This document shows positions 1-64,000 of a DNA stretch of 64,000 bases, in pieces (within the stretch, counting starts at the first letter, position 1; each line of letters starts with the position of its first letter). Source of the DNA: Lachnospiraceae bacterium (GTDB lineage: Bacteria; Bacillota; Clostridia; Lachnospirales; Lachnospiraceae); the NCBI GenBank assembly GCA_030524705.1, contig JAUNGD010000006.1, forward strand, positions 35,031 through 99,030. Reading direction: 5' to 3'. The translations under genes and the position numbers were made by a program. The notes below the pieces were generated by a model. The model searched no databases, was not told the origin of the DNA, and saw only the letters and a program-made list of their open reading frames with translations.

Positions 1-10
1 TCTATAACAC

Positions 11-68
11 AAAAAGACACAGGAACTAAGTACCCGCATGCGAAATCATGCCGTACATTCCTGCGTCT
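11..68 (-). terminator. Terminator hairpin, glycine riboswitch expression platform
   Basis: On the minus strand, AGACGCAGGAATGTAC (68-53) can pair with GTACTTAGTTCCTGTGTC (33-16), with an inner GCATG/CATGC stem, followed by a run of five T at 15-11. It lies directly after the second aptamer. This fits an intrinsic terminator that glycine binding would relieve, the usual ON-switch arrangement. Confidence 0.8.
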
Positions 69-220
69 CTGTCTTTCTACCTGAAAGATTCTCCCTCCTG
101 TGGAAGGATTGCTTCTTGGGTGCGCCTTCATCTTTCCAGAGTGCCGTCCAAATCTGGTCCTTTTGCCTGAGAGTTTATCGCAACTTCCCCTTCGGCGCCG
201 CCTTCTTTGACGGACTCTCC
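67..220 (-). promoter_or_regulatory. Tandem glycine riboswitch (two aptamers)
   Basis: Read on the minus strand, the first aptamer (about 220-150) has GGAGAG, the core GCCGAAGGGG and CTCTCAGGCAAAAGGAC, the hallmark glycine-aptamer signature. A second, more diverged aptamer follows after a short linker (about 147-67), with CTGGAAAGATGAAGGCGCACC, then CTTTCAGGTAGAAAGACAGAG. Tandem glycine aptamers typically control glycine cleavage, catabolism or efflux genes. The controlled gene lies off the left edge, so it cannot be named. Very sure of the class. Confidence 0.93.
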
Positions 221-346
221 CAAATTCTTCAATCGACGTATGTAATTGTCTAAGTTATATATCTTTCCTCTTTTATTATTCACGATAATACCACAGCTTT
301 CATTATTAGTCAAATATTTTATTAAAATAATCAGATTATTCTTACT

Positions 347-1298
347 TTAACGGTCTGCTTCGGAAGTTAACATCTCAATCAACCTTTTCATAGCAAATGT
401 CGCATAGCGATTTTTATTATATGCAATATATGTCTCCCTTGCTGTAAATTCGCTGTCAATCACATAAAAATACAGGGCATCATTTTTAGGAGACGGCTCT
501 ATCAACCTGTTACTCAGAATTGTAGCTCCAATACCCAGTCTGGTAAAGTTATAGGAAATTGCAGACTGATCAACCTCCATTATAATCGGCGGTGAAATAC
601 TTCTTTCTCTAAACAACAGATCCGTACATTCCCGAAGATAATTTGTATTTCTCAATAGTATAAATGGTGTGTCGTGTAAAGTAGACAATGAAACCTTCTG
701 ATTCTTAGGAATATTGTACGGAAGCTGATGAAGTTCCTCATACGTAAGCCGCTTTTTTTTGCTCAGCTGCTCATTTATAGAAAACTTTTGGGGTACAACC
801 AGAATAAGGCATTCCTGATAGCATACCTTCTGGACATATTTTGAAGAATCTAAAGGTTTACTTGTAATAATCAAATCGACTTCTGCCGAATTCAGCTGCT
901 GAATTGAACTTCGCGTACTGGATTCTGCAATATGAATGGTAATATTAGGGTACTCTTGTTTAAATTTGGCAATTATAAATGGAATTTTATAATAAAGGCA
1001 GAGATTGGTTCCGCAAAGCGTTACTTCTCCGCGCTCCAGATTCTTTGAGCTTGTGATATAATCGGAGAGTTCTTTCTCAATTGCATAAATTTTATCAATA
1101 GAATGAATATATTCCGTGCCAAACGGAGTCAACGAAATAGGACGTTTTCGCCGGTCAAAAATAGGATTCCCAATCTCTTCTTCTTTTTTTCAAAATTATT
1201 GCACTAAGTGCCGGCTGAGAAATATTTAATTTCTCTGCTGCTTTGCTAAAGCTTCCTTCTTTGTAAACAGCATATATGTATTCTTTATGTTTAAACAT
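347..1298 (-). pseudogene. LysR-type transcriptional regulator, frameshifted
   Basis: The ATG at 1298 follows AGGAGG and opens a typical LysR winged-helix N-terminus (EGSFSKAAEKLNISQPALSAII). The frame then hits a run of seven A (plus-strand T run 1184-1190) and stops after about 46 codons. Dropping one A restores KKEEEIGNPIFDRR and joins the long downstream frame, which carries the linker helix and the LysR substrate-binding domain (261 residues from 1132). The repaired length is about 316 aa, normal for the family. The gene diverges from the threonine aldolase operon, its likely target. It may be a true null mutation, a slippage-switched gene or a sequencing error. The product class is certain; whether the gene is functional is not. 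Confidence 0.85.
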
Positions 1299-1340
1299 CT
1301 CTTTTCCTCCTCAGTATATATTTAATCTTATAATTATATA

Positions 1341-1368
1341 TTAATATAAGTATTTGACTATTTGTCAA
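1341..1368 (-). promoter_or_regulatory. Promoter of the LysR gene with overlapping palindrome
   Basis: On the minus strand, TTGACA (1368-1363) and TATTAA (1346-1341) are 16 nt apart, upstream of the LysR start. The -35 box lies inside the palindrome TTGAC-N5-GTCAA (1354-1368), a possible autoregulatory operator. Confidence 0.55.
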
Positions 1369-1446
1369 GTTTTATTTATAATTATACTGAAATTTATATA
1401 AATTTTGGTTATTTTTCCCATAACGCGCGCTATTTTTATGAATTAT

Positions 1447-1476
1447 TTTACAATTTATTCCATTTCAAAGTATCAT
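1447..1476 (+). promoter_or_regulatory. Candidate promoter of the threonine aldolase-Liv operon
   Basis: TTTACA (1447-1452) and TATCAT (1471-1476) with an 18-nt spacer would start transcription near 1483. The region is very AT-rich, so the call is tentative. Confidence 0.45.
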
Positions 1477-1495
1477 ACAACAGTAATAATAACGA

Positions 1496-1515
1496 ATTAC
1501 TAATTATTTCGTAAT
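1496..1515. promoter_or_regulatory. Inverted repeat, possible LysR operator
   Basis: ATTAC-N10-GTAAT is a dyad close to the LysR-type T-N11-A pattern. It lies just downstream of the predicted start site and about 15 nt ahead of the aldolase ribosome site. Assignment to the neighbouring LysR is inference. Confidence 0.4.
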
Positions 1516-1544
1516 AGAATCATTGATTAAGGAGGATTATAAAA

Positions 1545-2582
1545 ATGAGATATATTGATTTTCGCAGTGATACAGTAACACAGCCGACTCCTGCCATGCG
1601 CAACGCAATGTACAATGCCGTTGTTGGGGATGATGTAGCCTGCGATGATCCGACTGTTATTCAATTTGAGGAGCTTGGCGCAAAAATATTAGGAAAAGAA
1701 AAAGCTCTGTTCGTGGCCTCAGGTACAATGGGAAATTTAACTGCAATTATGAGCCACACACAACGGGGTGATGAAATAATTGCCGGCATAAACAGCCACA
1801 TTTTTCTTGAAGAGGTTGCCGGTGCTTCCGTGGTTGCAGGTGTAAGTATCAGAACATTATCTTTTGTAAATGATATTCCTGATTCCAAAACAATCGAACA
1901 GGCTATTCGTTCAGGAGATATTCATGAACCTGAAACATCATTAATTTGTCTCGAAAATGCATTGCGTAATGGCCGCATTGTCACAAAAGAGAGCATGCGT
2001 GAGATATACGAGATGGCACACGCACACGGATTAAAGGTTCATGTAGACGGCGCGCGGATCTGGAATGCAGCTGTAGCGCAAAACATTGATGTTAAGGAAT
2101 TAACACAATATTGCGACTCTATTACCTGCTGTATCTCAAAAGGGCTTTCTGCTCCTGTTGGAGCAATTCTTTGCGGAAATAAAGATTTTATTGCACGCGC
2201 CAGAAAAAACCGCAAAATGCTCGGAGGCGGTATGCGTGAATGCGGCATTCTGGCGGCAGCTGGTATCTGCGCGCTTAATGAAATGAGAGACCGTTTGCAT
2301 ATTGACCACGAAAATGCAAAATATCTGGCCGAAAAATTAAATGCATTTGACTGTATTGATGTTGACCTGAGTTCCGTACAAATTAATATTGTCTTTTTCC
2401 AGCTTCATCGCTCAAAAGAAGAATGCGATGCATTGCCGGAGAAATTATACAAACGCGGAATCAAAATCTGCAATCAAATTACAAATCATGATGGTCGTTT
2501 TCGTTTTCTGACCAACAATGATGTAAGCAGGGAAGACATTGACTATCTCCTGCAGCAGCTAACAGAAATCTTATACGAATAA
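1545..2582 (+). CDS. ltaE: Low-specificity L-threonine aldolase
   Basis: A PLP enzyme of fold type I that cleaves L-threonine or L-allo-threonine to glycine and acetaldehyde in the cytoplasm. Visible are the N-terminal IDFRSDTVTQPTPAMR, typical of the family, ASGTMGNL near residue 60 for phosphate binding, HVDGARIWNA (Asp168, Arg171) and the Schiff-base lysine in SKGLSAPVG (Lys199). At 345 aa it has full family length. The start follows AAGGAGG. It leads an operon with a Liv-type transporter 22 nt downstream, suggesting that the imported substrate is a beta-hydroxy amino acid. The glycine product fits the glycine riboswitch next door. The divergent LysR is the likely regulator. Confidence 0.93.
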   Translation: MRYIDFRSDTVTQPTPAMRNAMYNAVVGDDVACDDPTVIQFEELGAKILGKEKALFVASGTMGNLTAIMSHTQRGDEIIAGINSHIFLEEVAGASVVAGVSIRTLSFVNDIPDSKTIEQAIRSGDIHEPETSLICLENALRNGRIVTKESMREIYEMAHAHGLKVHVDGARIWNAAVAQNIDVKELTQYCDSITCCISKGLSAPVGAILCGNKDFIARARKNRKMLGGGMRECGILAAAGICALNEMRDRLHIDHENAKYLAEKLNAFDCIDVDLSSVQINIVFFQLHRSKEECDALPEKLYKRGIKICNQITNHDGRFRFLTNNDVSREDIDYLLQQLTEILYE

Positions 2583-2604
2583 ATTTTGAAAGAAAGGCGG
2601 TTTT

Positions 2605-3498
2605 ATGTCTACTCTTTTTCAGCAATTTACAAATGCTCTGGCGATGGGATGCTTATACGGTTTAGTCGCTATTGGATACTCAATGGTATATGGCATCCTG
2701 CAATTGATTAATTTTGCAAATAGCTCTGTGTTCATGTTCTCAATGTATTTTGCATTTTATTCAATTTCAGTGTTTTATCTGCCCTGGTACTTTGGATTAA
2801 TTGTAATGATTCTTCTGACAATCCTGTTGGGAATCTGTATTCAGCGCGTTGCATACCAGCCATTGAGATCCGCACCACGAATTTCTTTGACTATTTCTGC
2901 CATCGGCGTAGCATATTTGCTAGAGAACCTGGCCACAGTTGTCTTTACTGCCGTGCCAAAATCATTTCCCGAAATACCCTTCCTGCAGGAAATGATCATC
3001 CTGGGTAATGGCGAATGGCGAGTTCAACGTCTGGTAATTTTTGTCATAGTATCTATGGTTATTTTAATTACTGCCCTGTTATTTTTCCTTGACCATACCA
3101 AAATGGGCATCGCCACCAAAGCAGTCTCGAAAGACTTTGAAACCAGTCAGCTAATGGGAATCAATATTAATGCTGTTATACGGGTTACTTTCGTTATTGG
3201 TTCCGGTCTAACTGCTTTCGGGGCATTTATGTGGGGGCTGAAATATCCGCAGATCAGCCCTACCGTTGGTTCAATGCCCGGCACCAAATGCTTCATCGCC
3301 GCAGTGATTGGTGGTATTGGAAATATAAAGGGTGCGGTTTTAGGAGGAATCATTTTAGGATTGACCGAAATCATGCTGGTATACTTCTTTCCCGGCCTGT
3401 CTGGTTACAGAGATATTTTTGCCTTTATAATATTAATTCTGATTTTACTGTTCAAACCAACCGGGTTATTCTCAACCAAAATCACAGATAAGGCATAA
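2605..3498 (+). CDS. livH: Branched-chain amino acid-type ABC transporter permease LivH
   Basis: A 297-aa inner-membrane permease of the LivH family with about eight hydrophobic segments. It has the family opening GCLYGLVAIGYSMVYGILQLINFANS and the late loop CFIAAVIGGIGNIKGAVLGG that contacts the ATPases. It follows threonine aldolase by 22 nt in the same operon and pairs with the downstream LivM. The true substrate is unknown: Liv-type permeases also carry other amino acids, amides and urea. The neighbouring aldolase points to threonine or another hydroxy amino acid (inference). Confidence 0.92.
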   Translation: MSTLFQQFTNALAMGCLYGLVAIGYSMVYGILQLINFANSSVFMFSMYFAFYSISVFYLPWYFGLIVMILLTILLGICIQRVAYQPLRSAPRISLTISAIGVAYLLENLATVVFTAVPKSFPEIPFLQEMIILGNGEWRVQRLVIFVIVSMVILITALLFFLDHTKMGIATKAVSKDFETSQLMGININAVIRVTFVIGSGLTAFGAFMWGLKYPQISPTVGSMPGTKCFIAAVIGGIGNIKGAVLGGIILGLTEIMLVYFFPGLSGYRDIFAFIILILILLFKPTGLFSTKITDKA

Positions 3499-3568
3499 CG
3501 GGCTGTTACTATAACAGATTTTGTAAAATGCAGCTTCAGTCATTCCTGACTTTATTTAAGGGGGTATT

Positions 3569-4693
3569 ATGATAGATAAAACAATATATCCAGGACTAAT
3601 AGGACAAATGTCAAAAAAACAACGCAGAAATCTTGCCTTAACTTGTACCACTATAATACTGCTCTTTGTTTTTTTCCATTTTCTGCAAAATGGTTTGATT
3701 CTTGATAATTACGGAATCCGCATATTTAATTTATGCCTGATCTACTCTTTAGTCGGCCTTTCCCTGAATTTAATTCAGGGCTATACAGGCCAGTTTTCCT
3801 TAGGCAGCGCCGGTTTTATGGCTATAGGTGCCTATGCTACAACACTGCTTACACTGACTCCTGAAGTTAAAGAGACCCTTTTCTATTTGGATCCCATAGT
3901 GCCCTGGCTGGCTAACATTCACCTGCCTTTCCTTGCAGCATTGCTGCTTGGGGGGATTTTAACCGCTTTTTCTGCCTTTTTAATCGGAATTCCTGTGTTT
4001 AGGCTCAAAGGAGATTATTTAAGCGTTGCAACCTTAGGATTTTCTGAAATTATCCGAATTCTTCTTGTAAATCTTCAGAAGATTTCAAATGGAACAACCG
4101 GACTTAAAAACATTCCTGATACGGCAAATATCTGGTGGACGGGTACTGCACTTATTCTGGCAATTGTTTTTATGATCAGAATCTTTCGTTCCAGCTACGG
4201 ACGGGCATTCAAAGCAATCCGTAATGATGAATTTGCCGCAGAGGCTATTGGCATCTCTTTAATGCGGCACAAGCTTTTAGCCTTTTGCTCATCTGCATTC
4301 ATGGCAGGCATTGCAGGCGGATTGATGGCAAGTGTTGTAGGTGCAATTAATCCGAATCTGTTCCGTCAAAGCCTCAGTAATGACATTTTGCTGATTATTG
4401 TTTTAGGCGGTACCGGAACAATTACAGGTTCTATTTTAGGCGGCTTTATATTCGTTATTGCCAAAGAGGCTTTGCGATTCCTTGACAACGGTTTTTCCAT
4501 CGGCGCTATAACGTTTCCTGCCATTGCGGGTTTAAGAATGGTTTTCTTCTCCCTTCTTTTGATGGTAGTTGTACTGTTTTTCCAGAAAGGACTTGCGGGC
4601 GGCAAAGAATTTAGCTGGGAGCGCATAATCAACCTGCCCAAACGCGTAAAAAAATTCATTCAACGATTGCACAGAGGTGATGCAAATGGCTAG
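3569..4693 (+). CDS. livM: Branched-chain amino acid-type ABC transporter permease LivM
   Basis: A 374-aa multi-spanning permease. It has the LivM signature SLNLIQGYTGQFSLGSAGFMAIGAYAT, GDYLSVATLGFSEIIRI in the middle, and the ATPase-contact loop RAFKAIRNDEFAAEAIGI. It forms the second half of the channel with LivH. The start follows AAGGGGG, 70 nt after livH. Its last 8 bases (ATGGCTAG) overlap the next gene, so translation is probably coupled. Confidence 0.92.
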   Translation: MIDKTIYPGLIGQMSKKQRRNLALTCTTIILLFVFFHFLQNGLILDNYGIRIFNLCLIYSLVGLSLNLIQGYTGQFSLGSAGFMAIGAYATTLLTLTPEVKETLFYLDPIVPWLANIHLPFLAALLLGGILTAFSAFLIGIPVFRLKGDYLSVATLGFSEIIRILLVNLQKISNGTTGLKNIPDTANIWWTGTALILAIVFMIRIFRSSYGRAFKAIRNDEFAAEAIGISLMRHKLLAFCSSAFMAGIAGGLMASVVGAINPNLFRQSLSNDILLIIVLGGTGTITGSILGGFIFVIAKEALRFLDNGFSIGAITFPAIAGLRMVFFSLLLMVVVLFFQKGLAGGKEFSWERIINLPKRVKKFIQRLHRGDANG

Positions 4694-5474
4694 TATACTC
4701 AAACTCCAAAATATTAAAATGCAGTTTGGCGGCGTTACTGCAATAAACGACCTGAATCTGAGCATAGACGAAAACCAGATCGTTGCAGTCATTGGCCCCA
4801 ACGGTGCCGGCAAAACAACCGCTTTCAATGTTATTACCGGAATCTATGAACCAACTGCTGGTCATGTATTATACTCCACAGGATACGATTCTGAATTTTT
4901 AGATATTACCGGTTATCGCCCCGATAAAATTGCCAAACTGGGGATTGCCAGAACTTTCCAGAACATTCGCTTGTTCGCGGAACAAACTGTTCTGGATAAT
5001 ATTCTTCTTGGACAACATGTCCATTTAAAAAGCAGCTTTTTAGAAGCGATTTCCTATTTTCCTCATTACTGCCAGGAGGAGAGAAAAATGCGTGAGTATG
5101 CAATGGAGCTGCTTGATGAAATCGGTATTGCTGATTATGCCAATACCGATGCTGTTTCACTCCCCTACGGTATTCAACGCAAGCTGGAAATTGTGCGAGC
5201 CCTGGCGTCGCACCCAAAACTTTTACTTTTGGATGAGCCCGCGGCCGGTATGAACCCACAAGAAACAAATGAATTGGCTGATTTTATTCGGGATATCAAA
5301 AGCAAACACAAAGTTTCGATCCTCCTCATTGAACACCATATGGATCTGATTATGGAGATTGCTGAAAATATTTATGTTCTTGACTTCGGGAAATTAATTG
5401 CAGAGGGGGAACCGGAAATGATTCAAAATAATCCAGCAGTTATTTCTGCATATTTAGGAGTAGGAGATGATTAA
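4686..5474 (+). CDS. livG: ABC transporter ATP-binding protein LivG
   Basis: A 262-aa cytoplasmic ATPase. Walker A is GPNGAGKTT, the signature region is LPYGIQRKLEIVRAL, Walker B is LLLLDEPAAGMN and the H-loop is IEHHMDLIM. The ATG at 4686 is preferred over a GTG at 4677 because AGAGGTG sits at the right distance before it. The start overlaps the end of livM by 8 nt. It works as a pair with LivF to drive uptake. Confidence 0.92.
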   Translation: MASILKLQNIKMQFGGVTAINDLNLSIDENQIVAVIGPNGAGKTTAFNVITGIYEPTAGHVLYSTGYDSEFLDITGYRPDKIAKLGIARTFQNIRLFAEQTVLDNILLGQHVHLKSSFLEAISYFPHYCQEERKMREYAMELLDEIGIADYANTDAVSLPYGIQRKLEIVRALASHPKLLLLDEPAAGMNPQETNELADFIRDIKSKHKVSILLIEHHMDLIMEIAENIYVLDFGKLIAEGEPEMIQNNPAVISAYLGVGDD

Positions 5475-5476
5475 GC

Positions 5477-6196
5477 ATGTTGGAAATAAAAAACCTGTCA
5501 GTTAATTATGGCGGCATCAAGGCATTAAAAGATGTTTCCTTTAATGTAGAACAGAAGAAAATTGTTACTTTAATCGGAGCCAACGGCGCTGGAAAATCTA
5601 CTACATTGCGTACAATTGTTTCTCTCGTAAAACCAGCTGGTGGTCAAATCCTTTTCGAAGGTGAAGATATCACCAATCTGCCTACAAGAGAAATCGTAGC
5701 CAGAGGTATCGTTCTGGTTCCAGAAGGCAGACGCATTTTTCCTAATCTGACCGTATTGGAAAATCTGAAATTAGGTGCCTATCTGCGAAAAGACAAAGAA
5801 AAAATTCTAAAAGACTACGACTATGTTTTTGATCTTTTTCCCAGATTAAAAGAACGCAGCTGGCAGATGGCCGGCACACTTTCGGGAGGAGAACAGCAGA
5901 TGCTGGCCGTCGGACGCGCATTAATGGCCCGTCCAAAACTTATTATGATGGATGAACCCAGTTTAGGCCTCGCCCCATTGATCGTGAAAGATATTTTTCA
6001 CATTATTTCACAGATCAACGAACAGGGCGTAACCGTATTACTGATCGAGCAAAACGCAAATGCCGCGCTTAAGCTGGCAGACACAGGTTATGTTATGGAA
6101 GTAGGACGGATATCCATGCAGGGTACCGGTAAAGAACTCCTGCAAAATGAAGAAATTCGTTCTGCATACTTGGGAAAATCAAAAAAAGGAAACTAA
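5477..6196 (+). CDS. livF: ABC transporter ATP-binding protein LivF
   Basis: A 239-aa ATPase of the LivF family. Walker A is GANGAGKST, the signature is LSGGEQQMLAVGRAL, Walker B is LIMMDEPSLGLAP, followed by LLIEQNANAAL. It begins 2 nt after livG stops, in the usual livG-livF order. It has the shorter family length and lacks the LivG-specific insertions. Confidence 0.92.
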   Translation: MLEIKNLSVNYGGIKALKDVSFNVEQKKIVTLIGANGAGKSTTLRTIVSLVKPAGGQILFEGEDITNLPTREIVARGIVLVPEGRRIFPNLTVLENLKLGAYLRKDKEKILKDYDYVFDLFPRLKERSWQMAGTLSGGEQQMLAVGRALMARPKLIMMDEPSLGLAPLIVKDIFHIISQINEQGVTVLLIEQNANAALKLADTGYVMEVGRISMQGTGKELLQNEEIRSAYLGKSKKGN

Positions 6197-6276
6197 TTAT
6201 TTTACTTGTATTTAGATTTCGGACACATATATTAGCAGTTAGCCCGAGCAATTACCCATGAAAGGAGAATTAAAAT

Positions 6277-7437
6277 ATGAATAACCGCTTATTTAAACAC
6301 AAAATAATAGCAACTTTTCTTGGCGTAACAATGACAATGGCACTATCTGTCCCCGTTTCTGCTGCTGATAGTGCAGATGATCCTATCCGTGTTGGAATTT
6401 TTATGACCTTTACCGGATCAAACGCTGCCGGAGGTCAGCTGGAATTTGAAGGTATACAAGCAGCGCAAAATGCACGTCCTGAAGTTCTCGGAAGAGAAAT
6501 TGAATTCGTTATCGCAGACAATAAATCAGATGATGTCGAAGCAGTGACTGCTGCTTCCAGCCTGGTTTCTGCAGGCTGTTCCATTGTATTAGGCAGTCCA
6601 GGCTCCAGCTATTGCATCGCAGCAGCTCCGATTTTTGAGGAAGCCGGCATTCCGGTTATAGGCACTACCGCAACCAATCCACTGGTTACACAGGGCAACG
6701 ACTGCTACTTCCGGCCTTGCTATACAGATGATTTTCAGGGTGCCGCAATGGCTCAGTTTGCCGCAAAAGATCTTGAGGCCAAAACAGCAGGAATTATTAC
6801 GGATGTTACCGATACTTATTGTATCGGTGCCCGCAAATATTTTGTTGAGACCTTTGGAGAAGAAAATATTGTTGCTGATGTACGCTATAATAAAGGTGAT
6901 CAGGATTTTTCTGCGCAGCTTAATGCAATTCGCGAGGCAAATCCCGATGTTGTCTTTTGCCCAACTCAGTACACAGAAGCAGCACTTATTCAGATTCAGG
7001 CTCATCAAATGGGATACTATCCTCAGTTTCTTGCTATAGACAGCTGGGAGGTGCAGCCCATGATTGATATTGGCGGCAAAGATGTCGAAGGCAGTTTGTT
7101 CACATGCTTCTTCGTTGCCGGTGATAATCCCAGCCCAACTGTTCAAAAATATTTAGACGATTATGATGCAATGTTCCCTGGCCAAAATCCTAAAGGAAGC
7201 GGCACCGCTCTTGGTTATGATTCTTATAACATTGCACTGGATGCAATCGAGATAGCAGGCACCACTGACAGCGAAGCTCTGATGGAAGCACTTGAAGAAA
7301 ACGAATTTGACTGTGTCACCGGATTGATTAGATTCGATGAAGAACACGATGCAATCAAGGATTCTGCATACATCAAAACTATTAAAGATGGTAAGTTTGT
7401 ATATTATGCCCTCGCACAGCTGGATCCTATTTCCTGA
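6277..7437 (+). CDS. livK: Liv-type periplasmic/extracellular substrate-binding protein
   Basis: A 386-aa type I solute-binding protein (Leu/Ile/Val-binding family). The signal peptide (residues 1-29, ending PVSAAD) has no lipobox cysteine, which is unusual for a Gram-positive binding protein. The mature part starts IRVGIFMTFTGSNAAGG, the normal first strand and ligand loop. The gene is last in its operon, 80 nt after livF, with its own AAAGGAG site. The ligand cannot be read from the sequence; the operon suggests a threonine-like amino acid. Confidence 0.88.
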   Translation: MNNRLFKHKIIATFLGVTMTMALSVPVSAADSADDPIRVGIFMTFTGSNAAGGQLEFEGIQAAQNARPEVLGREIEFVIADNKSDDVEAVTAASSLVSAGCSIVLGSPGSSYCIAAAPIFEEAGIPVIGTTATNPLVTQGNDCYFRPCYTDDFQGAAMAQFAAKDLEAKTAGIITDVTDTYCIGARKYFVETFGEENIVADVRYNKGDQDFSAQLNAIREANPDVVFCPTQYTEAALIQIQAHQMGYYPQFLAIDSWEVQPMIDIGGKDVEGSLFTCFFVAGDNPSPTVQKYLDDYDAMFPGQNPKGSGTALGYDSYNIALDAIEIAGTTDSEALMEALEENEFDCVTGLIRFDEEHDAIKDSAYIKTIKDGKFVYYALAQLDPIS

Positions 7438-7523
7438 GTATGCAACAATATGATTATATTTTTGTAAATTATACTTTTTAATATTGCTGATTTATGTTAA
7501 CTGCTAATGAAGTTCTGAGAAGC

Positions 7524-7562
7524 AAAAAATGTCCAATAAGCCTGCTCCGGCGGGCTTATTGG
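7524..7562. terminator. Terminator between the two convergent Liv operons
   Basis: CCAATAAGCC (7533-7542) pairs with GGCTTATTGG (7553-7562) around a GC-rich loop. On the minus strand it is followed by ACATTTTTTG, so it clearly ends the leftward operon. On the plus strand the following T tract is poor, but the hairpin may serve both directions. Confidence 0.8.
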
Positions 7563-7570
7563 CATTATAT

Positions 7571-8200
7571 TTATAAATTCATCCGCTTTTCCAGATAGCC
7601 CTGTATCACATCCACACATCCCTGGTACCCCAGCACATCCGTCCTCAGGCACAGGTCATAGTTCTCCGGATTCTTCCACTTCTTTCCCGTATGGTACTTA
7701 TAATAGTCGCTTCGATACCGGTTGATACTTTTGATATGGCGGTTGACCCCCAGCTCATCTGTCTGCATGATCGCCATTTCCCGCTTAAAGCAGGCCTCCG
7801 GGGAAGCAGACAGAAAAATACTGATGGCATTTTTCTGATCCTTCAGCACAAAATCCGCCGCCCGGCCCAGGACTACAAAGCTTTCCTTTTCCAGAAGTCC
7901 CCGGAGTACCTTGCCCTGATATTCAAACAGATTCCGGTCTGACAGAAAATTACCGCTCTCCGGCGGAATCGTCTCTCCGTTGTAAACTGCCTTAGACACC
8001 TTATAAAGAATCGTCTTCTTAACGTCCTGATCTGCCTTTGCAAACAGCTTTTCATTGATTCCTGAATCCTCAGAAGCCAATCTCAAAAGCTTCCGGTCAT
8101 ACAGAGCAATACCCATCTGCTCTGACAGCATTTTCCCGATTTCCGTGCCGCCTGAGCCACAGGTTCTTGTAATACATATTGCAAAATAATTTTTTTTCAT
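7571..8200 (-). CDS. Cytidylate kinase-like family protein
   Basis: A 209-aa P-loop protein of the cytidylate-kinase-like group. The start ICITRTCGSGGTEIGKMLSEQMGIALYDRKLL is a CMK-like nucleotide-binding loop in which GSGGTEIGK replaces the classical GxxxxGKS/T. RYRSDYYKYHTGKKWKNPENYDLCL is the conserved C-terminal segment of this family. It starts 9 nt after livF of the second Liv operon with a good AGGAGG site, so it is its last cistron. It is not the housekeeping Cmk. The substrate is unknown, and the link to amino-acid transport is unexplained. Confidence 0.8.
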   Translation of the reverse strand: MKKNYFAICITRTCGSGGTEIGKMLSEQMGIALYDRKLLRLASEDSGINEKLFAKADQDVKKTILYKVSKAVYNGETIPPESGNFLSDRNLFEYQGKVLRGLLEKESFVVLGRAADFVLKDQKNAISIFLSASPEACFKREMAIMQTDELGVNRHIKSINRYRSDYYKYHTGKKWKNPENYDLCLRTDVLGYQGCVDVIQGYLEKRMNL

Positions 8201-8209
8201 GACTACCTC

Positions 8210-8914
8210 CTACTGACCCAGATATGCTTTTTTTACACGTTCATCGTTCAAAAGATCCTGCGCGTTCCCGCTGATGGAAATTGTGCCTGTCTCCAATACA
8301 TAGGCCCGGTCTGCAATAGATAATGCCATTTTGGCATTCTGCTCGTTGAGAAGTACCGTGATTCCGGCTTCATGAATCTCTTTAATAATAGAGAACACTT
8401 CTTTTACCAGGAGAGGTGATAATCCCATGGACGGCTCATCCATCAGGATAATGCTGGGCTTTCCCATCAGTGCCCGGCCCACCGCAAGCATCTGCTGCTC
8501 TCCTCCGGAAAGTGTGCCCGCCAGCTGCTTGCGGCGCTCCTTCAGTCTCGGAAATTTTTCATATACATCCTTTATGGCATCATTCACTTCATCCTTGTTT
8601 TTGCTGGTATACGCTCCCATCTGCAGATTATCCTCCACAGACATTTCCGGGAATACATGACGGCCCTCCGGCACATGAGCGATCCCCAGAGTGATCATTT
8701 TGGAGGGATCCGTCTTCAGCAGATCCGTGCCATTGTATGTGATGGAACCGCTTCTGGCTTTCACCAGGCCGGATATTGTATGCAGGGTCGTCGTCTTTCC
8801 TGCTCCGTTCGCCCCGATCAGCGTCACGATCTCTCCCGGTTTTACTGTAAAGCTAATTCCCTTGATTGCCTCTACGGCACCATAATTTACATATAAATCC
8901 TTTATCTCTAACAT
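8210..8914 (-). CDS. livF: ABC transporter ATP-binding protein LivF (second system)
   Basis: A 234-aa LivF ATPase. Walker A is GANGAGKTT, the signature is LSGGEQQMLAVGRAL and Walker B is IILMDEPSMGLSP. The ATG at 8914 follows AGGAGGGG, 10 nt after livG. A longer frame from 8956 would run into livG and has no ribosome site. The usual LLIEQN motif reads LLNEQN here, a small deviation next to the switch region. Paralogous to the livF at 5477-6196. Confidence 0.9.
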   Translation of the reverse strand: MLEIKDLYVNYGAVEAIKGISFTVKPGEIVTLIGANGAGKTTTLHTISGLVKARSGSITYNGTDLLKTDPSKMITLGIAHVPEGRHVFPEMSVEDNLQMGAYTSKNKDEVNDAIKDVYEKFPRLKERRKQLAGTLSGGEQQMLAVGRALMGKPSIILMDEPSMGLSPLLVKEVFSIIKEIHEAGITVLLNEQNAKMALSIADRAYVLETGTISISGNAQDLLNDERVKKAYLGQ

Positions 8915-8924
8915 AGCGCCCCTC

Positions 8925-9707
8925 CTAATCCTCGTCCTTTCCGAGATATGCTTCAATAACCTTAGGATTGTTCGCTATCTCCTCCGGTGTGCCGCTGGCG
9001 ATCGTCACTCCATAGTCAATGACCTGAATCCGCTCACAGATCTTCATGACCAGGGACATATCGTGTTCAATCAGTAAAACAGAAATACCGAACTCGTCCC
9101 TGATATGGTTAATAATATCGAGAAGCTCCGCCGTCTCCGTCGGGTTCATTCCGGCAGCGGGCTCATCCAGCAGCAAAAGCTTCATTCCAGTAGCCAGAGC
9201 CCGGGCAATCTCCAGACGTCTCTGCTCCCCGTAGGGAAGGTTTTCTGCTATATAACCTGCCTTCTCTTCCAGGTGTACGATCTTCAGAAGCTCCAGCGCC
9301 CGCTCATCCGTCTCTTTTTCCTCATTCCAGAACTTTCCGGATCGAAAAATCGCAGATACGAGAGAATATTTCATGTCCTTATTCATTGCCACCTTGACGT
9401 TCTCCAGTACAGAAAGCTTTTTAAACAGTCTGATATTCTGAAACGTTCTGGCGATCCCAGCCTCCACCACCTGATGGGTCTTCTTGCCGTTCATCTTGTC
9501 GCCACAAAGGTAGTACGCCCCTTCCGTGGGCTGGTATACGCCGGTCAGCAGGTTAAACACCGTAGTCTTTCCCGCTCCGTTGGGGCCAATGAGTCCGATC
9601 AGTTCTGACTCGCCAATCTCCATATTGAAATCATCCACAGCCTTCAGCCCTCCAAACTGGATACCGAGGTGAGACGCCTTTAATACCGGTACTTTTTGTG
9701 CAGCCAT
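8925..9707 (-). CDS. livG: ABC transporter ATP-binding protein LivG (second system)
   Basis: A 260-aa LivG ATPase. Walker A is GPNGAGKTT, the signature is LPYGEQRRLEIARAL, Walker B is LLLLDEPAAGMN and the switch is LIEHDMSLVM. Its ATG follows the livM stop directly (TAAATG). It acts with LivF in the cytoplasm to energise the second Liv-type permease. Confidence 0.92.
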   Translation of the reverse strand: MAAQKVPVLKASHLGIQFGGLKAVDDFNMEIGESELIGLIGPNGAGKTTVFNLLTGVYQPTEGAYYLCGDKMNGKKTHQVVEAGIARTFQNIRLFKKLSVLENVKVAMNKDMKYSLVSAIFRSGKFWNEEKETDERALELLKIVHLEEKAGYIAENLPYGEQRRLEIARALATGMKLLLLDEPAAGMNPTETAELLDIINHIRDEFGISVLLIEHDMSLVMKICERIQVIDYGVTIASGTPEEIANNPKVIEAYLGKDED

Positions 9708-10691
9708 TTATTCTTTGTCCCCCTTTCCTGCGATGCGCCGAAGCACTTTGCTCAGGGAAAATTCCCATCTTCCGAAAATTCCGCCGGGCCTGAAAATCAT
9801 AATCAATACAAGAACCACCGAGTAGCCCAGCATACGGTACTTTGCAAAAGCACGCATGGCCTCCGGCAGCGCTGAAAGGAAGGTTGCGCCGATGATAGAG
9901 CCTGTCATAGAACCCGTACCTCCAATGATAACCTCGGTCAGAAATTCCGCGGAATACATAAAATTAAAAGAGGTCGGAATCATAGCCGTCATATAATGAG
10001 CATAAATCGCTCCGGCAACTCCCGCAAAGAAAGCGGATACTGTGAAAGTCATGACTTTATAAAAGGTCACATTGACGCCTGAAGCCGCCGCCGCAATATA
10101 ATCCTCCCGAATCGCTTTTACGGTCCGTCCAAACCTTGACCGGATGAACATATACATGATGGTAACGCAGACCACCATCACCCAGAAGGCCCAGTAAAAA
10201 TTCGACAGTTTCGTGATACCTGACATTGTCCGGCCGCCGCCGGTAATTTCAAAATTCGTAAACGCCACCCGGATGATCTCCGCAAATGCCACCGTAACGA
10301 TGGCAAGATAATCTCCGCGAAGCTTCAGCGTGGGAATACCCACCAAAACGCCCGTGATTCCCGCCGCGATTCCCCCTGCCAGAAGCGCCAGCAGGAACAG
10401 CAAAAATGTGGGAACTCCTTTTTCTGCCAGCGCATTCGTCAAAATGGCGGAAGCATACGCTCCTACGGACATAAATCCCGCATGGCCCAGAGAAAATTCT
10501 CCCATGATGCCCACCAGAAGGTTCAGGGATGTAACCATAATAATGGTATAGCATGCCGTTGTGGCAATTCCCTTAAAATAATCGGTTCTCGTTCCAAAAA
10601 TCCCTGTCTCAAAAAGCGCATACAGAGCGGCAAACAGAAGGAGCAGACCGATAAAATTGATCACATAGTTTATTTTTATTTTTTTCGGCAT
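9708..10691 (-). CDS. livM: ABC transporter permease LivM (second system)
   Basis: A 327-aa membrane permease. It has TSLNLLVGIMGEFSLGHAGFMSVGAYASA and GDYLAIVTVAFAEIIRV, both LivM hallmarks, and the coupling loop RTVKAIREDYIAAAASGV. The start follows GGGAGGAG, 16 nt after livH. It is about 47 residues shorter than the first LivM, which has a longer N-terminus. Confidence 0.92.
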   Translation of the reverse strand: MPKKIKINYVINFIGLLLLFAALYALFETGIFGTRTDYFKGIATTACYTIIMVTSLNLLVGIMGEFSLGHAGFMSVGAYASAILTNALAEKGVPTFLLFLLALLAGGIAAGITGVLVGIPTLKLRGDYLAIVTVAFAEIIRVAFTNFEITGGGRTMSGITKLSNFYWAFWVMVVCVTIMYMFIRSRFGRTVKAIREDYIAAAASGVNVTFYKVMTFTVSAFFAGVAGAIYAHYMTAMIPTSFNFMYSAEFLTEVIIGGTGSMTGSIIGATFLSALPEAMRAFAKYRMLGYSVVLVLIMIFRPGGIFGRWEFSLSKVLRRIAGKGDKE

Positions 10692-10707
10692 TTTCGTTCT
10701 CCTCCCT

Positions 10708-11595
10708 TCACACCTTCTCGCCTACGTTTTTACCGAGAATACCGGAGGGCTTAATCAGCAGTACGACAATCAGAATACTGTAGGTGATAGCCTCATACCA
10801 GCCCGGCGCCACGTATACCTTAACGAGAATCTCAATCAGTCCGATGATCAGTCCCCCCAGCATTGCACCGGGAATGACTCCGATGCCGCCCAGCACGGCC
10901 GCGATAAAAGCTTTAATGCCCATCATGGAGCCCATATCCGTCGTACATCTCGGATATGTGGAGCAGTACATCATTGCCGCCACAGCCGCCAGAGCCGAAC
11001 CGATGGCAAAGGTGATCGTAATGATCTTATCCACATTAATCCCCACAATGGTCGCAGCCTCCCGATCCTGGGGCACCGCCCGCATTGCCTTTCCGAGCTT
11101 CGTCGTCTGCACAAAAAGCGTCAGGATGACCATAATGGCAATTCCGATTCCCAGAGTCAGCAGATATTTCATCTGGATCTTGGCTCCGAAAATCTCGATC
11201 ATAGGAAGGTCGAAGATCTTAACCACTGTCTTGGGGTTGCCGCCGAACAGAACCATCGCCAGATTTTCCAGGAAAACGCTCATGGCAAGAGCTGTAATCA
11301 GCGCTGAGATGGAGCCTGAGTTACGCACCGGCTTGTATGCGATCCGCTCTACCAGGACGCCTACCACGGTACATACGACGATGGCAAGAAGCACCGCCAT
11401 CCAGGGCGGCATCCCGTAACTGACCATCAAAGGCGCCGTATAAAACATTGTGTACGCTCCCACCATGATGAAATCACCGTGGGCAAAATTGATCATACGC
11501 AAAATACCGTATACCATCGTATAACCAAGAGCAATCAGCGCATAGATAGCGCCCTGATTCAATCCATTTATGATACTTTGTATTAATATTGACAC
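10708..11595 (-). CDS. livH: ABC transporter permease LivH (second system)
   Basis: A 295-aa LivH permease. It begins at a GTG (11595) six bases behind GGGAGG. A more upstream ATG at 11637 would lie in a hairpin region without a ribosome site and add 14 residues that do not look like the family. SIINGLNQGAIYALIALGYTMVYGILRMINFAHGD and IAAVLGGIGVIPGAMLGG are the family signatures. Confidence 0.9.
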   Translation of the reverse strand: MSILIQSIINGLNQGAIYALIALGYTMVYGILRMINFAHGDFIMVGAYTMFYTAPLMVSYGMPPWMAVLLAIVVCTVVGVLVERIAYKPVRNSGSISALITALAMSVFLENLAMVLFGGNPKTVVKIFDLPMIEIFGAKIQMKYLLTLGIGIAIMVILTLFVQTTKLGKAMRAVPQDREAATIVGINVDKIITITFAIGSALAAVAAMMYCSTYPRCTTDMGSMMGIKAFIAAVLGGIGVIPGAMLGGLIIGLIEILVKVYVAPGWYEAITYSILIVVLLIKPSGILGKNVGEKV

Positions 11596-11620
11596 TGTTT
11601 TCCTCCCTCTAAGCTCCGCG

Positions 11621-11661
11621 GCAGCCGGAAAAAGCACGGCTTTCGGGCTGCTTCCGGCTGC
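11621..11661. other. Intercistronic hairpin between livK and livH
   Basis: GCAGCCGGAA (11621-11630) pairs perfectly with TTCCGGCTGC (11652-11661). It lies between the binding-protein gene and livH. Together with the next hairpin it may protect the upstream message or reduce read-through. Confidence 0.6.
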
Positions 11662-11677
11662 TGCGAAACTCTCTTTT

Positions 11678-11717
11678 AAAGAAAGGTTCCTGCCGGAAAT
11701 CCTTCCGGCAAGAACCT
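11678..11717 (-). terminator. Partial terminator/attenuator after livK
   Basis: On the minus strand AGGTTCTTGCCGGAA (11717-11703) and TTCCGGCAGGAACCT (11698-11684) form a stem with one mismatch over a 4-nt loop, then TTCTTT. It sits 13 nt after the livK stop. Such hairpins usually let the binding protein be made in excess over the permease. Confidence 0.7.
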
Positions 11718-11730
11718 GAGCTTCGCTATT

Positions 11731-12879
11731 TTATGCTTCCGGTGCGATTGTCTGCAGCCATTTGATTTTTCCGTCTTCATATGTATTTACAACTACCGGC
11801 TTGATCGCATCACCCTTCTCATCCAGATAGATGTCTCCTGCCACACCGCTGAACTTCATCTCCGTCATACCGCTTACAAGAGAAGCCGTGTCAGAGCCGC
11901 CGCCATTCTTTGCCGCCTCTACCAGCATATACATTGCATCATAGTACAGAGCTGCGCAGGCATTCAGGCTTTCATCGCCGTATTTCTCTGTATACTTGGT
12001 TACAAATTCCTGAACCGCAGGAGCCGTATCCTCGGATGAATAATGGTTCGTAAAGTAGCAATCCACGAAATAATCTTCCAGACCGGAGGTGTCTGCGCCG
12101 TCCCAGCCGTCGCCGCCCATGATCGCTCCTTCAAAGCCGGCGTCTCTTACCTGCTGTACAAGAAGCGGTACGGTATCCAGGAAGCACGGATAGAATACAA
12201 AGTCTGCTCCGGAACCTACTGCCTGAGTTGCCTGAGCGGTAAAGTCCGTATCTGTTGTGGTACACTCACCTACGTATGCTACTTCAATTCCCAGCGCCTC
12301 CGCGCTTTCAATAAATGCATCCTTCAGGCCGTTGGAGTAGTCATCGTCCTTTGCGTAGATCACTGCCGCTGTTGTAAAGCCCTGCTCATTTGCAAACTGA
12401 GCCGCCATCTTGCCCTGATACGGATCAATAAAGCAGTTACGGAAAATCGTCGGTCCGATTTCTGTTACCTGGGAATTGGTAGCTCCGGTGGCCAGAAGAA
12501 GCATATCGTCCTCAGCGGCCAGCTCTGCCATCGGAAGGGTCACTGCTGAGAAGAAGGAACCAACGATTGCTTCCGGAGCTTCAGCTTTCAGAGAATTGTA
12601 TGCATTGACTGCCTGCTTTGCATCCTTAGCATCATCCGCTACCTTTCCGCCGTTTACAATTTCAATCTTGTACTCGGAATCAGAAGCATTGATTTCTTCT
12701 ACCGCCATGTCGATCGCATTCTGAGCGCCCTCTCCGTACACTGCAGAGCCGCCGGTCATGGCACATACGGCGCCGACCTTGATCACATAATCTTCTTCCT
12801 CTGCAAATACTGTAGTTCCTGCTGCCATGGATGCTGTCATAGCAATCGCCAGTGTTGCACTAATCACTTTCTTTTTCAT
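11731..12879 (-). CDS. livK: Liv-type substrate-binding protein (second system)
   Basis: A 382-aa type I solute-binding protein. The signal peptide MKKKVISATLAIAMTASMAAGTTVFA is followed by EEEDYVIKVGAVCAMTGGSAVYGEGA, the first fold strand and ligand loop. There is no lipobox cysteine. It is the first gene of the second Liv operon, behind AGGAGGAG, a strong promoter and a leader hairpin. Ligand unknown; probably a branched-chain or similar amino acid. Confidence 0.9.
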   Translation of the reverse strand: MKKKVISATLAIAMTASMAAGTTVFAEEEDYVIKVGAVCAMTGGSAVYGEGAQNAIDMAVEEINASDSEYKIEIVNGGKVADDAKDAKQAVNAYNSLKAEAPEAIVGSFFSAVTLPMAELAAEDDMLLLATGATNSQVTEIGPTIFRNCFIDPYQGKMAAQFANEQGFTTAAVIYAKDDDYSNGLKDAFIESAEALGIEVAYVGECTTTDTDFTAQATQAVGSGADFVFYPCFLDTVPLLVQQVRDAGFEGAIMGGDGWDGADTSGLEDYFVDCYFTNHYSSEDTAPAVQEFVTKYTEKYGDESLNACAALYYDAMYMLVEAAKNGGGSDTASLVSGMTEMKFSGVAGDIYLDEKGDAIKPVVVNTYEDGKIKWLQTIAPEA

Positions 12880-12918
12880 AAGTTCTCCTCCTCATAATAA
12901 ACTCTGAACATAAGGAAA

Positions 12919-12946
12919 GGCGCCTGATAATCTCTTATCAAACGCC
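12919..12946 (-). other. Leader hairpin of the second Liv operon
   Basis: GGCG and TGATAA on one side pair with TTATCA and CGCC on the other, around a small internal loop. It sits in the transcribed leader of livK, about 40 nt before the start codon. No T tract follows, so it is more likely a stability or regulatory stem than a terminator. Confidence 0.45.
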
Positions 12947-12965
12947 CTCGTTCATCTATGTGACG

Positions 12966-12994
12966 ACTATACCCCAAACTTTCGGTTCTGTCAA
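12966..12994 (-). promoter_or_regulatory. Sigma-A promoter of the second Liv operon
   Basis: On the minus strand TTGACA (12994-12989) and TATAGT (12971-12966) have an ideal 17-nt spacer. The start codon of livK lies 87 nt downstream. The 396-base gap around it (12880-13275) also holds the opposite promoter and terminator for the transaminase operon and nothing else I can call. Confidence 0.8.
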
Positions 12995-13164
12995 ATCTGC
13001 CGGTTCAGTAGCCTCCTGCCCAATTTTCTGTTTCTTCTATAAATAATGGAACCGTCTTTTTCAATCTTCCTTCCCTTAAACTTTATCATTATTTTTTCGA
13101 TAACCAAATTTTTTTGTCTTTCTGCTTCTTTTTGGGAAAAAATTTCCTTTTTTTCAGGAATCAA

Positions 13165-13193
13165 TTGACATTTCTTTAAGACCGCTATAAAAT
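13165..13193 (+). promoter_or_regulatory. Promoter of the D-amino acid/5-oxoproline operon
   Basis: Perfect TTGACA (13165-13170) with TAAAAT (13188-13193) at 17 nt, or TATAAA at 15 nt. Transcription would begin around 13200, at the foot of a strong terminator hairpin. Confidence 0.7.
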
Positions 13194-13200
13194 GCAGGCA

Positions 13201-13246
13201 AAGCACACGGCAAGGAGGTCGCACTTCCTGCCGTGTGCTTTTTTAT
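13201..13246 (+). terminator. Promoter-proximal terminator (attenuator candidate)
   Basis: AAGCACACGGCA (13201-13212) pairs perfectly with TGCCGTGTGCTT (13229-13240), extended inward by GGAGG/CTTCC and followed by a run of six T. It lies between the predicted start site and the transaminase gene, so it should stop transcription unless read through or prevented. No T-box or known riboswitch fits in the space. Confidence 0.8.
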
Positions 13247-13275
13247 TTCTAAAATAAATTTCAGGGAGGCAGCTT

Positions 13276-14121
13276 ATGAAAACACTGGGATATTATAACG
13301 GAACATTCGGTGAGCTTGATGAAATGAGCATTCCTATGAACGACCGTGTCTGCTGGTTCGGAGACGGGGTCTATGATGCAGGCCCTGCGCGAAATTACAA
13401 AATTTTTGCAATTGACGAGCATGTGGACCGCTTTTTTAACAGCGCCGGACTTCTGAAAATTCAGATGCCTGTCACAAAGCAGGAGCTAAAGGATATTCTT
13501 CAGGAAATGGTATTAAAAATGGATACCGGAAACCTCTTCGTATACTATCAGGTCACCCGAGGCAGCGGCATTCGCAACCATGTTTTTACGGAAGGCCCCG
13601 GAAATCTGTGGATCACCCTTACTCCGGCTGAAATTTCCGATGGTCTTACACCGATCAGGCTTATCACAACGGAAGACACACGTTTTTATCACTGCAACAT
13701 CAAAACATTAAATCTGATTCCTTCCGTCATGGCATCCCAGAGAGCCAGAGAGGCCGGATGTCAGGAATCCGTTTTCTACCGTCCCGGAGGACGCGTGACA
13801 GAATGTGCCCACAGCAATGTACATATCATTCAGGACGGTATGCTGCGCACTGCTCCCACTGATAACCTTATCCTTCCGGGCATTGCCCGGGCTCACCTGA
13901 TCCGTATCTGCAAACAGCTTGGCATCCCGGTAAATGAAACTGCCTTTACACTGGACGACCTCTATCATGCGGAGGAAGTTATTGTGACCAGTTCCAGCAA
14001 TCTCTGTCTGTACGCAAATGAAATTGACGGCAGACCCGTGGGCGGAAGACAACCGGACATGCTTGAAACGATCCGAAAGGCGCTTCTGGATGAATTTTAT
14101 GAAGCAACCAAAGAGGCGTAG
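13276..14121 (+). CDS. dat: D-amino acid transaminase
   Basis: A 281-aa PLP fold type IV aminotransferase. It has the D-amino acid transaminase carboxylate trap RGSGIRNH (Arg95, Arg100, His102), aligning with RGxxxRxH of the Bacillus enzyme, GDGVY with Tyr33, and the PLP lysine in NIKTLNLIPS (Lys143). TECAHSNV is the phosphate-side segment. This argues against the branched-chain L-transaminase that general annotation may give. It interconverts D-alanine plus 2-oxoglutarate with D-glutamate plus pyruvate. It leads an operon with 5-oxoprolinase and D-glutamate cyclase genes, so D-glutamate is the likely shared metabolite. The start follows GGGAGG. Confidence 0.85.
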   Translation: MKTLGYYNGTFGELDEMSIPMNDRVCWFGDGVYDAGPARNYKIFAIDEHVDRFFNSAGLLKIQMPVTKQELKDILQEMVLKMDTGNLFVYYQVTRGSGIRNHVFTEGPGNLWITLTPAEISDGLTPIRLITTEDTRFYHCNIKTLNLIPSVMASQRAREAGCQESVFYRPGGRVTECAHSNVHIIQDGMLRTAPTDNLILPGIARAHLIRICKQLGIPVNETAFTLDDLYHAEEVIVTSSSNLCLYANEIDGRPVGGRQPDMLETIRKALLDEFYEATKEA

Positions 14122-14124
14122 CCT

Positions 14125-14865
14125 ATGGAAGGACTTCGAATACTTCCTGCCGGCGACCGGGCGCTGGTAGCCGAGTTCGGAAATATCATTGATGAAGGGA
14201 TAAATAATCAGGTTCACGCTTTGGCGAAAAAGCTCGCCTCAGAAGCTGTGCCCGGCGTATTGGAGCTGGTTCCTACTTTCCGCTCTCTCCTGATCTATTA
14301 TGATCCTTCTTCCATCACTTACCATGATCTGGCACAAAGGATACGGCAGCTTTCGGAGAGTTCTGCAGCAGCAGGCAGTTCCGGCAGGCGCATCTGGAGG
14401 ATTCCCTGCTGCTATGGTTCCCATTTTGGTCCTGACCTCCCGGCTCTGATCCGGTACACGGGATTATCCCGGGATGAAATTATTGCTATCCACAGCTCTG
14501 TGGATTACAAAATATACATGCTTGGATTTTTACCGGGATTTGTCTATCTGGGCGGCCTTGACAACCGGATTGAAATCCCCCGGCTGCCTTCGCCCCGGGT
14601 TCGGATACCGAAGGGTTCCGTGGGAATCGGCGGAAACCAGACCGGTGTTTATCCCCTGGATTCTCCCGGAGGCTGGCGGCTGATCGGCAGTACGCCCGTC
14701 GATTTTTACGACCCGCAGAGAGAGAAGCCAATTCTCTGCGATGCCGGTGATTATATCCGCTTCGTGCCGATTACATCATCAGACTATTATGATATCCGCC
14801 AGATGATTCTGCGCGGTACATATCGGCTGACGGTTCAGGAAGGAGGGGGTTCTTATGTCAGTTAA
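14125..14865 (+). CDS. pxpB: 5-oxoprolinase subunit PxpB
   Basis: A 246-aa PxpB (KipI-type) protein. Conserved stretches are LPAGDRALVAEFG at the start, GFLPGFVYLGGL, RLPSPRVRIPKGSVGIGG and QTGVYPLDSPGGW. With PxpA and PxpC it forms the bacterial ATP-dependent 5-oxoprolinase, which opens 5-oxo-L-proline to L-glutamate. It begins 3 nt after the transaminase stop and overlaps pxpC by 11 nt. Confidence 0.93.
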   Translation: MEGLRILPAGDRALVAEFGNIIDEGINNQVHALAKKLASEAVPGVLELVPTFRSLLIYYDPSSITYHDLAQRIRQLSESSAAAGSSGRRIWRIPCCYGSHFGPDLPALIRYTGLSRDEIIAIHSSVDYKIYMLGFLPGFVYLGGLDNRIEIPRLPSPRVRIPKGSVGIGGNQTGVYPLDSPGGWRLIGSTPVDFYDPQREKPILCDAGDYIRFVPITSSDYYDIRQMILRGTYRLTVQEGGGSYVS

Positions 14866-15745
14866 AGTCCTGGTTCCCGGACCGCTTACTACAATACAGG
14901 ATCTGGGCCGTTTCGGTTATCAGAAATCCGGTATTCCATGTTCCGGAGTCATGGATCAGCAGGCATACCGGGCCGCCAACGAGCTGCTGGGCAACTGCCA
15001 CGGCGAAGCAGTTCTGGAACATACGTTGATCGGCGGCAGCTACTATTTTGACTCCGATACAGTCATCGCCCTTACCGGCGCCGACATGGCAGCCTCTCTA
15101 AACGGTTCCCCCTGTCCCGTCGGGCGTCCGGTTCCCATCCGCGCCGGAGATACCCTTTCCCTTGGCATTGCTAAACGAGGATGCCGGACATATCTGGCAG
15201 CGGCCGGCGGCTTTGATGTACCTCCGGTTCTGGGAAGCCGTTCTACAAATCTGAAGTGCGGATTCGGCGGATATCAGGGCCGTGCCCTGGCTTCTGGAGA
15301 TGTTCTGAAACTTGGCATACCAGGGGTACCCTACGAAAAAATAAAGGAGAACCGGATCCCATGCCCGGACTATCCTTCCGATATAATCGTTCGGGTCATA
15401 GAAGGCCCTCAGGCGGAGCTTTTCACACCGCAGGGGCTGGATACCTTTTACTCCGCTTCCTACACGGTATCGGAGCAAAGTGACCGAATGGGCTGCCGCC
15501 TAAATGGTACAGCCATCGAAAGCATCCATGGAACAGACATCGTCTCCGATGGCATCGTATTTGGCTCGGTACAGGTCACCTCTTCCGGACAGCCCATCGT
15601 ACTGATGGCAGACCGGCAGACCACCGGGGGATACGCCAAAATCGCTACTGTGATCACAGAAGACCTGCCGCTGCTGGCTCAGGCCCGGCCGGGAGACACG
15701 ATATATTTTAAAAAACAGCCATTTTCATCAGGAGGTCAGCTATGA
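14855..15745 (+). CDS. pxpC: 5-oxoprolinase subunit PxpC
   Basis: A 296-aa biotin-dependent carboxyltransferase-like protein (KipA/PxpC). It starts VKVLVPGPLTTIQDLGRFGYQKSGIPCSGVMD, the family signature, and carries SEQSDRMGCRLNG and GSVQVTSSGQPIVLMADRQTTGGYAKIATV. It partners with PxpB and PxpA. Translation is coupled on both sides: an 11-nt overlap with pxpB and an ATGA overlap with the next gene. Confidence 0.93.
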   Translation: MSVKVLVPGPLTTIQDLGRFGYQKSGIPCSGVMDQQAYRAANELLGNCHGEAVLEHTLIGGSYYFDSDTVIALTGADMAASLNGSPCPVGRPVPIRAGDTLSLGIAKRGCRTYLAAAGGFDVPPVLGSRSTNLKCGFGGYQGRALASGDVLKLGIPGVPYEKIKENRIPCPDYPSDIIVRVIEGPQAELFTPQGLDTFYSASYTVSEQSDRMGCRLNGTAIESIHGTDIVSDGIVFGSVQVTSSGQPIVLMADRQTTGGYAKIATVITEDLPLLAQARPGDTIYFKKQPFSSGGQL

Positions 15746-16527
15746 ATTATTCCGATATGAAGCCCAGGGAAGTTCGGGCACTCATCCGGGAGGGGAAGAT
15801 TACGGGCCCCACTGCCGGAATGTGCGCCGGCTATGCCCAGGCAAACCTCGTCATTCTGCCAAAGGAACTGGCGTATGATTTTCTTTTATTTACTCAGCGC
15901 AATCCGAAATCCTGTCCGCTCCTGGAGGTCAGTGATACCGGCAGCCGTTTTTTGCATACCATCGCCGACGGCGCTGACGTCACCACCGATATTCCCCGTT
16001 ACCGGGTATACCGGGATGGTATACTCACAGAGGAACGAACCGATATCTCCGGCCTGTGGCGTCCTGACTTTGTCAGCTTCCTGATCGGCTGCAGCTTTTC
16101 CTTTGAAGCTGCTCTTCTCGATGCGAATGTTCCCGTCCGCCATATCGAAGAGAATCGAAATGTTCCTATGTATAAAACAAATATCCCCTGTATATCCGCC
16201 GGCAGCTTTCATGGCACAATGGTAGTCAGTATGCGCCCTGTTCCTCATGAGCTGGTTCCAAAGGCCGTACTGATTACCGGAGAGATGCCCCGGGTCCATG
16301 GAGCCCCTATACACATCGGGACACCGGAGGCTATTGGCATTTCGGATCTTTCACATCCTGACTTCGGAGATATGGTCACGATCCGCGATGGAGAGGTACC
16401 GGTCTTCTGGCCCTGCGGTGTCACTCCTCAGAATGTAGTCATGGAGTCCAGACCGCCTCTGGCGATCACCCATGCTCCTGGGCATATGCTTATCACAGAT
16501 GTCAAGAACACAGAATTGAAATATTGA
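15742..16527 (+). CDS. DUF1445 family, D-glutamate cyclase N-terminal-type protein
   Basis: A 261-aa DUF1445 protein, often labelled putative hydro-lyase. Typical are RALIREGKITGPTAGMCAGYAQANLVILPK, DFVSFLIGCSFSFEAALL, PMYKTNIPC and FHGTMVVSMRPV, plus the late WPCGVTPQ. The same family forms the first half of the mitochondrial D-glutamate cyclase (human DGLUCY), which turns D-glutamate into 5-oxo-D-proline. The other half is encoded here as a separate gene at 17405. It starts within the pxpC stop (ATGA). The activity is inferred from family and context. Confidence 0.8.
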   Translation: MNYSDMKPREVRALIREGKITGPTAGMCAGYAQANLVILPKELAYDFLLFTQRNPKSCPLLEVSDTGSRFLHTIADGADVTTDIPRYRVYRDGILTEERTDISGLWRPDFVSFLIGCSFSFEAALLDANVPVRHIEENRNVPMYKTNIPCISAGSFHGTMVVSMRPVPHELVPKAVLITGEMPRVHGAPIHIGTPEAIGISDLSHPDFGDMVTIRDGEVPVFWPCGVTPQNVVMESRPPLAITHAPGHMLITDVKNTELKY

Positions 16528-16602
16528 CACGCCTTTTGAAAAACTCAACGGTATTACCGGAATTCAACGGTTTTTACGAAATAAGACATGGGAGGAATTT
16601 TT

Positions 16603-17385
16603 ATGCGTCAGATTGATTTGAACTGCGACCTCGGCGAAAGCTTCGGCAACTATAAATGCGGCATGGATGAAGAGGTTCTTCCTTTTATCACCTCCGCCAA
16701 TGTGGCCTGTGGTTTTCACGCTTCAGACCCTCTGGTTATGCAGCAGACTGTTTCCGCTGCCCGTGAAAATCATGTGCGTGTCGGCGCACACCCCGGCTTT
16801 CAGGACCTTGTAGGGTTCGGACGGCGGGCTATGAGCCTTCCGGCAAAAGAAATTACCGCCATTGTGGAATATCAGATTGGTGCACTAAATGCGTTCTGTG
16901 CCGCAAATAAAATAAAACTCCAGCATGTAAAACCCCACGGCGCCCTCTACAATATGGCAGTCAGGGATGAGGTCATCGCACAGGCCATCTGCGAAGGCAT
17001 TGCCGCCGTAGATCCTGATCTGATTCTGCTGGCTCCGGCCGGCAGTGAGATGATCCTGGCTGCCGAACGGCTGGGGCTCGCGGCGGCAAAAGAGGTATTC
17101 GCCGACCGTGCTTATGAGGAGGACGGTTCACTGGTATCCCGCAGCAAACCTGGGGCAATGATTACTGATGAAGCTTCCGCCATCCGGCGTGTCCTTCAGA
17201 TAGTTCAAAAGGGAACAGTAACAGCCATCACAGGAAAGGAGATTGAAGTTGAAGCGGATTCTGTCTGCGTTCATGGCGACAGTCCCTCCGCCCTCGCTTT
17301 CGTCAAACAGATTCACTTGTCACTTGTTCAGGAAGGAATTTTACTGGCACCTATGAGCCAGGTCATTTCCGCTCCCACAGAATAA
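16603..17385 (+). CDS. pxpA: 5-oxoprolinase subunit PxpA (LamB/YcsF family)
   Basis: A 260-aa PxpA. It has DLNCDLGESFGNYKCGMDEEVLPFITSANVACGFHASDP at the start, VGAHPGFQDLVGFGRR and HVKPHGALYN, the conserved metal/substrate motifs of the family. The ATG at 16603 follows GGGAGG. A frame 15 nt longer has no ribosome site. It completes the PxpABC set, though it is separated from pxpBC by the DUF1445 gene. Confidence 0.93.
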   Translation: MRQIDLNCDLGESFGNYKCGMDEEVLPFITSANVACGFHASDPLVMQQTVSAARENHVRVGAHPGFQDLVGFGRRAMSLPAKEITAIVEYQIGALNAFCAANKIKLQHVKPHGALYNMAVRDEVIAQAICEGIAAVDPDLILLAPAGSEMILAAERLGLAAAKEVFADRAYEEDGSLVSRSKPGAMITDEASAIRRVLQIVQKGTVTAITGKEIEVEADSVCVHGDSPSALAFVKQIHLSLVQEGILLAPMSQVISAPTE

Positions 17386-17404
17386 AACATACGAGGTGAT
17401 CATT

Positions 17405-18277
17405 ATGTCCAATGCAGCCCGCTGCCTTCCACCATCTGACCGCGATTATTCCATTGAAGATATTGTACTGCGGTATTCCGGCCGGGGAATGACAATTCTT
17501 CAGCGATATCTCCACTCCGGTTACTGCGACAGAGCGGCAAAAAAGCTTTTGGCGTTGGAGCGCGGCAATATCTTGCTGACTACGGGCTTTTGCGTATCCG
17601 GCAGAGCCGAAACCGACGGACCGCCCGGAACGGTCATCCTCGCCCATGCGCTGAAAAAGCTCGGCTTCCATCCTGCCATTGTGACAGATCAGATCTGCCG
17701 CGGGCTCTTTGAGTCTGAAGGCTTTCCGGTGGAATATGCCGCCGTGGATGCGGATGCTCGTATTTACCAGAAACTTTTGGATCGCTACCGCCCGGTCTGC
17801 CTCATCGCCATTGAGCGCTGCGGCCGGAACCTGGAAGAAGATTATGCAAATATGAAGGGAATCAGCATTGCCCGCCAGACGGCACAGATTGATATTATGT
17901 TCGACCTGGCGGCCCGGGAAGGAATCCTGACCATCGGGATCGGCGATGGAGGCAATGAAATCGGCATGGGAAATCTTAAAGATGTGATTGAAGAAAAGCT
18001 GAGCCTGATCCCATGTACGGTCAAAGTCAATGAACTGATCATAGCCACTACCTCCAACTGGGGAGCGTACGCTCTGGCCGCCTCTCTGTCCATAAAAAAG
18101 CACCAGCATCTGCTGATGTCCTACCACGAGTTAGCCGAATATCTGGAGCGGATCGTTGCCCTGGGCTGCATCGACGGCGTTACCAAAAAGCAGGAACCCA
18201 GCGTTGACGGCTTTCCGCCGGAGATCGAACGTGAAATTCTCGGGACACTGCATCTGATTTCTTCGGCAGCCTCCTGA
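17405..18277 (+). CDS. DUF4392 / D-glutamate cyclase C-terminal-type protein
   Basis: A 290-aa protein of the D-glutamate cyclase-like C-terminal family. Recognisable are SGRGMTILQRYL, NILLTTGFCVSGRAETDGPPG, VTDQ near the centre, LIAIERCGRN and LTIGIGDGGNEIGMGNL. In human DGLUCY this domain follows a DUF1445 domain in one chain. Here the two are separate genes flanking pxpA, which supports a two-subunit cyclase acting on D-glutamate and 5-oxo-D-proline. The ATG at 17405 is preferred over a GTG at 17396 because of the ribosome site GAGGTG. Confidence 0.8.
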   Translation: MSNAARCLPPSDRDYSIEDIVLRYSGRGMTILQRYLHSGYCDRAAKKLLALERGNILLTTGFCVSGRAETDGPPGTVILAHALKKLGFHPAIVTDQICRGLFESEGFPVEYAAVDADARIYQKLLDRYRPVCLIAIERCGRNLEEDYANMKGISIARQTAQIDIMFDLAAREGILTIGIGDGGNEIGMGNLKDVIEEKLSLIPCTVKVNELIIATTSNWGAYALAASLSIKKHQHLLMSYHELAEYLERIVALGCIDGVTKKQEPSVDGFPPEIEREILGTLHLISSAAS

Positions 18278-18401
18278 CGCTTCCGGCAGTTTGCCATTTC
18301 CGGCAGGATCCCGTTTTTCGACGGCTCCTTGACCGATATACGTTACCCGTTTTCTGACATATCACTCCTGGGTATGTCACAGCTTAGAAAGGAATTTAGA
18401 T

Positions 18402-18863
18402 ATGGATGCACTTGATCACAAAATTCTGTCACTTTTAAAACAAAATGCCCGTGTAAAAGCATCTGAGATCAGCCGTGAAGTCCACCTATCCGTCTCCTCG
18501 GTTATCGAACGGATCCGTAAGCTGGAAGCCTCCGGCGTGATCCAGTCCTATACGATCATCACAGACGAAGCGCTGATTGGCAACGATCTGACCGCCCTGA
18601 TGGAGATCAGTCTGGAGCACCCGCGTTTTACAGAAGATTTCGTACGCTATGTGCACAAGAACCCCCATATCGTTTCCTGCTATTATCTCACCGGGGAATT
18701 TGATTATATGCTTAAGATCTGCTGTCATTCTTCCAGAGAGCTGGAGGAAATCCATCGCGAGATCAAACAGCAGGATGGTGTACGCATGACTAAAACTCAT
18801 TATGTACTGCGCACAGAAAAAAATATCTATTCTTCCCTGCCGGATGATCCGGGGGAAAAATAG
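18402..18863 (+). CDS. Lrp/AsnC-family transcriptional regulator
   Basis: A 153-aa regulator with an N-terminal helix-turn-helix (DHKILSLLKQNARVKASEISREVHLSVSSVIERIRKLEASGVIQSYT) and a C-terminal RAM ligand domain (from about residue 65, GEFDYMLKICCHSSRELEEI). It follows the cyclase gene by 124 nt in the same direction and probably senses an amino acid and controls this operon. The start follows AAAGGAA. Target and ligand are inferred from position only. Confidence 0.88.
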   Translation: MDALDHKILSLLKQNARVKASEISREVHLSVSSVIERIRKLEASGVIQSYTIITDEALIGNDLTALMEISLEHPRFTEDFVRYVHKNPHIVSCYYLTGEFDYMLKICCHSSRELEEIHREIKQQDGVRMTKTHYVLRTEKNIYSSLPDDPGEK

Positions 18864-18895
18864 ATATTTTCAAATACTAATTATAATTATAGTTA

Positions 18896-19561
18896 TTATG
18901 AGGTACGCCGTCTGTCAAATTTCCATGCAAGCATCATACCGATTCCCTGCATGATCTGTACCAGCAGCACCAGAATGACCACTGTCACCAGCATAACATC
19001 AAACTGATAACGATTGTATCCGTAGCGCACCGCGATAGCTCCAAGGCCATCTGCTCCTACCGTACCTGCCATTGCAGAATAACCGAGGATAGTTGCCGTA
19101 ACAATGGTAGCATTGACGATCAGAGAGGTCCTTGCCTCCGTCAGAAGCACCTTTGTAACGATGGTCCAGTTGCTGGCTCCCATACTCTGGGCTGCCTCAA
19201 TCACGCCGTGATCTACTTCCTTCAGGGAGGATTCCACCATTCTGGCAATGTAAGGTGCGGCCGCAATGGTCAGAGATACGATCATCGCATTAGAACCGTA
19301 GCTCTTCCCAACAATCAGCCTCGTCAGAGGAATCAGCATGATCAAAAGGATCAAAAACGGGATGCTTCGGAAAATATTTGAGATAAAATCAATCACCTTA
19401 TATATCACTGCATTCGGCCGGATACCATCCTTGTCCGTCACAGTAAGGAGAATCCCCAGAGGCATTCCTATCACATATCCCAGAAACGTCGGAAGCAGCG
19501 TCATGTACAGCGTCTCTCCGATACCGTTGATAATCATCATAATCATTTTTTCATCCAACAT
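18896..19561 (-). CDS. metI: Methionine ABC transporter permease MetI
   Basis: A 221-aa permease with five to six membrane spans. FRSIPFLILLIMLIPLTRLIVG and PYIARMVESSLKEVDHGVIEAAQSMGAS (the EAA coupling loop), followed by GYSAMAGTVGADGLGAIAVRYGYNRY, are typical MetI. It overlaps metN by 11 nt. It is convergent with the Lrp gene and ends 32 nt from it, with no clear terminator between them. Confidence 0.93.
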   Translation of the reverse strand: MLDEKMIMMIINGIGETLYMTLLPTFLGYVIGMPLGILLTVTDKDGIRPNAVIYKVIDFISNIFRSIPFLILLIMLIPLTRLIVGKSYGSNAMIVSLTIAAAPYIARMVESSLKEVDHGVIEAAQSMGASNWTIVTKVLLTEARTSLIVNATIVTATILGYSAMAGTVGADGLGAIAVRYGYNRYQFDVMLVTVVILVLLVQIMQGIGMMLAWKFDRRRTS

Positions 19562-20561
19562 AATCTTTCAACTCCTCCACTGCAAGTTTTGCGCCCTTCA
19601 GATAAGCGATCATTTTGTCTCCCAGAGCTTCATCCTCCGGAAGCTGAAGGATCATCTCACCCTTTGCCACGCCGTCCAGATCCTTTGTATTCGCGTAAAG
19701 AATATTTACAGGAGTCTTGAAGGCCAGCACCATATTGCCAATGACCGGTTCAAAGGAAGAATTCTCAGAAAAGACGATACGTACGCACCGTTTTCCCTTC
19801 ATCTCAACGACACGCTCAAAGCCCTGATAGATCAGCTTTTTTGCCTCCCTGGACTTTGGCGCCTGGAAAATATCTTCTACCCTTCCGTGCTCCACCAGAT
19901 TGCCGTGATCAATGATGGCCACATGGCTGCATATCTCCTGCACCACCGCCATCTCATGGGTGATAACCACAATGGTGATGCCGTATTTCTGGTTGATCTC
20001 CTTCAAAAGCTGCAAAATTGATTTTGTAGTCTGAGGATCCAGGGCGCTGGTGGCCTCGTCGCAGAGCAGGATCTTCGGATCTGAGGCCAGCACTCTGGCG
20101 ATGGCCACTCTCTGCTTCTGTCCGCCGGAAAGCTGCGCCGGATACGCCTGAGCTTTCTCCCCCAGGCCTACAATTTTCAGATACTCCATAGCCTTCTCTC
20201 TGGCCTCACGCTTTTTCATGCCGGCAATCTCCAGAGGGAAACAGACATTGTCAATCACGCTGCGCTGCATGAGCAGATTGAAATGCTGAAAAATCATCCC
20301 GATGTCCTTTCGGGTTTCCCGAAGCTGCTTTTCTGAAAGGGATGCCAGATCCTTCCCATCTACCAGAACCGTGCCTCCCGTGGGGCGCTCCAGGAAATTC
20401 AGGCACCGCACCAGAGTACTCTTCCCGGCGCCAGACATACCGATGATCCCGTAAATATCTCCCTTATATATGTCAAGACTTACATCCCTGAGGGCCTGTA
20501 CGTCCATATCCTTCAACTTGAATTCTTTATCCAAATGCTCGATCTTAATAATCGGTTCCAT
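19551..20561 (-). CDS. metN: Methionine ABC transporter ATP-binding protein MetN
   Basis: A 336-aa ATPase. Walker A is GMSGAGKST, the signature is LSGGQKQRVAIARVL, Walker B is ILLCDEATSALDP. A C-terminal NIL domain (about 260-336) senses methionine in this family. The ATG at 20561 is chosen over the one at 20573 because GGAGG lies just ahead of it. It partners with MetI and MetQ for D/L-methionine uptake. Confidence 0.92.
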   Translation of the reverse strand: MEPIIKIEHLDKEFKLKDMDVQALRDVSLDIYKGDIYGIIGMSGAGKSTLVRCLNFLERPTGGTVLVDGKDLASLSEKQLRETRKDIGMIFQHFNLLMQRSVIDNVCFPLEIAGMKKREAREKAMEYLKIVGLGEKAQAYPAQLSGGQKQRVAIARVLASDPKILLCDEATSALDPQTTKSILQLLKEINQKYGITIVVITHEMAVVQEICSHVAIIDHGNLVEHGRVEDIFQAPKSREAKKLIYQGFERVVEMKGKRCVRIVFSENSSFEPVIGNMVLAFKTPVNILYANTKDLDGVAKGEMILQLPEDEALGDKMIAYLKGAKLAVEELKDYVG

Positions 20562-20654
20562 ATTTTCCTCCATCGTACTCCCAAATCAAATATCCCGCAG
20601 CGTGTCAGACGGCACGCTGCTTCGCAAGAACAACTGAACTGTATCGAGTATAAC

Positions 20655-20700
20655 GTAAAATGGGAGCTGTTGCAAGATAGGAATCCCATAACAGCCCCCG
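20655..20700 (-). terminator. Hairpin between metQ and metN
   Basis: On the minus strand GGGGGCTGTT (20700-20691) pairs with AACAGCTCCC (20671-20662, one G-to-T wobble-level mismatch), then ATTTTA. It lies in the 192-nt gap after metQ. It probably lowers read-through so that MetQ is made in excess of MetNI. Confidence 0.65.
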
Positions 20701-20753
20701 TTTTATGACAGTTATATGTTCAGATATTGTGCAAACCGAGGGAACCTGACTGT

Positions 20754-21629
20754 TTATTCGGTAACAGCCTCTGTCTCAGCCTCTGCTGCTTCTGTATCTG
20801 CCGCCTCCTCGAAAGGAATGACAGCTCCATCGTATGTATCATTGATGAATGTCTTGATCTCATCAGACTTCAGTACATTTACTAATGCCTGTGTCTTCTC
20901 ACTGTTCTCGTTTCCTTCCTTAACAGCAATTACATTTACATAGGTCTTTGCTGCCTCAGAATCAGACGCCTCATATGCGATGGAATCCTTAGATACAGAG
21001 AATCCTGCATCCAGTGCATAGTTACCATTCATAACTGCAAACGCAACCTCATCAATATGACGCGGAACCTGAGCTGCCTCAAGCTCGAGAATCTCTACAT
21101 TCTTCGGATTTTCTTCGATGTCATTTACAGTAGCTGTCAGGCCGGCATCCTCTGCCAGTGTAAGCACGCCGTTAGCCTGCAGAAGCAGAAGCGCTCTCGC
21201 CTCGTTTGTCGTATCGTTCGGAACTGCGATCACATCGCCATCCTCCAGTTCGTCAAGGCTGGACTTTGTACCCGGATAGATACCAAACGGCTCATAGTGG
21301 ATACCGCCGGCATTTACAAGGTGTGTTCCCTTCTCCTCGTTGAAGCTCTCAAGATACGGAATATGCTGGAAGTAGTTTGCATCGATCTCACCGCTCTCAA
21401 CTACCTCGTTCGGCAGAATATAATCATCAAACTCTTCAACCTCCAGAGTCCATCCCTCTTCTTCCAGAAGCTTTGCAGCTTCAGCCAGAATCTCTGCATG
21501 CGGTGTCGGAGATGCTGCTACTGTGATCGTCTTGTCTTCCTCGGCGCCTGCAATATTCGCCGGTCCAAATGCTGCAATCGCAGAAACGGTCAGTGACAAA
21601 GCCAGTACTCTTGATAAATTCTTTTTCAT
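20754..21629 (-). CDS. metQ: Methionine-binding protein MetQ/NlpA family
   Basis: A 291-aa NlpA-family binding protein. After the signal peptide (to about residue 29, no lipobox) come TITVAASPTPHAEILAEAAKLLEEEGW, DYILPNEVVESGEIDANYFQHIPYL and HYEPFGIYPG. DVIAVPNDTTNEARALLLLQ is the methionine-site segment. The last 17 residues form an acidic Ala/Glu/Thr tail (ADTEAAEAETEAVTE) not part of the fold. The same tail occurs on the binding protein encoded just upstream. Confidence 0.9.
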   Translation of the reverse strand: MKKNLSRVLALSLTVSAIAAFGPANIAGAEEDKTITVAASPTPHAEILAEAAKLLEEEGWTLEVEEFDDYILPNEVVESGEIDANYFQHIPYLESFNEEKGTHLVNAGGIHYEPFGIYPGTKSSLDELEDGDVIAVPNDTTNEARALLLLQANGVLTLAEDAGLTATVNDIEENPKNVEILELEAAQVPRHIDEVAFAVMNGNYALDAGFSVSKDSIAYEASDSEAAKTYVNVIAVKEGNENSEKTQALVNVLKSDEIKTFINDTYDGAVIPFEEAADTEAAEAETEAVTE

Positions 21630-21712
21630 AATCTCTTCCTTCTTTCTTTATTTGTAGTCCGCCTTTGGCGGCCTCATTTTCATCCCCATGGGGTTTTGAA
21701 AACTTATGTTAC

Positions 21713-21741
21713 ATGATACCACTCGTGTACAAAAAATGCAA
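21713..21741 (-). promoter_or_regulatory. Promoter of metQ
   Basis: On the minus strand TTGCAT (21741-21736) and TATCAT (21718-21713) are 17 nt apart, in the gap after the cysteine-binding protein. No S-box or T-box is visible in the 145-nt gap. Confidence 0.65.
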
Positions 21742-21774
21742 TCTTTTCCTTCATTTTCCGAAAGCATATCGGCA

Positions 21775-22671
21775 TTATTCGGTAACTGCTTCCGTTGCTG
21801 CTTCTGTCTCTGCTGCCGTATCCTCCGCAGCCTCCACAACTCCGCCTTCCACAACGAGGCTGTCGATGTCTACCTCAGAGCCGTACACCGGCTCCAGAGT
21901 CTCTTTATAATCTGCATGGAAAAACTCCTCGTCTGCCAGAGCCACAATCTCGTCATTGATCCAGTTCAAAAGGGTCTCATTGCCCTTGGTTACAGCCGGA
22001 GCGATGGTGTCCAGATCTCCCAGACTCTCAATCCCTACCGTGAAGCCCGGATTCTGAATCGCCCATGCCAGAACCTCTGTGTTGTCTGTAGAAAATGCAT
22101 CTCCGCGGCCGTCCAGCAACGCATTATATGCCTCTGTATACTGGTCATATTTCTGCAGGTTCACATCCGGATAATTTTCGGTGAAAAATGTCTCGGCCGT
22201 CGTTCCCTTGGCAACAATCAGGGTCTTACCGTTCAGCTCCTCCGGGGATGTGATCAGCGCATCATCCGGGGAGACAACTCCCAGAGCCACCTTCATATAC
22301 GGCAGCGCGAAATCCACGGCCTCAGCGCGCTCCTCGGTAACAGTGAAATTTGCAAGAATGATATCTACCTTTCCGGTCTCCAGATACTCCACACGGCTTG
22401 CCGGCTCTGTAGATACGTACTCTACCTCAACGCCGAGATCCTGCGCCAGTCTTTCTGCAAAGTAAACGTCATAACCCTGATAATCTCCATTCTCATCTAC
22501 ATATCCGAAGGGATTTTTGTCGCTGAAAACTCCGATGGTAATTTTGCCGCTCTCCTTGATCTCATCCAGTGTGCGGTATACCGCATCCTCTGCATGTACC
22601 GGTGTGCCCACCGCCGTGATGGCTGCCAGGCTGAGCGCTGCTGTAAGCGCTCTTACAATATTCTTTTTCAT
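21775..22671 (-). CDS. Cysteine/cystine-type ABC transporter substrate-binding protein
   Basis: A 298-aa type II (family 3) solute-binding protein. The mature part has KITIGVFSDKNPFGYVDENGDYQGYDVYFAERLA, ANFTVTEERAEAVDFALPYMKVALGVVS and GDAFSTDNTEVLAWA, close to what I recall of the cysteine-binding protein CjaA of Campylobacter. Cysteine or cystine is therefore the likely ligand. The signal peptide MKKNIVRALTAALSLAAITAVGTPVHA has no lipobox. The C-terminus ends in the tail AAETEAATEAVTE shared with MetQ. It sits in a sulfur amino-acid cluster. Confidence 0.85.
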   Translation of the reverse strand: MKKNIVRALTAALSLAAITAVGTPVHAEDAVYRTLDEIKESGKITIGVFSDKNPFGYVDENGDYQGYDVYFAERLAQDLGVEVEYVSTEPASRVEYLETGKVDIILANFTVTEERAEAVDFALPYMKVALGVVSPDDALITSPEELNGKTLIVAKGTTAETFFTENYPDVNLQKYDQYTEAYNALLDGRGDAFSTDNTEVLAWAIQNPGFTVGIESLGDLDTIAPAVTKGNETLLNWINDEIVALADEEFFHADYKETLEPVYGSEVDIDSLVVEGGVVEAAEDTAAETEAATEAVTE

Positions 22672-22733
22672 AATATTTACTCCTTCTTTCTGATTTTGTT
22701 TTTTTAGTTTCGTCTCTTTCTTATTTCTTTTTC

Positions 22734-23483
22734 TTATTTCGTGAAAATAAAGGTGTTCAGAAACCGTTTTGCCCTGTCCGTTCTGGGCTGTGTAAAAAAA
22801 TTCTCCGGCGTATCCGACTCGGCGATCAGCCCCTCGTCCAGAAAAACGATCCGGTCTGCCACGGCCCGGGCAAACTGCATCTCATGGGTCACAATCATCA
22901 TGGTGGAGCCTTCTCTTGCCAGCTCCAGCATGACATCCAGCACCTCCCGCACCATTTCCGGGTCCAGCGCCGCTGTCACCTCGTCAAAAAGCATAATCTC
23001 CGGCTTCATGATGAGGGCTCTGACGATCGCCACCCTCTGTTTCTGGCCGCCGGAAAGCTGTCTTGGATAAGCGTCCCGCTTCTCAAGAAGCCCTACCCGG
23101 GACAGCAACGTCTCCGCCTCCTGCGTTACTTCTTTTTTTGCTCTCCCCTGGGCCTTCATCGGGCCCAGCAGAATATTGTCCATGACCGTCATATGGGGAA
23201 ACAGGTCATAGCTCTGGAATACCATGCCAATCTTCTGGCGTATCTCACTCCATTTTGTTTTACTGTCGGTAATTACTTTGCCGTCCAACAGAATCTCCCC
23301 GGACTGTATCGGCTCCAGTCCGTTCATACATCGAAGCAGTGTGCTCTTTCCACAGCCGGAGGGTCCGATGATGACCACCACCTCGCCCTTATGCACCTCC
23401 AGGGATATATCCTTCAGAACCGGACCGTTCCCGTAATCCTTGTGCAGATGGCGAACCTCCAGCAGTATTTCCTTTTCATTCAA
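22734..23483 (-). CDS. Polar (cysteine-type) amino acid ABC transporter ATP-binding protein
   Basis: A 249-aa ATPase of the polar amino acid group. Walker A is GPSGCGKST, the signature is LSGGQKQRVAIVRAL, Walker B is IMLFDEVTAALDPEM and the H-loop is IVTHEMQFA. It lies between the binding protein (62 nt downstream) and two permeases (11 nt upstream), all in one direction. It energises cysteine or cystine uptake, as judged from the binding protein. Confidence 0.9.
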   Translation of the reverse strand: MNEKEILLEVRHLHKDYGNGPVLKDISLEVHKGEVVVIIGPSGCGKSTLLRCMNGLEPIQSGEILLDGKVITDSKTKWSEIRQKIGMVFQSYDLFPHMTVMDNILLGPMKAQGRAKKEVTQEAETLLSRVGLLEKRDAYPRQLSGGQKQRVAIVRALIMKPEIMLFDEVTAALDPEMVREVLDVMLELAREGSTMMIVTHEMQFARAVADRIVFLDEGLIAESDTPENFFTQPRTDRAKRFLNTFIFTK

Positions 23484-23494
23484 GCAGCCTCACC

Positions 23495-24172
23495 TCAATT
23501 CTTCCACTTTTTCTCCAGCCTTGACGCCAGCAGCGAAATCGGCCAGCATACAAGAAAATAGAGAAAAAAGATTGTTCCATAAATCCAGAGCGCCGAATCC
23601 GGTACGGTATACCGGTTGGCCTCAATAATCTGCTGACCCGTCTTCAAAACCTCCACTACGCCGATCAGGACAATCAAGGACGTGGTCTTGATCATTCTCG
23701 TCGTCAGGTTGATGGCCAGCGGTATCAGCCTGCGCAGCGTCTGCGGAATGATGATATAGCGATAAACCTGCATTTTTTCCAGCCCGAGGGCTTCGCCGCT
23801 TTCGTACTGGTGCTTCGGTATGGAAATCAATGCGCCCCTCACCAGATCTCCCATTTCCGCCGTTCCCCAGAACGTAAACACGATAATTGCAGAGGTTTCC
23901 CCGGAAAGATTAATACCAAAGGCTTTTGTCAGGCCGAAGAATACGAGAAACAGAAGCACGAGCTGCGGCATGATGCGGATAAACTCCAGATAAAATCTGG
24001 TAAGCACCCTCGCCACCGGATTCTTCCAGGTCATCAGTATCCCAAGAAAAATGCCGAGTATCATGGAAAATGCCACGGCGATCAGTGCGATCCGGAAGGC
24101 AACCCACAGTCCCTGCAGAAGCCTCGCAAAATTGTTTCCCATAAACAGTACTCTAATTCCCAAATCCTGCAT
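23495..24172 (-). CDS. Amino acid ABC transporter permease (His/Glu/Gln/Cys family)
   Basis: A 225-aa permease. FIRIMPQLVLLFLVFFGLTKAFGI matches the RGTPxLVQLF region, with RIMPQ instead of RGTP. ESGEALGLEKMQVYRYIIIPQTLRRLIPLAIN is the EAA coupling loop, and KTTSLIVLIGVVEVL follows. It overlaps the other permease gene by 20 nt, so they form a heterodimer channel. Confidence 0.88.
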   Translation of the reverse strand: MQDLGIRVLFMGNNFARLLQGLWVAFRIALIAVAFSMILGIFLGILMTWKNPVARVLTRFYLEFIRIMPQLVLLFLVFFGLTKAFGINLSGETSAIIVFTFWGTAEMGDLVRGALISIPKHQYESGEALGLEKMQVYRYIIIPQTLRRLIPLAINLTTRMIKTTSLIVLIGVVEVLKTGQQIIEANRYTVPDSALWIYGTIFFLYFLVCWPISLLASRLEKKWKN

Positions 24173-24812
24173 ATCTCAGCCTCCTTTCCAGAAGGGAAGC
24201 CGCAATGGATATCGGCAGAAGCAGCACCAGATATGCGATCACCAGTATAAGCAGCGCCTCATCCGTCTTGTAGTACAGCCCAATCAGATCCTTTGCGACA
24301 TACATCAGATCCGGCAGCGCCACAACACTGAACACCGAGGTCTCCTTGATCAGAAAGATCATGTTCGCACAGATGCCCGGAATGGAAACTGACAGCGCCT
24401 GGGGTAAAATAACATACCGCATAACCTGTATATGAGTCAGCCCCACCGACAATCCCGATTCCTCCTGAATTTTGTCTATGGACTCCAGGCCGCTGCGGAA
24501 GGACTCTGCCATATAGCTGCCGCCCAGAAATCCCAGGCCGATCAGCGCGCATGCCTCCGAGCTAAGCCGGATATTCAGTTTTGGAAGTCCGAAATATAAA
24601 AAGAAAAGCTGTACCAGCAGCGGCGTGTTTCTCGACAGCTCTATATAGACGGCAACGACTCTGCGAAGCACCGGAATCCTGTAATACTGAATCAGAGAAC
24701 AGGCTAATCCGACAATCATCGAAAAGAGAATGCCCAACAGTCCCAAACGCAGCGTCAGCTTTGCCGCTTCCACGTATAACGGAATATACTTTGCAATAAA
24801 CTGCGTATCCAC
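24153..24812 (-). CDS. Amino acid ABC transporter permease (His/Glu/Gln/Cys family)
   Basis: A 219-aa permease with about five spans. ELSRNTPLLVQLFFLYFGLPKLNI is the family motif, with RNTP close to the RGTP form. EESGLSVGLTHIQVMRYVILPQALSVSIPGICANMIFLIKETSV is the coupling loop and last helices. First gene of the cysteine transporter operon, behind a strong promoter and AAGGTGG. Confidence 0.9.
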   Translation of the reverse strand: MDTQFIAKYIPLYVEAAKLTLRLGLLGILFSMIVGLACSLIQYYRIPVLRRVVAVYIELSRNTPLLVQLFFLYFGLPKLNIRLSSEACALIGLGFLGGSYMAESFRSGLESIDKIQEESGLSVGLTHIQVMRYVILPQALSVSIPGICANMIFLIKETSVFSVVALPDLMYVAKDLIGLYYKTDEALLILVIAYLVLLLPISIAASLLERRLRYAGFGN

Positions 24813-24858
24813 GCTGTCACCACCTTATTCTCATTCTTTTCCTATCGGAACTATATGG

Positions 24859-24891
24859 ATAGTATCACTATTTTCCTATTATGTCAATAGG
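24859..24891 (-). promoter_or_regulatory. Promoter and operator candidate of the cysteine transporter
   Basis: On the minus strand TTGACA (24887-24882) and TACTAT (24864-24859) have a 17-nt spacer. A perfect dyad CCTATT-N5-AATAGG (24875-24891) covers the -35 box, the right place for a repressor of the CymR type. Which regulator binds is not known. Confidence 0.7.
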
Positions 24892-24902
24892 TTTTATATT
24901 TT

Positions 24903-26015
24903 TTATTGTAAAATCAGCTCCGCCACCAGCTCTGCTCCGCGCTTCAGATCCGTTACCGTCGTGTACTCGCTGGTGGAATGGGAGTCATACATACCGCAGG
25001 AAAGCACGATTCCCTGGATCCCCTGCTCCGCGAAGGTATTGTTGTCGCTGCCCCCGAAGGTCCGGGTCAGATGGGCCGGAAGTCCCAGCCTTTCACAGGC
25101 CCGCTCAAAGCGCTGCACCACCGCAGCCTCCCGGGGAATTTTATAGGCCGTCAGATCCACACGGATCTCCGTCCTGCACTCTGCGCCTGCCCCGGCTGCC
25201 TCCGCCTCAAAGACGCTTTGCACCTCCCGGGCCGTCTGCAGCGCCTTCTGATGGCTGTAGCTGCGGATCTCTCCCTCGCACCGGCACAGCTCCGGCACAA
25301 TATTCGTTGCCTGGCCCCCGGTGATTTTACCGATGTTCAGCGTCGTTTCCGGGTCAATCCTGCCCTGCCGTATTTTGCTGATGGCGCTGCCCGCCACGGC
25401 GATCGCATGAATCCCCTCCTCCGGTGAAAATCCGGCGTGGGACGCCCTGCCCGTCACCGTGATCTCAAACGACAAAAGGGACGGCGCCTGCAGCGCTGCC
25501 GCTCCCACTGCTCCGCTGAGATCCAGCACATATGCTTCCCTGGCCCGTACCTTTGAAAAATCAAACACCTTTGTTCCCTTTACGTATACCTCCTCCGCAA
25601 CCGGAAAAAGCACCTCAATATCCCTGTGGGGCCTTCCGCTTCCGCATACGCCCCGAATACCGCCCAGGATCTCTACGATCCCGGACACATCGTCGGCCCC
25701 CAGCACCGTATCTCCCGCGCTGGTGATCCTGCCGTCCTCCGACAGAACAGGCCGTTTCCCTTTTCCCGGCTCCACCGTGTCAAGATGGGAGGAAAACAGG
25801 ATCGTCTCTCCCGGAAGCGTCCCCTTTAAAAAGCCGTATACATTTCCGGCGTTTCCTCCGTACTGTGTCCCGGCGTCATCCTCCGACACCTCAAAACCCA
25901 GTTCCTCCAGCTTCCCCTTCACATAATCTGCTGCCTTTCTTTCCCGGAAGCTGAGTGAATCCAGCTCCACAAGCTCCGTGAATTCACGGAGCAGCCGTTT
26001 TTCATCTATCTTCAT
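24903..26015 (-). CDS. M20 family metallopeptidase, PepT-like
   Basis: A 370-aa zinc peptidase of the M20 family. Metal-site motifs are FSSHLDTVEPGKG (His, Asp), GADDVSG (bridging Asp), VAEEVYVKG (the Glu-Glu base), VLDLSG and the final SHSTSEY (His). The middle RASHAGFSPEEGIHAI is the dimerisation lid. It resembles PepT-like tri/dipeptidases. The ATG at 26015 is chosen; a longer frame reaches back into the C39-like gene. In this sulfur cluster it may free cysteine or methionine from small peptides (inference). Confidence 0.85.
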   Translation of the reverse strand: MKIDEKRLLREFTELVELDSLSFRERKAADYVKGKLEELGFEVSEDDAGTQYGGNAGNVYGFLKGTLPGETILFSSHLDTVEPGKGKRPVLSEDGRITSAGDTVLGADDVSGIVEILGGIRGVCGSGRPHRDIEVLFPVAEEVYVKGTKVFDFSKVRAREAYVLDLSGAVGAAALQAPSLLSFEITVTGRASHAGFSPEEGIHAIAVAGSAISKIRQGRIDPETTLNIGKITGGQATNIVPELCRCEGEIRSYSHQKALQTAREVQSVFEAEAAGAGAECRTEIRVDLTAYKIPREAAVVQRFERACERLGLPAHLTRTFGGSDNNTFAEQGIQGIVLSCGMYDSHSTSEYTTVTDLKRGAELVAELILQ

Positions 26016-26052
26016 CCTATTATCTATTTCCTTTCTCCCGGCTGATACTGCC

Positions 26053-26673
26053 TTATATAAAGTATTCAATCGACTTCTCCGGCGTAACCATTGTCCTGCA
26101 GTTAAACAGAAGCACGGCCTCCCGCATATCATAGGGTCCCAGAGCATAAATCTCATAGGTTTCTTTATTAAAATATGATTCCGGTACGATCCGGTTGTAC
26201 CGGAAGGGCTGATCAAGAAGCACCTGTATGTCCTTCTGGTCAAAGGGCTCGGCCCGGTAATACGGATCAAACATCAGAATTTTATCCTCCCGAATTCCTG
26301 TCAGCACTACATAATGAGCTTCATCGTAAAACAACCGTACCACCGCTGCCCCGCCCCGCTTCAGCGCATCATTGATATAGCTCTCCTGCCCGATATAGAC
26401 GCTCTGACCCGACAGATAGCGGCCTGAAATGTCCAGCCGTCCCGTTCTTCCAAATCCGTTCAGCCAGTTGCAGAGAAACATCATGGCCGCTGTGGATGTG
26501 CCGCTCTTGCCCGGCACGCCCTCCACGCTGTAGCAGTCAAGACAGTACAGCATGACGTTTCTGATAACCTCCGGCGGTATCTCCTCCCGCTCAAATAAAT
26601 AGCTGATGGCGTCAAGAACCGCGGTGGGGCCGCAGTCGTATTCTGATAACTGATAATGAAGTGGATTTTTCAT
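26053..26673 (-). CDS. C39-like papain-fold peptidase domain protein
   Basis: A 206-aa protein with the C39-like protease pattern: YQLSEYDCGPTAVLDAISYLFE (Cys14), FYDEAHYVVLTGI (His120) and KILMFDPYYR (Asp136). There is no signal peptide or transporter domain, so it is a free-standing cytoplasmic protein. The start at 26673 follows GGCGGGG. It sits 37 nt ahead of the M20 gene and 122 nt after the C-S lyase. Substrate unknown; a cysteine-peptide or bacteriocin-type leader cannot be told apart. Confidence 0.7.
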   Translation of the reverse strand: MKNPLHYQLSEYDCGPTAVLDAISYLFEREEIPPEVIRNVMLYCLDCYSVEGVPGKSGTSTAAMMFLCNWLNGFGRTGRLDISGRYLSGQSVYIGQESYINDALKRGGAAVVRLFYDEAHYVVLTGIREDKILMFDPYYRAEPFDQKDIQVLLDQPFRYNRIVPESYFNKETYEIYALGPYDMREAVLLFNCRTMVTPEKSIEYFI

Positions 26674-26710
26674 ATGTTCCCCGCCTTTTCCTGAATTCTG
26701 ACCTTCGCCG

Positions 26711-26768
26711 AAGTACATGATCTGTTCAGTCATGTACTTTACTGAATCATATCTCCTGTTCAGTCATG
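26711..26768. repeat. Inverted repeat plus direct repeat before the C39-like gene
   Basis: AAGTACATGA (26711-26720) and TCATGTACTT (26730-26739) are a perfect 10-bp dyad. CTGTTCAGTCATG inside it (26722-26734) is repeated exactly at 26756-26768. No T tract follows, so it looks like a protein-binding or RNA element in the 122-nt gap. Confidence 0.6.
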
Positions 26769-26795
26769 GTCTTCTGCATTATACTCTTTTCTGGC

Positions 26796-27968
26796 TCAGG
26801 AGTAAACTGCCTCCCTAAGCTGTTCCAACGCTTTTTCCAGGGTCTGCCGCGGACACGCGATATTGATGCGCTCAAAGCCTTCGCCGTCGGGGCCGAACAT
26901 GGCGCCGCTGTCCAGCCAGAGCTTCGCCCGGTTCACAATCAGATCCTCCCGCTCCTCTTCCGTCAGATTCAGTCCCCGGAAATCCAGCCAGAGCAAATAC
27001 GTTCCCTCCGGCTCCACCAGCCTGATCTCCGGCAGCTTTGCCGCAAGGTATTCCCGGACAAAGGCAAGGTTTCCTGCCAGATACTCCTTCAATCCGGCAA
27101 GCCATTCCCCGCCGCCCTCGTATGCCGCCTGACACGCTGCAAGCCCCATCAGATTCAGCTGGCTGTAGCCTGCCGCTGCGACCTGCTTTTTAAACTCTTT
27201 TTTCAATTCAGGGTTAGAAATAAAAATATTTGACACCTGCAGCCCTGCAAGGTTGAAGGTCTTGCTGGGAGCCGTACACGTAACCGTAATGTCTGCCAGC
27301 TCCGGCGAGAGGGATGCAAACACGAAATGGCGGTTCCCCGGATACACAAAATCACTGTGAATCTCGTCGCTGACCACAAGCACCCCGTACCGCAGGCATA
27401 TCTCGCCGATTCTGCGCAGCTCCCACTCCTTCCATACACGCCCCACCGGATTGTGAGGGCTGCACAAGAGGAAAAGTTTTACATGGTTTTCTCTGATTTT
27501 CTGTTCAAAATCTTCAAAATCAATCTCATAATGCCCGTCCTGCAGCTTCAGAGGACTGTTGACCAGAATACGTCCATTATCCCGGATCACCTCACTAAAA
27601 GGATAGTATACGGGCTGCTGCAGCAATACTGCATCCCCCGCCCTGGTGAAAGCACGGACCGCCATAGCCAGAGCAAAAACTACTCCGGGCGTTTTTACAA
27701 GCCAGCTGCGCTTTGTCGTCCATCCAAAATGCCTCTCATACCAGCCCGACACCGCCTGAAAATAAGCTTCCTTGCTCTCACTGTATCCAAAAATTCCGTG
27801 AACCGCCGCCTGCTCCAGCCGCTCCACAATATAGGGTGCGGTCTGAAAATCCATATCGGCCACCCAAAGAGGCAGTACATCCTCCCTCTTTCCACGCTCC
27901 TTTGCAAAATCATATTTCAGGCAGTTCGTACCCCGGCGGTCAATAACCTTATCAAAATCGTATCCCAT
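26796..27968 (-). CDS. patB: PatB/MalY-type cystathionine beta-lyase / aminotransferase
   Basis: A 390-aa PLP fold type I enzyme of the MalY/PatB group. LPLWVADMDFQTAPYIVERL near residue 35 is diagnostic. Others are GVVFALAMAVRAFTRAGDAVLLQQPVYYPF, SPHNPVGRVW, VVSDEIHSDFVYPG and the PLP lysine in TAPSKTFNLAGLQ (Lys236). It cleaves the C-S bond of cystathionine and cysteine-like compounds, giving homocysteine or sulfide plus pyruvate and ammonia. The start follows GGGAGG. It lies between the gamma-synthase/lyase and the peptidase genes. Confidence 0.9.
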   Translation of the reverse strand: MGYDFDKVIDRRGTNCLKYDFAKERGKREDVLPLWVADMDFQTAPYIVERLEQAAVHGIFGYSESKEAYFQAVSGWYERHFGWTTKRSWLVKTPGVVFALAMAVRAFTRAGDAVLLQQPVYYPFSEVIRDNGRILVNSPLKLQDGHYEIDFEDFEQKIRENHVKLFLLCSPHNPVGRVWKEWELRRIGEICLRYGVLVVSDEIHSDFVYPGNRHFVFASLSPELADITVTCTAPSKTFNLAGLQVSNIFISNPELKKEFKKQVAAAGYSQLNLMGLAACQAAYEGGGEWLAGLKEYLAGNLAFVREYLAAKLPEIRLVEPEGTYLLWLDFRGLNLTEEEREDLIVNRAKLWLDSGAMFGPDGEGFERINIACPRQTLEKALEQLREAVYS

Positions 27969-27996
27969 ACTGTATCCTCCCGTATCTCCAATCGTA

Positions 27997-28080
27997 ATTC
28001 CGATGCAATCTCTTTTCTTTCATTTTGATGCAACGCCCTTTTCATTCCGATGCGGTACTTTTCTTTCCATTCCGATTCCC
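27997..28080. repeat. Four imperfect ~22-25 bp repeats
   Basis: Units at 27997-28021, 28022-28043, 28044-28068 and a partial one from 28069 each begin ATTCCGAT or ATTTTGAT and continue GC..(A/G)....TTTTC. They fill the gap between the two C-S enzyme genes. They could be operator arrays or replication-slippage products. Confidence 0.65.
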
Positions 28081-28081
28081 T

Positions 28082-29221
28082 TTATTCCAGCGCCTGTGCG
28101 AGATCTGCAATCAGATCCTCCGCATCCTCGATACCCACGGAGAAGCGCAGAAACGTCTCTGTGATGCCGAGCTTTTCCCGGACCTCCTTCGGCACGTCGC
28201 CATGGGTCTGCAGCATCGGATATGTGATCAGTGATTCCACGCCGCCCAGACTTTCCGCATAGACAATCAGCCGTACCTTTTCCAGTACTTTTCTTGCTGT
28301 CTCCTCAGAGTCTACCCGGAAAGAGATCATGCTTCCGGTGCCTCTGGCCTGAGATGCATTGACCTCATATCCCGGATGCTCCGGAAGCCCAACATAGTAA
28401 ACCTGCTCTACCCTGGGCTGCTCCTTCAGCCACCGGGCGATCTTCCGGGCATTGCTCTGCTGCTTTTCAATCCGTACTGCAAGCGTCTTGATCCCCCGCA
28501 GGAGTAAAAAGCTGTCAAAGGGTGCCAGACTGCTGCCCACTGTCTTATAATAATACCGTATTTTTTCCGCCAGCTCAGGACTTGCCGTACAGAGAAAGCC
28601 GGCCAGCGTATCATTATGTCCGCCCAGGAACTTGGTACCGCTGTGGATCACAAGATCGGCTCCCAATGCGATGGGATTTTGCAGATATGGGGAAAGAAAC
28701 GTATTGTCCACAATCAGAAGCAGGTTATATTGATCTGCCAGCCGCTTCATCGCCCTCAGATCCGTCACCTTCATCGTAGGATTGCTGGGCGTCTCAATAT
28801 AAAGCGCCTTCGTAGCCGGGGTAATCTCCTGCTCCACCAGAGCTGCGTCTGATGTGTCGATGTAAGAAAAGCTCAGATCTCTTCTCCTGCCCACGGATTC
28901 AAAAATCCTCACGGAGCCGCCGTACAGATCCTCCGAACAGACCACGTGCGCTCCCGCCTCCAAAAGCTCCAGGCAGAGAGACAGCGCAGCCATTCCCGTT
29001 GAGCAGGCCACGGTATCGTATGCCCCTTCCAGTGCCGAAATCGTGTTTTCCAGCTCCGCTCTGGTAGGATTACTTTCCCTGGAGTAATCGTATCCTGTAG
29101 ACTGTCCGATACCCGGATGGGAAAAGGTGGCGGTCTGATAGATCGGGATCGGTATTGCCCCGTATGAATGCTCCTGTCCGCCTTTTCCGTGAATACACTG
29201 CGTATCAATCTTATATCCCAT
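28082..29221 (-). CDS. Trans-sulfuration enzyme (cystathionine gamma-synthase/lyase family)
   Basis: A 379-aa Cys/Met metabolism PLP enzyme. Visible are YDYSRESNPTRAELENTISALEG, CSTGMAALSLCLELL, EDLYGGSVRIFE, IETPSNPTMKVTDL, DNTFLSPYLQNPIALGADLVIHSGTKFLGGH (PLP Lys197) and SLGGVESLITYPMLQTHGDV. Sequence alone cannot decide between cystathionine gamma-synthase, gamma-lyase and beta-lyase. With CysK and PatB beside it, it serves cysteine-methionine interconversion. The start follows a weak GGAG-type site. Confidence 0.88.
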   Translation of the reverse strand: MGYKIDTQCIHGKGGQEHSYGAIPIPIYQTATFSHPGIGQSTGYDYSRESNPTRAELENTISALEGAYDTVACSTGMAALSLCLELLEAGAHVVCSEDLYGGSVRIFESVGRRRDLSFSYIDTSDAALVEQEITPATKALYIETPSNPTMKVTDLRAMKRLADQYNLLLIVDNTFLSPYLQNPIALGADLVIHSGTKFLGGHNDTLAGFLCTASPELAEKIRYYYKTVGSSLAPFDSFLLLRGIKTLAVRIEKQQSNARKIARWLKEQPRVEQVYYVGLPEHPGYEVNASQARGTGSMISFRVDSEETARKVLEKVRLIVYAESLGGVESLITYPMLQTHGDVPKEVREKLGITETFLRFSVGIEDAEDLIADLAQALE

Positions 29222-29288
29222 ATTGTTTCTCCTCTCTGTCAGACCAAATGTACATATTTTAAAGAATAATAGGAAACCGAAACTGCCT

Positions 29289-29350
29289 TTATATCATTGT
29301 GCGAAGCACTTTTTATGACACAGAAAAATTTCTCATATCACAAAATATAA
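29289..29350. repeat. Small hairpin repeat, degenerate copy
   Basis: GTGCGAAGCACTTTTTATGA, then ACAGAAA/TTTCTCATATCA, closely resembles the element at 41503-41563. It sits between the gamma-synthase promoter region and the cysK terminator. Probably a non-autonomous palindromic repeat family. Confidence 0.5.
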
Positions 29351-29373
29351 AAAGGGAAGCACGTATGCTTCCC
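29342..29373 (-). terminator. Terminator of cysK
   Basis: On the minus strand GGGAAGCA-TACG-TGCTTCCC (29373-29354) is a perfect hairpin, followed by TTTTTATATTTTG. It lies 16 nt after the cysK stop, so cysK is probably transcribed alone. Confidence 0.9.
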
Positions 29374-29389
29374 TCATCTATTCCCGGGC

Positions 29390-30322
29390 TTATTCAGCAA
29401 ACAGCGGTGTAGAATAATATCTGTCTCCCGTATCCGGCAGGAGCGCTACGATATTCTTACCCTTGTTCTCTGGACGTTTTGCAAGCTGGATTGCTGCATA
29501 AAGCGCCGCACCGGAGGAAATACCTACGAGAACGCCCTCGTTCTTCGCCAGAAGCTTTGCAGTTGCGAATGCATCTTCATTTTCAACCTTGATGATCTCA
29601 TCGTAAATAGAAGTATTCAGTACCTCCGGAACAAATCCTGCTCCGATACCCTGAATCTTATGCGGACCGCTCTTGCCCTCAGAAAGCACCGGAGAAGAGG
29701 CCGGCTCTACTGCTACAACCTTCACATCCGCCTTTTTAGACTTCAGGAACTCACCTGCGCCTGTCAACGTACCGCCTGTACCTACACCGGCCACAAAAAT
29801 ATCCACTGCCCCGTCGGTATCATTCCAAATCTCCGGCCCTGTTGTGCTTCTGTGGATAGCAGGGTTCGCCGGATTCACAAACTGTCCCGGAATAAAGCTA
29901 TCCGGAATTTCCTTTGCCAGCTCATCTGCTCTGGCAATCGCGCCCTTCATTCCCTTTGCACCTTCCGTCAGCACAAGCTCTGCACCGTATGCCTTCAGAA
30001 TATTTCTTCTCTCAACACTCATCGTCTCCGGCATCGTCAGGATAATGCGGTATCCCTTCGCTGCTGCGATAGCTGCAAGACCGATACCTGTATTTCCTGA
30101 TGTCGGCTCGATGATCACGGAGCCTTCCTTCAGAAGCCCCTTTTCCTCTGCATCCTCTACCATGGCCTTTGCAATACGGTCCTTTACGCTTCCGGCCGGA
30201 TTAAAATACTCAAGCTTTACGAGAACAGTAGCTTCAAGCCCAAGTCTTTTTTCAATATTTGCCACCTCAACAAGCGGGGTATTTCCGATCAATCCCAGTG
30301 TTCCTTTATAAATCTGTGACAT
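29390..30322 (-). CDS. cysK: Cysteine synthase A (O-acetylserine sulfhydrylase)
   Basis: A 310-aa PLP fold type II enzyme that makes cysteine from O-acetylserine and sulfide. Visible are [30 protein letters not shown] (PLP Lys47), [16 protein letters not shown] (substrate loop), [18 protein letters not shown] (phosphate loop) and GISSGAA. Full family length. It has its own strong promoter and terminator, and heads the minus-strand sulfur island. Confidence 0.95.
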
Positions 30323-30376
30323 GCTTCTTTCCTCCTATATTTCCTATTTGTTTACTATGTTTTATGTGTTACTGGT

Positions 30377-30404
30377 ATTATAGCATATTTTCCCCGGCTG
30401 TCAA
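30377..30404 (-). promoter_or_regulatory. Promoter of cysK
   Basis: On the minus strand TTGACA (30404-30399) and TATAAT (30382-30377), both perfect, are 16 nt apart. The leader to the ATG is about 50 nt. Confidence 0.85.
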
Positions 30405-30481
30405 CTACAATATAAAAATTTTTTATCTCTTGTTTTGTCGAAACTTGTCACATAAGTATTTTATACATTTACCAAGAATAT

Positions 30482-30510
30482 TTGACATTCTCTGTATTTT
30501 CTTGTAAAAT
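30482..30510 (+). promoter_or_regulatory. Promoter of the DUF1294 gene
   Basis: TTGACA (30482-30487) and TAAAAT (30505-30510) with a 17-nt spacer, 34 nt before the start codon. Confidence 0.75.
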
Positions 30511-30543
30511 ACAAATGATTTGCACTTATTATCGGAGGATATT

Positions 30544-31851
30544 ATGAAGACACTACTGATTATTTATATTATCATGATAAACCTGATCGGTTTTTTTATT
30601 ATGGGCATTGATAAAAACAAAGCTCGCCGGGGCAAATGGCGCATTTCCGAAAAGACACTTTTCTTGATCGCCCTGCTTTGTGGCAGCATCGGCATTTTGA
30701 TCGGCATGTATGTATTCCGCCACAAGACGAAGCATCTTTCCTTCACAATTGGGATTCCCACGATCCTGGTGCTGCAGCTGCTGCTTATAAGCTTCCTCTA
30801 TTCATGGAACAGCAAGCAGATGGGCCGTCCGGCACAGGCAGTTGAGAATGAACTTGCCCTGATCCAAAAGCTGGACTCTGATACCATACAGTCTTTCGTA
30901 TCCTACGAAAATCTTATGAATTCTCATCTTGCTTCCGGCACTATAAACGACGATACCGCTGAAGCAGTCGGCCTCTTTTTCAAGAACTTCAAATACAACA
31001 TCCACAACGAACAGATAGACGGCGATACCGCAACAGTCAGTGTCAATATCACCAATATTGACACGCATGCCCTCGCCCAGGATCTGTGCCGGGAAATTTT
31101 GCAGGAGTCCGTGGCGATCTATCCGACGTCCAGAAGCTCCACCACCAGCGACTACTACCGCCTTCTTCGGGATACCCTGGCAAATCATACCTATGAACCG
31201 GTGGTCACCACCGCATATTTCCACCTTCAAAAGGACGAGTCCGGCTGGATCATCCTGACTGACCAGACCCTGGAGGATGAGCTGGTCAGCGGTTTTATCA
31301 CTTATCTGAATGATCCCAAGATTCTGCCCGTTTCCGAGGTGGTCTCCATTCATCTGGACGCCCTGAAAAACCTGACCGCAGAGCAATGGGCCGAATATCT
31401 CTCTGTCAATGATGTTTTTGCCACGTACAATACGGACTACTATCAGCAGATCGATGAGGAATATATCAGGCAGCTTGCTGATGCTTTTGATTATGAGATC
31501 ATAAAATGCACCGAAGAAGATACTACCGCTGAAGTTGTGGTTCGAATCAAAAGTATTGATATGACAAATGTTCTTACCATATATAAAAAACATCTTCTGG
31601 AATACGCGGCAACGTCAAAGTCCATACGTGATGATGACGTCACCTTTTCAAACGAAACCTCCCGGCTTCTGCTGGAGTCCCTACGTGAAAACAGCAAGAC
31701 CAGTTCCACCGATATCGACATGACCTTCTACAATAACGGAACTATCTGGGAAATTTATTTCGGAAATGATTTTACGAATGCGCTGATGGGGGACATGAGA
31801 GATGCTATTGACACTTTCAACTCCCTGACCCGGGATAATCTTCCAGAATAA
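30544..31851 (+). CDS. DUF1294 membrane protein with duplicated extracytoplasmic modules
   Basis: A 435-aa protein. Residues 1-85 are a DUF1294 domain (IMGIDKNKARRGKWRISEKTLFLIALLCGSIGILIGMYVFRHKTKH) with membrane spans near 5-20, 38-55 and 70-90. The rest, facing outside, contains two related modules. Each has a strand pair (NIHNEQIDGDTATVSVNITNIDTHAL; YEIIKCTEEDTTAEVVVRIKSIDMTNV) and ends with a tryptophan-containing strand (SGWIILTD; GTIWEIYF). Stand-alone DUF1294 proteins are only about 90 aa. The start follows CGGAGG. Function unknown. Confidence 0.75.
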   Translation: MKTLLIIYIIMINLIGFFIMGIDKNKARRGKWRISEKTLFLIALLCGSIGILIGMYVFRHKTKHLSFTIGIPTILVLQLLLISFLYSWNSKQMGRPAQAVENELALIQKLDSDTIQSFVSYENLMNSHLASGTINDDTAEAVGLFFKNFKYNIHNEQIDGDTATVSVNITNIDTHALAQDLCREILQESVAIYPTSRSSTTSDYYRLLRDTLANHTYEPVVTTAYFHLQKDESGWIILTDQTLEDELVSGFITYLNDPKILPVSEVVSIHLDALKNLTAEQWAEYLSVNDVFATYNTDYYQQIDEEYIRQLADAFDYEIIKCTEEDTTAEVVVRIKSIDMTNVLTIYKKHLLEYAATSKSIRDDDVTFSNETSRLLLESLRENSKTSSTDIDMTFYNNGTIWEIYFGNDFTNALMGDMRDAIDTFNSLTRDNLPE

Positions 31852-31870
31852 CAAGAAATACTTCAATGCA

Positions 31871-31930
31871 AAATACCGAAGCTGCTGACGGTGCGGCACT
31901 AAAGCCGCGCTGTCAATCTCTCCGGTATTT
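31871..31930. terminator. Bidirectional hairpin between convergent genes
   Basis: AAATACCG (31871-31878) pairs with CGGTATTT (31923-31930), with an inner TGACGGTGCGGC/GCCGCGCTGTCA stem. It separates the DUF1294 gene from aspS. T tracts are short on both sides, so its strength is uncertain. Confidence 0.55.
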
Positions 31931-31964
31931 CCTGCACTTCTTATTCCGTTTTTTTATTCTACTT

Positions 31965-33755
31965 TTATTCCTCTACCTCTGTAGTCTCCAGAAACAGCTC
32001 CTTAAGCTGCTTTTCGTCTACCACGCTGGGCGCTTCTGTCATCAGGTCGGAGGCATCCTTCACCTTCGGGAAGGCGATGACCTCCCGGATGCTGTCGCAG
32101 CCTGCCATCAGCATGATCAGACGGTCCAGACCGAAGGCCAGACCTGCGTGAGGCGGCACTCCGTATTTGAAGGCATTCAGCAGGAAGCCGAACTGCTCCT
32201 GCGCCTGCTCCTTCGTGAAGCCCAGCATGTCAAACATCTTGCTCTGGATATCGCTCTGGAAGATACGGACGCTTCCGCCGCCCAGCTCTGTACCGTTGAG
32301 CACGATATCGTATGCCTTCGCCCGGACTGCTCCCGGATCGCTCTCCAGCTTATCGAAATCCTCTTCCATCAGCATTGTAAAGGGATGATGCATTGCCACG
32401 AAACGCTGATCCTCCTCATCCCACTCCAGAAGCGGGAACTCCGTTACCCAGAGGAATTTATAATCATCCTTCTTCAGAAGTCCAAGATTCTTGGCGATTT
32501 CGATACGCAGAGCGCCAAGCACATCCCATACCACCTTGTTTTTATCTGCCGCGAACAGAAGCAGGTCCCCCGGCTGTCCCTCCATAGCCTGAACCAGTGC
32601 GTGAAGCTCTTCTTCTGTCATAAACTTTGCAAAGGAGGACTTGTACGTGCCGTCCTGATTGATGACCAGATAAGCCAGTCCCTTTGCGCCGTAGCCCTTC
32701 GCAAACTCTACCAGCGCGTCGATTTTCTTTCTCGGCATGCTGCCCTGGCCCTTCGCATTGATGCCGCGCACGCTGCCGCCTGCTGCCAGCGCATTGGTAA
32801 ATACGGAAAATCCGCAATCCTTTACGATGTCAGAAACATCGTGAAGCTCCATGCCAAAACGGAGATCCGGCTTGTCGGAGCCGAAGCGGTCCATGGCCTC
32901 CTGCCAGGTCATCCGCTGGATCGGAAGGGGTACGTCCACACCCAGCACATTCTTAAACAGTCTTGCAAGAAGACGCTCATTTACATCAATGACGTCATCC
33001 ACATCCACAAAGGAAAGCTCCATATCAATCTGGGTGAATTCCGGCTGGCGGTCCGCCCGCAGGTCCTCATCCCGGAAGCACTTTGCAATCTGGAAATAAC
33101 GGTCATAGCCGGAGCACATCAGAAGCTGCTTGAAAAGCTGCGGCGACTGCGGCAGCGCATAAAAGTGTCCCGGATGCACACGGCTCGGCACAAGATAATC
33201 CCGTGCTCCCTCCGGCGTACTCTTGATCAGGATCGGCGTCTCGATCTCCAGGAAGCCTTCTTCTGACAGGAAATTACGCACCTCCGTCGTTACCTTGCTC
33301 CGAAGCATCAGGTTCTTCTGGATATCCGGTCTTCTCAGATCAAGGAAACGGTATTTCAAACGAAGCTCCTCCTTCGTCTGGCTGTTCTCCTCGATGGGGA
33401 ATGGCGGCGTCTCAGACTCGGAGAGAATACGGAGCTCCGTGGCCCGGATCTCAATTTCTCCCGTCTTCAGTCCCTCGTTCACTGCGCCTTCCCGCAGCTC
33501 TACCCGGCCTACCACAGCGATCACATACTCGCTGCGCAGTGTGCCTGCCTTCTCGAAGCCGGCCGCCCCGATGTCCTTCTCATCAAATATGATCTGCAGC
33601 AGACCGGAACGATCCCGCAGATCCACAAATATCAAGCTTCCAAGGTTTCTTCTTTTCTGCACCCATCCCATGACAGTTACGGTACTTCCGCAGTCTGCCT
33701 TTGTCACCTCAGTACAGCGGTGCGTTCTTTTCAAACCCTTCATAGCCTCAGCCAT
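31965..33755 (-). CDS. aspS: Aspartyl-tRNA synthetase
   Basis: A 596-aa class IIb synthetase that charges tRNA-Asp. The N-terminal OB fold binds the anticodon (VTVMGWVQKRRNLGSLIFVDLRDRSGLLQIIF). Motif 2 is FRDEDLRADRQPEFTQIDMELSF, a GAD insertion spans about 290-420, and motif 3 is GLAFGLDRLIMLMAG. This length and insertion mark the bacterial type. Last gene of the apt-rel-hisS block. Confidence 0.97.
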   Translation of the reverse strand: MAEAMKGLKRTHRCTEVTKADCGSTVTVMGWVQKRRNLGSLIFVDLRDRSGLLQIIFDEKDIGAAGFEKAGTLRSEYVIAVVGRVELREGAVNEGLKTGEIEIRATELRILSESETPPFPIEENSQTKEELRLKYRFLDLRRPDIQKNLMLRSKVTTEVRNFLSEEGFLEIETPILIKSTPEGARDYLVPSRVHPGHFYALPQSPQLFKQLLMCSGYDRYFQIAKCFRDEDLRADRQPEFTQIDMELSFVDVDDVIDVNERLLARLFKNVLGVDVPLPIQRMTWQEAMDRFGSDKPDLRFGMELHDVSDIVKDCGFSVFTNALAAGGSVRGINAKGQGSMPRKKIDALVEFAKGYGAKGLAYLVINQDGTYKSSFAKFMTEEELHALVQAMEGQPGDLLLFAADKNKVVWDVLGALRIEIAKNLGLLKKDDYKFLWVTEFPLLEWDEEDQRFVAMHHPFTMLMEEDFDKLESDPGAVRAKAYDIVLNGTELGGGSVRIFQSDIQSKMFDMLGFTKEQAQEQFGFLLNAFKYGVPPHAGLAFGLDRLIMLMAGCDSIREVIAFPKVKDASDLMTEAPSVVDEKQLKELFLETTEVEE

Positions 33756-33867
33756 TTTTCATTCCTCCTATATTTAAGCGAACCCCGCAGCCCTTCCCCG
33801 GGACTGCGTGTACGCCGTATCTCTTATTCGTGATGCCAGCATCAAAATACGCTTTTGACTCGAATCA

Positions 33868-35121
33868 TTATTTGTTATTCAGAATATAGGACGCCAGCAT
33901 ATCAAGAGCAATTTCGCTCTGCTCTCCGGTCTCCATATCCTTCACTCTGGCCTTCTTGTCTTCCAGCTCCTGGGTACCGATGATTACGGTCTTTTTTGCC
34001 CCCAGCTTATTTGCGTATTTCATCTGCGCCTTTACGCTGCGGTCCATGTAATCTGTTTCCACAATTATTCCCTGTTTGCGAAGCTCGTCCACCAAACGGA
34101 AAGCCCGGCCCCTGGCTTCTTTGCCAAGGATACCTACATACAGCTCCACCGGCTCCTCCGGCGGGAACTCTACTCCTTCTTTCTCCATGAAATAAAGGAT
34201 ACGCTCAATGCCCATACCAAATCCCACAGAAGGAATATCCTGCTTCTCGTCAATCTCGTGGATCAGTCCGTCGTAACGGCCGCCGCCGCAGAGAGTGAAC
34301 CCATTAGAATCTACAAATTCAAACACGGTCTTTGTATAATAATCAAGTCCCCGAACAATTCCGGTATCTACTGTATATTCAATTCCCATCTCGTCCAGAA
34401 GAGCCTTTAACTCCTCAAAATGCTCCCGGCACTCATCGTCGAGATATTCGATCGTTCTCGGCGCATGGGCAACGATTTTCTTGCATCCATCCACCTTGCA
34501 GTCGATGACACGCAGCGGATTCTTCTGCATACGCTCCCGGCAGGTCGGGCAGAGGCCCTCCTCATGCTCCTTCAGGTAAGCAAGCAGCGCGTCATTGTAG
34601 GTCTTCCGGCAGTTCCTGCAGCCGATGCTGTTGATGTGCAGCTTCGCATCCTTCAGACCCAGCTTGCCGATCAGCTCCGTGATCAGGGTAATCAGCTCCA
34701 CCTCCGCCAGGGGACTGGAGGAGCCCACAAATTCTACGCCGAACTGATGGTGCTGTCTGAGGCGGCCGCTCTGGGGCTTTTCATAGCGGAATGCTTGCGT
34801 CACATAATACAGCTTCGTCGGCGCCGGCTGGGCGTACATATTGTGCTCCAGATACGCCCTCATGACACCTGCAGTCCCCTCCGGCTTCAGCGTAATGCTT
34901 CTTCCGCCCTTATCCTCAAATGTATACATCTCCTTTTGTACCACATCTGTCGTCTCTCCGACGCCGCGCTGGAACAGCACGGTATGCTCAAACATCGGTG
35001 TGATGATCTCTGTCATATGATACGTTTTTGCGATCTCCCGGGCTGTTTTTTCCACAATCGCCCGCTTGCGCATCTCTTCTCCGTACCAGTCCTGTACACC
35101 TCTGGGTGCCTGTGTAATCAT
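33868..35121 (-). CDS. hisS: Histidyl-tRNA synthetase
   Basis: A 417-aa class II synthetase. It has [25 protein letters not shown] (motif 2), [14 protein letters not shown] and [10 protein letters not shown], both histidine-site motifs, and a C-terminal anticodon domain ([28 protein letters not shown]). It lies 112 nt ahead of aspS, the usual pairing in Firmicutes. A four-cysteine cluster (CRNCRKTYN and CPTCRERM) lies near residues 168-195. Confidence 0.97.
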
Positions 35122-35134
35122 TTTTCATCCTCCT

Positions 35135-35791
35135 CTATTTTGTTTCGGCCAATATCCCTTTCCTCTGCTCTGCCCAATCCAGATGCTCCAGCCTCTGCTC
35201 AAAATCCTCTGTATTCAGAATGTTATCCATATTCTCTCTGTGGACCACATTCATAAAGGCCAGAAACACACGGATATCATAATCCTTTGATTCCTCGATC
35301 ATCAGATCCATGGCCGTATTTATATCAAAGGCCTTCCGGTACGGGCGGTCTGCAGTAAGCGCTGCGAACACGTCGCAGACCCTGATGATTCTCGCCCCGA
35401 TCGGAATATCCTCTCTTTGAAGGTTCATCGGATACCCGGAGCCGTCACAGTTCTCATGATGGAATTTTACCATCGCAACAATCTCCGGGGAATAGCCTTT
35501 ACTCTCTAATATCTCAGCGCCAAGCCTCGAATGGAGACGAACATATTTCATTTCTTCTATAATCAGCGTATCACCCTCGTGTCCGCGGACATATTTTGCC
35601 AGCTCCAGCTTTCCGATATCATGCAAAAATCCGGCGACCGCCAGATTGTGACACATTTCCTCCGAAAATCCCATCTGCTTCCCGACGAGAAAGGCCAGAT
35701 TGCTGACCTTTGTCCCATGCGCCAGCTCTGTTATGACACTGGGGCGGATGATCTGATATTTTTTCCTGTATTCATGCCCTGTATTACCCAT
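35135..35791 (-). CDS. HD-GYP domain protein
   Basis: A 218-aa stand-alone HD-GYP-type phosphohydrolase. Motifs are FLHDIGKLELAKYV (HD), HSRLGAEIL, HHENCDGSGYP (the GYP segment) and IRVCDVFAALTADRPYRKAF. HD-GYP enzymes hydrolyse cyclic di-GMP. No sensor or receiver domain is attached. It starts inside the hemZ stop (ATGGGTAA, 8-nt overlap) and ends 13 nt ahead of hisS, so it is cotranslated with a housekeeping operon. Substrate not proven. Confidence 0.85.
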   Translation of the reverse strand: MGNTGHEYRKKYQIIRPSVITELAHGTKVSNLAFLVGKQMGFSEEMCHNLAVAGFLHDIGKLELAKYVRGHEGDTLIIEEMKYVRLHSRLGAEILESKGYSPEIVAMVKFHHENCDGSGYPMNLQREDIPIGARIIRVCDVFAALTADRPYRKAFDINTAMDLMIEESKDYDIRVFLAFMNVVHRENMDNILNTEDFEQRLEHLDWAEQRKGILAETK

Positions 35792-37298
35792 GAAGTCCTG
35801 CTTTCTTCCTCTCTATCATCTCATCAATACGCTCTACGTAATTTTTGATGTCCTTCACGTTTTCCACGCGCTCGATCCGGTCCTTGGCCCACACCATCTT
35901 TGTGGAGGCCCCGGCTCCCAGAGCCAGAATGCTCTGAACCTCCTCCATAATCAGGATATTGTAGATTCCTGCCTTTCCTTCCCGGGCATACCCTACGTTT
36001 TCAAAATTCCCCGCCATGTTTTTCTGACGGTAGAGATAGTACGGATACAATCCTGCCCGCTGTGCATAGGAGGCCGTCATGTCCATGATCTCCCGGTTGT
36101 TCGTCATGGTCATCTCCTTGTGCTCTTCCTTAAACAGCCGAAGCCTTGCCGCACGCTTCACCGCCAGGGAGTGTACCGTAATACTGTCAGGATCCAGCTT
36201 CGCCAGCTCCTGCATCGTGTACTCCACCTCCGGCTTTTCTTCCCCCGGAAGACCGACGATCAGATCCATATTGATGTTGTCAAAGCCCATCTCCCTTGCC
36301 AGATAAAAGGCCTGTATCGTCTCCTCCACAGTATGGCGCCTGCCGATCAGATCCAGCGTCTTCTGATTCATCGTCTGGGGATTGATGGATATGCGGGAAA
36401 TACCATGTGCCCGCAGCACCTCCAGCTTTTCCCGGGTGATGCTGTCCGGCCGTCCCGCCTCCACCGTAAACTCCTTCAGCCTGTCAAAGCAGAAACGCTC
36501 CTCCAGCTTTGACAGAAGGCGCTCCAGCTGATACGGCTCCAGTGTAGTTGGGGTTCCCCCTCCTATATATACGGTATTTAATTCCCGGTCCGCAAAGGCG
36601 TCCGAGGCGTAATCAATCTCCTTGCAAAGCGCGTCCAGGTACAGGTCCACCTTATCCTTCCAGAGATGCAGCGGACTTGAGCTGAAGGAACAGTAAAGAC
36701 AGATGCTGGGGCAAAACGGGATGCCCACGTACAAGCTGTATCCGTTTTTAAAGTTGATGTCCTTCAGAATATCCCGCTCCCGGTTCGCGATCATAATAGC
36801 CAGCGCCGTCTTTTCCCTGCTCGTATAATACGTATCCCGCATATACTGGGCGATCTCTGTATTTTTCCAGCCCTTCTCCAAAAGCCCCATGGGGATCTTG
36901 GTGGGACGGATCCCCGTGAGGTTTCCCCAGGGAAGCTCCTGCCCCGTATACGAAGAAAGCATCCGGTAAAGCAATCGTTTCAGTTCGTTCTTCGTCTCCT
37001 TCCGGTCAAGCCCCTGGGGAAGGGAAATCTCCTCCTCCAGAACCGTTCTGCCCTCTGCAAAAAACTCTATCTGAAGCTTTGCCGCAGGTTCTCCTTCTGT
37101 GTCAGAATCGCAGCAGCCCGAAGCAGGTTCCTCCTCCGGGACGAAAGAAATCACCAGCAGCAGGGACTCCTCCGTCCCCTCCTCCGGTGCTTTATCTCCA
37201 ATATTGCATATATGCACGTCCTGCTCTGGATAAAATGCCTTCACCAGAGAATGGACGTCATATTGAAAATCCTGTCTGTTTAACTGTACTGTAATCAT
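35784..37298 (-). CDS. hemZ: Coproporphyrinogen III oxidase-like radical SAM protein HemZ
   Basis: A 504-aa radical SAM enzyme with a long N-terminal extension (1-165) typical of HemZ. The [4Fe-4S] cluster motif is CPSICLYCSF, followed by VYIGGGTPTTLEPYQLERLL and RISINPQTMNQKTLDLIGR, and a HemN-type C-terminus (YYLYRQKNMAGNFENVGYA). Whether it makes heme is uncertain, since no other heme gene is present here. The gene position after rel and an MBL hydrolase is conserved in Clostridia. Confidence 0.9.
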   Translation of the reverse strand: MITVQLNRQDFQYDVHSLVKAFYPEQDVHICNIGDKAPEEGTEESLLLVISFVPEEEPASGCCDSDTEGEPAAKLQIEFFAEGRTVLEEEISLPQGLDRKETKNELKRLLYRMLSSYTGQELPWGNLTGIRPTKIPMGLLEKGWKNTEIAQYMRDTYYTSREKTALAIMIANRERDILKDINFKNGYSLYVGIPFCPSICLYCSFSSSPLHLWKDKVDLYLDALCKEIDYASDAFADRELNTVYIGGGTPTTLEPYQLERLLSKLEERFCFDRLKEFTVEAGRPDSITREKLEVLRAHGISRISINPQTMNQKTLDLIGRRHTVEETIQAFYLAREMGFDNINMDLIVGLPGEEKPEVEYTMQELAKLDPDSITVHSLAVKRAARLRLFKEEHKEMTMTNNREIMDMTASYAQRAGLYPYYLYRQKNMAGNFENVGYAREGKAGIYNILIMEEVQSILALGAGASTKMVWAKDRIERVENVKDIKNYVERIDEMIERKKAGLHG

Positions 37299-37307
37299 AT
37301 TTTTTCT

Positions 37308-37934
37308 TTAATACGGATTGTATCTTTTTTCATATCCGATATCGGTTGACTCCTCGTGTCCCGGGAAAACCAGAGTATCCTCCGGCAGCGTAAACAGCCT
37401 TGTGTGAATGGAATCCCGCAGGCTGCTCATGCTTCCCGTGGGAAAATCCGTCCTCCCCACACTGCCGCAAAACAGTGTATCCCCGGAAAACAGTACGTCC
37501 TCCTGCGGTATGTAATAGCAAGCCCCGCCGGAGGTATGCCCCGGCGTATGAAGCACCCGGATCTGCATGCCGGCCAGCTCTATGGTCTCGCCGTCATGAA
37601 AAAAGCGATCCGCCTTCACGGTAAAGCTTCTCCCACACATCATGGAAAGGTTGTTCTCTGGATTTTCGCAAATCTCCTGCTCCTCGTCCAGAGCACAGAC
37701 CGGTATCCCGTATCGGTCCCGAAGCGCATCCGCCGCGCCGATATGGTCAAAATGTCCGTGGGTCAGCAGTATGGCTTCCGGCTCTGCCCCCAGGGCGTCT
37801 ATTTTGCTGATGATCCGCTCCGGCTCTGCCGCCGGATCAATGATAAAAAGTCTTTTTGTCTCTTTGTTCAGAGCCAGATAGCAGTTGGTGGCCATCATAC
37901 CCAGAACCATTGTCTCTATTTGAAGTTGTTTCAT
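37308..37934 (-). CDS. MBL-fold hydrolase (glyoxalase II-like)
   Basis: A 208-aa metallo-beta-lactamase-fold protein. Zinc motifs are THGHFDHIGAA (HxHxDH), HTPGHTSGGACY, FSGDTLFCGSVGRTD and FPGHEESTDI. It lacks the C-terminal domain of true glyoxalase II, so the substrate is open. The ATG at 37934 follows AGGAAG. It is 13 nt from rel and 9 nt from hemZ, within one operon. Confidence 0.9.
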   Translation of the reverse strand: MKQLQIETMVLGMMATNCYLALNKETKRLFIIDPAAEPERIISKIDALGAEPEAILLTHGHFDHIGAADALRDRYGIPVCALDEEQEICENPENNLSMMCGRSFTVKADRFFHDGETIELAGMQIRVLHTPGHTSGGACYYIPQEDVLFSGDTLFCGSVGRTDFPTGSMSSLRDSIHTRLFTLPEDTLVFPGHEESTDIGYEKRYNPY

Positions 37935-37947
37935 GCTTCCTGCCCTT

Positions 37948-40254
37948 TCAGCCGGTGGTCCGCTCCACATCCAGCACGCTCTCCACCTGACGGATTTTCT
38001 CGATCAGGTAATTCAGAGTACTCTTATCTGAAATTTCAAAGGACATCGCAATCGTCGCGATCCCCTGCTTGCTCGTGCGGGAGTTAACCGAGTTAACGTC
38101 TATTTTCCGTTCTGTAAAAATCTTTGTGATATCCACCAAAAGCCCGGTACGGTTGTTGCAGTAAATCATGATCTCGGCCAGGTACAGGCCCTTGTCGTTG
38201 CCGGCCTGAGCCTCCTTCTGCCACTCGGCGTCGATCAGCCGGGCACGCTCCTCCTCTGGAAGGTTGATTACATTGATACAATCTGTACGGTGTACCGTAA
38301 CGCCGCGCCCCCGGGTAACAAATCCGACGATCTCGTCTCCGGGAATCGGACTGCAGCACTTGGCAAAACGCACGCTGACGTCGTTGATTCCCTGAACGGT
38401 GATGCCGCCCTTTGATTTCTTCACCCGGACCGGAGCCGTCTCCTTGGCATTCTGCACCGCTTCTATGATCTGTTCATCGGTAACGTCTTTTCTGTGATCC
38501 TGCTCGTAGCCCTCCAGAAGCTTATTGATTACCTGCCCTTCCTTCAGACCGCCGTGTCCCAGCGCCGCCAGCACGGAATCCCAGTCCCGGAACCCGTACT
38601 TCGTCAAAACGCGGTCCATATATTCCTGCCGCATAATGTCGGACTGTACGATTCCCTTTGCCCGGCAGTAGGAGGAAAGCATCTCTTTTCCTTTGATGAT
38701 GTTGTCTTCCTTCAGCTCCTGCTTGAACCACTGGTTGATCTTATTCTTAGCCTGGGAGCTCTTGACAATCTTGAGCCAGTCGCGGCTGGGCCCTCTGGAA
38801 TTCTGGGAGGTAATGATCTCAATCCGATCGCCGTTCTGGATCACATAATCAATCGTCACCAGCTTGCCGTTGACCCTGGCGCCGATCATCCGGTTCCCCA
38901 CCGCGCTGTGAATGCTGTATGCAAAATCAATGGGAGTCGAACCGTTCGGCAGATTCTTGACATCCCCCGAAGGCGTAAAACAGTACACGCTCTCGGAAAA
39001 CAGGTCAAAATCGCTCTTCAGAAGACTCATGAACTCACGGTTATCCGACATCTGCCAGTCCAGTACCTGCCGCAGCCAGCTCAGCTTTTCTTCCTCGCTC
39101 TTGGTATCTCCCTTTTTGCCGTCCGCCACCTCTTTGTACTTCCAGTGCGCAGCGATACCGTATTCCGCCGTCCGGTGCATCTCAAAGGTACGGATCTGTA
39201 TTTCAAAGGGCACGCCGTTCGGGCCGATCAGCGTTGTGTGCAGAGACTGGTACATATTCTGCTTCGGCATTGCGATATAGTCCTTAAAGCGGCCCGGAAT
39301 CGGCTTATACATCTCATGGATGACGCCAAGAGCCGCATAGCAGTCCTTCACCGTATCCACAATGATGCGGACCGCAAACAAGTCATATATCTGATCCAGC
39401 GTCTTCTGCTGGTTGACCATTTTCTTATATATACTGAAAAAGTGTTTGATACGCCCGTCGATCTGAGCCTTGATCCCGGCGGCCTCGATATGCCGGCTGA
39501 CTTCGCTGACAATGCTGTCCACCAGCGCCTGTCTGGCGTCCTTTTTCAGGGCTATCTTCTCCACAAGATCATAATAGACCTCCGGCTCCAGGTATTTCAA
39601 AGACAGGTCGTCCAGCTCAATCTTGATCTTGGAGATACCAAGCCTGTGGGCAATCGGCGCATAGATATCCATGGTCTCCCGGGCCTTTTCCTTCTGCTTC
39701 TCCGGCCTCATATACTTGAGGGTACGCATATTGTGAAGGCGGTCGGCCAGCTTAATCAGAATCACCCGAATATCCTTTGCCATCGCCAGAAACATCTTCC
39801 GAAGATTTTCCGCCTGTACCTCTACCTTATCCGCAGAGTAGGACAGCTGGCCCAGCTTTGTGACTCCGTCTACCAGGAGTTCCACCTCAGCGCCGAATTC
39901 TTCCCGGAGCTGCTCTGAGGTCATCACCGTGTCCTCCACCACATCATGCAGAAGTCCGGCAACGATCGTCTCCTTGTCAAGCTCCAGATCGGCCAGAATA
40001 ATCGCCACGCACAGCGGATGAATGATATACGGCTCGCCTGACTTGCGTCTCTGCTCCTTATGCGCCTCGTACGCGATCTTATACGCCTTTTCGATCATAG
40101 AAATGTCATCCGAAGGATGATATTTCCTGACGCTGTTGATCAGCTCCTGATACAGCACGTCCGGGCTCGTAAAATCCTCCATCGTTTTCACGCTGGCATC
40201 GGCCTTTTTTATTTCTTCGATTCTCTCCTGCTTCGTTCTCGTATCTATCGACAT
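37948..40254 (-). CDS. relA: Bifunctional (p)ppGpp synthetase/hydrolase
   Basis: A 768-aa long RSH protein. The HD hydrolase domain is intact (YIIHPLCVAIILADLELDKETIVAGLLHDVVEDT), followed by the synthetase domain (about 240-360, RIKHFFSIYKKM and MPKQNMYQSLHTTLIG), TGS (VYCFTPSGDVKNLPNGSTPIDFAYSIHS), a zinc-finger region (FAKCCSPIPGDEIVGF) and ACT. It makes and destroys the stringent alarmone. Confidence 0.96.
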   Translation of the reverse strand: MSIDTRTKQERIEEIKKADASVKTMEDFTSPDVLYQELINSVRKYHPSDDISMIEKAYKIAYEAHKEQRRKSGEPYIIHPLCVAIILADLELDKETIVAGLLHDVVEDTVMTSEQLREEFGAEVELLVDGVTKLGQLSYSADKVEVQAENLRKMFLAMAKDIRVILIKLADRLHNMRTLKYMRPEKQKEKARETMDIYAPIAHRLGISKIKIELDDLSLKYLEPEVYYDLVEKIALKKDARQALVDSIVSEVSRHIEAAGIKAQIDGRIKHFFSIYKKMVNQQKTLDQIYDLFAVRIIVDTVKDCYAALGVIHEMYKPIPGRFKDYIAMPKQNMYQSLHTTLIGPNGVPFEIQIRTFEMHRTAEYGIAAHWKYKEVADGKKGDTKSEEEKLSWLRQVLDWQMSDNREFMSLLKSDFDLFSESVYCFTPSGDVKNLPNGSTPIDFAYSIHSAVGNRMIGARVNGKLVTIDYVIQNGDRIEIITSQNSRGPSRDWLKIVKSSQAKNKINQWFKQELKEDNIIKGKEMLSSYCRAKGIVQSDIMRQEYMDRVLTKYGFRDWDSVLAALGHGGLKEGQVINKLLEGYEQDHRKDVTDEQIIEAVQNAKETAPVRVKKSKGGITVQGINDVSVRFAKCCSPIPGDEIVGFVTRGRGVTVHRTDCINVINLPEEERARLIDAEWQKEAQAGNDKGLYLAEIMIYCNNRTGLLVDITKIFTERKIDVNSVNSRTSKQGIATIAMSFEISDKSTLNYLIEKIRQVESVLDVERTTG

Positions 40255-40273
40255 AGGTTCACCACTTCGTCTA

Positions 40274-40798
40274 TTATTTTCCTTCGTAACAGATTACCGA
40301 CTCCACGTCATAACCCGCAAGCTTTTCCCGGCCCTTCAGACCAGCCAGCTCCATCAGAAATACCACCTTCACTACCTCGCCGCCGAGCTGCTCGATCAGC
40401 TTGATGGCAGCCTCGATGGTGCCTCCGGTGGCGATCAGGTCGTCAATCACAACAACCTTCTGCCCCGGCTTGATCGCATCCTTATGCATCTCTATTGTTG
40501 CCGTTCCATACTCCAGCGCATATTCCATGGATACCGTCTCACAGGGGAGCTTTCCCTTTTTCCGAACCGGCACAAAGGGCTTATGCATATTGTACGCCAC
40601 CGGCACGCCGAAAATGAAGCCGCGGGATTCAGTACCTGCTACCACATCAAAATCTACGCCCTCCAGCTTTTCCTGTATCAGATCAATGGAAAGCTTCAGG
40701 CCCTCCGCATCCTGCAGAATACTCGTCACATCTCTGAAAATAATTCCCGGCTCCGGAAAATCCGGAATACTTCTTACATATTCTTCAATCTTTTTCAT
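40274..40798 (-). CDS. apt: Adenine phosphoribosyltransferase
   Basis: A 174-aa purine salvage enzyme making AMP from adenine and PRPP. Motifs are FPEPGIIFRDVTSIL, GTESRGFIFG and the PRPP loop VVVIDDLIATGGT. The ATG at 40798 follows GGGAGGAG. First gene of the block, 19 nt ahead of rel. The recJ gene often found upstream in related genomes is not here. Confidence 0.95.
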   Translation of the reverse strand: MKKIEEYVRSIPDFPEPGIIFRDVTSILQDAEGLKLSIDLIQEKLEGVDFDVVAGTESRGFIFGVPVAYNMHKPFVPVRKKGKLPCETVSMEYALEYGTATIEMHKDAIKPGQKVVVIDDLIATGGTIEAAIKLIEQLGGEVVKVVFLMELAGLKGREKLAGYDVESVICYEGK

Positions 40799-40861
40799 CT
40801 TTCCCGCTCCTCCCAAGCTTCATACGTATTTAACACGAATTCTGTTATAAAATTCGAATAA

Positions 40862-40890
40862 AGTATATCATTTTCCCTTATTTTTCGCAA
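40862..40890 (-). promoter_or_regulatory. Promoter of the apt-rel operon
   Basis: On the minus strand TTGCGA (40890-40885) and TATACT (40867-40862) are 17 nt apart, 64 nt before the apt start. Confidence 0.65.
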
Positions 40891-40900
40891 TACTACTTTC

Positions 40901-41383
40901 CTACGAAAAGAATCGCTGGTACAGCCAGGAAATCGCCGCAATGATCAAAATGACCGGAAGCAGCTTCCACAGCACCGCAAACATCGTCCCCAGCACGAGG
41001 AACAGAATGACCACTACAAGCAGCAGGATCAGCCAGCCCTTTATCTGGAAGCTGTGTACCTTCACCTTGTCCCCGAAGGACGTCCCTCTGCCGTCCGCAG
41101 CCTCCTCCTGGTAAACGCCGTCCGCGTCCTCCGTATAAACCGTCTCCCTGGATTCGTAGCCCCGCTCCTCGGCGGCCTCCTTTTGCTGATCCACCTGCAG
41201 GATGGTCCTCGCTATCAGGCGGGGATCTCCCAGCTGCGCGAGCACCTGCTCCTCACTCTTCCCGGCCTGGATCTCCCGGTCCATGTAGTCCTCATAGTAC
41301 CGAAGATTGTCCGCCACCTCCTGCTCCGACAGCTCCCGTCTGAGCGTACGTCCAAGTATATCCAAAAATTCCTGTCTGGTCAT
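40901..41383 (-). CDS. DUF1700/HAAS-domain membrane protein
   Basis: A 160-aa protein. The N-terminal HAAS domain (MTRQEFLDILGRTLRRELSEQEVADNLRYYEDYMDREIQAGKSEEQVLAQLGDPRLIARTIL) is followed by an acidic linker (about 75-110) and two hydrophobic spans (112-155) ending LYQRFFS. Such proteins usually accompany a PadR-type repressor, and none is found nearby. Role unknown, perhaps membrane signalling. Confidence 0.8.
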   Translation of the reverse strand: MTRQEFLDILGRTLRRELSEQEVADNLRYYEDYMDREIQAGKSEEQVLAQLGDPRLIARTILQVDQQKEAAEERGYESRETVYTEDADGVYQEEAADGRGTSFGDKVKVHSFQIKGWLILLLVVVILFLVLGTMFAVLWKLLPVILIIAAISWLYQRFFS

Positions 41384-41502
41384 TTTCCCTCCTGAATAAA
41401 ATTATCCGTTGCAAAGTTTACAAAAACGTATACTTAATATACTCCAAACTGTTTTTCTGTGCAAGTATCTTCTATATAAATAGGGATACAAAGCTGACCG
41501 CA

Positions 41503-41563
41503 TCGTTGCACGAAGTGCTTTTTATGATATAGGAAAGTGAAAACTTTCCTATATCATAAAAAA
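41503..41563. repeat. Small palindromic (MITE-like) repeat
   Basis: TTTTTATGATATAGGAAAGT (41519-41538) and its exact complement (41543-41562) form a 20-bp perfect hairpin over GAAA, preceded by GCACGAAGTGC (41508-41518). A degenerate copy lies at 29289-29350. It abuts the cstA terminator. No coding content. Confidence 0.75.
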
Positions 41564-41597
41564 GTGCCGCCACCGGAATTACTCACAGTGACAGCAC
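41558..41597 (-). terminator. Terminator of the cstA operon
   Basis: On the minus strand GTGCTGTCAC (41597-41588) pairs with GTGGCGGCAC (41573-41564), then six T. It lies 26 nt after the cstA stop. Confidence 0.85.
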
Positions 41598-41623
41598 AAT
41601 TTATCAATTTATCGTTTTATGTA

Positions 41624-43345
41624 TTATTTATTCTTCTGCTTTGACAGAGTCTGAACACCCTCAACTGCAAGAACGACAGCAAGGATAACCAGAAGTGTAC
41701 CGATACCGGCACGAGTCCAGCACCATACTACCTCGCCTGCACCTGCAGTAGCGTTCTTCACATTTGTCATGATCGTCTGGCACAGAGATACAATCGTAAC
41801 TACAAGCATAAATGCCATCGGGAACAGGAACATCTTGTTGTTCTTGCCCATGGAACCAAGCCATGCAGCAACAGCCAGAAGGCCAAGAGCTGCCAGAAGC
41901 TGGTTAGCTGCTCCAAACAGAGCCCAGATCTTAGCGTATCCAGTCATACCCAGTGCAATACCAAGCACTACTGTGATGATCGTAGATACATACGGGTTGG
42001 TCAGAGTCTTCTTGAAGCCTGTTGCATCTTCATAGGTCTGTCCCGGCTCAAGCCAGAATTCCTGGAACATATAACGAGCCAGACGGGTAGCTGTATCCAG
42101 TGACGTCAGACAGAATGCAGATACTGCCAGGATCAGCATGGAATAAATCACACTCTCTGCTCCCTTAAGGAACGGGATTGTTGCACACATACGGGAAATA
42201 CCGGTAGCAAATACAGCCGTCGGAGTTGTGATGCCGCCCGGAACGTAATCCTTCCAGATGTAGCCTACTGCACACAGAGAAATCAAAGCCAGCGCACACT
42301 CGATCAGCATTCCGCCGTAAGCGATCGGCTTCGCATCGCTCTCTTTGTCAAGCTGCTTTGCCGTTGTACCGGAACCAACCAGTGAATGGAAACCGGAAAT
42401 AGCGCCGCAGGCGATGGTTACGAACAGTGCCGGGAAAAGGCTTCCCAGGGAAACGCCTACACCTACAGACGCGTCATCAACAAAGCCTGTAAATGCCGGA
42501 ATCTCCAGAGTCGGATGTGCTCCGATGATACCTACGACTGCCACGATCATCATTCCGTAAAGAAGGAAGGAGCTCAGATAATCTCGCGGCTGAAGCAGGA
42601 TCCACACAGGAGTGACCGAGGCGATGGCAATGTAAATACCTACAATAATCATCCATGTGCTGCCGTTCAGATAGATCGGGTGCCAGTTCAGACCGATTGC
42701 CATACATGCGATGATCGCAATTACACCGATTACAGTGGATACACCCAGGGATGCATTTCTTCTGTAAACCATCATACCGAAAATAACAGCAATAACAATA
42801 AACAAAATAGAAATCATTGCAGTAGATGCATTTGCCGCACTTGCTGCCTTGTCCAGAACGCCGGCCTCGTCATATGTAGCCTTGAAGGTATTTGCAACGA
42901 TGGATGCAAATGCTGCAACTACGAGGATCAGTGTCAGATAAGAGAAAATCAGGAACAGTCTCTTTGCTCTTGTACCGATGGAAGCTGCGATAACCTCACC
43001 GATAGACTGTCCTTTGTTTCTTACGGATGCGAAAAGCGCACCGAAGTCATGGACTGCACCAAAGAAAATACCGCCGATCAGTACCCACAGCATTACCGGA
43101 ACCCAGCCGAATACTGCTGCCTGAATCGGTCCGTTGATCGGGCCTGCACCTGCGATGGATGAGAAATGATGTCCCATCAGTACCGGTGCCTTTGCCGGAA
43201 CATAATCGTTTCCGTCTTCAAGTTCATGTGCAGGTGTCGTTCTGTTCGGGTCAACGCCCCACTGTTCTGCCAGCCACTTTCCGTAGAAAATGTAGCCGAG
43301 CGCAAGAACTACGATACCCACAAGTAAAATTACTACCGCATTCAT
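41624..43345 (-). CDS. cstA: CstA-family carbon starvation / peptide permease
   Basis: A 573-aa polytopic membrane protein, about 16 spans. FYGKWLAEQWGVDPNRTTPAHELEDGNDYVPAKAPVLMGHHFSSIAGAGPINGPIQA is diagnostic, followed by FGALFASVRNKGQSIGEVI and GFHSLVGSGTTAKQL. Members import pyruvate or peptides. It is of the shorter type. It begins 25 nt after an unknown gene with a good AAAGGAGG site, so the two are probably cotranscribed. Confidence 0.93.
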   Translation of the reverse strand: MNAVVILLVGIVVLALGYIFYGKWLAEQWGVDPNRTTPAHELEDGNDYVPAKAPVLMGHHFSSIAGAGPINGPIQAAVFGWVPVMLWVLIGGIFFGAVHDFGALFASVRNKGQSIGEVIAASIGTRAKRLFLIFSYLTLILVVAAFASIVANTFKATYDEAGVLDKAASAANASTAMISILFIVIAVIFGMMVYRRNASLGVSTVIGVIAIIACMAIGLNWHPIYLNGSTWMIIVGIYIAIASVTPVWILLQPRDYLSSFLLYGMMIVAVVGIIGAHPTLEIPAFTGFVDDASVGVGVSLGSLFPALFVTIACGAISGFHSLVGSGTTAKQLDKESDAKPIAYGGMLIECALALISLCAVGYIWKDYVPGGITTPTAVFATGISRMCATIPFLKGAESVIYSMLILAVSAFCLTSLDTATRLARYMFQEFWLEPGQTYEDATGFKKTLTNPYVSTIITVVLGIALGMTGYAKIWALFGAANQLLAALGLLAVAAWLGSMGKNNKMFLFPMAFMLVVTIVSLCQTIMTNVKNATAGAGEVVWCWTRAGIGTLLVILAVVLAVEGVQTLSKQKNK

Positions 43346-43370
43346 GTTTTTGTGCCCTCCTTTATTCTCT

Positions 43371-43892
43371 TCATGAATTTAGTATATTTTTCATAAATTT
43401 CGTGTTGCCGCGGCCCATCTTGTTCGTGAAGACATCTCCACTCTCTCTGACGATAGCAGCCGTATGAAGGTTCATCCATCCATACCACGAAAAATGAAAA
43501 CTTTTATATATTTTACATTTCTGCAAAGCCTTTTTCGCCCCGGGAGTACACGTATCACAGACAAAAACCGCCGTGATGTAGCTGTACATATGCCCCGGCT
43601 TCGGGTCGATCAGCTTCATTCCCTCCTCATAGGCGTAAGACTTGCACTTTTCAAATATTTCTTCCGTAAGCTCAGGAACAGAAAAGATATATACAAATTC
43701 ATTGCTGTCCGCATCCCAGAGCTTCGCCTTTTTCACCAGCACGTACTTTTCCGAATGCACATAAAAACGGCAGTGCCCCTTCAGCGGAAGGCCGTCCGCC
43801 CGCTCTTCCTCGTACCTCTCAATATCAAAATATGCCTCATAGCCTCTGAAAAGCCTGTCCAGAATTTCTTCCCGGGTCAGCGCCAGCTCCAT
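43371..43892 (-). CDS. Conserved protein of unknown function, cstA partner
   Basis: A 173-aa soluble protein that I do not recognise. It has no signal peptide or membrane span. Features are a charged N-terminus (TREEILDRLFRGYEAYFDIERYEEERADGLPLKGHCRFYVHSEKYVLVKKAKLWDADSNEFVYIF), a CDTCTPGAKKALQKCKIYKSFHFSWYGWMNLHTAAIV segment with two close cysteines, and a basic end. It starts behind GAGGTGAAG and lies 25 nt ahead of cstA. It may modulate the transporter. Confidence 0.8.
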   Translation of the reverse strand: MELALTREEILDRLFRGYEAYFDIERYEEERADGLPLKGHCRFYVHSEKYVLVKKAKLWDADSNEFVYIFSVPELTEEIFEKCKSYAYEEGMKLIDPKPGHMYSYITAVFVCDTCTPGAKKALQKCKIYKSFHFSWYGWMNLHTAAIVRESGDVFTNKMGRGNTKFMKNILNS

Positions 43893-43922
43893 ATATTCTT
43901 CACCTCATACATGACATAACAA

Positions 43923-43941
43923 AAGTGTGCCCTGCACACTT
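43923..43941. promoter_or_regulatory. Perfect dyad in the leader of the cstA operon
   Basis: AAGTGTGC-CCT-GCACACTT is a perfect 8-bp inverted repeat about 30 nt ahead of the first gene. It could be an operator or a leader hairpin. The 397-base gap 43893-44289 further holds a promoter and the LCP terminator. Confidence 0.5.
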
Positions 43942-44039
43942 CACATCTTGGGCCTCCTGCAGCGGCAGCGGCAATATCCGCCTGCGCATAAGCCCCATTA
44001 TTTAGCGGTAATCTAAAGTATTTCTAAATTTCTTAAAAT

Positions 44040-44067
44040 TTTATAAAGAGTTTAGCACCTTTGTCGA
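44040..44067 (-). promoter_or_regulatory. Promoter of the cstA operon
   Basis: On the minus strand TCGACA (44067-44062) and TATAAA (44045-44040) are 16 nt apart. It implies a leader of about 140 nt, long enough for regulation. Confidence 0.55.
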
Positions 44068-44183
44068 AAAAAAGCAAGCACTATTATGCTCAAAAAGTGT
44101 CTCTGCAATACCTTTCAGGTATCACAGAATGAAACAGAGGATCAAAAGGAAGGCTGCTCCATCACACAATTCCCATGACGCAC

Positions 44184-44226
44184 AAAAAGGCCGCTCGCCA
44201 TGGATTTCTCCACCGTTCGGACGGCC
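44184..44226 (-). terminator. Terminator after the LCP gene
   Basis: On the minus strand GGCCG (44226-44222) pairs with CGGCC (44193-44189) around a large GC-rich loop, followed by TTTTTGTG. It lies 64 nt beyond the LCP stop. Confidence 0.65.
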
Positions 44227-44289
44227 CTCTCTTGTCTGTTTTGTTCGTATCAGTTTCGTTCGCGTCTGTTTTTCTCGTGTCTTTCTTAA

Positions 44290-45165
44290 TCAGTCTCCCA
44301 GCGCCTCGTGAAGCCGTTCCCGGGTAGCCTCAAAGTCCGGCACCAGCATCTCGTTCTGGGAGTAATACAGATCGTCATAGGGAATCCGCTGCTCCTCCAG
44401 ATCGTAGCCGGCTATCGTCGGCAGCTGAGCCATAAGCTCCAGCATTTCCAGCGCATTGTAATCGTGCTCTACCTCCGGGATCACATTCTTTGCCAGAGAT
44501 GCAATCTGTTCCGCGCCCAGGCCGCGTACCTTTTCAAAGATTTCCTTCAGAATGTCTCTTTGCCTCTGGGTGCGCTGATAATCATTATTTCCCACATAAC
44601 GAATCCGGGCATATGCCACAGCCTGATTGCCGTTGAGGGTATACGTGCCGCCTCCCGGCAGATAGTCGTCCCAGGCCTCCATACTGTTGAGATAACCGTT
44701 CAGCCATTTGCACTCATCATCGCTGATGGTCATATCGACGCCGCCGACAATATCCACGATCTCTGCCATGGAATCAAAATCAACCACCACATAATGGTCG
44801 ATGGACAGCTCATAATTATTTTCCAGCGTTTCGATCAGCTTTTCCGCACCGGCTGCCGCAAAAGCGTAATTCAGCTTATGAACGCCGTAGCCCGGAATAT
44901 CCGCGTACAAATCCCGCATAAAGGATGCCAGAATAATTCTTTCGCTGTCCGGCTTGACCGTTGCCAGGATCATGGTATCGGAGTTGCCGTTCCAGCTATC
45001 GTCCCGGTGATCCGTACCAACCAGTAAAATGTTCATGTCCTCCGCCTTTGTTTCCTGTGCGCATGCTGTCATACCGGCAAAAACCAGCGCCATCGCACTC
45101 AGCAGCACTGCCAGCACCCGCGCCAGGATGCGTTGGTTTCCGTCATTTTCTTTGGTTTCCTTCAT
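44290..45165 (-). CDS. LytR-CpsA-Psr (LCP) family protein
   Basis: A 291-aa LCP phosphotransferase. Motifs are NILLVGTDHRDD, ADTMIL-like SDTMILATV, SFMRDLYADIPGYGVHKLNYAFAAAG, GGVDM and the arginine patch YARIRYVGNNDYQRTQRQRDIL. LCP proteins attach wall glycopolymers to peptidoglycan. The N-terminus (residues 14-35) is one hydrophobic segment ending GMTAC, a weak lipobox-like site, so it may be a membrane anchor or a lipid anchor. It lies 24 nt after nptA. Confidence 0.9.
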   Translation of the reverse strand: MKETKENDGNQRILARVLAVLLSAMALVFAGMTACAQETKAEDMNILLVGTDHRDDSWNGNSDTMILATVKPDSERIILASFMRDLYADIPGYGVHKLNYAFAAAGAEKLIETLENNYELSIDHYVVVDFDSMAEIVDIVGGVDMTISDDECKWLNGYLNSMEAWDDYLPGGGTYTLNGNQAVAYARIRYVGNNDYQRTQRQRDILKEIFEKVRGLGAEQIASLAKNVIPEVEHDYNALEMLELMAQLPTIAGYDLEEQRIPYDDLYYSQNEMLVPDFEATRERLHEALGD

Positions 45166-45189
45166 AATTTATGTTCCTCCCTGAATTTT

Positions 45190-46836
45190 TTAATCCTGAT
45201 CCGGCTTGACCAGTCCCACCAGGACATCGCTGCCGCAGGCCTCCTCAATATTCACCGTATGATTAACGATTCGCAGGTAGCTGTTCAGCGCCTCAACAAA
45301 GGTAAGGCCCTGGTCAAAGCTGCATTCCTTCTTTTTCAGACGGTCCATATGATTCGTCTGGGCCTTGGAGGCCTTCTTGATAATCTTCCGTTCCTTCTTT
45401 CTAAGCTGAAGCCAGCCCTCCGGAGTGATATGACGCTCCCGGAACAGGCGCATCGTGCCGTCAAGAAGCTCTACGTCCATCAGATAAATCTCCTGCAGCT
45501 CTTCCTTGGCCGCATCTGAATAATTCAGACCGGCCTCCACGCATTTTTCATTCTGCTCCATAAGCTTGATCGCATGGTCTCCGATCTGCTCCAGGTCATT
45601 GATTACATGAAAAGCACATCCCATATACTGTGATACGCTGGCCGGAAGCTCCAGGGAATTGATCTTCGTCAGATATCCCGTGATCTCTGACGCCAGATAA
45701 TCAATGACCTGCTCCCCTTCCCGGATATGGTTCGCCTCCGACATATCGTGGGCAAGCAGTCCTTCGGAGGCCTTGATCAGGTTATCTTTTACAAGGTTCG
45801 CCATTCGCTCTACTTCCTTGCCGACCTGAAGCGCAATAACCGCCGGTGAACCCACCATCATATTCGGATCAATATACTCAAGACGGAAGGCACTCTCGTG
45901 CGCCTGCTTCGGAACGATCATATACGTCCACTTTACCACCAGATTTACCAGCGGAAGCAGAATCACACCCGTCACAACCTTAAACAGGATGTGGTATACG
46001 GAAATCTGGAATACGCCGCTGGGAATATACGTCTCTATCAAAGAGGTCAGCGGTGTAAACATGGAAATCGGAATAAACAGCACCGCACCGACTATATTGA
46101 AGATCAGATATATGATCGCCGCCCTCTTCGCATTGTTCTTTGCGTTCAGCGCCGACAAAAGGGGCGGTGTGGAGGAACCCACGTTGATTCCGCAGATAAT
46201 AAATGATGCAAAGTAAAGAGGCATCAGCCCCTGCATCGCCAGAGCCTGCAGCACACCGACTGCTGCCGAAGAGCTCTGAATAACCGCACAGAGTATCACG
46301 CCCACCGCGAAGCCCAGGAGCGGATTTTTCGCATTCATGATAAAATCCTGGAACGGGGCAAAATCCTTCAAAGGCGACATGGCGCTGCTCATCGTATGCA
46401 GTCCCTGGAACAGCAGACCAAAGCCCAGAATAACCTGTCCTATGTAACGGTTGCGCTTCCTCTTCGCATACAGCAGCATCACCGCACCGAGGCAGATACA
46501 GACCGGTGCAATCCCGGACACATCCAGAGCGATCAGCACACTCGTAATTGTCGTACCGATATTGGCTCCGAAGATTACTCCCGTGGCCTGCGCCAGATCC
46601 ATGATCTCAGCATTGATAAAGCCCATGACCATGACGGTCGTCGCGGATGATGACTGAATCACTACAGTAACTAAAGCTCCCAGCAAAAATCCCATAAAGC
46701 GGTTGCGGGTCAGCTTCTCCAGCAGATCCTTCATCTTGGGGCCTGCTGCCAGCTCAAGTCCTTCTCCCATGTACTTCATACCAAACAGAAAAAGGCCCAA
46801 GCCCCCTAGCAATGAAATAATACTGTTAATTCCCAT
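45190..46836 (-). CDS. Na/Pi cotransporter family protein with PhoU domain
   Basis: A 548-aa protein. The membrane half (1-320) has two Na/Pi repeats, each with QSSSA: VVIQSSSATTVMVMGFINAEIM and AVIQSSSAAVGVLQALAMQG. The cytoplasmic half (about 340-530) is a PhoU-like helical domain (GCAFHVINDLEQIGDHAIKLMEQ). It imports phosphate with sodium or senses it. The ATG at 46836 follows GGAGA; a TTG two codons earlier is less likely. The 257-base gap before it holds no gene. Confidence 0.9.
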   Translation of the reverse strand: MGINSIISLLGGLGLFLFGMKYMGEGLELAAGPKMKDLLEKLTRNRFMGFLLGALVTVVIQSSSATTVMVMGFINAEIMDLAQATGVIFGANIGTTITSVLIALDVSGIAPVCICLGAVMLLYAKRKRNRYIGQVILGFGLLFQGLHTMSSAMSPLKDFAPFQDFIMNAKNPLLGFAVGVILCAVIQSSSAAVGVLQALAMQGLMPLYFASFIICGINVGSSTPPLLSALNAKNNAKRAAIIYLIFNIVGAVLFIPISMFTPLTSLIETYIPSGVFQISVYHILFKVVTGVILLPLVNLVVKWTYMIVPKQAHESAFRLEYIDPNMMVGSPAVIALQVGKEVERMANLVKDNLIKASEGLLAHDMSEANHIREGEQVIDYLASEITGYLTKINSLELPASVSQYMGCAFHVINDLEQIGDHAIKLMEQNEKCVEAGLNYSDAAKEELQEIYLMDVELLDGTMRLFRERHITPEGWLQLRKKERKIIKKASKAQTNHMDRLKKKECSFDQGLTFVEALNSYLRIVNHTVNIEEACGSDVLVGLVKPDQD

Positions 46837-47049
46837 TTGCAATTCTCCGGGAAACCCCTTCGTCTCCCGTGTCCTCCCTTGAACTGATTGAGCTTTTTCA
46901 GCACAAAATTACATCAGGATATAGCATAACACAAAAATCGGCAAAATGTAAAGCCCATGTAAAAAAATATCAAAACTGTATGGCCGCTATATGGAAATGC
47001 CAGAATCACAGAAAAGCGTCAAAACTGACTCCGGCCTTGCCGGATGCAC

Positions 47050-47089
47050 AAAAAAAGTCACACGCTCTTCTTCAGGAAAAACGTGTGAC
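47050..47089 (-). terminator. Terminator of the BFD-like gene
   Basis: On the minus strand GTCACACG (47089-47082) pairs with CGTGTGAC (47064-47057), followed by seven T. It starts 10 nt after the gene stop. Confidence 0.85.
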
Positions 47090-47099
47090 CAGGATCACA

Positions 47100-47297
47100 T
47101 TATGCCATAACGATCTCAGAAATCGCATCCAGAATCTTATCATGACATCCGCCGCAGCCCGTTGAACAGTGCGTGAGCTTCTGAACCTCATCAAAGGTCT
47201 TCAACACATCCTCAAACCGATCCAGATGATGCACTGCATTTTCTACATCGATGTAAGAAACTTGTTTACATTTACAGATCATTTCATTTGCGTTCAT
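47100..47297 (-). CDS. BFD-like [2Fe-2S] binding protein
   Basis: A 65-aa bacterioferritin-associated-ferredoxin-like protein. Cysteines at 8 and 10 (ICKCKQV) and at 44, 48 and 51 (HCSTGCGGC) give the [2Fe-2S] ligands. BFD proteins help release iron from bacterioferritin or act in small redox transfers. No ferritin gene is near. The start follows GGAGGAT, and it has its own terminator. Confidence 0.82.
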   Translation of the reverse strand: MNANEMICKCKQVSYIDVENAVHHLDRFEDVLKTFDEVQKLTHCSTGCGGCHDKILDAISEIVMA

Positions 47298-47404
47298 ATG
47301 ATATCCTCCTACTTATTGATAAAAATATGTCAATTGTTTTTCTTATCATACCACATGTCAGAGAATTTTTTAACTATTTTCTTTCGATAATTTGCACAAT
47401 AATA

Positions 47405-47432
47405 TCAAAAAACCTCAGTAAAAACTGAGGTT
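47405..47432 (-). terminator. Terminator of tRNA-Gly
   Basis: On the minus strand AACCTCAGT-TTTT-ACTGAGGTT (47432-47411) is followed by TTTTGA. It begins 7 nt after the tRNA end. Confidence 0.9.
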
Positions 47433-47438
47433 CCTGAG

Positions 47439-47510
47439 AGCGCGAGACGGGATTCGAACCCGCGACCCTCGCCTTGGCAAGGCGATACTCCACCACTGAG
47501 CCACTCGCGC
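47439..47510 (-). tRNA. tRNA-Gly (GCC)
   Basis: A 72-nt tRNA. The acceptor arm GCGCGAG pairs with CTCGCGC, the D arm is GGCTCAGTGGTGGAGTA, the anticodon loop CTTGCCA has anticodon GCC, and the T arm is GCGGGTTCGAATCCCGT. CCA is not encoded; the discriminator is T. The 418-base gap 47298-47716 holds this tRNA, its terminator and the fba promoter region. Confidence 0.97.
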
Positions 47511-47612
47511 ATTTCTTATTTTGTTTTCTTCCGTTCGGTGTTTCCCTCGAACAGTTGATACTATACTACATCTTTTTATTCCTGTCAACAACTTTTTTTA
47601 ATTTTTTGAAAA

Positions 47613-47627
47613 ATTTTTCAGAAAAAA
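47613..47627. promoter_or_regulatory. Possible CodY box upstream of fba
   Basis: ATTTTTCAGAAAAAA agrees with the CodY consensus AATTTTCWGAAAATT at 12 of 15 positions. The region is nearly all A and T, so a chance match is plausible. Confidence 0.3.
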
Positions 47628-47716
47628 TTTTTTCCGTTTTTTGATAAAAAAATATCGTAAATACAGGAAATGTGTGTTAGAATATAGGCAAATTTTATTT
47701 AAGGAGGAATAAATTA

Positions 47717-48685
47717 ATGTCTTTAGTAACAACAACTGAAATGTTTAAAAAGGCTTATGACGGCGGATACGCAATCGGCGCATTCAACGTAAACAACATG
47801 GAAATTGTTCAGGGTATCACAGAAGCAGCCGGCGAACTGAACAGCCCGGTTATCCTGCAGGTATCTAAAGGAGCACGTGCATATGCGAACCACACATACC
47901 TGGTAAAACTGGTAGAAGCTGCTGTTGCTGAGAATCCTCAGATTCCGATCGCACTTCATCTGGATCACGGCGATACCTTCGAGCTTTGCAAGAGCTGTAT
48001 CGACGGCGGATTCACTTCCGTTATGATCGACGCTTCTTCCAAATCCTTCGAGGACAACATCGCACTGACAAAGCAGGTTGTTGAGTATGCTCACGCTCAT
48101 GGCGTAGTTGTCGAGGCTGAGCTTGGTACTCTGGCTGGCGTAGAGGACGAAGTAGTCGTTGAGTCCGGAAAAGAAAGCTATACACGTCCGGAAGAAGTAG
48201 AAGAGTTCGTTGACAGAACTGGCTGCGACTCTCTTGCTATCGCTATCGGTACAAGCCATGGCGCATACAAGTTCAAGGCTTCTCAGTGTACAAGAAACGA
48301 GGAAGGAATCCTTGTTCCGCCGCCACTTCGTTTTGACGTTCTTGAAGAGTGTATCAAACGCCTTCCGGGCTTCCCGATCGTTCTTCACGGTTCCTCTTCC
48401 GTTCCGCAGGAATTCGTAAAGATGGTAAATCAGTACGGCGGAAATATGCCGGATGCTATCGGTATTCCGGAGCATGAGCTTCGTCACGCTGCAGAGCTGG
48501 CTGTCTGCAAGATCAACATCGATTCCGATATCCGTCTTGCAATGACAGGAAATATCCGTAAGTACTTTGCAGAGCATCCGGATCACTTCGATCCGCGTCA
48601 GTATCTGAAACCGGCTCGTCAGGCTGTTAAGGATATGGTTGCTCACAAGATTAAAAATGTTCTTGGTAGCGAAGGCAAAGCTTGA
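47717..48685 (+). CDS. fba: Class II fructose-bisphosphate aldolase
   Basis: A 322-aa zinc aldolase for glycolysis and gluconeogenesis. Motifs are GAFNVNNMEIVQGITEAA, ALHLDHGDTFELCKSCIDGGFTSVMIDAS (zinc ligand and catalytic Asp), VEAELGTLAGVEDEV, AIGTSHGAYKF (zinc His) and VLHGSSSVPQE, followed by NIDSDIRLAMTG. The start follows AAGGAGG. An IS1182 element begins 21 nt after its stop, so its own terminator is missing or displaced. Confidence 0.95.
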   Translation: MSLVTTTEMFKKAYDGGYAIGAFNVNNMEIVQGITEAAGELNSPVILQVSKGARAYANHTYLVKLVEAAVAENPQIPIALHLDHGDTFELCKSCIDGGFTSVMIDASSKSFEDNIALTKQVVEYAHAHGVVVEAELGTLAGVEDEVVVESGKESYTRPEEVEEFVDRTGCDSLAIAIGTSHGAYKFKASQCTRNEEGILVPPPLRFDVLEECIKRLPGFPIVLHGSSSVPQEFVKMVNQYGGNMPDAIGIPEHELRHAAELAVCKINIDSDIRLAMTGNIRKYFAEHPDHFDPRQYLKPARQAVKDMVAHKIKNVLGSEGKA

Positions 48686-48757
48686 TTTTAAACAAAAATG
48701 CATACAAAAGGGGTTGTCGGTTAATACCAAATTTTAGCCTGTGACATCCCAGAATAA

Positions 48758-48817
48758 GAAAATCCCGTGAAATTCAAGCTTTCTAAGCTTTGGATTATCA
48801 CAGGATTTTCTTTTTAT
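48758..48817. terminator. Hairpin inside the left end of the IS
   Basis: GAAAATCCCGTGA (48758-48770) pairs with TCACAGGATTTTC (48798-48810, one mismatch), followed by TTTTTAT on the plus strand. It can stop transcription leaving fba and probably also that of the transposase. Confidence 0.75.
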
Positions 48818-48883
48818 CTTGAATGATGCTTACTTTAAGGCGCAAAATCCCCTTGGTTCCCGATTTAGAGGCCGTTCCTTTCT

Positions 48884-50680
48884 CTACGCTGTTTTCTGCT
48901 CCTTTTTCCCTTCAAATTTCTCTATCTCATGATGTAGAAATCTGTGATATTTATTGATATTCCGGCCTATCGCATACAGCATAAATTCTTTGTATACTTT
49001 TTCTGCACTCCGATAATGAAACCGGCGAAAACTCTCATTTTCTTTGATATCCCCAAAATGTCCCTCTGTCTGGATCGAGCGGATCTGACGTTTCATTATC
49101 CCTTTCTCACTCTGGATATTTGCATGGGATTCTTCTTTCAGTTCTTCCCATTGTTCATTGATCTTCATGATCTTATTCCGGTCGGCGTTTTTCTGTGCAT
49201 TGTACTTATACAGACACTTTGCCTTATGTTCACACCCGCTGCAGTCTTCGCATCCGTATACTTCCAGGGTTTGGGTATACCCGCCCTGCTCTTTGCTCTC
49301 TGTACGGATATGCCGCAGCTCTCTTCCATCATGGCAGACATAATAATGCTCATCTTCAAATACACAGTATGTCATGTTATAATACTTGCCAATATCTTCT
49401 TTATAGGCGCGGGTCTTCCGCTTTTCATGGTCCTGAAGCTTGATGTAACTGGCTATGGCATTCTCTTTCAAATACAGCAGATTTCTTTCGCTGCAGTAGC
49501 CGCTGTCCGCTGTGACCTCTTCCAATACGGTCCCGAAAGCTTTCCGGTGTTTTTCCAGAACCGGGATCAGAGTATTATAATCGGTGCGGTCATTGCTCAC
49601 ATAGCTGTGAATGATAAAATAGTTTTCTACCGCGATCTGGACATTGTACGCAGGTTTCAGCTGCCCATTAAGCATATGGTCTTCCTTCATCCGCATAAAG
49701 GTCGCTTCCAGATCCGTCTTCGAATAGCTGTTCCGATCCTTTCCCATGATCTCAAAACACTCTTTATATCCCATCAGACGGTTTCCGCACTCCTCTAACT
49801 CCTCATAGAGCATCTGGATTTGCGGCTTCCTTTTCCCTTTTCCGGAAACAAACAGGATTTCTTCTCCTTCTGCAATCCGAAGCAGGTTCTTCTGGAGTTT
49901 TAATATTTCAAGGGGAGAAACCTGATCAATCTCTATGACAGTATTGTTTGAAAGTTTCTTATGCTTTGTCAGTTTCCGTTTCCGGTTTTCTTCGATCACC
50001 CGCCGGACCTTCTCCATGCCCTCGATCACAAACATATGAGCATTGCCCAGATCGTATTTTGGCCCGTATGCGTTTTCCTGTAAAAATGTATTGTATTTTG
50101 CGTAAAGAGTGTCTATGGTATCCAGCAGGCCAGCCAGGTGATAGTTGATACTTCCGCGCCAGACAAAGGTGTAACGGTTGGCATTGGCTTCTATTTTTGT
50201 GCCGTCAATGAAAAGCTCCTTCAGCGTGACCAAACCTTCCCTTTTCAGGCGGCGCAGAAACTGGTAATTCAGTTCATCCAGCACTTCCCCGGTCAGTTTT
50301 TTTCCTTTAAAATCGTAAAACGCATCCCGTCTGGGCTTCTGGCCCTTAGTCAGCCAGATAAAAGCCAGATCTCTTTCGCACAATTCAACGATGCGGTCAA
50401 CAGCCCTTACTCCACGCATGTTGGCATAAGTAACGACAGCATACATCATGATTGGGTTGTACCCGGTTCTTCCCTTATCTGAATAACAGGCCAGCAGGCC
50501 TGAAAAATCTAACTCCTCCATCACTTTTTTCAGGGTATAGACTGGATCGTCGTCAGGTAAACACAATTTGAAGAAACTGAAGTTAATTTTTTGTTGCCCT
50601 AATTCAAAAAAGTCGTTATAATATTCATTGGTTAGCATAGTTCCATTATAACATGGAACGGAGAGAAAGATGGTTGTCAT
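48884..50680 (-). CDS. IS1182-family transposase
   Basis: A 598-aa DDE transposase. The N-terminal domain (YYNDFFELGQQKINFSFFKLCLPDDDPVYTLKKVMEELDFSGLLA) is followed by the first Asp in LFIDGTKIEANANRYTFVWR, the second in VTADSGYCSERNLLYL and the Glu in IQTEGHFGDIKENESFRRFHYR. CEDCSGCEHKAKCLYKYNA is a cysteine cluster of the C-terminal region. An alternative start at 50638 lies only 6 nt from a TATAAT (50650-50645) and would give a leaderless message. Intact. Confidence 0.92.
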   Translation of the reverse strand: MTTIFLSVPCYNGTMLTNEYYNDFFELGQQKINFSFFKLCLPDDDPVYTLKKVMEELDFSGLLACYSDKGRTGYNPIMMYAVVTYANMRGVRAVDRIVELCERDLAFIWLTKGQKPRRDAFYDFKGKKLTGEVLDELNYQFLRRLKREGLVTLKELFIDGTKIEANANRYTFVWRGSINYHLAGLLDTIDTLYAKYNTFLQENAYGPKYDLGNAHMFVIEGMEKVRRVIEENRKRKLTKHKKLSNNTVIEIDQVSPLEILKLQKNLLRIAEGEEILFVSGKGKRKPQIQMLYEELEECGNRLMGYKECFEIMGKDRNSYSKTDLEATFMRMKEDHMLNGQLKPAYNVQIAVENYFIIHSYVSNDRTDYNTLIPVLEKHRKAFGTVLEEVTADSGYCSERNLLYLKENAIASYIKLQDHEKRKTRAYKEDIGKYYNMTYCVFEDEHYYVCHDGRELRHIRTESKEQGGYTQTLEVYGCEDCSGCEHKAKCLYKYNAQKNADRNKIMKINEQWEELKEESHANIQSEKGIMKRQIRSIQTEGHFGDIKENESFRRFHYRSAEKVYKEFMLYAIGRNINKYHRFLHHEIEKFEGKKEQKTA

Positions 50681-50711
50681 TGGCCATCTTTTTCTTTTTT
50701 TGACAAAATTT

Positions 50712-50747
50712 AGTGGAGGCAGCGACTCACACGAGTCACTGCCTCCA
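50712..50747. other. Strong hairpin at the right end of the IS
   Basis: GTGGAGGCAG-C-GACTC (50712-50727) pairs with GAGTC-A-CTGCCTCCAC (50732-50747) around ACAC. Located between the transposase start and the right inverted repeat. Such hairpins block transcription or translation entering from flanking DNA. Confidence 0.7.
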
Positions 50748-50806
50748 CTGTTTAGAGCTGGCTATTTCCCGACAACCCCTTTTTTGTTCTTTCTTCAGTT
50801 TATTTC

Positions 50807-51646
50807 TTAGCTGACCCGGCCGGCCGCCTCCAGCACAGGCTTTCGCGGCCCGCCTGAAAAGGTGTTCCGCATTTCCTTCATCACTCCCGCCCTGTCCTTT
50901 CGCCTGCACAGGCCGATCAGACAGCGCGGATCTCCTGTATCCACCGGAACCACATCAATCCAAAGCTCCTCGGCCGCCGCCATAATATTCGCCGCGGCGA
51001 TTCCTGCCTCCAATTCGGATACCGCCGTTTTCCTACCGGAAAGCGTTTTCGGCATCAAACAAATACAATTCTTTTTGCAAAGCATCCTTACACGGCCCGA
51101 GCATGCAGGATAGCTTCTCTTCGCAAAGTCCAGCACCTCCTCTGCCCAGTTTTCCCGGTATTCTCTGGAAATGCACGGATGCTCCAGCTTCTCCTTCGTT
51201 TTTCCTCTTGGGGCCAGGGAATCAGCATGGCCGAAAGCCACCGCTACCGCACATTTTTCGCCCTCCGCCGCCCCCTGGCTCATCCACTGGGCCGTACCCG
51301 GAAGAATGCTGGCGGTGATCCCAAGAAAATGCAGATAGGAAGCGATCTGTCCGGCAGCGTATCCGGCGTTCAGAAAGCCATGCTCTTCTTCCCCGGAAAA
51401 GATCAAAAGACAGTAAGGCGCAGGCCCCGCAGCATCCATACCGGCCTTTGAATTCCCGCCCGTAGCATCCGCACCGGCCTTTAATCTTCTGCTCTCCGTC
51501 AGCTCCACCCGAAGGGACGAGGGCCGCCTCAGCGGCTCTACCTTCTCTGCGAAATCCATAATGCGCACCAAAATGGAAGAGTCAATTTTGTTCCTGCAAA
51601 ACCGCTCTCCCGTTCTCCTGTTCCTTGTATTAAAAAATAATCTCAT
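50807..51646 (-). CDS. Nitroreductase-like protein (TM1586 type)
   Basis: A 279-aa protein. IDSSILVRIMDFAEKVEPL near residue 22 is followed by APYCLLIFSGEEEHGFLNAGYAAGQIASYLHFLGITASILPG, which resembles the core of the TM1586-type nitroreductases that bind FMN. The classical RRSxRxF start is missing and replaced by RNRRTGERF. A low-complexity Ala/Gly linker lies near 57-75. The C-terminus has DVVPVDTGDPRCLIGLCRR. The IS lies 23 nt behind its stop. Cofactor and substrate are unknown. Confidence 0.55.
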   Translation of the reverse strand: MRLFFNTRNRRTGERFCRNKIDSSILVRIMDFAEKVEPLRRPSSLRVELTESRRLKAGADATGGNSKAGMDAAGPAPYCLLIFSGEEEHGFLNAGYAAGQIASYLHFLGITASILPGTAQWMSQGAAEGEKCAVAVAFGHADSLAPRGKTKEKLEHPCISREYRENWAEEVLDFAKRSYPACSGRVRMLCKKNCICLMPKTLSGRKTAVSELEAGIAAANIMAAAEELWIDVVPVDTGDPRCLIGLCRRKDRAGVMKEMRNTFSGGPRKPVLEAAGRVS

Positions 51647-51766
51647 CAGCTACCATCCACCTTGCTTTATATTGTAATACTCTTTTGTTTTTATCTTAAC
51701 ATTTCGTAACAAAATTGTAACATATAAAGTTCTAAAATGCCAGCACTTTTTTATTTTTTTCGTTTT

Positions 51767-51806
51767 TTTAAAATACCTGCCCAGATATATTCCAGGCAGG
51801 CATTTT
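51767..51806. terminator. Terminator after the DUF554 gene
   Basis: CCTGCC (51776-51781) pairs with GGCAGG (51795-51800) around CAGATATATTCCA. T-rich flanks follow on both sides (TATTTTAAAAAAA on minus, CATTTTTT on plus), so it can act in both directions. Confidence 0.7.
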
Positions 51807-52526
51807 TTAACCAAATATTACCCCGTATACCACCGGAACCAGCAGCGCAGGAAGCATGTTGCCCACCCGGAATTTTTTCCCGAAAGCAACATTGACTCCG
51901 ACGCAGAAGATCAGCGCCGAACCGACGTAGGACAGATTTGCAATCAGCGCGTCGCTGATAAAATTCCCGGCAAAATGCGCGATCATAGTCAGGCTTCCCT
52001 CGTAGACAAAAATTGCCAGCGCCGAGCACATCACGCCGATCCCGTAGGTCGAAGCAAGCACAATCACTATAGCAAAATCGAGAACCGCCTTTGCCGTCAG
52101 CATCGTCGTATCTCCGGTCAGGCCGTCCTGGATGGAACCGACGATGGCCATGGCCCCGACACAGATAATCAGCGAAGTGTTCACAAAGCCCTCTACAAAC
52201 CTTCCGTCCTTTTCCGCCCGAAACAATCGCTTCAGCTTTTCCCCAAGGGCGTCCATGCGTTTTTCGATGTCAATAAACTCACCGGCCAGGCTGCCCAGCA
52301 CCAAAGAAAAGATCAAAAGCATGCTTCCCTGGGTCTCCACCGCCCCGTTTTCTATTTTGAGCATTCCCTGCAGCGTGCCCGCTATCCCGATAAATATAGT
52401 AGCGACTCCGCAGCCCGACATCAGCGCGCCCTGCAGCTCCTGGCGCATACCCCGGCGCAAAAATATCCCAATGCCGCTGCCGGCTATCACTCCCAACGTA
52501 TTAATCACAGTTCCCAATCCAATCAT
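51807..52526 (-). CDS. DUF554 family membrane protein
   Basis: A 239-aa membrane protein of the YdfK/DUF554 family. MIGLGTVINTLGVIAGSGIGIFLRRGMRQELQGALMSGCGVATIFIGIAGTLQGM is its characteristic start, and FVEGFVNTSLIICVGAMAIVGSIQDGLTGDTTML the middle. About seven spans. Function unknown. Monocistronic, with a terminator behind. Confidence 0.9.
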   Translation of the reverse strand: MIGLGTVINTLGVIAGSGIGIFLRRGMRQELQGALMSGCGVATIFIGIAGTLQGMLKIENGAVETQGSMLLIFSLVLGSLAGEFIDIEKRMDALGEKLKRLFRAEKDGRFVEGFVNTSLIICVGAMAIVGSIQDGLTGDTTMLTAKAVLDFAIVIVLASTYGIGVMCSALAIFVYEGSLTMIAHFAGNFISDALIANLSYVGSALIFCVGVNVAFGKKFRVGNMLPALLVPVVYGVIFG

Positions 52527-52613
52527 GTCACAAAGCCTCTCTGTTTCCTGTTTTTTATATCATTCCCATTTTCCCAAGCCGTCTGCGATGCTCCGCCGTC
52601 CTTCACACTTTTC

Positions 52614-53993
52614 CTATTCTCCCACGATGTTCTGCAGCCATACGCCCTTTTTCACCAGAATAAACCCGATGACGCATTTTATGATGTCCAGAGACTGGCA
52701 CAGGATATAGGTCGTAAGAATCGGAAAACCGGAGTACCGGCTCAGGAAAAAGGCAGCCGGAATACTGCACGCCCACACAAAGCCCGAATCAAAGAAAAAC
52801 GTGATAACCGTCTTTCCCCCGGAACGCAGCGTAAAATATGCCGCATGGAGAAATGCCTGCACCGGCATAAAACATGCGCCGATCATGATAAATTTCGCCG
52901 CCAGAGACCGTACCTCCTCCGAGGTGTTGTAGATTTTCGGGAAGACCGGGGCCAGAAGCATCAAAAGCGCACCGATCAAAAGGCAGCTTGACACGGAAAA
53001 GAAAATCAGCTTGCGGTCCGTATCCTTCGCCTCCTCCATTTTTCCGGCTCCCAAAAGCTGACCGATAATAATAGAAAGAGCGCTTCCCATGGCGATCCAG
53101 ATGACATTGCAGACATTCGATATCGTCGTGGAAATATTCAGGCCCGCAATCACCACTAGGCCATAGGTCGAATAGCACTGCGTCAGCGTCGCCATTCCCA
53201 TGGACCACAAAAATTCATTGACCATCAGCGGAGAACCCTTGACCAATATCCTTTTCACAAGGCTGAAAGGAACCCGAAGGCTGCGGAAGGCCCCCTGGAT
53301 AAACACGAGCTTCTGCGCCCTGCGGTGGGTCCAGATCATAATCATGCCGCACTCAACGAAGCGTGACACCACCGTTGCGATCGCCGCACCGGAAACTCCG
53401 AGACGCGGCGCACCAAATTTACCGAAAATCAGTATGTAATTCAGCGCCGTATTTGTGATAACGGCCGCCACCCCCGCCCGCATCGGGGCCACAGTCTCTC
53501 CCATCTCCCGCAGGGTACTGGCATATATCTGCGCAAAGGCGTACGGAACCATACCGACCAGCATAAGCCGGAGGTACCTGACTCCATACTGCAAAGTGGC
53601 ATCCACGCTTCCGATGCCGTCGCTGTCATGCAGGTACAGAGAAATCAGCGCATCTCCCTTAAAATACATCAGCAAAATACCCATCAGTGTGAGCAAGCTC
53701 AAGGACACCACCTTAAACCGAAACGTATCCCGCAGCCCTTCCATATTTCTGCTGCCATAAAACTGGGCGCCGAAAATGCCTGCGCCCGATACCATACCGA
53801 ATATGCTGATATTAAAAACGAACAAAAGCTGGTTTGCCACGGCAACGCCGGACATTTGCTCCGTACCGACCCTGCCGATCATAATGTTATCCAGCATGGC
53901 TACAAAGTTGGTGATCCCATTCTGCACCATAATCGGCACTGCGATGGAAAGCACCATCATATAAAATTTTTTATCTCCGATAAATCGTTTCAT
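52614..53993 (-). CDS. MATE family efflux transporter
   Basis: A 459-aa protein with 12 spans. VPIMVQNGITNFVAMLDNIMIGRVGTEQMSGVAVANQLLFVFNISIFGMVSGAGIFGAQFYG is the family start. It exports cationic compounds with a sodium or proton gradient. The ATG at 53993 follows AGGAGG; a frame from 54038 adds 15 residues without a ribosome site. Substrate unknown. Confidence 0.92.
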   Translation of the reverse strand: MKRFIGDKKFYMMVLSIAVPIMVQNGITNFVAMLDNIMIGRVGTEQMSGVAVANQLLFVFNISIFGMVSGAGIFGAQFYGSRNMEGLRDTFRFKVVSLSLLTLMGILLMYFKGDALISLYLHDSDGIGSVDATLQYGVRYLRLMLVGMVPYAFAQIYASTLREMGETVAPMRAGVAAVITNTALNYILIFGKFGAPRLGVSGAAIATVVSRFVECGMIMIWTHRRAQKLVFIQGAFRSLRVPFSLVKRILVKGSPLMVNEFLWSMGMATLTQCYSTYGLVVIAGLNISTTISNVCNVIWIAMGSALSIIIGQLLGAGKMEEAKDTDRKLIFFSVSSCLLIGALLMLLAPVFPKIYNTSEEVRSLAAKFIMIGACFMPVQAFLHAAYFTLRSGGKTVITFFFDSGFVWACSIPAAFFLSRYSGFPILTTYILCQSLDIIKCVIGFILVKKGVWLQNIVGE

Positions 53994-54043
53994 ACTTCCT
54001 CCTAAATAAGGGCCGAATACCGGAGATATTGATTGCATGCGGA

Positions 54044-55573
54044 TTATTTTCCGGTATCCCGCCAGTGTATGATAAATACACCTGTCCCATTTTTCTCATT
54101 TAATGTAAAACGCGCGGTAAGCTTATACTCGGGATGCGCCCCCAGCATATCCGAAACCAGCCCCGGCTCCGAAGCGTAAAGGATCATTACGCCGTCCCTT
54201 TTCAGATGGCCGCCAGCCTTCTGAAAGAACTTCCGGTAAAGCTGCCGGATCTGCTCTCTGTCCTTCCCGGCCGTCACCTGCGGCATATCCGTTATAATCT
54301 CATCAAACAGATACGTATGCTCAAACTCAAAAAAGTCTTTATTAATGTAATAAATCTGCTCTCCCGCCCTGACGGTATTATCCCGGGCCTTGTCAATGGC
54401 CTCGCCGTATATGTCGATTCCGTACATAGTCCCGGCCCGAACCGCACGATGACGCTCGATCAGCATTGTCCCCACGCCGCAGAAGGGGTCAAGGATCTGC
54501 GCTCCCTCCTTCAGATACGGTCTTGCCAGCTCCGCAGTCAGCGCTGCATTCACCGGAGCGATGGAGGAAGCGATAAACTGTTTGCGGTAGGAAAAACGCT
54601 TCTGCGGAATCGTAAACAGCTTTACCATAGGTACATACGTGCCATCCTTCCGCTCCAGAAGACGAATCTCCAGCTCATATTCCGTCACGGAATTCACTAG
54701 GCCCCCGTCAGACGCCCGTTCAATGGCCTCCGCGATCCTGCGGATACACGCTCCTTTTTTCTCAGGCGAGATCCGTCCCTTCAGCTCAATACGGAACAAA
54801 AACGGTTCCTGGCCCTGATGAAGCTCTCGAGCCGGAGACAGTTTCTGCCCCTGATGCAGCTCCCGGGCCAGAGACAGTACTGCCGGGGCCAGCTCCCTTC
54901 CGTTCTTTGCAGGCTGGTCAAGCGCCAGGGAGCTTAACTCCAGCGGAAACAGCAATTCGCTGTAGGTACGGATCGGCAGAACATCCTCCACCGCCGCCCC
55001 CTTCACCCGGACGCCGCCTGCCAGCATAGTGATCCGGCCGCCCGGAAGCTGCCGGGCTGTCGCTTCCCGCTGACAGCGGTTGGTCACCAGGATCATATCT
55101 TTTTTTGCAGAGTAGCCCGTAAATCTGTGGGGCTGCCTTTTTTCATATTTCATCACCATGGCCTGCAGCACACGCATTTCCTCTGATACATGCTTCTGCT
55201 CCTCCACACTGACCTCCATCTTCCGAAGCTGATCCAGCCTCTTTTTCAACGCATCCACCACTGGGCGGTATTCCAGCCTTGAAATCGCCTTCAGATAATC
55301 TGCCCGTACATACAAAGTATCTTCTTTTTTGTAAGCGTCAAAAAGAACCGGAAGTAAATCTTCCGATTCCATTTCACCGAGTATCAACGCAGCATTTTTA
55401 CGGACCTTGGGGTCTTCATCCTGAAGCAGCGAACTCAGCAGTGTAAAATCTCCTCCCAGGAGACTGGCCAGCGCCCGCCTGTTCTTTTCATCCTTCAGCT
55501 CCCGGCGCAGAGCAATCAGATTCGCTCTGGTCTGCACACTGTTTTCAATATTCTGATAATATTCTTTAATCAT
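54044..55573 (-). CDS. HEAT-repeat / RNA methyltransferase (UPF0020-like) fusion
   Basis: A 509-aa protein. Residues 1-120 are HEAT-like helices (LLQDEDPKVRKNAALILGEMESEDLLPVLFDAYKKEDTLYVRADYLKAISRL). The rest has a THUMP-like middle (about 150-320) and a Rossmann methyltransferase (from about 360, GAQILDPFCGVGTMLIERHRAV, GIDIYGEAIDKARDN). The motif IV region reads TDMPQVTAG, not the usual (D/N)PP(Y/W). Tandem ARELHQGQ repeats occur near 245-265 (36-nt unit). The ATG at 55573 follows GGGAGAG. Target RNA unknown. Confidence 0.75.
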   Translation of the reverse strand: MIKEYYQNIENSVQTRANLIALRRELKDEKNRRALASLLGGDFTLLSSLLQDEDPKVRKNAALILGEMESEDLLPVLFDAYKKEDTLYVRADYLKAISRLEYRPVVDALKKRLDQLRKMEVSVEEQKHVSEEMRVLQAMVMKYEKRQPHRFTGYSAKKDMILVTNRCQREATARQLPGGRITMLAGGVRVKGAAVEDVLPIRTYSELLFPLELSSLALDQPAKNGRELAPAVLSLARELHQGQKLSPARELHQGQEPFLFRIELKGRISPEKKGACIRRIAEAIERASDGGLVNSVTEYELEIRLLERKDGTYVPMVKLFTIPQKRFSYRKQFIASSIAPVNAALTAELARPYLKEGAQILDPFCGVGTMLIERHRAVRAGTMYGIDIYGEAIDKARDNTVRAGEQIYYINKDFFEFEHTYLFDEIITDMPQVTAGKDREQIRQLYRKFFQKAGGHLKRDGVMILYASEPGLVSDMLGAHPEYKLTARFTLNEKNGTGVFIIHWRDTGK

Positions 55574-55586
55574 ATCTCTCCCTGTA

Positions 55587-56321
55587 TTACTCTGCCGCCT
55601 CACGGCATTCTTCTATGTAATTCATGACATCATCACGAAACTTTTCCCACTTATCCTCATGCTCCACATAATAGAGCGGGCACTCTTTTCCAGTCACGTC
55701 ATAATGACGGATGATGTTCTCGCGTTTCAGTCCGTATTCCGCCACCAGATAAGCCGTCAAATGAACACAGGACTCATAGGTCTCTTCCGTGAAACGCCCT
55801 GAATCATCCAGATGACAGTTTTCAATCGAAATAGAAAGATGATTCATTGAATTGGATGCGTATGCGATTTCTCCCGGCGGCACGCATTCAATGATCTCTC
55901 CCTCAATCCCCACCACAAAATTTGCGCTCATGGACACATTCTGCAAATCCTTCAGGCTCTCAAAATAATCGTGATTCTGCTGGGCCGTTGTCTTGGGATT
56001 GCCCAGGTAATGGATCACGACATTCTCCACAGCATCGACCTTGTCCCCCGGTCTGGAATATTCATTGATCGTCAGAAGCTGTTCGTCAATGTCCGGCCTC
56101 GGTACCGGATTCTTTGGTTTTTCTGTCTCCGCTTCCGTCTCCTCGATGGCTTCCAGCTTTACAGAGGCACTCTCATTCAACAGTGCGTCCACATCCGTAT
56201 CATCCTTCGGTATCATCCGAAGCAAAAGCCAGATGGCCACAACCGTCAATATAATCGTGAATATCCATATTAAAATGTGATCCCATCTGATTCGCCTTTT
56301 CCGTCTTCCATTGTTTCTCAT
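55587..56321 (-). CDS. Membrane-anchored N-acetylmuramoyl-L-alanine amidase
   Basis: A 244-aa amidase_2-type protein. A basic start and one span (residues 12-36) anchor it outside, followed by an acidic linker rich in Glu and Pro. The domain has VVIHYLGNPKTTAQQNHDYFESL (zinc His), SANFVVGIEGEIIECVPPGEIAYASNS and IIRHYDVTGKECPLYYV (zinc His, with C/P). It trims peptidoglycan. It is followed 13 nt later by the HEAT-methyltransferase gene. Confidence 0.9.
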   Translation of the reverse strand: MRNNGRRKRRIRWDHILIWIFTIILTVVAIWLLLRMIPKDDTDVDALLNESASVKLEAIEETEAETEKPKNPVPRPDIDEQLLTINEYSRPGDKVDAVENVVIHYLGNPKTTAQQNHDYFESLKDLQNVSMSANFVVGIEGEIIECVPPGEIAYASNSMNHLSISIENCHLDDSGRFTEETYESCVHLTAYLVAEYGLKRENIIRHYDVTGKECPLYYVEHEDKWEKFRDDVMNYIEECREAAE

Positions 56322-56427
56322 AACAACCTCGATTAAGTAAATTTATTCACGGACTTTAGTATACAACATTTTTCTTCGTCGTGCATCCTTTTTTTCCATA
56401 TTACAGCGCAAAAGTATATTTTTATCC

Positions 56428-56466
56428 GCAAAAACGGCCCGGATATCCAGTAAATATCCAGGCCGT
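56428..56466 (-). terminator. Terminator of guaB
   Basis: On the minus strand ACGGCCTGGATAT (56466-56454) pairs with ATATCCGGGCCGT (56446-56434, one mismatch), followed by TTTTGCG. It lies 64 nt after the guaB stop, ahead of the amidase. Confidence 0.8.
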
Positions 56467-56530
56467 ATACCGTTTATCTTGTAATATTACACTGCAAAGC
56501 TTTCAGCGAAAAGAAAAATCTCTCTGGCCT

Positions 56531-58070
<1,540 letters not shown>

Positions 58071-58098
58071 CCATTGATTCGAAGATTTTATATCAGAA

Positions 58099-58605
58099 TT
58101 ATATCAGATTCACCTTTCTCGGATTGATCCGGCGGATATCGCTGACAATGACATCATCCAGCTCCACTTTGATAATTTCTCTTCCCTTTTCTTGATTCAG
58201 AACCAGCGTATAGCTCTTCTCCTGCGGTCTCCCGGAGGTAAAATCCTTCACCTTTACACCCTGGCCGTTCAGGTAGCTGTCCAGTGCGTGGGAATTTGAC
58301 GGAGCCAGGATCTCAAGCTCCTGCATGTCATATCCGGCAACTCTCTTTCTCTTCTGCTTGGAATAGATCGCATCAATATCCAGCTCTCCGTTTACGTAGA
58401 GATATTCGTACTCTACCTCCAGCTTGGGAATCACAAACACCCACAATACTGCTCCCAACGCAATCGCAGCCAAAAGCAGCAGCGGTGTGATCAGAACTCC
58501 GGCAACTGCACACAGGGCCACAAGCGCCATCAGCACGACCCTGAGAATTTTGTTGGTCACCGGTGTCTCCCTTTGAATCAAAATCTCCCGGTATAAATCA
58601 CTCAT
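58099..58605 (-). CDS. DUF6106-like membrane protein
   Basis: A 168-aa protein with two hydrophobic segments (about 20-40 and 42-60) and a C-terminal cytoplasmic or outer domain (LEVEYEYLYVNGELDIDAIYSKQKRKRVAGYDMQELEILAPSNSHALDSYLNG). It resembles the DUF6106 family seen in Clostridia; I am not certain of the number. The ATG at 58605 follows GGAGGATG. Function unknown. Confidence 0.7.
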   Translation of the reverse strand: MSDLYREILIQRETPVTNKILRVVLMALVALCAVAGVLITPLLLLAAIALGAVLWVFVIPKLEVEYEYLYVNGELDIDAIYSKQKRKRVAGYDMQELEILAPSNSHALDSYLNGQGVKVKDFTSGRPQEKSYTLVLNQEKGREIIKVELDDVIVSDIRRINPRKVNLI

Positions 58606-58670
58606 TTCTTCATCCTCCAATACATTTTTGAATCATCCAATGCTAAAAAGTTTAAGAAGATTTTAACACA

Positions 58671-58703
58671 AATGAGGGTAAACGTCCATCGCCTACCCTC
58701 ATT
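58671..58703. terminator. Hairpin after groEL
   Basis: AATGAGGGTA (58671-58680) pairs perfectly with TACCCTCATT (58694-58703). Read on the minus strand the following T tract is poor (TGTGTTAA), so termination may be partial. Confidence 0.55.
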
Positions 58704-58745
58704 AATTTTATATATTATTTGTTTTAGAAATATGCCGGCTCTCTA

Positions 58746-60700
<1,955 letters not shown>

Positions 60701-60743
60701 ATTTAATTCCTCCTTAGATGGTGATCTTTTTCTCTTCTACTTA

Positions 60744-60770
60744 TTAGCACTCATCAAACTCGAGTGCTAA
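60744..60770. promoter_or_regulatory. CIRCE element (HrcA operator)
   Basis: TTAGCACTC-N9-GAGTGCTAA is a perfect match to CIRCE, the HrcA binding site. It lies between the promoter and groES. HrcA itself is not in the window. Confidence 0.97.
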
Positions 60771-60781
60771 CGAACAACCTT

Positions 60782-60810
60782 ATATTAGTTAAAATATGTA
60801 AATAATGCAA
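60782..60810 (-). promoter_or_regulatory. Promoter of groESL
   Basis: On the minus strand TTGCAT (60810-60805) and TAATAT (60787-60782) are 17 nt apart, directly upstream of the CIRCE element, which would cover the start site. Confidence 0.75.
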
Positions 60811-60901
60811 CTTCTATTACGACCGTATATTTTTATAAATTTAAATTATACTCACTTATTCTCATGTTTTCTCTTATTTTCTCATCTATTCTATTTTTAA
60901 A

Positions 60902-60930
60902 CAAAAATATGGCCTGCGCAGCCGCAGACC
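60902..60930 (-). terminator. Terminator-like hairpin between codY and groES
   Basis: On the minus strand GGTCTGCG (60930-60923) pairs with CGCAGGCC (60918-60911, with one wobble), then ATATTTTTGT. A second terminator after the codY one, which insulates groESL. The 322-base gap 60701-61022 holds these two hairpins, the groESL promoter and CIRCE. Confidence 0.6.
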
Positions 60931-60981
60931 AAAAGTATGGTTCATATCATCTCTATATACACTGTTTTCTTTTAATGAAAC

Positions 60982-61011
60982 AAAAAAGATGCCTGCCCGG
61001 CAGCAGACATC
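60982..61011 (-). terminator. Terminator of codY
   Basis: On the minus strand GATGTCTGC (61011-61003) pairs with GCAGGCATC (60996-60988) around TGCCGG, followed by six T. It lies 11 nt after the codY stop. Confidence 0.9.
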
Positions 61012-61022
61012 CTCATTGCATT

Positions 61023-61805
61023 TTACAGATTTCGGCTCTTCCGAATCTCTTTCAGTTCGTCAAATACCACATCGTTGAGTACTTTGATATACGTTCCCTT
61101 CATGCCGGATGACCTTGACTCGATCACTCCCGCACTCTCGAACTTCCGCAGCGCATTGACAATAACAGAGCGGGTGATTCCTACACGGTCAGCGATCTTG
61201 CTGGCAACCAGAATCCCCTCCGTACCATCCAGTTCATCAAAAATATGGATAATAGCTTCCATCTCCGAAAATGACAGTGTACTGATGGCAGATTTCACGA
61301 TCTGAACCTTCCGGTTCTCCTCCGCATTTTCTTCATTCACTGAGCGCATCATTTCAAGTCCTACTACGGTAGTACCATACTCGCTGAGTATAATATCGTC
61401 AATCTCGTACTGGGATTCATACTTATACATAAATACAGTGCCTAAACGTTCGCCGGCAATGTCGATAGGATTGATGATTGCCTGGTATTTTCTGATATTA
61501 TCTCCCTCAAATCCCAAGGTCTCAAGATTTACATTTTCTTTTGTAGAAAGAACTCCTAAAAGCCGTTCATTCAGCATCGGATCAATGAAACCGCCCACTC
61601 TGTCAACGATAAGCTCTTTAATCTCTTCAACACCGTCACACAATCCGACTCCCAGCACTTTTCCCTTCTTGCTGATCACCAGAATATTCGAATCTAATAT
61701 TCCTGTCAGTACACTGCAGATGTCGTTGAATACAACCTTGCTTGTGTTATTATTATGTAACAGCTGATTGATTTTTCTGGTCTTATCCAGTAGTTGAACA
61801 CTCAT
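61023..61805 (-). CDS. codY: GTP- and branched-chain amino acid-sensing repressor CodY
   Basis: A 260-aa global regulator. The N-terminal GAF domain (1-155) binds isoleucine and valine. The C-terminal winged helix contains ASKIADRVGITRSVIVNALRKFESAGVIESRSSGMKGTYIKVLN, nearly invariant in the family. The ATG at 61805 follows AAGGAGG. It represses amino-acid transport and synthesis genes when nutrients are rich; the Liv and amino-acid loci of this window are possible targets. It follows topA, as in related Clostridia. Confidence 0.97.
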   Translation of the reverse strand: MSVQLLDKTRKINQLLHNNNTSKVVFNDICSVLTGILDSNILVISKKGKVLGVGLCDGVEEIKELIVDRVGGFIDPMLNERLLGVLSTKENVNLETLGFEGDNIRKYQAIINPIDIAGERLGTVFMYKYESQYEIDDIILSEYGTTVVGLEMMRSVNEENAEENRKVQIVKSAISTLSFSEMEAIIHIFDELDGTEGILVASKIADRVGITRSVIVNALRKFESAGVIESRSSGMKGTYIKVLNDVVFDELKEIRKSRNL

Positions 61806-61849
61806 CACGGTCCTCCTTTACACACAATCATCCTATCTCGTTGTTCCTT

Positions 61850-61878
61850 ATAATAACACAGAATTTTCAGAAAATCAA
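61850..61878 (-). promoter_or_regulatory. codY promoter with overlapping CodY box
   Basis: On the minus strand TTGATT (61878-61873) and TATTAT (61855-61850) are 17 nt apart. AATTTTCAGAAAATC (61862-61876, plus strand) matches the CodY consensus AATTTTCWGAAAATT at 14 of 15 positions and covers most of the -35 box, which predicts autorepression. Confidence 0.8.
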
Positions 61879-61925
61879 CGTACTTTGTGTGTATTGGCGC
61901 ATATTTGTGGGAAATCCAAACTTAA

Positions 61926-63992
61926 TTACTTATCTTTCCCACAAATGTAACCGCATGTCTTATCCGCACATACAAGTTTGTTCCCTTTTTCCACCATATA
62001 TCCGCCGCACTGCGGACATTTCCCGGGGGCAGGCTTCTGCCAGGACATGAAATCACAGTCCGGATTGTTTTCACAGCCATAATATTTTCTTCCTTTTTTG
62101 GTTTTGCGGATCACTACGTCTTTGCCGCACTTCGGACACGAGATGCCGATCTTCTCCAGATATGGCTTTGTATTCCGACACTCCGGAAATCCGGGGCATG
62201 CCAGGAACTTTCCATGCGGACCGTATTTTATCACCATATTTCTTCCGCACTCTTCGCACACGACATCAGTAACCTCATCCTCAATCGTCACCTTCTCCAG
62301 GTTCTTCTCCGCTTCCTTTACCGCCTCGTCCAAGTCCGGATAAAAGTTTTCTACAACAGTTTTCCACTGTATACTTCCTTCTCCGATAGAATCGAGAAGT
62401 GATTCCATATTAGCTGTAAAGGTGACATCCACGATACTTGGAAATGCTTCCTTCATGATGGAATTCACGACCTCGCCGAGTTCTGTCATATACAGATTTT
62501 TATTTTCTTTCGCCACATAATGCCGCGCTATGATCGTCGTGATCGTCGGGGCATACGTACTGGGGCGTCCAATTCCCTGCTCTTCCAGAGCACGTACGAG
62601 GGAAGCCTCTGTATAATGTGCCGGGGGCTGGGTAAAGTGCTGCTTTGTCTCAATATCCTCCATCGTCAGCTTCATGCCCTGTTCCAGCTTTCCGGTGATC
62701 ACATTGTTCTCCTCTTTTGCATCCCCGCTCTCGGTATAAACGGAGCGGAAGCCCTCAAATACAACTCTGGAAGCAGCCACATTGAAACGGTACCCGGCGG
62801 CGCCTATATGCACAGATGTCGTCTCATATCTGGCCGGAGCCATCCTGCTGGCCGCAAAGCGCTTCCAGATCAGCTGATACAGCCGAAACAGATCCCTGCT
62901 CAGAGAATCTTTCACACTGAAGGGGGTTCTCGCAATATCGGTAGGGCGGATCGCCTCGTGAGCGTCTTGGATCTTTTTGTCACTTTTCAGGGCAGTATCT
63001 CCTTCTGAGACAAACTCCTCGCCATAATGTTCCCTGATATAGCTTCTGGCCGCCTGATCCGCCTCATCCGAGATACGGGTGGAATCAGTACGGAGATACG
63101 TGATCAAAGCCGTTGTCCCGCTCCCCTTCAGCTCAACCCCTTCATAAAGCTGCTGTGCCAGACGCATGGTCTTCTGCGTAGAAAAATTCAGGGCGTTCGC
63201 CGCTTCCTGCTGGAGTGTACTTGTCGTAAATGGAAGCGGGGCTTTCTTGGTTCTCTCACCCCTGCGAACCTCTTCCACTTCAAACTCCGCACTCTTTATT
63301 GCCTCCTGAATGGCATCCGCCTGTTCTTTGGAGGAAATGATCATCTTTTTATCTTTGCCGTAGAATTTTGCAAGTAAAGGCTTTTTCTCACCCGGCGCCA
63401 TCAACCGCACGTCAAAACTCCAGTATTCCTCCGGGATAAATGCGTTGATCTCATCCTCCCGGTCTCCTATGATACGGAGCGCAACGGACTGTACACGTCC
63501 GGCACTCAGCCCCCGCTTCACCTTCTGCCAGAGCAGCGGGCTGATCTTATACCCCACCATGCGATCCAGAATACGTCTGGTCTGCTGTGCATCCACAAGA
63601 TCCATATCAATCGCCCTGGCATGTTTCAATGACTCTCTGACCGCACTCTTGGTAATCTCATTGAAGGTAATGCGCTTCTGTTTTTTGGGGTCCAGCTTCA
63701 ATGCCTCAGCCAGATGCCAGGAAATCGCCTCCCCTTCCCGGTCAGGGTCCGTTGCAAGATAAACTTTATCGGCCTTCTTCTCTGCCTTGCGCAGGGAGGC
63801 GAGAATATCTCCCTTTCCCCGAATCGTGATATATTTTGGTTCGTATCCGTGCTCCACATCAATGCCCATCTGACTTTTCGGCAGATCCCGGACATGTCCG
63901 TTCGAAGCAAGGACTTCATAATTCGAACCTAGAAATTTCTTAATTGTCTTCACTTTTGCAGGTGACTCTACGATCACCAGATATTTCGGCAT
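61926..63992 (-). CDS. topA: DNA topoisomerase I
   Basis: A 688-aa type IA topoisomerase. The Toprim domain (LVIVESPAKVKTIKKFLGSNYEVLASNGHVRDLP, LATDPDREGEAISWHL) is followed by the catalytic Tyr in TTALITYLRTDSTRIS (near residue 300). The C-terminus has three zinc ribbons (CEECGRNM..CPGFPEC, CPKCGKDV..CENNPDC, CPQCGGYM..CADKTC). It relaxes negative supercoils. The start at 63992 lies 8 bases from the window edge, so its ribosome site is cut off. Confidence 0.97.
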   Translation of the reverse strand: MPKYLVIVESPAKVKTIKKFLGSNYEVLASNGHVRDLPKSQMGIDVEHGYEPKYITIRGKGDILASLRKAEKKADKVYLATDPDREGEAISWHLAEALKLDPKKQKRITFNEITKSAVRESLKHARAIDMDLVDAQQTRRILDRMVGYKISPLLWQKVKRGLSAGRVQSVALRIIGDREDEINAFIPEEYWSFDVRLMAPGEKKPLLAKFYGKDKKMIISSKEQADAIQEAIKSAEFEVEEVRRGERTKKAPLPFTTSTLQQEAANALNFSTQKTMRLAQQLYEGVELKGSGTTALITYLRTDSTRISDEADQAARSYIREHYGEEFVSEGDTALKSDKKIQDAHEAIRPTDIARTPFSVKDSLSRDLFRLYQLIWKRFAASRMAPARYETTSVHIGAAGYRFNVAASRVVFEGFRSVYTESGDAKEENNVITGKLEQGMKLTMEDIETKQHFTQPPAHYTEASLVRALEEQGIGRPSTYAPTITTIIARHYVAKENKNLYMTELGEVVNSIMKEAFPSIVDVTFTANMESLLDSIGEGSIQWKTVVENFYPDLDEAVKEAEKNLEKVTIEDEVTDVVCEECGRNMVIKYGPHGKFLACPGFPECRNTKPYLEKIGISCPKCGKDVVIRKTKKGRKYYGCENNPDCDFMSWQKPAPGKCPQCGGYMVEKGNKLVCADKTCGYICGKDK

Positions 63993-64000
63993 AGCGGCTA

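Follow-up and report, generated by a model that had tools for sequence, protein, structure and literature searches.

Gene content of the locus

The analysed window, a 64,000-nucleotide stretch of a Lachnospiraceae genome, carries at positions 13276-18277 an operon of six plus-strand open reading frames in the order dat-pxpB-pxpC-DUF1445-pxpA-DUF4392 (Table 1), which confirms the gene order with overlaps and short gaps described in a first-pass annotation. For two genes a better start codon was assigned: the pxpA frame spans 16588-17385 with the better ATG at 16603, preceded by GGGAGG, and the DUF4392 frame spans 17396-18277 with the better ATG at 17405. With these starts, the spacing from dat to DUF4392 is a 3-nt gap, an 11-nt overlap, a 4-nt overlap, a 75-nt gap and a 19-nt gap.

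Table 1. Features of the dat-pxp operon, its leader and its neighbors in the window.
Feature	Position	Strand	Evidence
PF13189 cytidylate-kinase-like gene, last in the LIV gene row	7571..8200	-	
Divergent LIV-type ABC transporter	8210..12879	-	
LIV ATPases	8925-9707, 8210-8956	-	
LIV permeases	10708-11637, 9708-10691	-	
LIV substrate-binding protein (SBP)	11731-12879	-	
Promoter-like site TTGACA-17-TAAAAT, dat operon	13165..13193	+	11/12 consensus matches
Leader intrinsic terminator	13200..13247	+	18-nt arms 13200-13217 / 13224-13241, then T run
ANTAR-type hexaloop hairpin CGGC-AAGGAG-GTCG	13208..13221	+	A1, G4; closing C-G; overlaps terminator 5' arm
dat, D-amino-acid transaminase-like class IV aminotransferase	13276..14121	+	PF01063; best NCBIfam matches; RxH motif
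pxpB, 5-oxoprolinase subunit	14125..14865	+	PF02682, TIGR00370 above cut-off
pxpC, 5-oxoprolinase subunit	14855..15745	+	PF02626, TIGR00724 above cut-off; equivalog NF045499 below
DUF1445 / PF07286 protein, proposed 5-oxoproline racemase	15742..16527	+	PF07286; C58, C117, C225
pxpA, 5-oxoprolinase subunit	16603..17385	+	PF03746, NF003814; reassigned start codon
DUF4392 / PF14336 protein, proposed metal-dependent D-glutamate cyclase	17405..18277	+	PF14336; acidic residues
Lrp/AsnC-family regulator, downstream, same direction	18402..18863	+	PF01037, PF13412

All six proteins score above the curated Pfam cut-offs, with 155.4 bits for PF01063, 262.1 for PF02682, 332.1 for PF02626, 236.6 for PF07286 (cut-off 25 bits), 351.3 for PF03746 and 251.1 for PF14336 (cut-off 27.9 bits). 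Both domain families of the animal D-glutamate cyclase DGLUCY are thus present as separate genes, as the annotation had read from the letters. TIGR00370 (PxpB) and NF003814 (PxpA) also pass their NCBIfam cut-offs, the PxpC equivalog NF045499 remains below its own (256.6 against 500), and the DUF4392 protein has no NCBIfam match; PxpA, PxpB and PxpC are all encoded in this one locus. A reading of PxpABC as a biotin-carboxylase system was dropped, since the window operon holds no carboxylase gene.

For Dat, D-amino-acid transaminase models are the top NCBIfam matches, yet below cut-off (TIGR01121, 208.7 against 277.45; NF005209, 212.4 against 320), and none of 245 genomes of the class exceeds the curated TIGR01121 cut-off. 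Presence of dat was scored as at least 200 bits with TIGR01121, a threshold picked post hoc from the score gap between 206 and 145, which 18 of the 245 genomes pass. The motif RGSGIRNH, initially taken as that of a D-transaminase, stands up in its RxH part, which we take to be carboxylate-binding: it aligns with D-amino acid aminotransferase 3DAA and is present in 15/15 operon-linked Dat proteins aligned.

Recurrence and nested distribution of the gene set

A survey of gene neighborhoods bore out the association of both DUF families with pxpABC, as the set recurs, its gene order shuffled, both in Pseudoalteromonas and in other Clostridia. Among 29 clostridial DUF4392 loci, DUF1445 is found in 21, pxpC in 20, pxpB in 19, and pxpA and dat in 18 each, and in 2/2 Pseudoalteromonas records DUF1445-pxpA-DUF4392-dat adjoins a GH3 gene. 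In 11 of the 29 loci an LIV SBP gene lies no more than 12 kb from DUF4392, the PF13189 gene occurs in 10 and an Lrp/AsnC gene lies near DUF4392 in 6; in three loci (L031, L065, L067) the LIV genes precede dat on the same strand, with the PF13189 gene between livF and dat. Two related operons include an alanine racemase gene and one a sodium:alanine symporter gene. The DUF4392 proteins linked to such operons are spread over three separate parts of the tree, dat being present in two of them, and the linkage therefore looks functional.

The set is not uniform. Neither DUF1445 nor pxp genes lie within the fetched stretch in 8/29 loci, the L012 and L014 operons have no dat gene, and the operons of G004 and G012 lack all three pxp genes and pxpA, respectively, with pxpA elsewhere in both genomes. 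On plasmids, 6/9 records around DUF4392 (drawn from 30 of 43 matches) have other neighbors instead of DUF1445. Around DUF1445 (11 records, from 40 of 240 matches), pxp genes adjoin in 5/11, one record has a hydantoinase B/oxoprolinase gene, and one divergent copy has a dihydropyrimidinase gene two genes away. Carboxylase genes do occur in other DUF1445 operons.

On the genome level, the content is nested with few exceptions, i.e., DUF4392 implies DUF1445 and DUF1445 implies PxpA. Within the genus (25 genomes), DUF4392 is found in 13 genomes, within the 14 with DUF1445, within the 16 with PxpA. In the class (245 genomes), DUF4392 is accompanied by DUF1445 in 9/10 genomes (p 6e-11) and DUF1445 by PxpA in 17/18 (p 1e-17); in the family (150 genomes) the figures are 8/10 and 12/12. 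The source genome (G000) is included in all three samples. Conversely, DUF1445 occurs without DUF4392 in 9/18 class and 4/12 family genomes, and pxpA, pxpB and pxpC are all in the fetched stretch of 8 of the 14 genomes that have DUF1445 and lack DUF4392. Dat and DUF4392 occur together in just 4/10 class genomes (p 0.003), and one genome reported as 100% complete (G194) has DUF4392 and no DUF1445 or PxpA match genome-wide. In these counts, a genome with DUF4392 in two fragments (G022) is scored as present, its locus not being among those fetched; G144 and G407, with DUF4392 below cut-off, are not counted; G326 is scored without DUF1445 and PxpA by whole-genome search, though its contig L066 (3547 bases) bears a partial DUF1445 gene; and L022, the one locus found by a contig scan with the single DUF4392 protein, is excluded, as it is apparently the same contig as G002:C80 (17664 bases each). 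The co-occurrence tests and the recurrence in other genomes show that the gene linkage is more than chance, and the nested content fits an order with DUF4392 upstream of DUF1445 and the latter upstream of PxpABC.

A leader with an ANTAR-type hexaloop

The operon is preceded by a promoter-like site and an intrinsic terminator. Promoter-like sites show no overall excess in the scan (6 against a shuffle mean of 6.3), and TANAAT stands at the -10 spot in 11/11 aligned leaders of the genus, window included. The segment 13194-13290 folds with a z of -4.23, and counterparts of the terminator with differing stem letters were found in 12 other loci. The closing C, A1, G4 and closing G of the hexaloop are invariant in 13/13 leaders, which were selected for having the element.

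Among 21 upstream regions (20 loci plus the window), the combined hexaloop-terminator element was recognized in 13, nine by pattern and four by eye (L017, L018, L023, L070), and farther upstream in a 14th, L069. It was not seen in the other 7/21 (L021, L027, L030, L031, L065, L067, L071), of which L021, L030 and L071 were examined over a stretch that lies inside the operon instead of ahead of its first gene. A model built from the dat leader sequences finds in the window only its training site and, in a further 24 loci, two members of the training set (L013, L070), L069 as a new match (E 0.011) and, weakly, L031 (E 3.4). The Rfam families found in the window are tRNA and the glycine riboswitch only, the dat leader being below the gathering score of every family. 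A search with loose criteria for a hexaloop combined with a terminator gives 13 places in the window, and since 12 lie inside open reading frames, the motif alone is not specific; the dat leader is the sole intergenic one.

Leaders targeted by ANTAR proteins (eut, nas, ami) likewise have an A1/G4 hexaloop that overlaps the 5' portion of a terminator and belong to nitrogen genes, but in the passages available they have two hairpins, P1 and P2 (PMC3369931), whereas the dat leader has a P2-like one only: a P1 upstream was not found in the window, where just 14 nt separate the -10 from the hexaloop hairpin. A single ANTAR gene was detected, located after glnA. In a motif scan of eight ANTAR loci, a C-closed A1/G4 hexaloop is present in four (L090, L092, L093, L094); what follows the leader is glnA by Pfam in L090-L093 and an open reading frame of similar size and place in L094-L097. 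The sequence-only model of the dat leaders has no match in these eight loci (E up to 10), so the likeness to glnA leaders is that seen in the motif scan. By this analogy, the leader perhaps points to nitrogen control.

Assignment of DUF1445 and DUF4392

In 37 of 39 DUF1445 sequences (near-duplicates L017 and L019 excluded), C58, C117 and C225 are invariant (37/37). In 32 of 33 DUF4392 sequences (partial frame L031 excluded), the acidic residues E72, D74, E140, D184, E188 and D271 (numbering from 17396) are invariant (32/32), and no cysteine is conserved. Cofactor-free racemases in which two catalytic cysteines face each other are a known kind of enzyme, which DUF1445, with three cysteines invariant in sequence, may resemble in its way of working. 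Comparison with eight glutamate racemases by hhalign gave no profile similarity for DUF1445 or DUF4392 (probabilities 1.5% and 1.6%). Aligning the two halves of DUF1445 with each other revealed no internal repeat (0.4%). Relatives of solved structure are 3DB9 and 2PIF for DUF1445 and TON_0340 for DUF4392; six invariant metal-binding acidic residues are reported for the TON_0340 family (PMC5132392, in part), matching the DUF4392 residues here by count and not ligand by ligand.

The nested distribution, the cysteines invariant in DUF1445 only and the acidic residues of DUF4392 favor DUF4392 as the putative D-glutamate cyclase and DUF1445 as the putative 5-oxoproline racemase, as does the position of DUF1445 beside ring-opening enzymes where DUF4392 is absent. 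The first-pass annotation had pointed to a stereochemical gap between D- and L-5-oxoproline, bridged either by a PxpABC accepting both forms or by a racemase among the DUF proteins; the evidence favors the latter, with DUF1445 as the racemase that would close the gap. In the literature searched, no paper on a 5-oxoproline racemase was found. We tentatively propose, at somewhat less than an even chance, that DUF1445 is a 5-oxoproline racemase and the operon an ATP-driven D-to-L glutamate inverter, and by extension that human DGLUCY cyclizes through its C-terminal metal domain, the N-terminal one being derived from an ancestral 5-oxoproline racemase. The fused mouse protein yielded 5-oxo-D-proline (PMC5339696, in part), which counts against a racemase domain, as this would be expected to blur the stereochemistry.

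An unlikely alternative is that both DUF proteins jointly form one D-glutamate cyclase and PxpABC takes 5-oxo-D-proline, leaving a racemase unnecessary. The two families do co-occur strongly and form a single polypeptide in animals (passages of PMC5132392 and PMC5339696), but 13 class and family genomes have DUF1445 without DUF4392, 8/13 of them still with pxpA, pxpB and pxpC in the fetched stretch, and DUF4392 is likewise found without DUF1445 nearby. Somewhat less probable still, the set could serve disposal or repair, removing D-glutamate present in excess or D,L-5-oxoproline that arises spontaneously, instead of feeding on D-amino acids. Glutamate racemase is already present in 20/21 genomes checked, so that a reversible D-to-L route already exists, which also counts against the proposed inverter, and spontaneous cyclization gives 5-oxo-L-proline (PMC13274462, in part); however, Dat, alanine racemase, the sodium:alanine symporter and the LIV importer, encoded within or next to the operons, suggest use and not repair alone, as does the nitrogen-type leader. 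The reverse assignment (DUF1445 as cyclase, DUF4392 as racemase) is improbable, for although Pfam names PF07286 "D-glutamate cyclase" and a Thermovirga lienii homologue is labelled "Asp/Glu/hydantoin racemase" (PMC5339696, in part), DUF4392 has six invariant acidic residues, no conserved cysteine and no profile similarity to glutamate racemase, and DUF1445-pxpABC operons without DUF4392 would miss the needed racemase.

Proposed route and relation to known systems

With DUF1445 as the candidate racemase, the operon could encode a pathway that runs one way, at the expense of ATP, from D-amino acids to L-glutamate, a reading to which we give about even chances. Judging from its family, Dat would form D-glutamate by transamination of 2-oxoglutarate, with D-alanine or another D-amino acid as the donor. 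The DUF4392 metal enzyme would convert D-glutamate to 5-oxo-D-proline, an activity known for DGLUCY and here provisionally assigned to this domain. DUF1445 would then racemize 5-oxoproline via a pair of its invariant cysteines, and PxpABC, whose conversion of 5-oxo-L-proline to L-glutamate is known, would presumably render the route one-way by its ATP cost, L-glutamate entering general nitrogen metabolism. Leader terminator and hexaloop may hold back transcription until released by nitrogen control, while the Lrp/AsnC protein and the LIV-type importer could add amino-acid sensing and uptake. The initially suggested link to D-alanine or D-glutamate gains support from the alanine racemase and sodium:alanine symporter genes and from the Pseudoalteromonas sets near GH3, and the overall interpretation of the first pass is partly supported.

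Among 14 control genomes, PF07286 was found in Bacillus subtilis only and PF14336 in none, B. subtilis included. The DUF1445 gene of this species is presumably ycsI, in a kip/pxp operon which we take to run ycsF, ycsG, ycsI, kipI, kipA and to contain no dat; unlike the operon described here, it has the manganese importer ycsG. DUF1445 beside pxpABC is already known from this B. subtilis operon, which likewise unites ycsI and pxpABC (PMC10448178, in part), and so is the DUF1445/DUF4392 fusion of animals (PMC5132392, in part). DGLUCY (9030617O03Rik), the animal mitochondrial D-glutamate cyclase, consists of the same two families, but fused and without transaminase or 5-oxoprolinase; in passages of PMC5339696 and PMC5132392, the cyclizing domain is left unassigned. 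The 5-oxoprolinase operon pxpTABC of Corynebacterium glutamicum similarly lets the cell draw carbon and nitrogen from 5-oxo-L-proline, but only pxpT, pxpABC and pxpR are named in the part of the source available, and D-proline, D-glutamate and DUF1445 do not appear in its main text (PMC13274462).

New here are the nested genome content, the contrast of DUF1445 cysteines with DUF4392 acidic residues, the operons with alanine racemase or symporter and the ANTAR-type leader. A concrete job is thereby proposed for two widespread families, uncertain in function, from which a human enzyme is also built, as is a possible means for anaerobic clostridia to reclaim the nitrogen of D-amino acids, e.g., those of the cell wall. 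The fate of 5-oxo-D-proline becomes directly testable with few purified proteins. If the inverter reading is true, anaerobes could use D-amino-acid nitrogen without an oxidase. A paper on gut-bacterial homologues of human proteins, both full-length and split, gives the figures 0 and 6 for GLUCM_HUMAN in a table (PMC11580864, in part).

An operon joining both DGLUCY families to 5-oxoprolinase

The six-gene order dat-pxpB-pxpC-DUF1445-pxpA-DUF4392, in which the first-pass annotation had seen both DGLUCY families as separate genes, was confirmed in the open reading frames of the source genome (a draft of 3.87 Mb in 145 contigs, 88.3% complete). All six products passed their Pfam cut-offs and the names PxpB and PxpA were confirmed by NCBIfam; for dat, the best NCBIfam models are those of D-amino-acid transaminase, with scores below their cut-offs. 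By eye, the hairpin in the divergent LIV leader and the dat leader are different elements.

Features of the operon and its surroundings (window coordinates)
Feature	Position	Strand	Remark
Glycine riboswitch aptamer	145-232	-	64.6 bits; gene it would control outside window
LIV-type ABC transporter and PF13189 gene	7571-12879		divergent from operon
PF13189 cytidylate-kinase-like gene	7571-8200	-	
15-pair hairpin	12916-12949	-	leader of divergent LIV operon, shortly past promoter-like site
Promoter-like site	12994-12966		
Strong terminator	13200-13247		start of dat leader; z -4.23 for 13194-13290
dat, pxpB, pxpC, DUF1445, pxpA, DUF4392	13276-18277	+	six genes, overlapping or closely spaced
pxpA start codon	16603		corrected
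DUF4392 start codon	17405		corrected
Lrp/AsnC gene	18402-18863		downstream of operon

Recurrence and nested distribution

A neighbourhood survey found the set again elsewhere. Twenty-nine clostridial DUF4392 loci were fetched. Twelve congeners besides the source genome have a match, and 11 of them were covered; the class and family samples each contributed nine loci, from all nine further genomes above cut-off. Within 12 kb of DUF4392 lay DUF1445 in 21/29 loci, pxpC in 20/29, pxpB in 19/29, pxpA and dat in 18/29 each (some loci being clipped by contig ends), a LIV binding protein in 11/29 and the kinase-like PF13189 gene in 10/29. Gene order varies; in three loci (L031, L065, L067) a single strand carries, in succession, LIV genes, the kinase-like gene, dat, DUF4392, pxpB, pxpC, DUF1445 and pxpA. 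The PF13189 gene, which accompanies the LIV transporter and the operon, sits there between livF and dat. Two Pseudoalteromonas megaplasmid records have the order GH3-DUF1445-pxpA-DUF4392-dat; together with S. meliloti (4 kb off) they are the three of nine plasmid records with DUF1445 near DUF4392, the stretch fetched in the other six having none.

In a FastTree of 42 DUF4392 proteins, operon-linked members occupy three separate positions: the window protein with Pseudoalteromonas (split support 0.90), a clade of its own (L023, L027, L031, L065-L067; support 1.00), and L030, an operon without dat, amid proteins elsewhere found alone. Unlike DUF4392 lineages were thus repeatedly joined to the same partners, which argues for a common function.

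The presence of the genes is nested as well. Among 25 genomes of the genus, DUF4392 occurs in 13, DUF1445 in 14 and PxpA in 16, every set being contained in the next. The class sample (245 genomes) gave 10, 18 and 29, with overlaps of 9/10 (DUF4392 and DUF1445), 17/18 (DUF1445 and PxpA) and 9/10 (DUF4392 and PxpA), and the family sample (150 genomes) 10, 12 and 26, with overlaps of 8/10, 12/12 and 9/10. Fisher p values for co-occurrence range from 3e-7 to 1e-17, a rough guide only as kinship is ignored. Of the two family exceptions, G326 has part of a DUF1445 gene at a contig end (L066) and G344 has pxpA close to one (L082); in the class, the exception G194 is clean, and in G216 (84% complete) DUF1445 occurs and PxpA does not. 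Such nesting is predicted by a pathway in which D-glutamate would pass through DUF4392, DUF1445 and PxpABC in that order, since the later step is useful by itself and the earlier one depends on it.

Proposed division of labour

The first-pass annotation had left open whether PxpABC accepts both forms of 5-oxoproline or a DUF protein acts as racemase. The latter, with DUF1445 as racemase, is favored by the nesting and by three cysteines, C58, C117 (GCSFSFE) and C225 (FWxCGVTPQ), invariant among 37 aligned DUF1445 proteins; against it counts that neither DUF1445 nor DUF4392 resembles glutamate racemase in profile comparison. The interpretation is partly supported, and sharpened by a proposed role for each protein. 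Among 32 aligned DUF4392 proteins six acidic residues are invariant, and none of the window protein's cysteines is conserved throughout. Closure of a lactam ring by a two-metal site would be chemically reasonable, dihydroorotase being an analogy. TON_0340, a solved DUF4392 relative, binds Mn via six invariant acidic residues and in vitro reportedly acts as a phosphatase that depends on Mn (PMC5132392). For the mouse protein, conversion of D-glutamate to 5-oxo-D-proline and no glutamate racemase activity are reported (PMC5339696). The sequence signs agree with DUF4392 as putative cyclase and DUF1445 as putative racemase.

DUF1445 lacking DUF4392, found in 14 genomes over the three samples, often accompanies 5-oxoprolinase: in eight (L036, L040, L041, L042, L044, L087, L088, L089) the stretch fetched includes pxpA, B and C, and in six (L037, L038, L039, L043, L085, L086), several clipped by contig ends, it lacks the full set. 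Eleven plasmid records around DUF1445 were also examined. Nearby are pxp genes, biotin carboxylase and an NRAMP transporter in Lactiplantibacillus, Klebsiella, Bartonella and Paracoccus, pxpABC and a branched-chain-type importer in Azospirillum oryzae, a hydantoinase B/oxoprolinase gene in Acidovorax, and a dihydropyrimidinase gene near a divergent copy in Agrobacterium. Not fitting are Mycetohabitans (no ring-opening neighbor in the stretch), A. brasilense (gamma-glutamyltransferase, diaminopropionate ammonia-lyase), Thioclava (amidase) and Sinorhizobium (acetoin dehydrogenase genes, pxpA farther along). The partnership of DUF1445 with differing ring-opening enzymes would be readily accounted for if it racemised the ring.

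In G353 (L086), whose genome has no DUF4392 match, DUF1445 lies close to a dat-like gene, and PF01042 and EamA-type genes accompany the two, possibly reflecting another origin of the substrate.

The operon's parts are known families. In the literature searched (most subscription journals lying outside it), nothing was found on D-glutamate cyclase together with 5-oxoproline, on a pyroglutamate or 5-oxoproline racemase (matches concerned UPF0317 instead), or joining D-glutamate, 5-oxoprolinase, racemase and D-amino acid, and in a broader search no title among the matches listed concerned such an operon. As far as searched, neither the pathway as assembled, nor the proposed roles of the two DUF proteins, nor the leader has been described before.

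Substrates feeding the proposed route

The proposed route from D-amino acids to L-glutamate gained support at its entry. An alanine racemase gene lies between pxpA and pxpB in G206 (L023) and immediately past pxpA in G211 (L027), a sodium:alanine symporter gene immediately upstream of dat in G426 (L069), the Dat motifs match those of D-amino acid aminotransferase, and the Pseudoalteromonas GH3 gene fits best a beta-N-acetylhexosaminidase model, below cut-off (181.5 vs 207). Taken together, these make D-alanine the likeliest entry substrate, to judge from gene content; against the route, the operons of L012 and L014 lack dat. Glutamate racemase is already present in 20 of 21 genomes tested, so the operon's purpose would be direction: ATP expenditure by PxpABC would make the D-to-L conversion one-way.

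Probable control by the dat leader

Terminators with differing stem letters stand at this spot in the window, in ten congeners and, outside the genus, in L070 and L023, which makes 13 of the 21 upstream regions examined. In 13/13 of these leaders, picked for having it, the terminator's 5' arm overlaps with a small hairpin closed by C-G and bearing A1..G4 in its loop. This hairpin resembles the P2 half of ANTAR targets, whose consensus is AGCAANGRRGCUY with loop positions A1 and G4 (PMC3369931); unlike targets with P1 and P2, the dat leader has no P1 hairpin. L069 carries a hexaloop hairpin (GGC-AAAGGC-GCC) upstream of the symporter gene, and in the remaining seven regions no element was seen, the stretch lying inside the operon in three.

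ANTAR genes occur in all 25 congeners: 23 carry a single one, G019 three and G020 two. Among 33 genomes searched only G211 lacks any, its dat leader also being without the hexaloop element. The gene stands immediately 3' of glutamine synthetase in all three loci Pfam-scanned for both (own genome, G012, G206), with glutamate synthase next to the pair in G206. A similar hexaloop occurs in four of eight leaders at ANTAR gene loci. Against nitrogen antitermination count the missing P1 hairpin and a sequence model of the dat leaders, which had no match at these eight. Such control of the operon seems likely. In the own genome (L090, contig C139), glnA, the ANTAR gene and diaminopimelate epimerase are consecutive.

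Other settings of DUF4392

Rhizobial and Paraburkholderia plasmids (L048, L049, L051) carry clusters with two DUF4392 paralogues each, aldehyde dehydrogenase and NAD(P)-dependent oxidoreductase genes, and no DUF1445 in the stretch; L048 and L051 add a gene annotated selenocysteine synthase (TIGR03576 below cut-off in L048). These clusters would represent a separate DUF4392 pathway. In two genomes of one genus, DUF4392 adjoins PF12671 amidase-like and PF13539 D-Ala-D-Ala carboxypeptidase-like genes (L029, neighbors by Pfam; L024, by tblastn).
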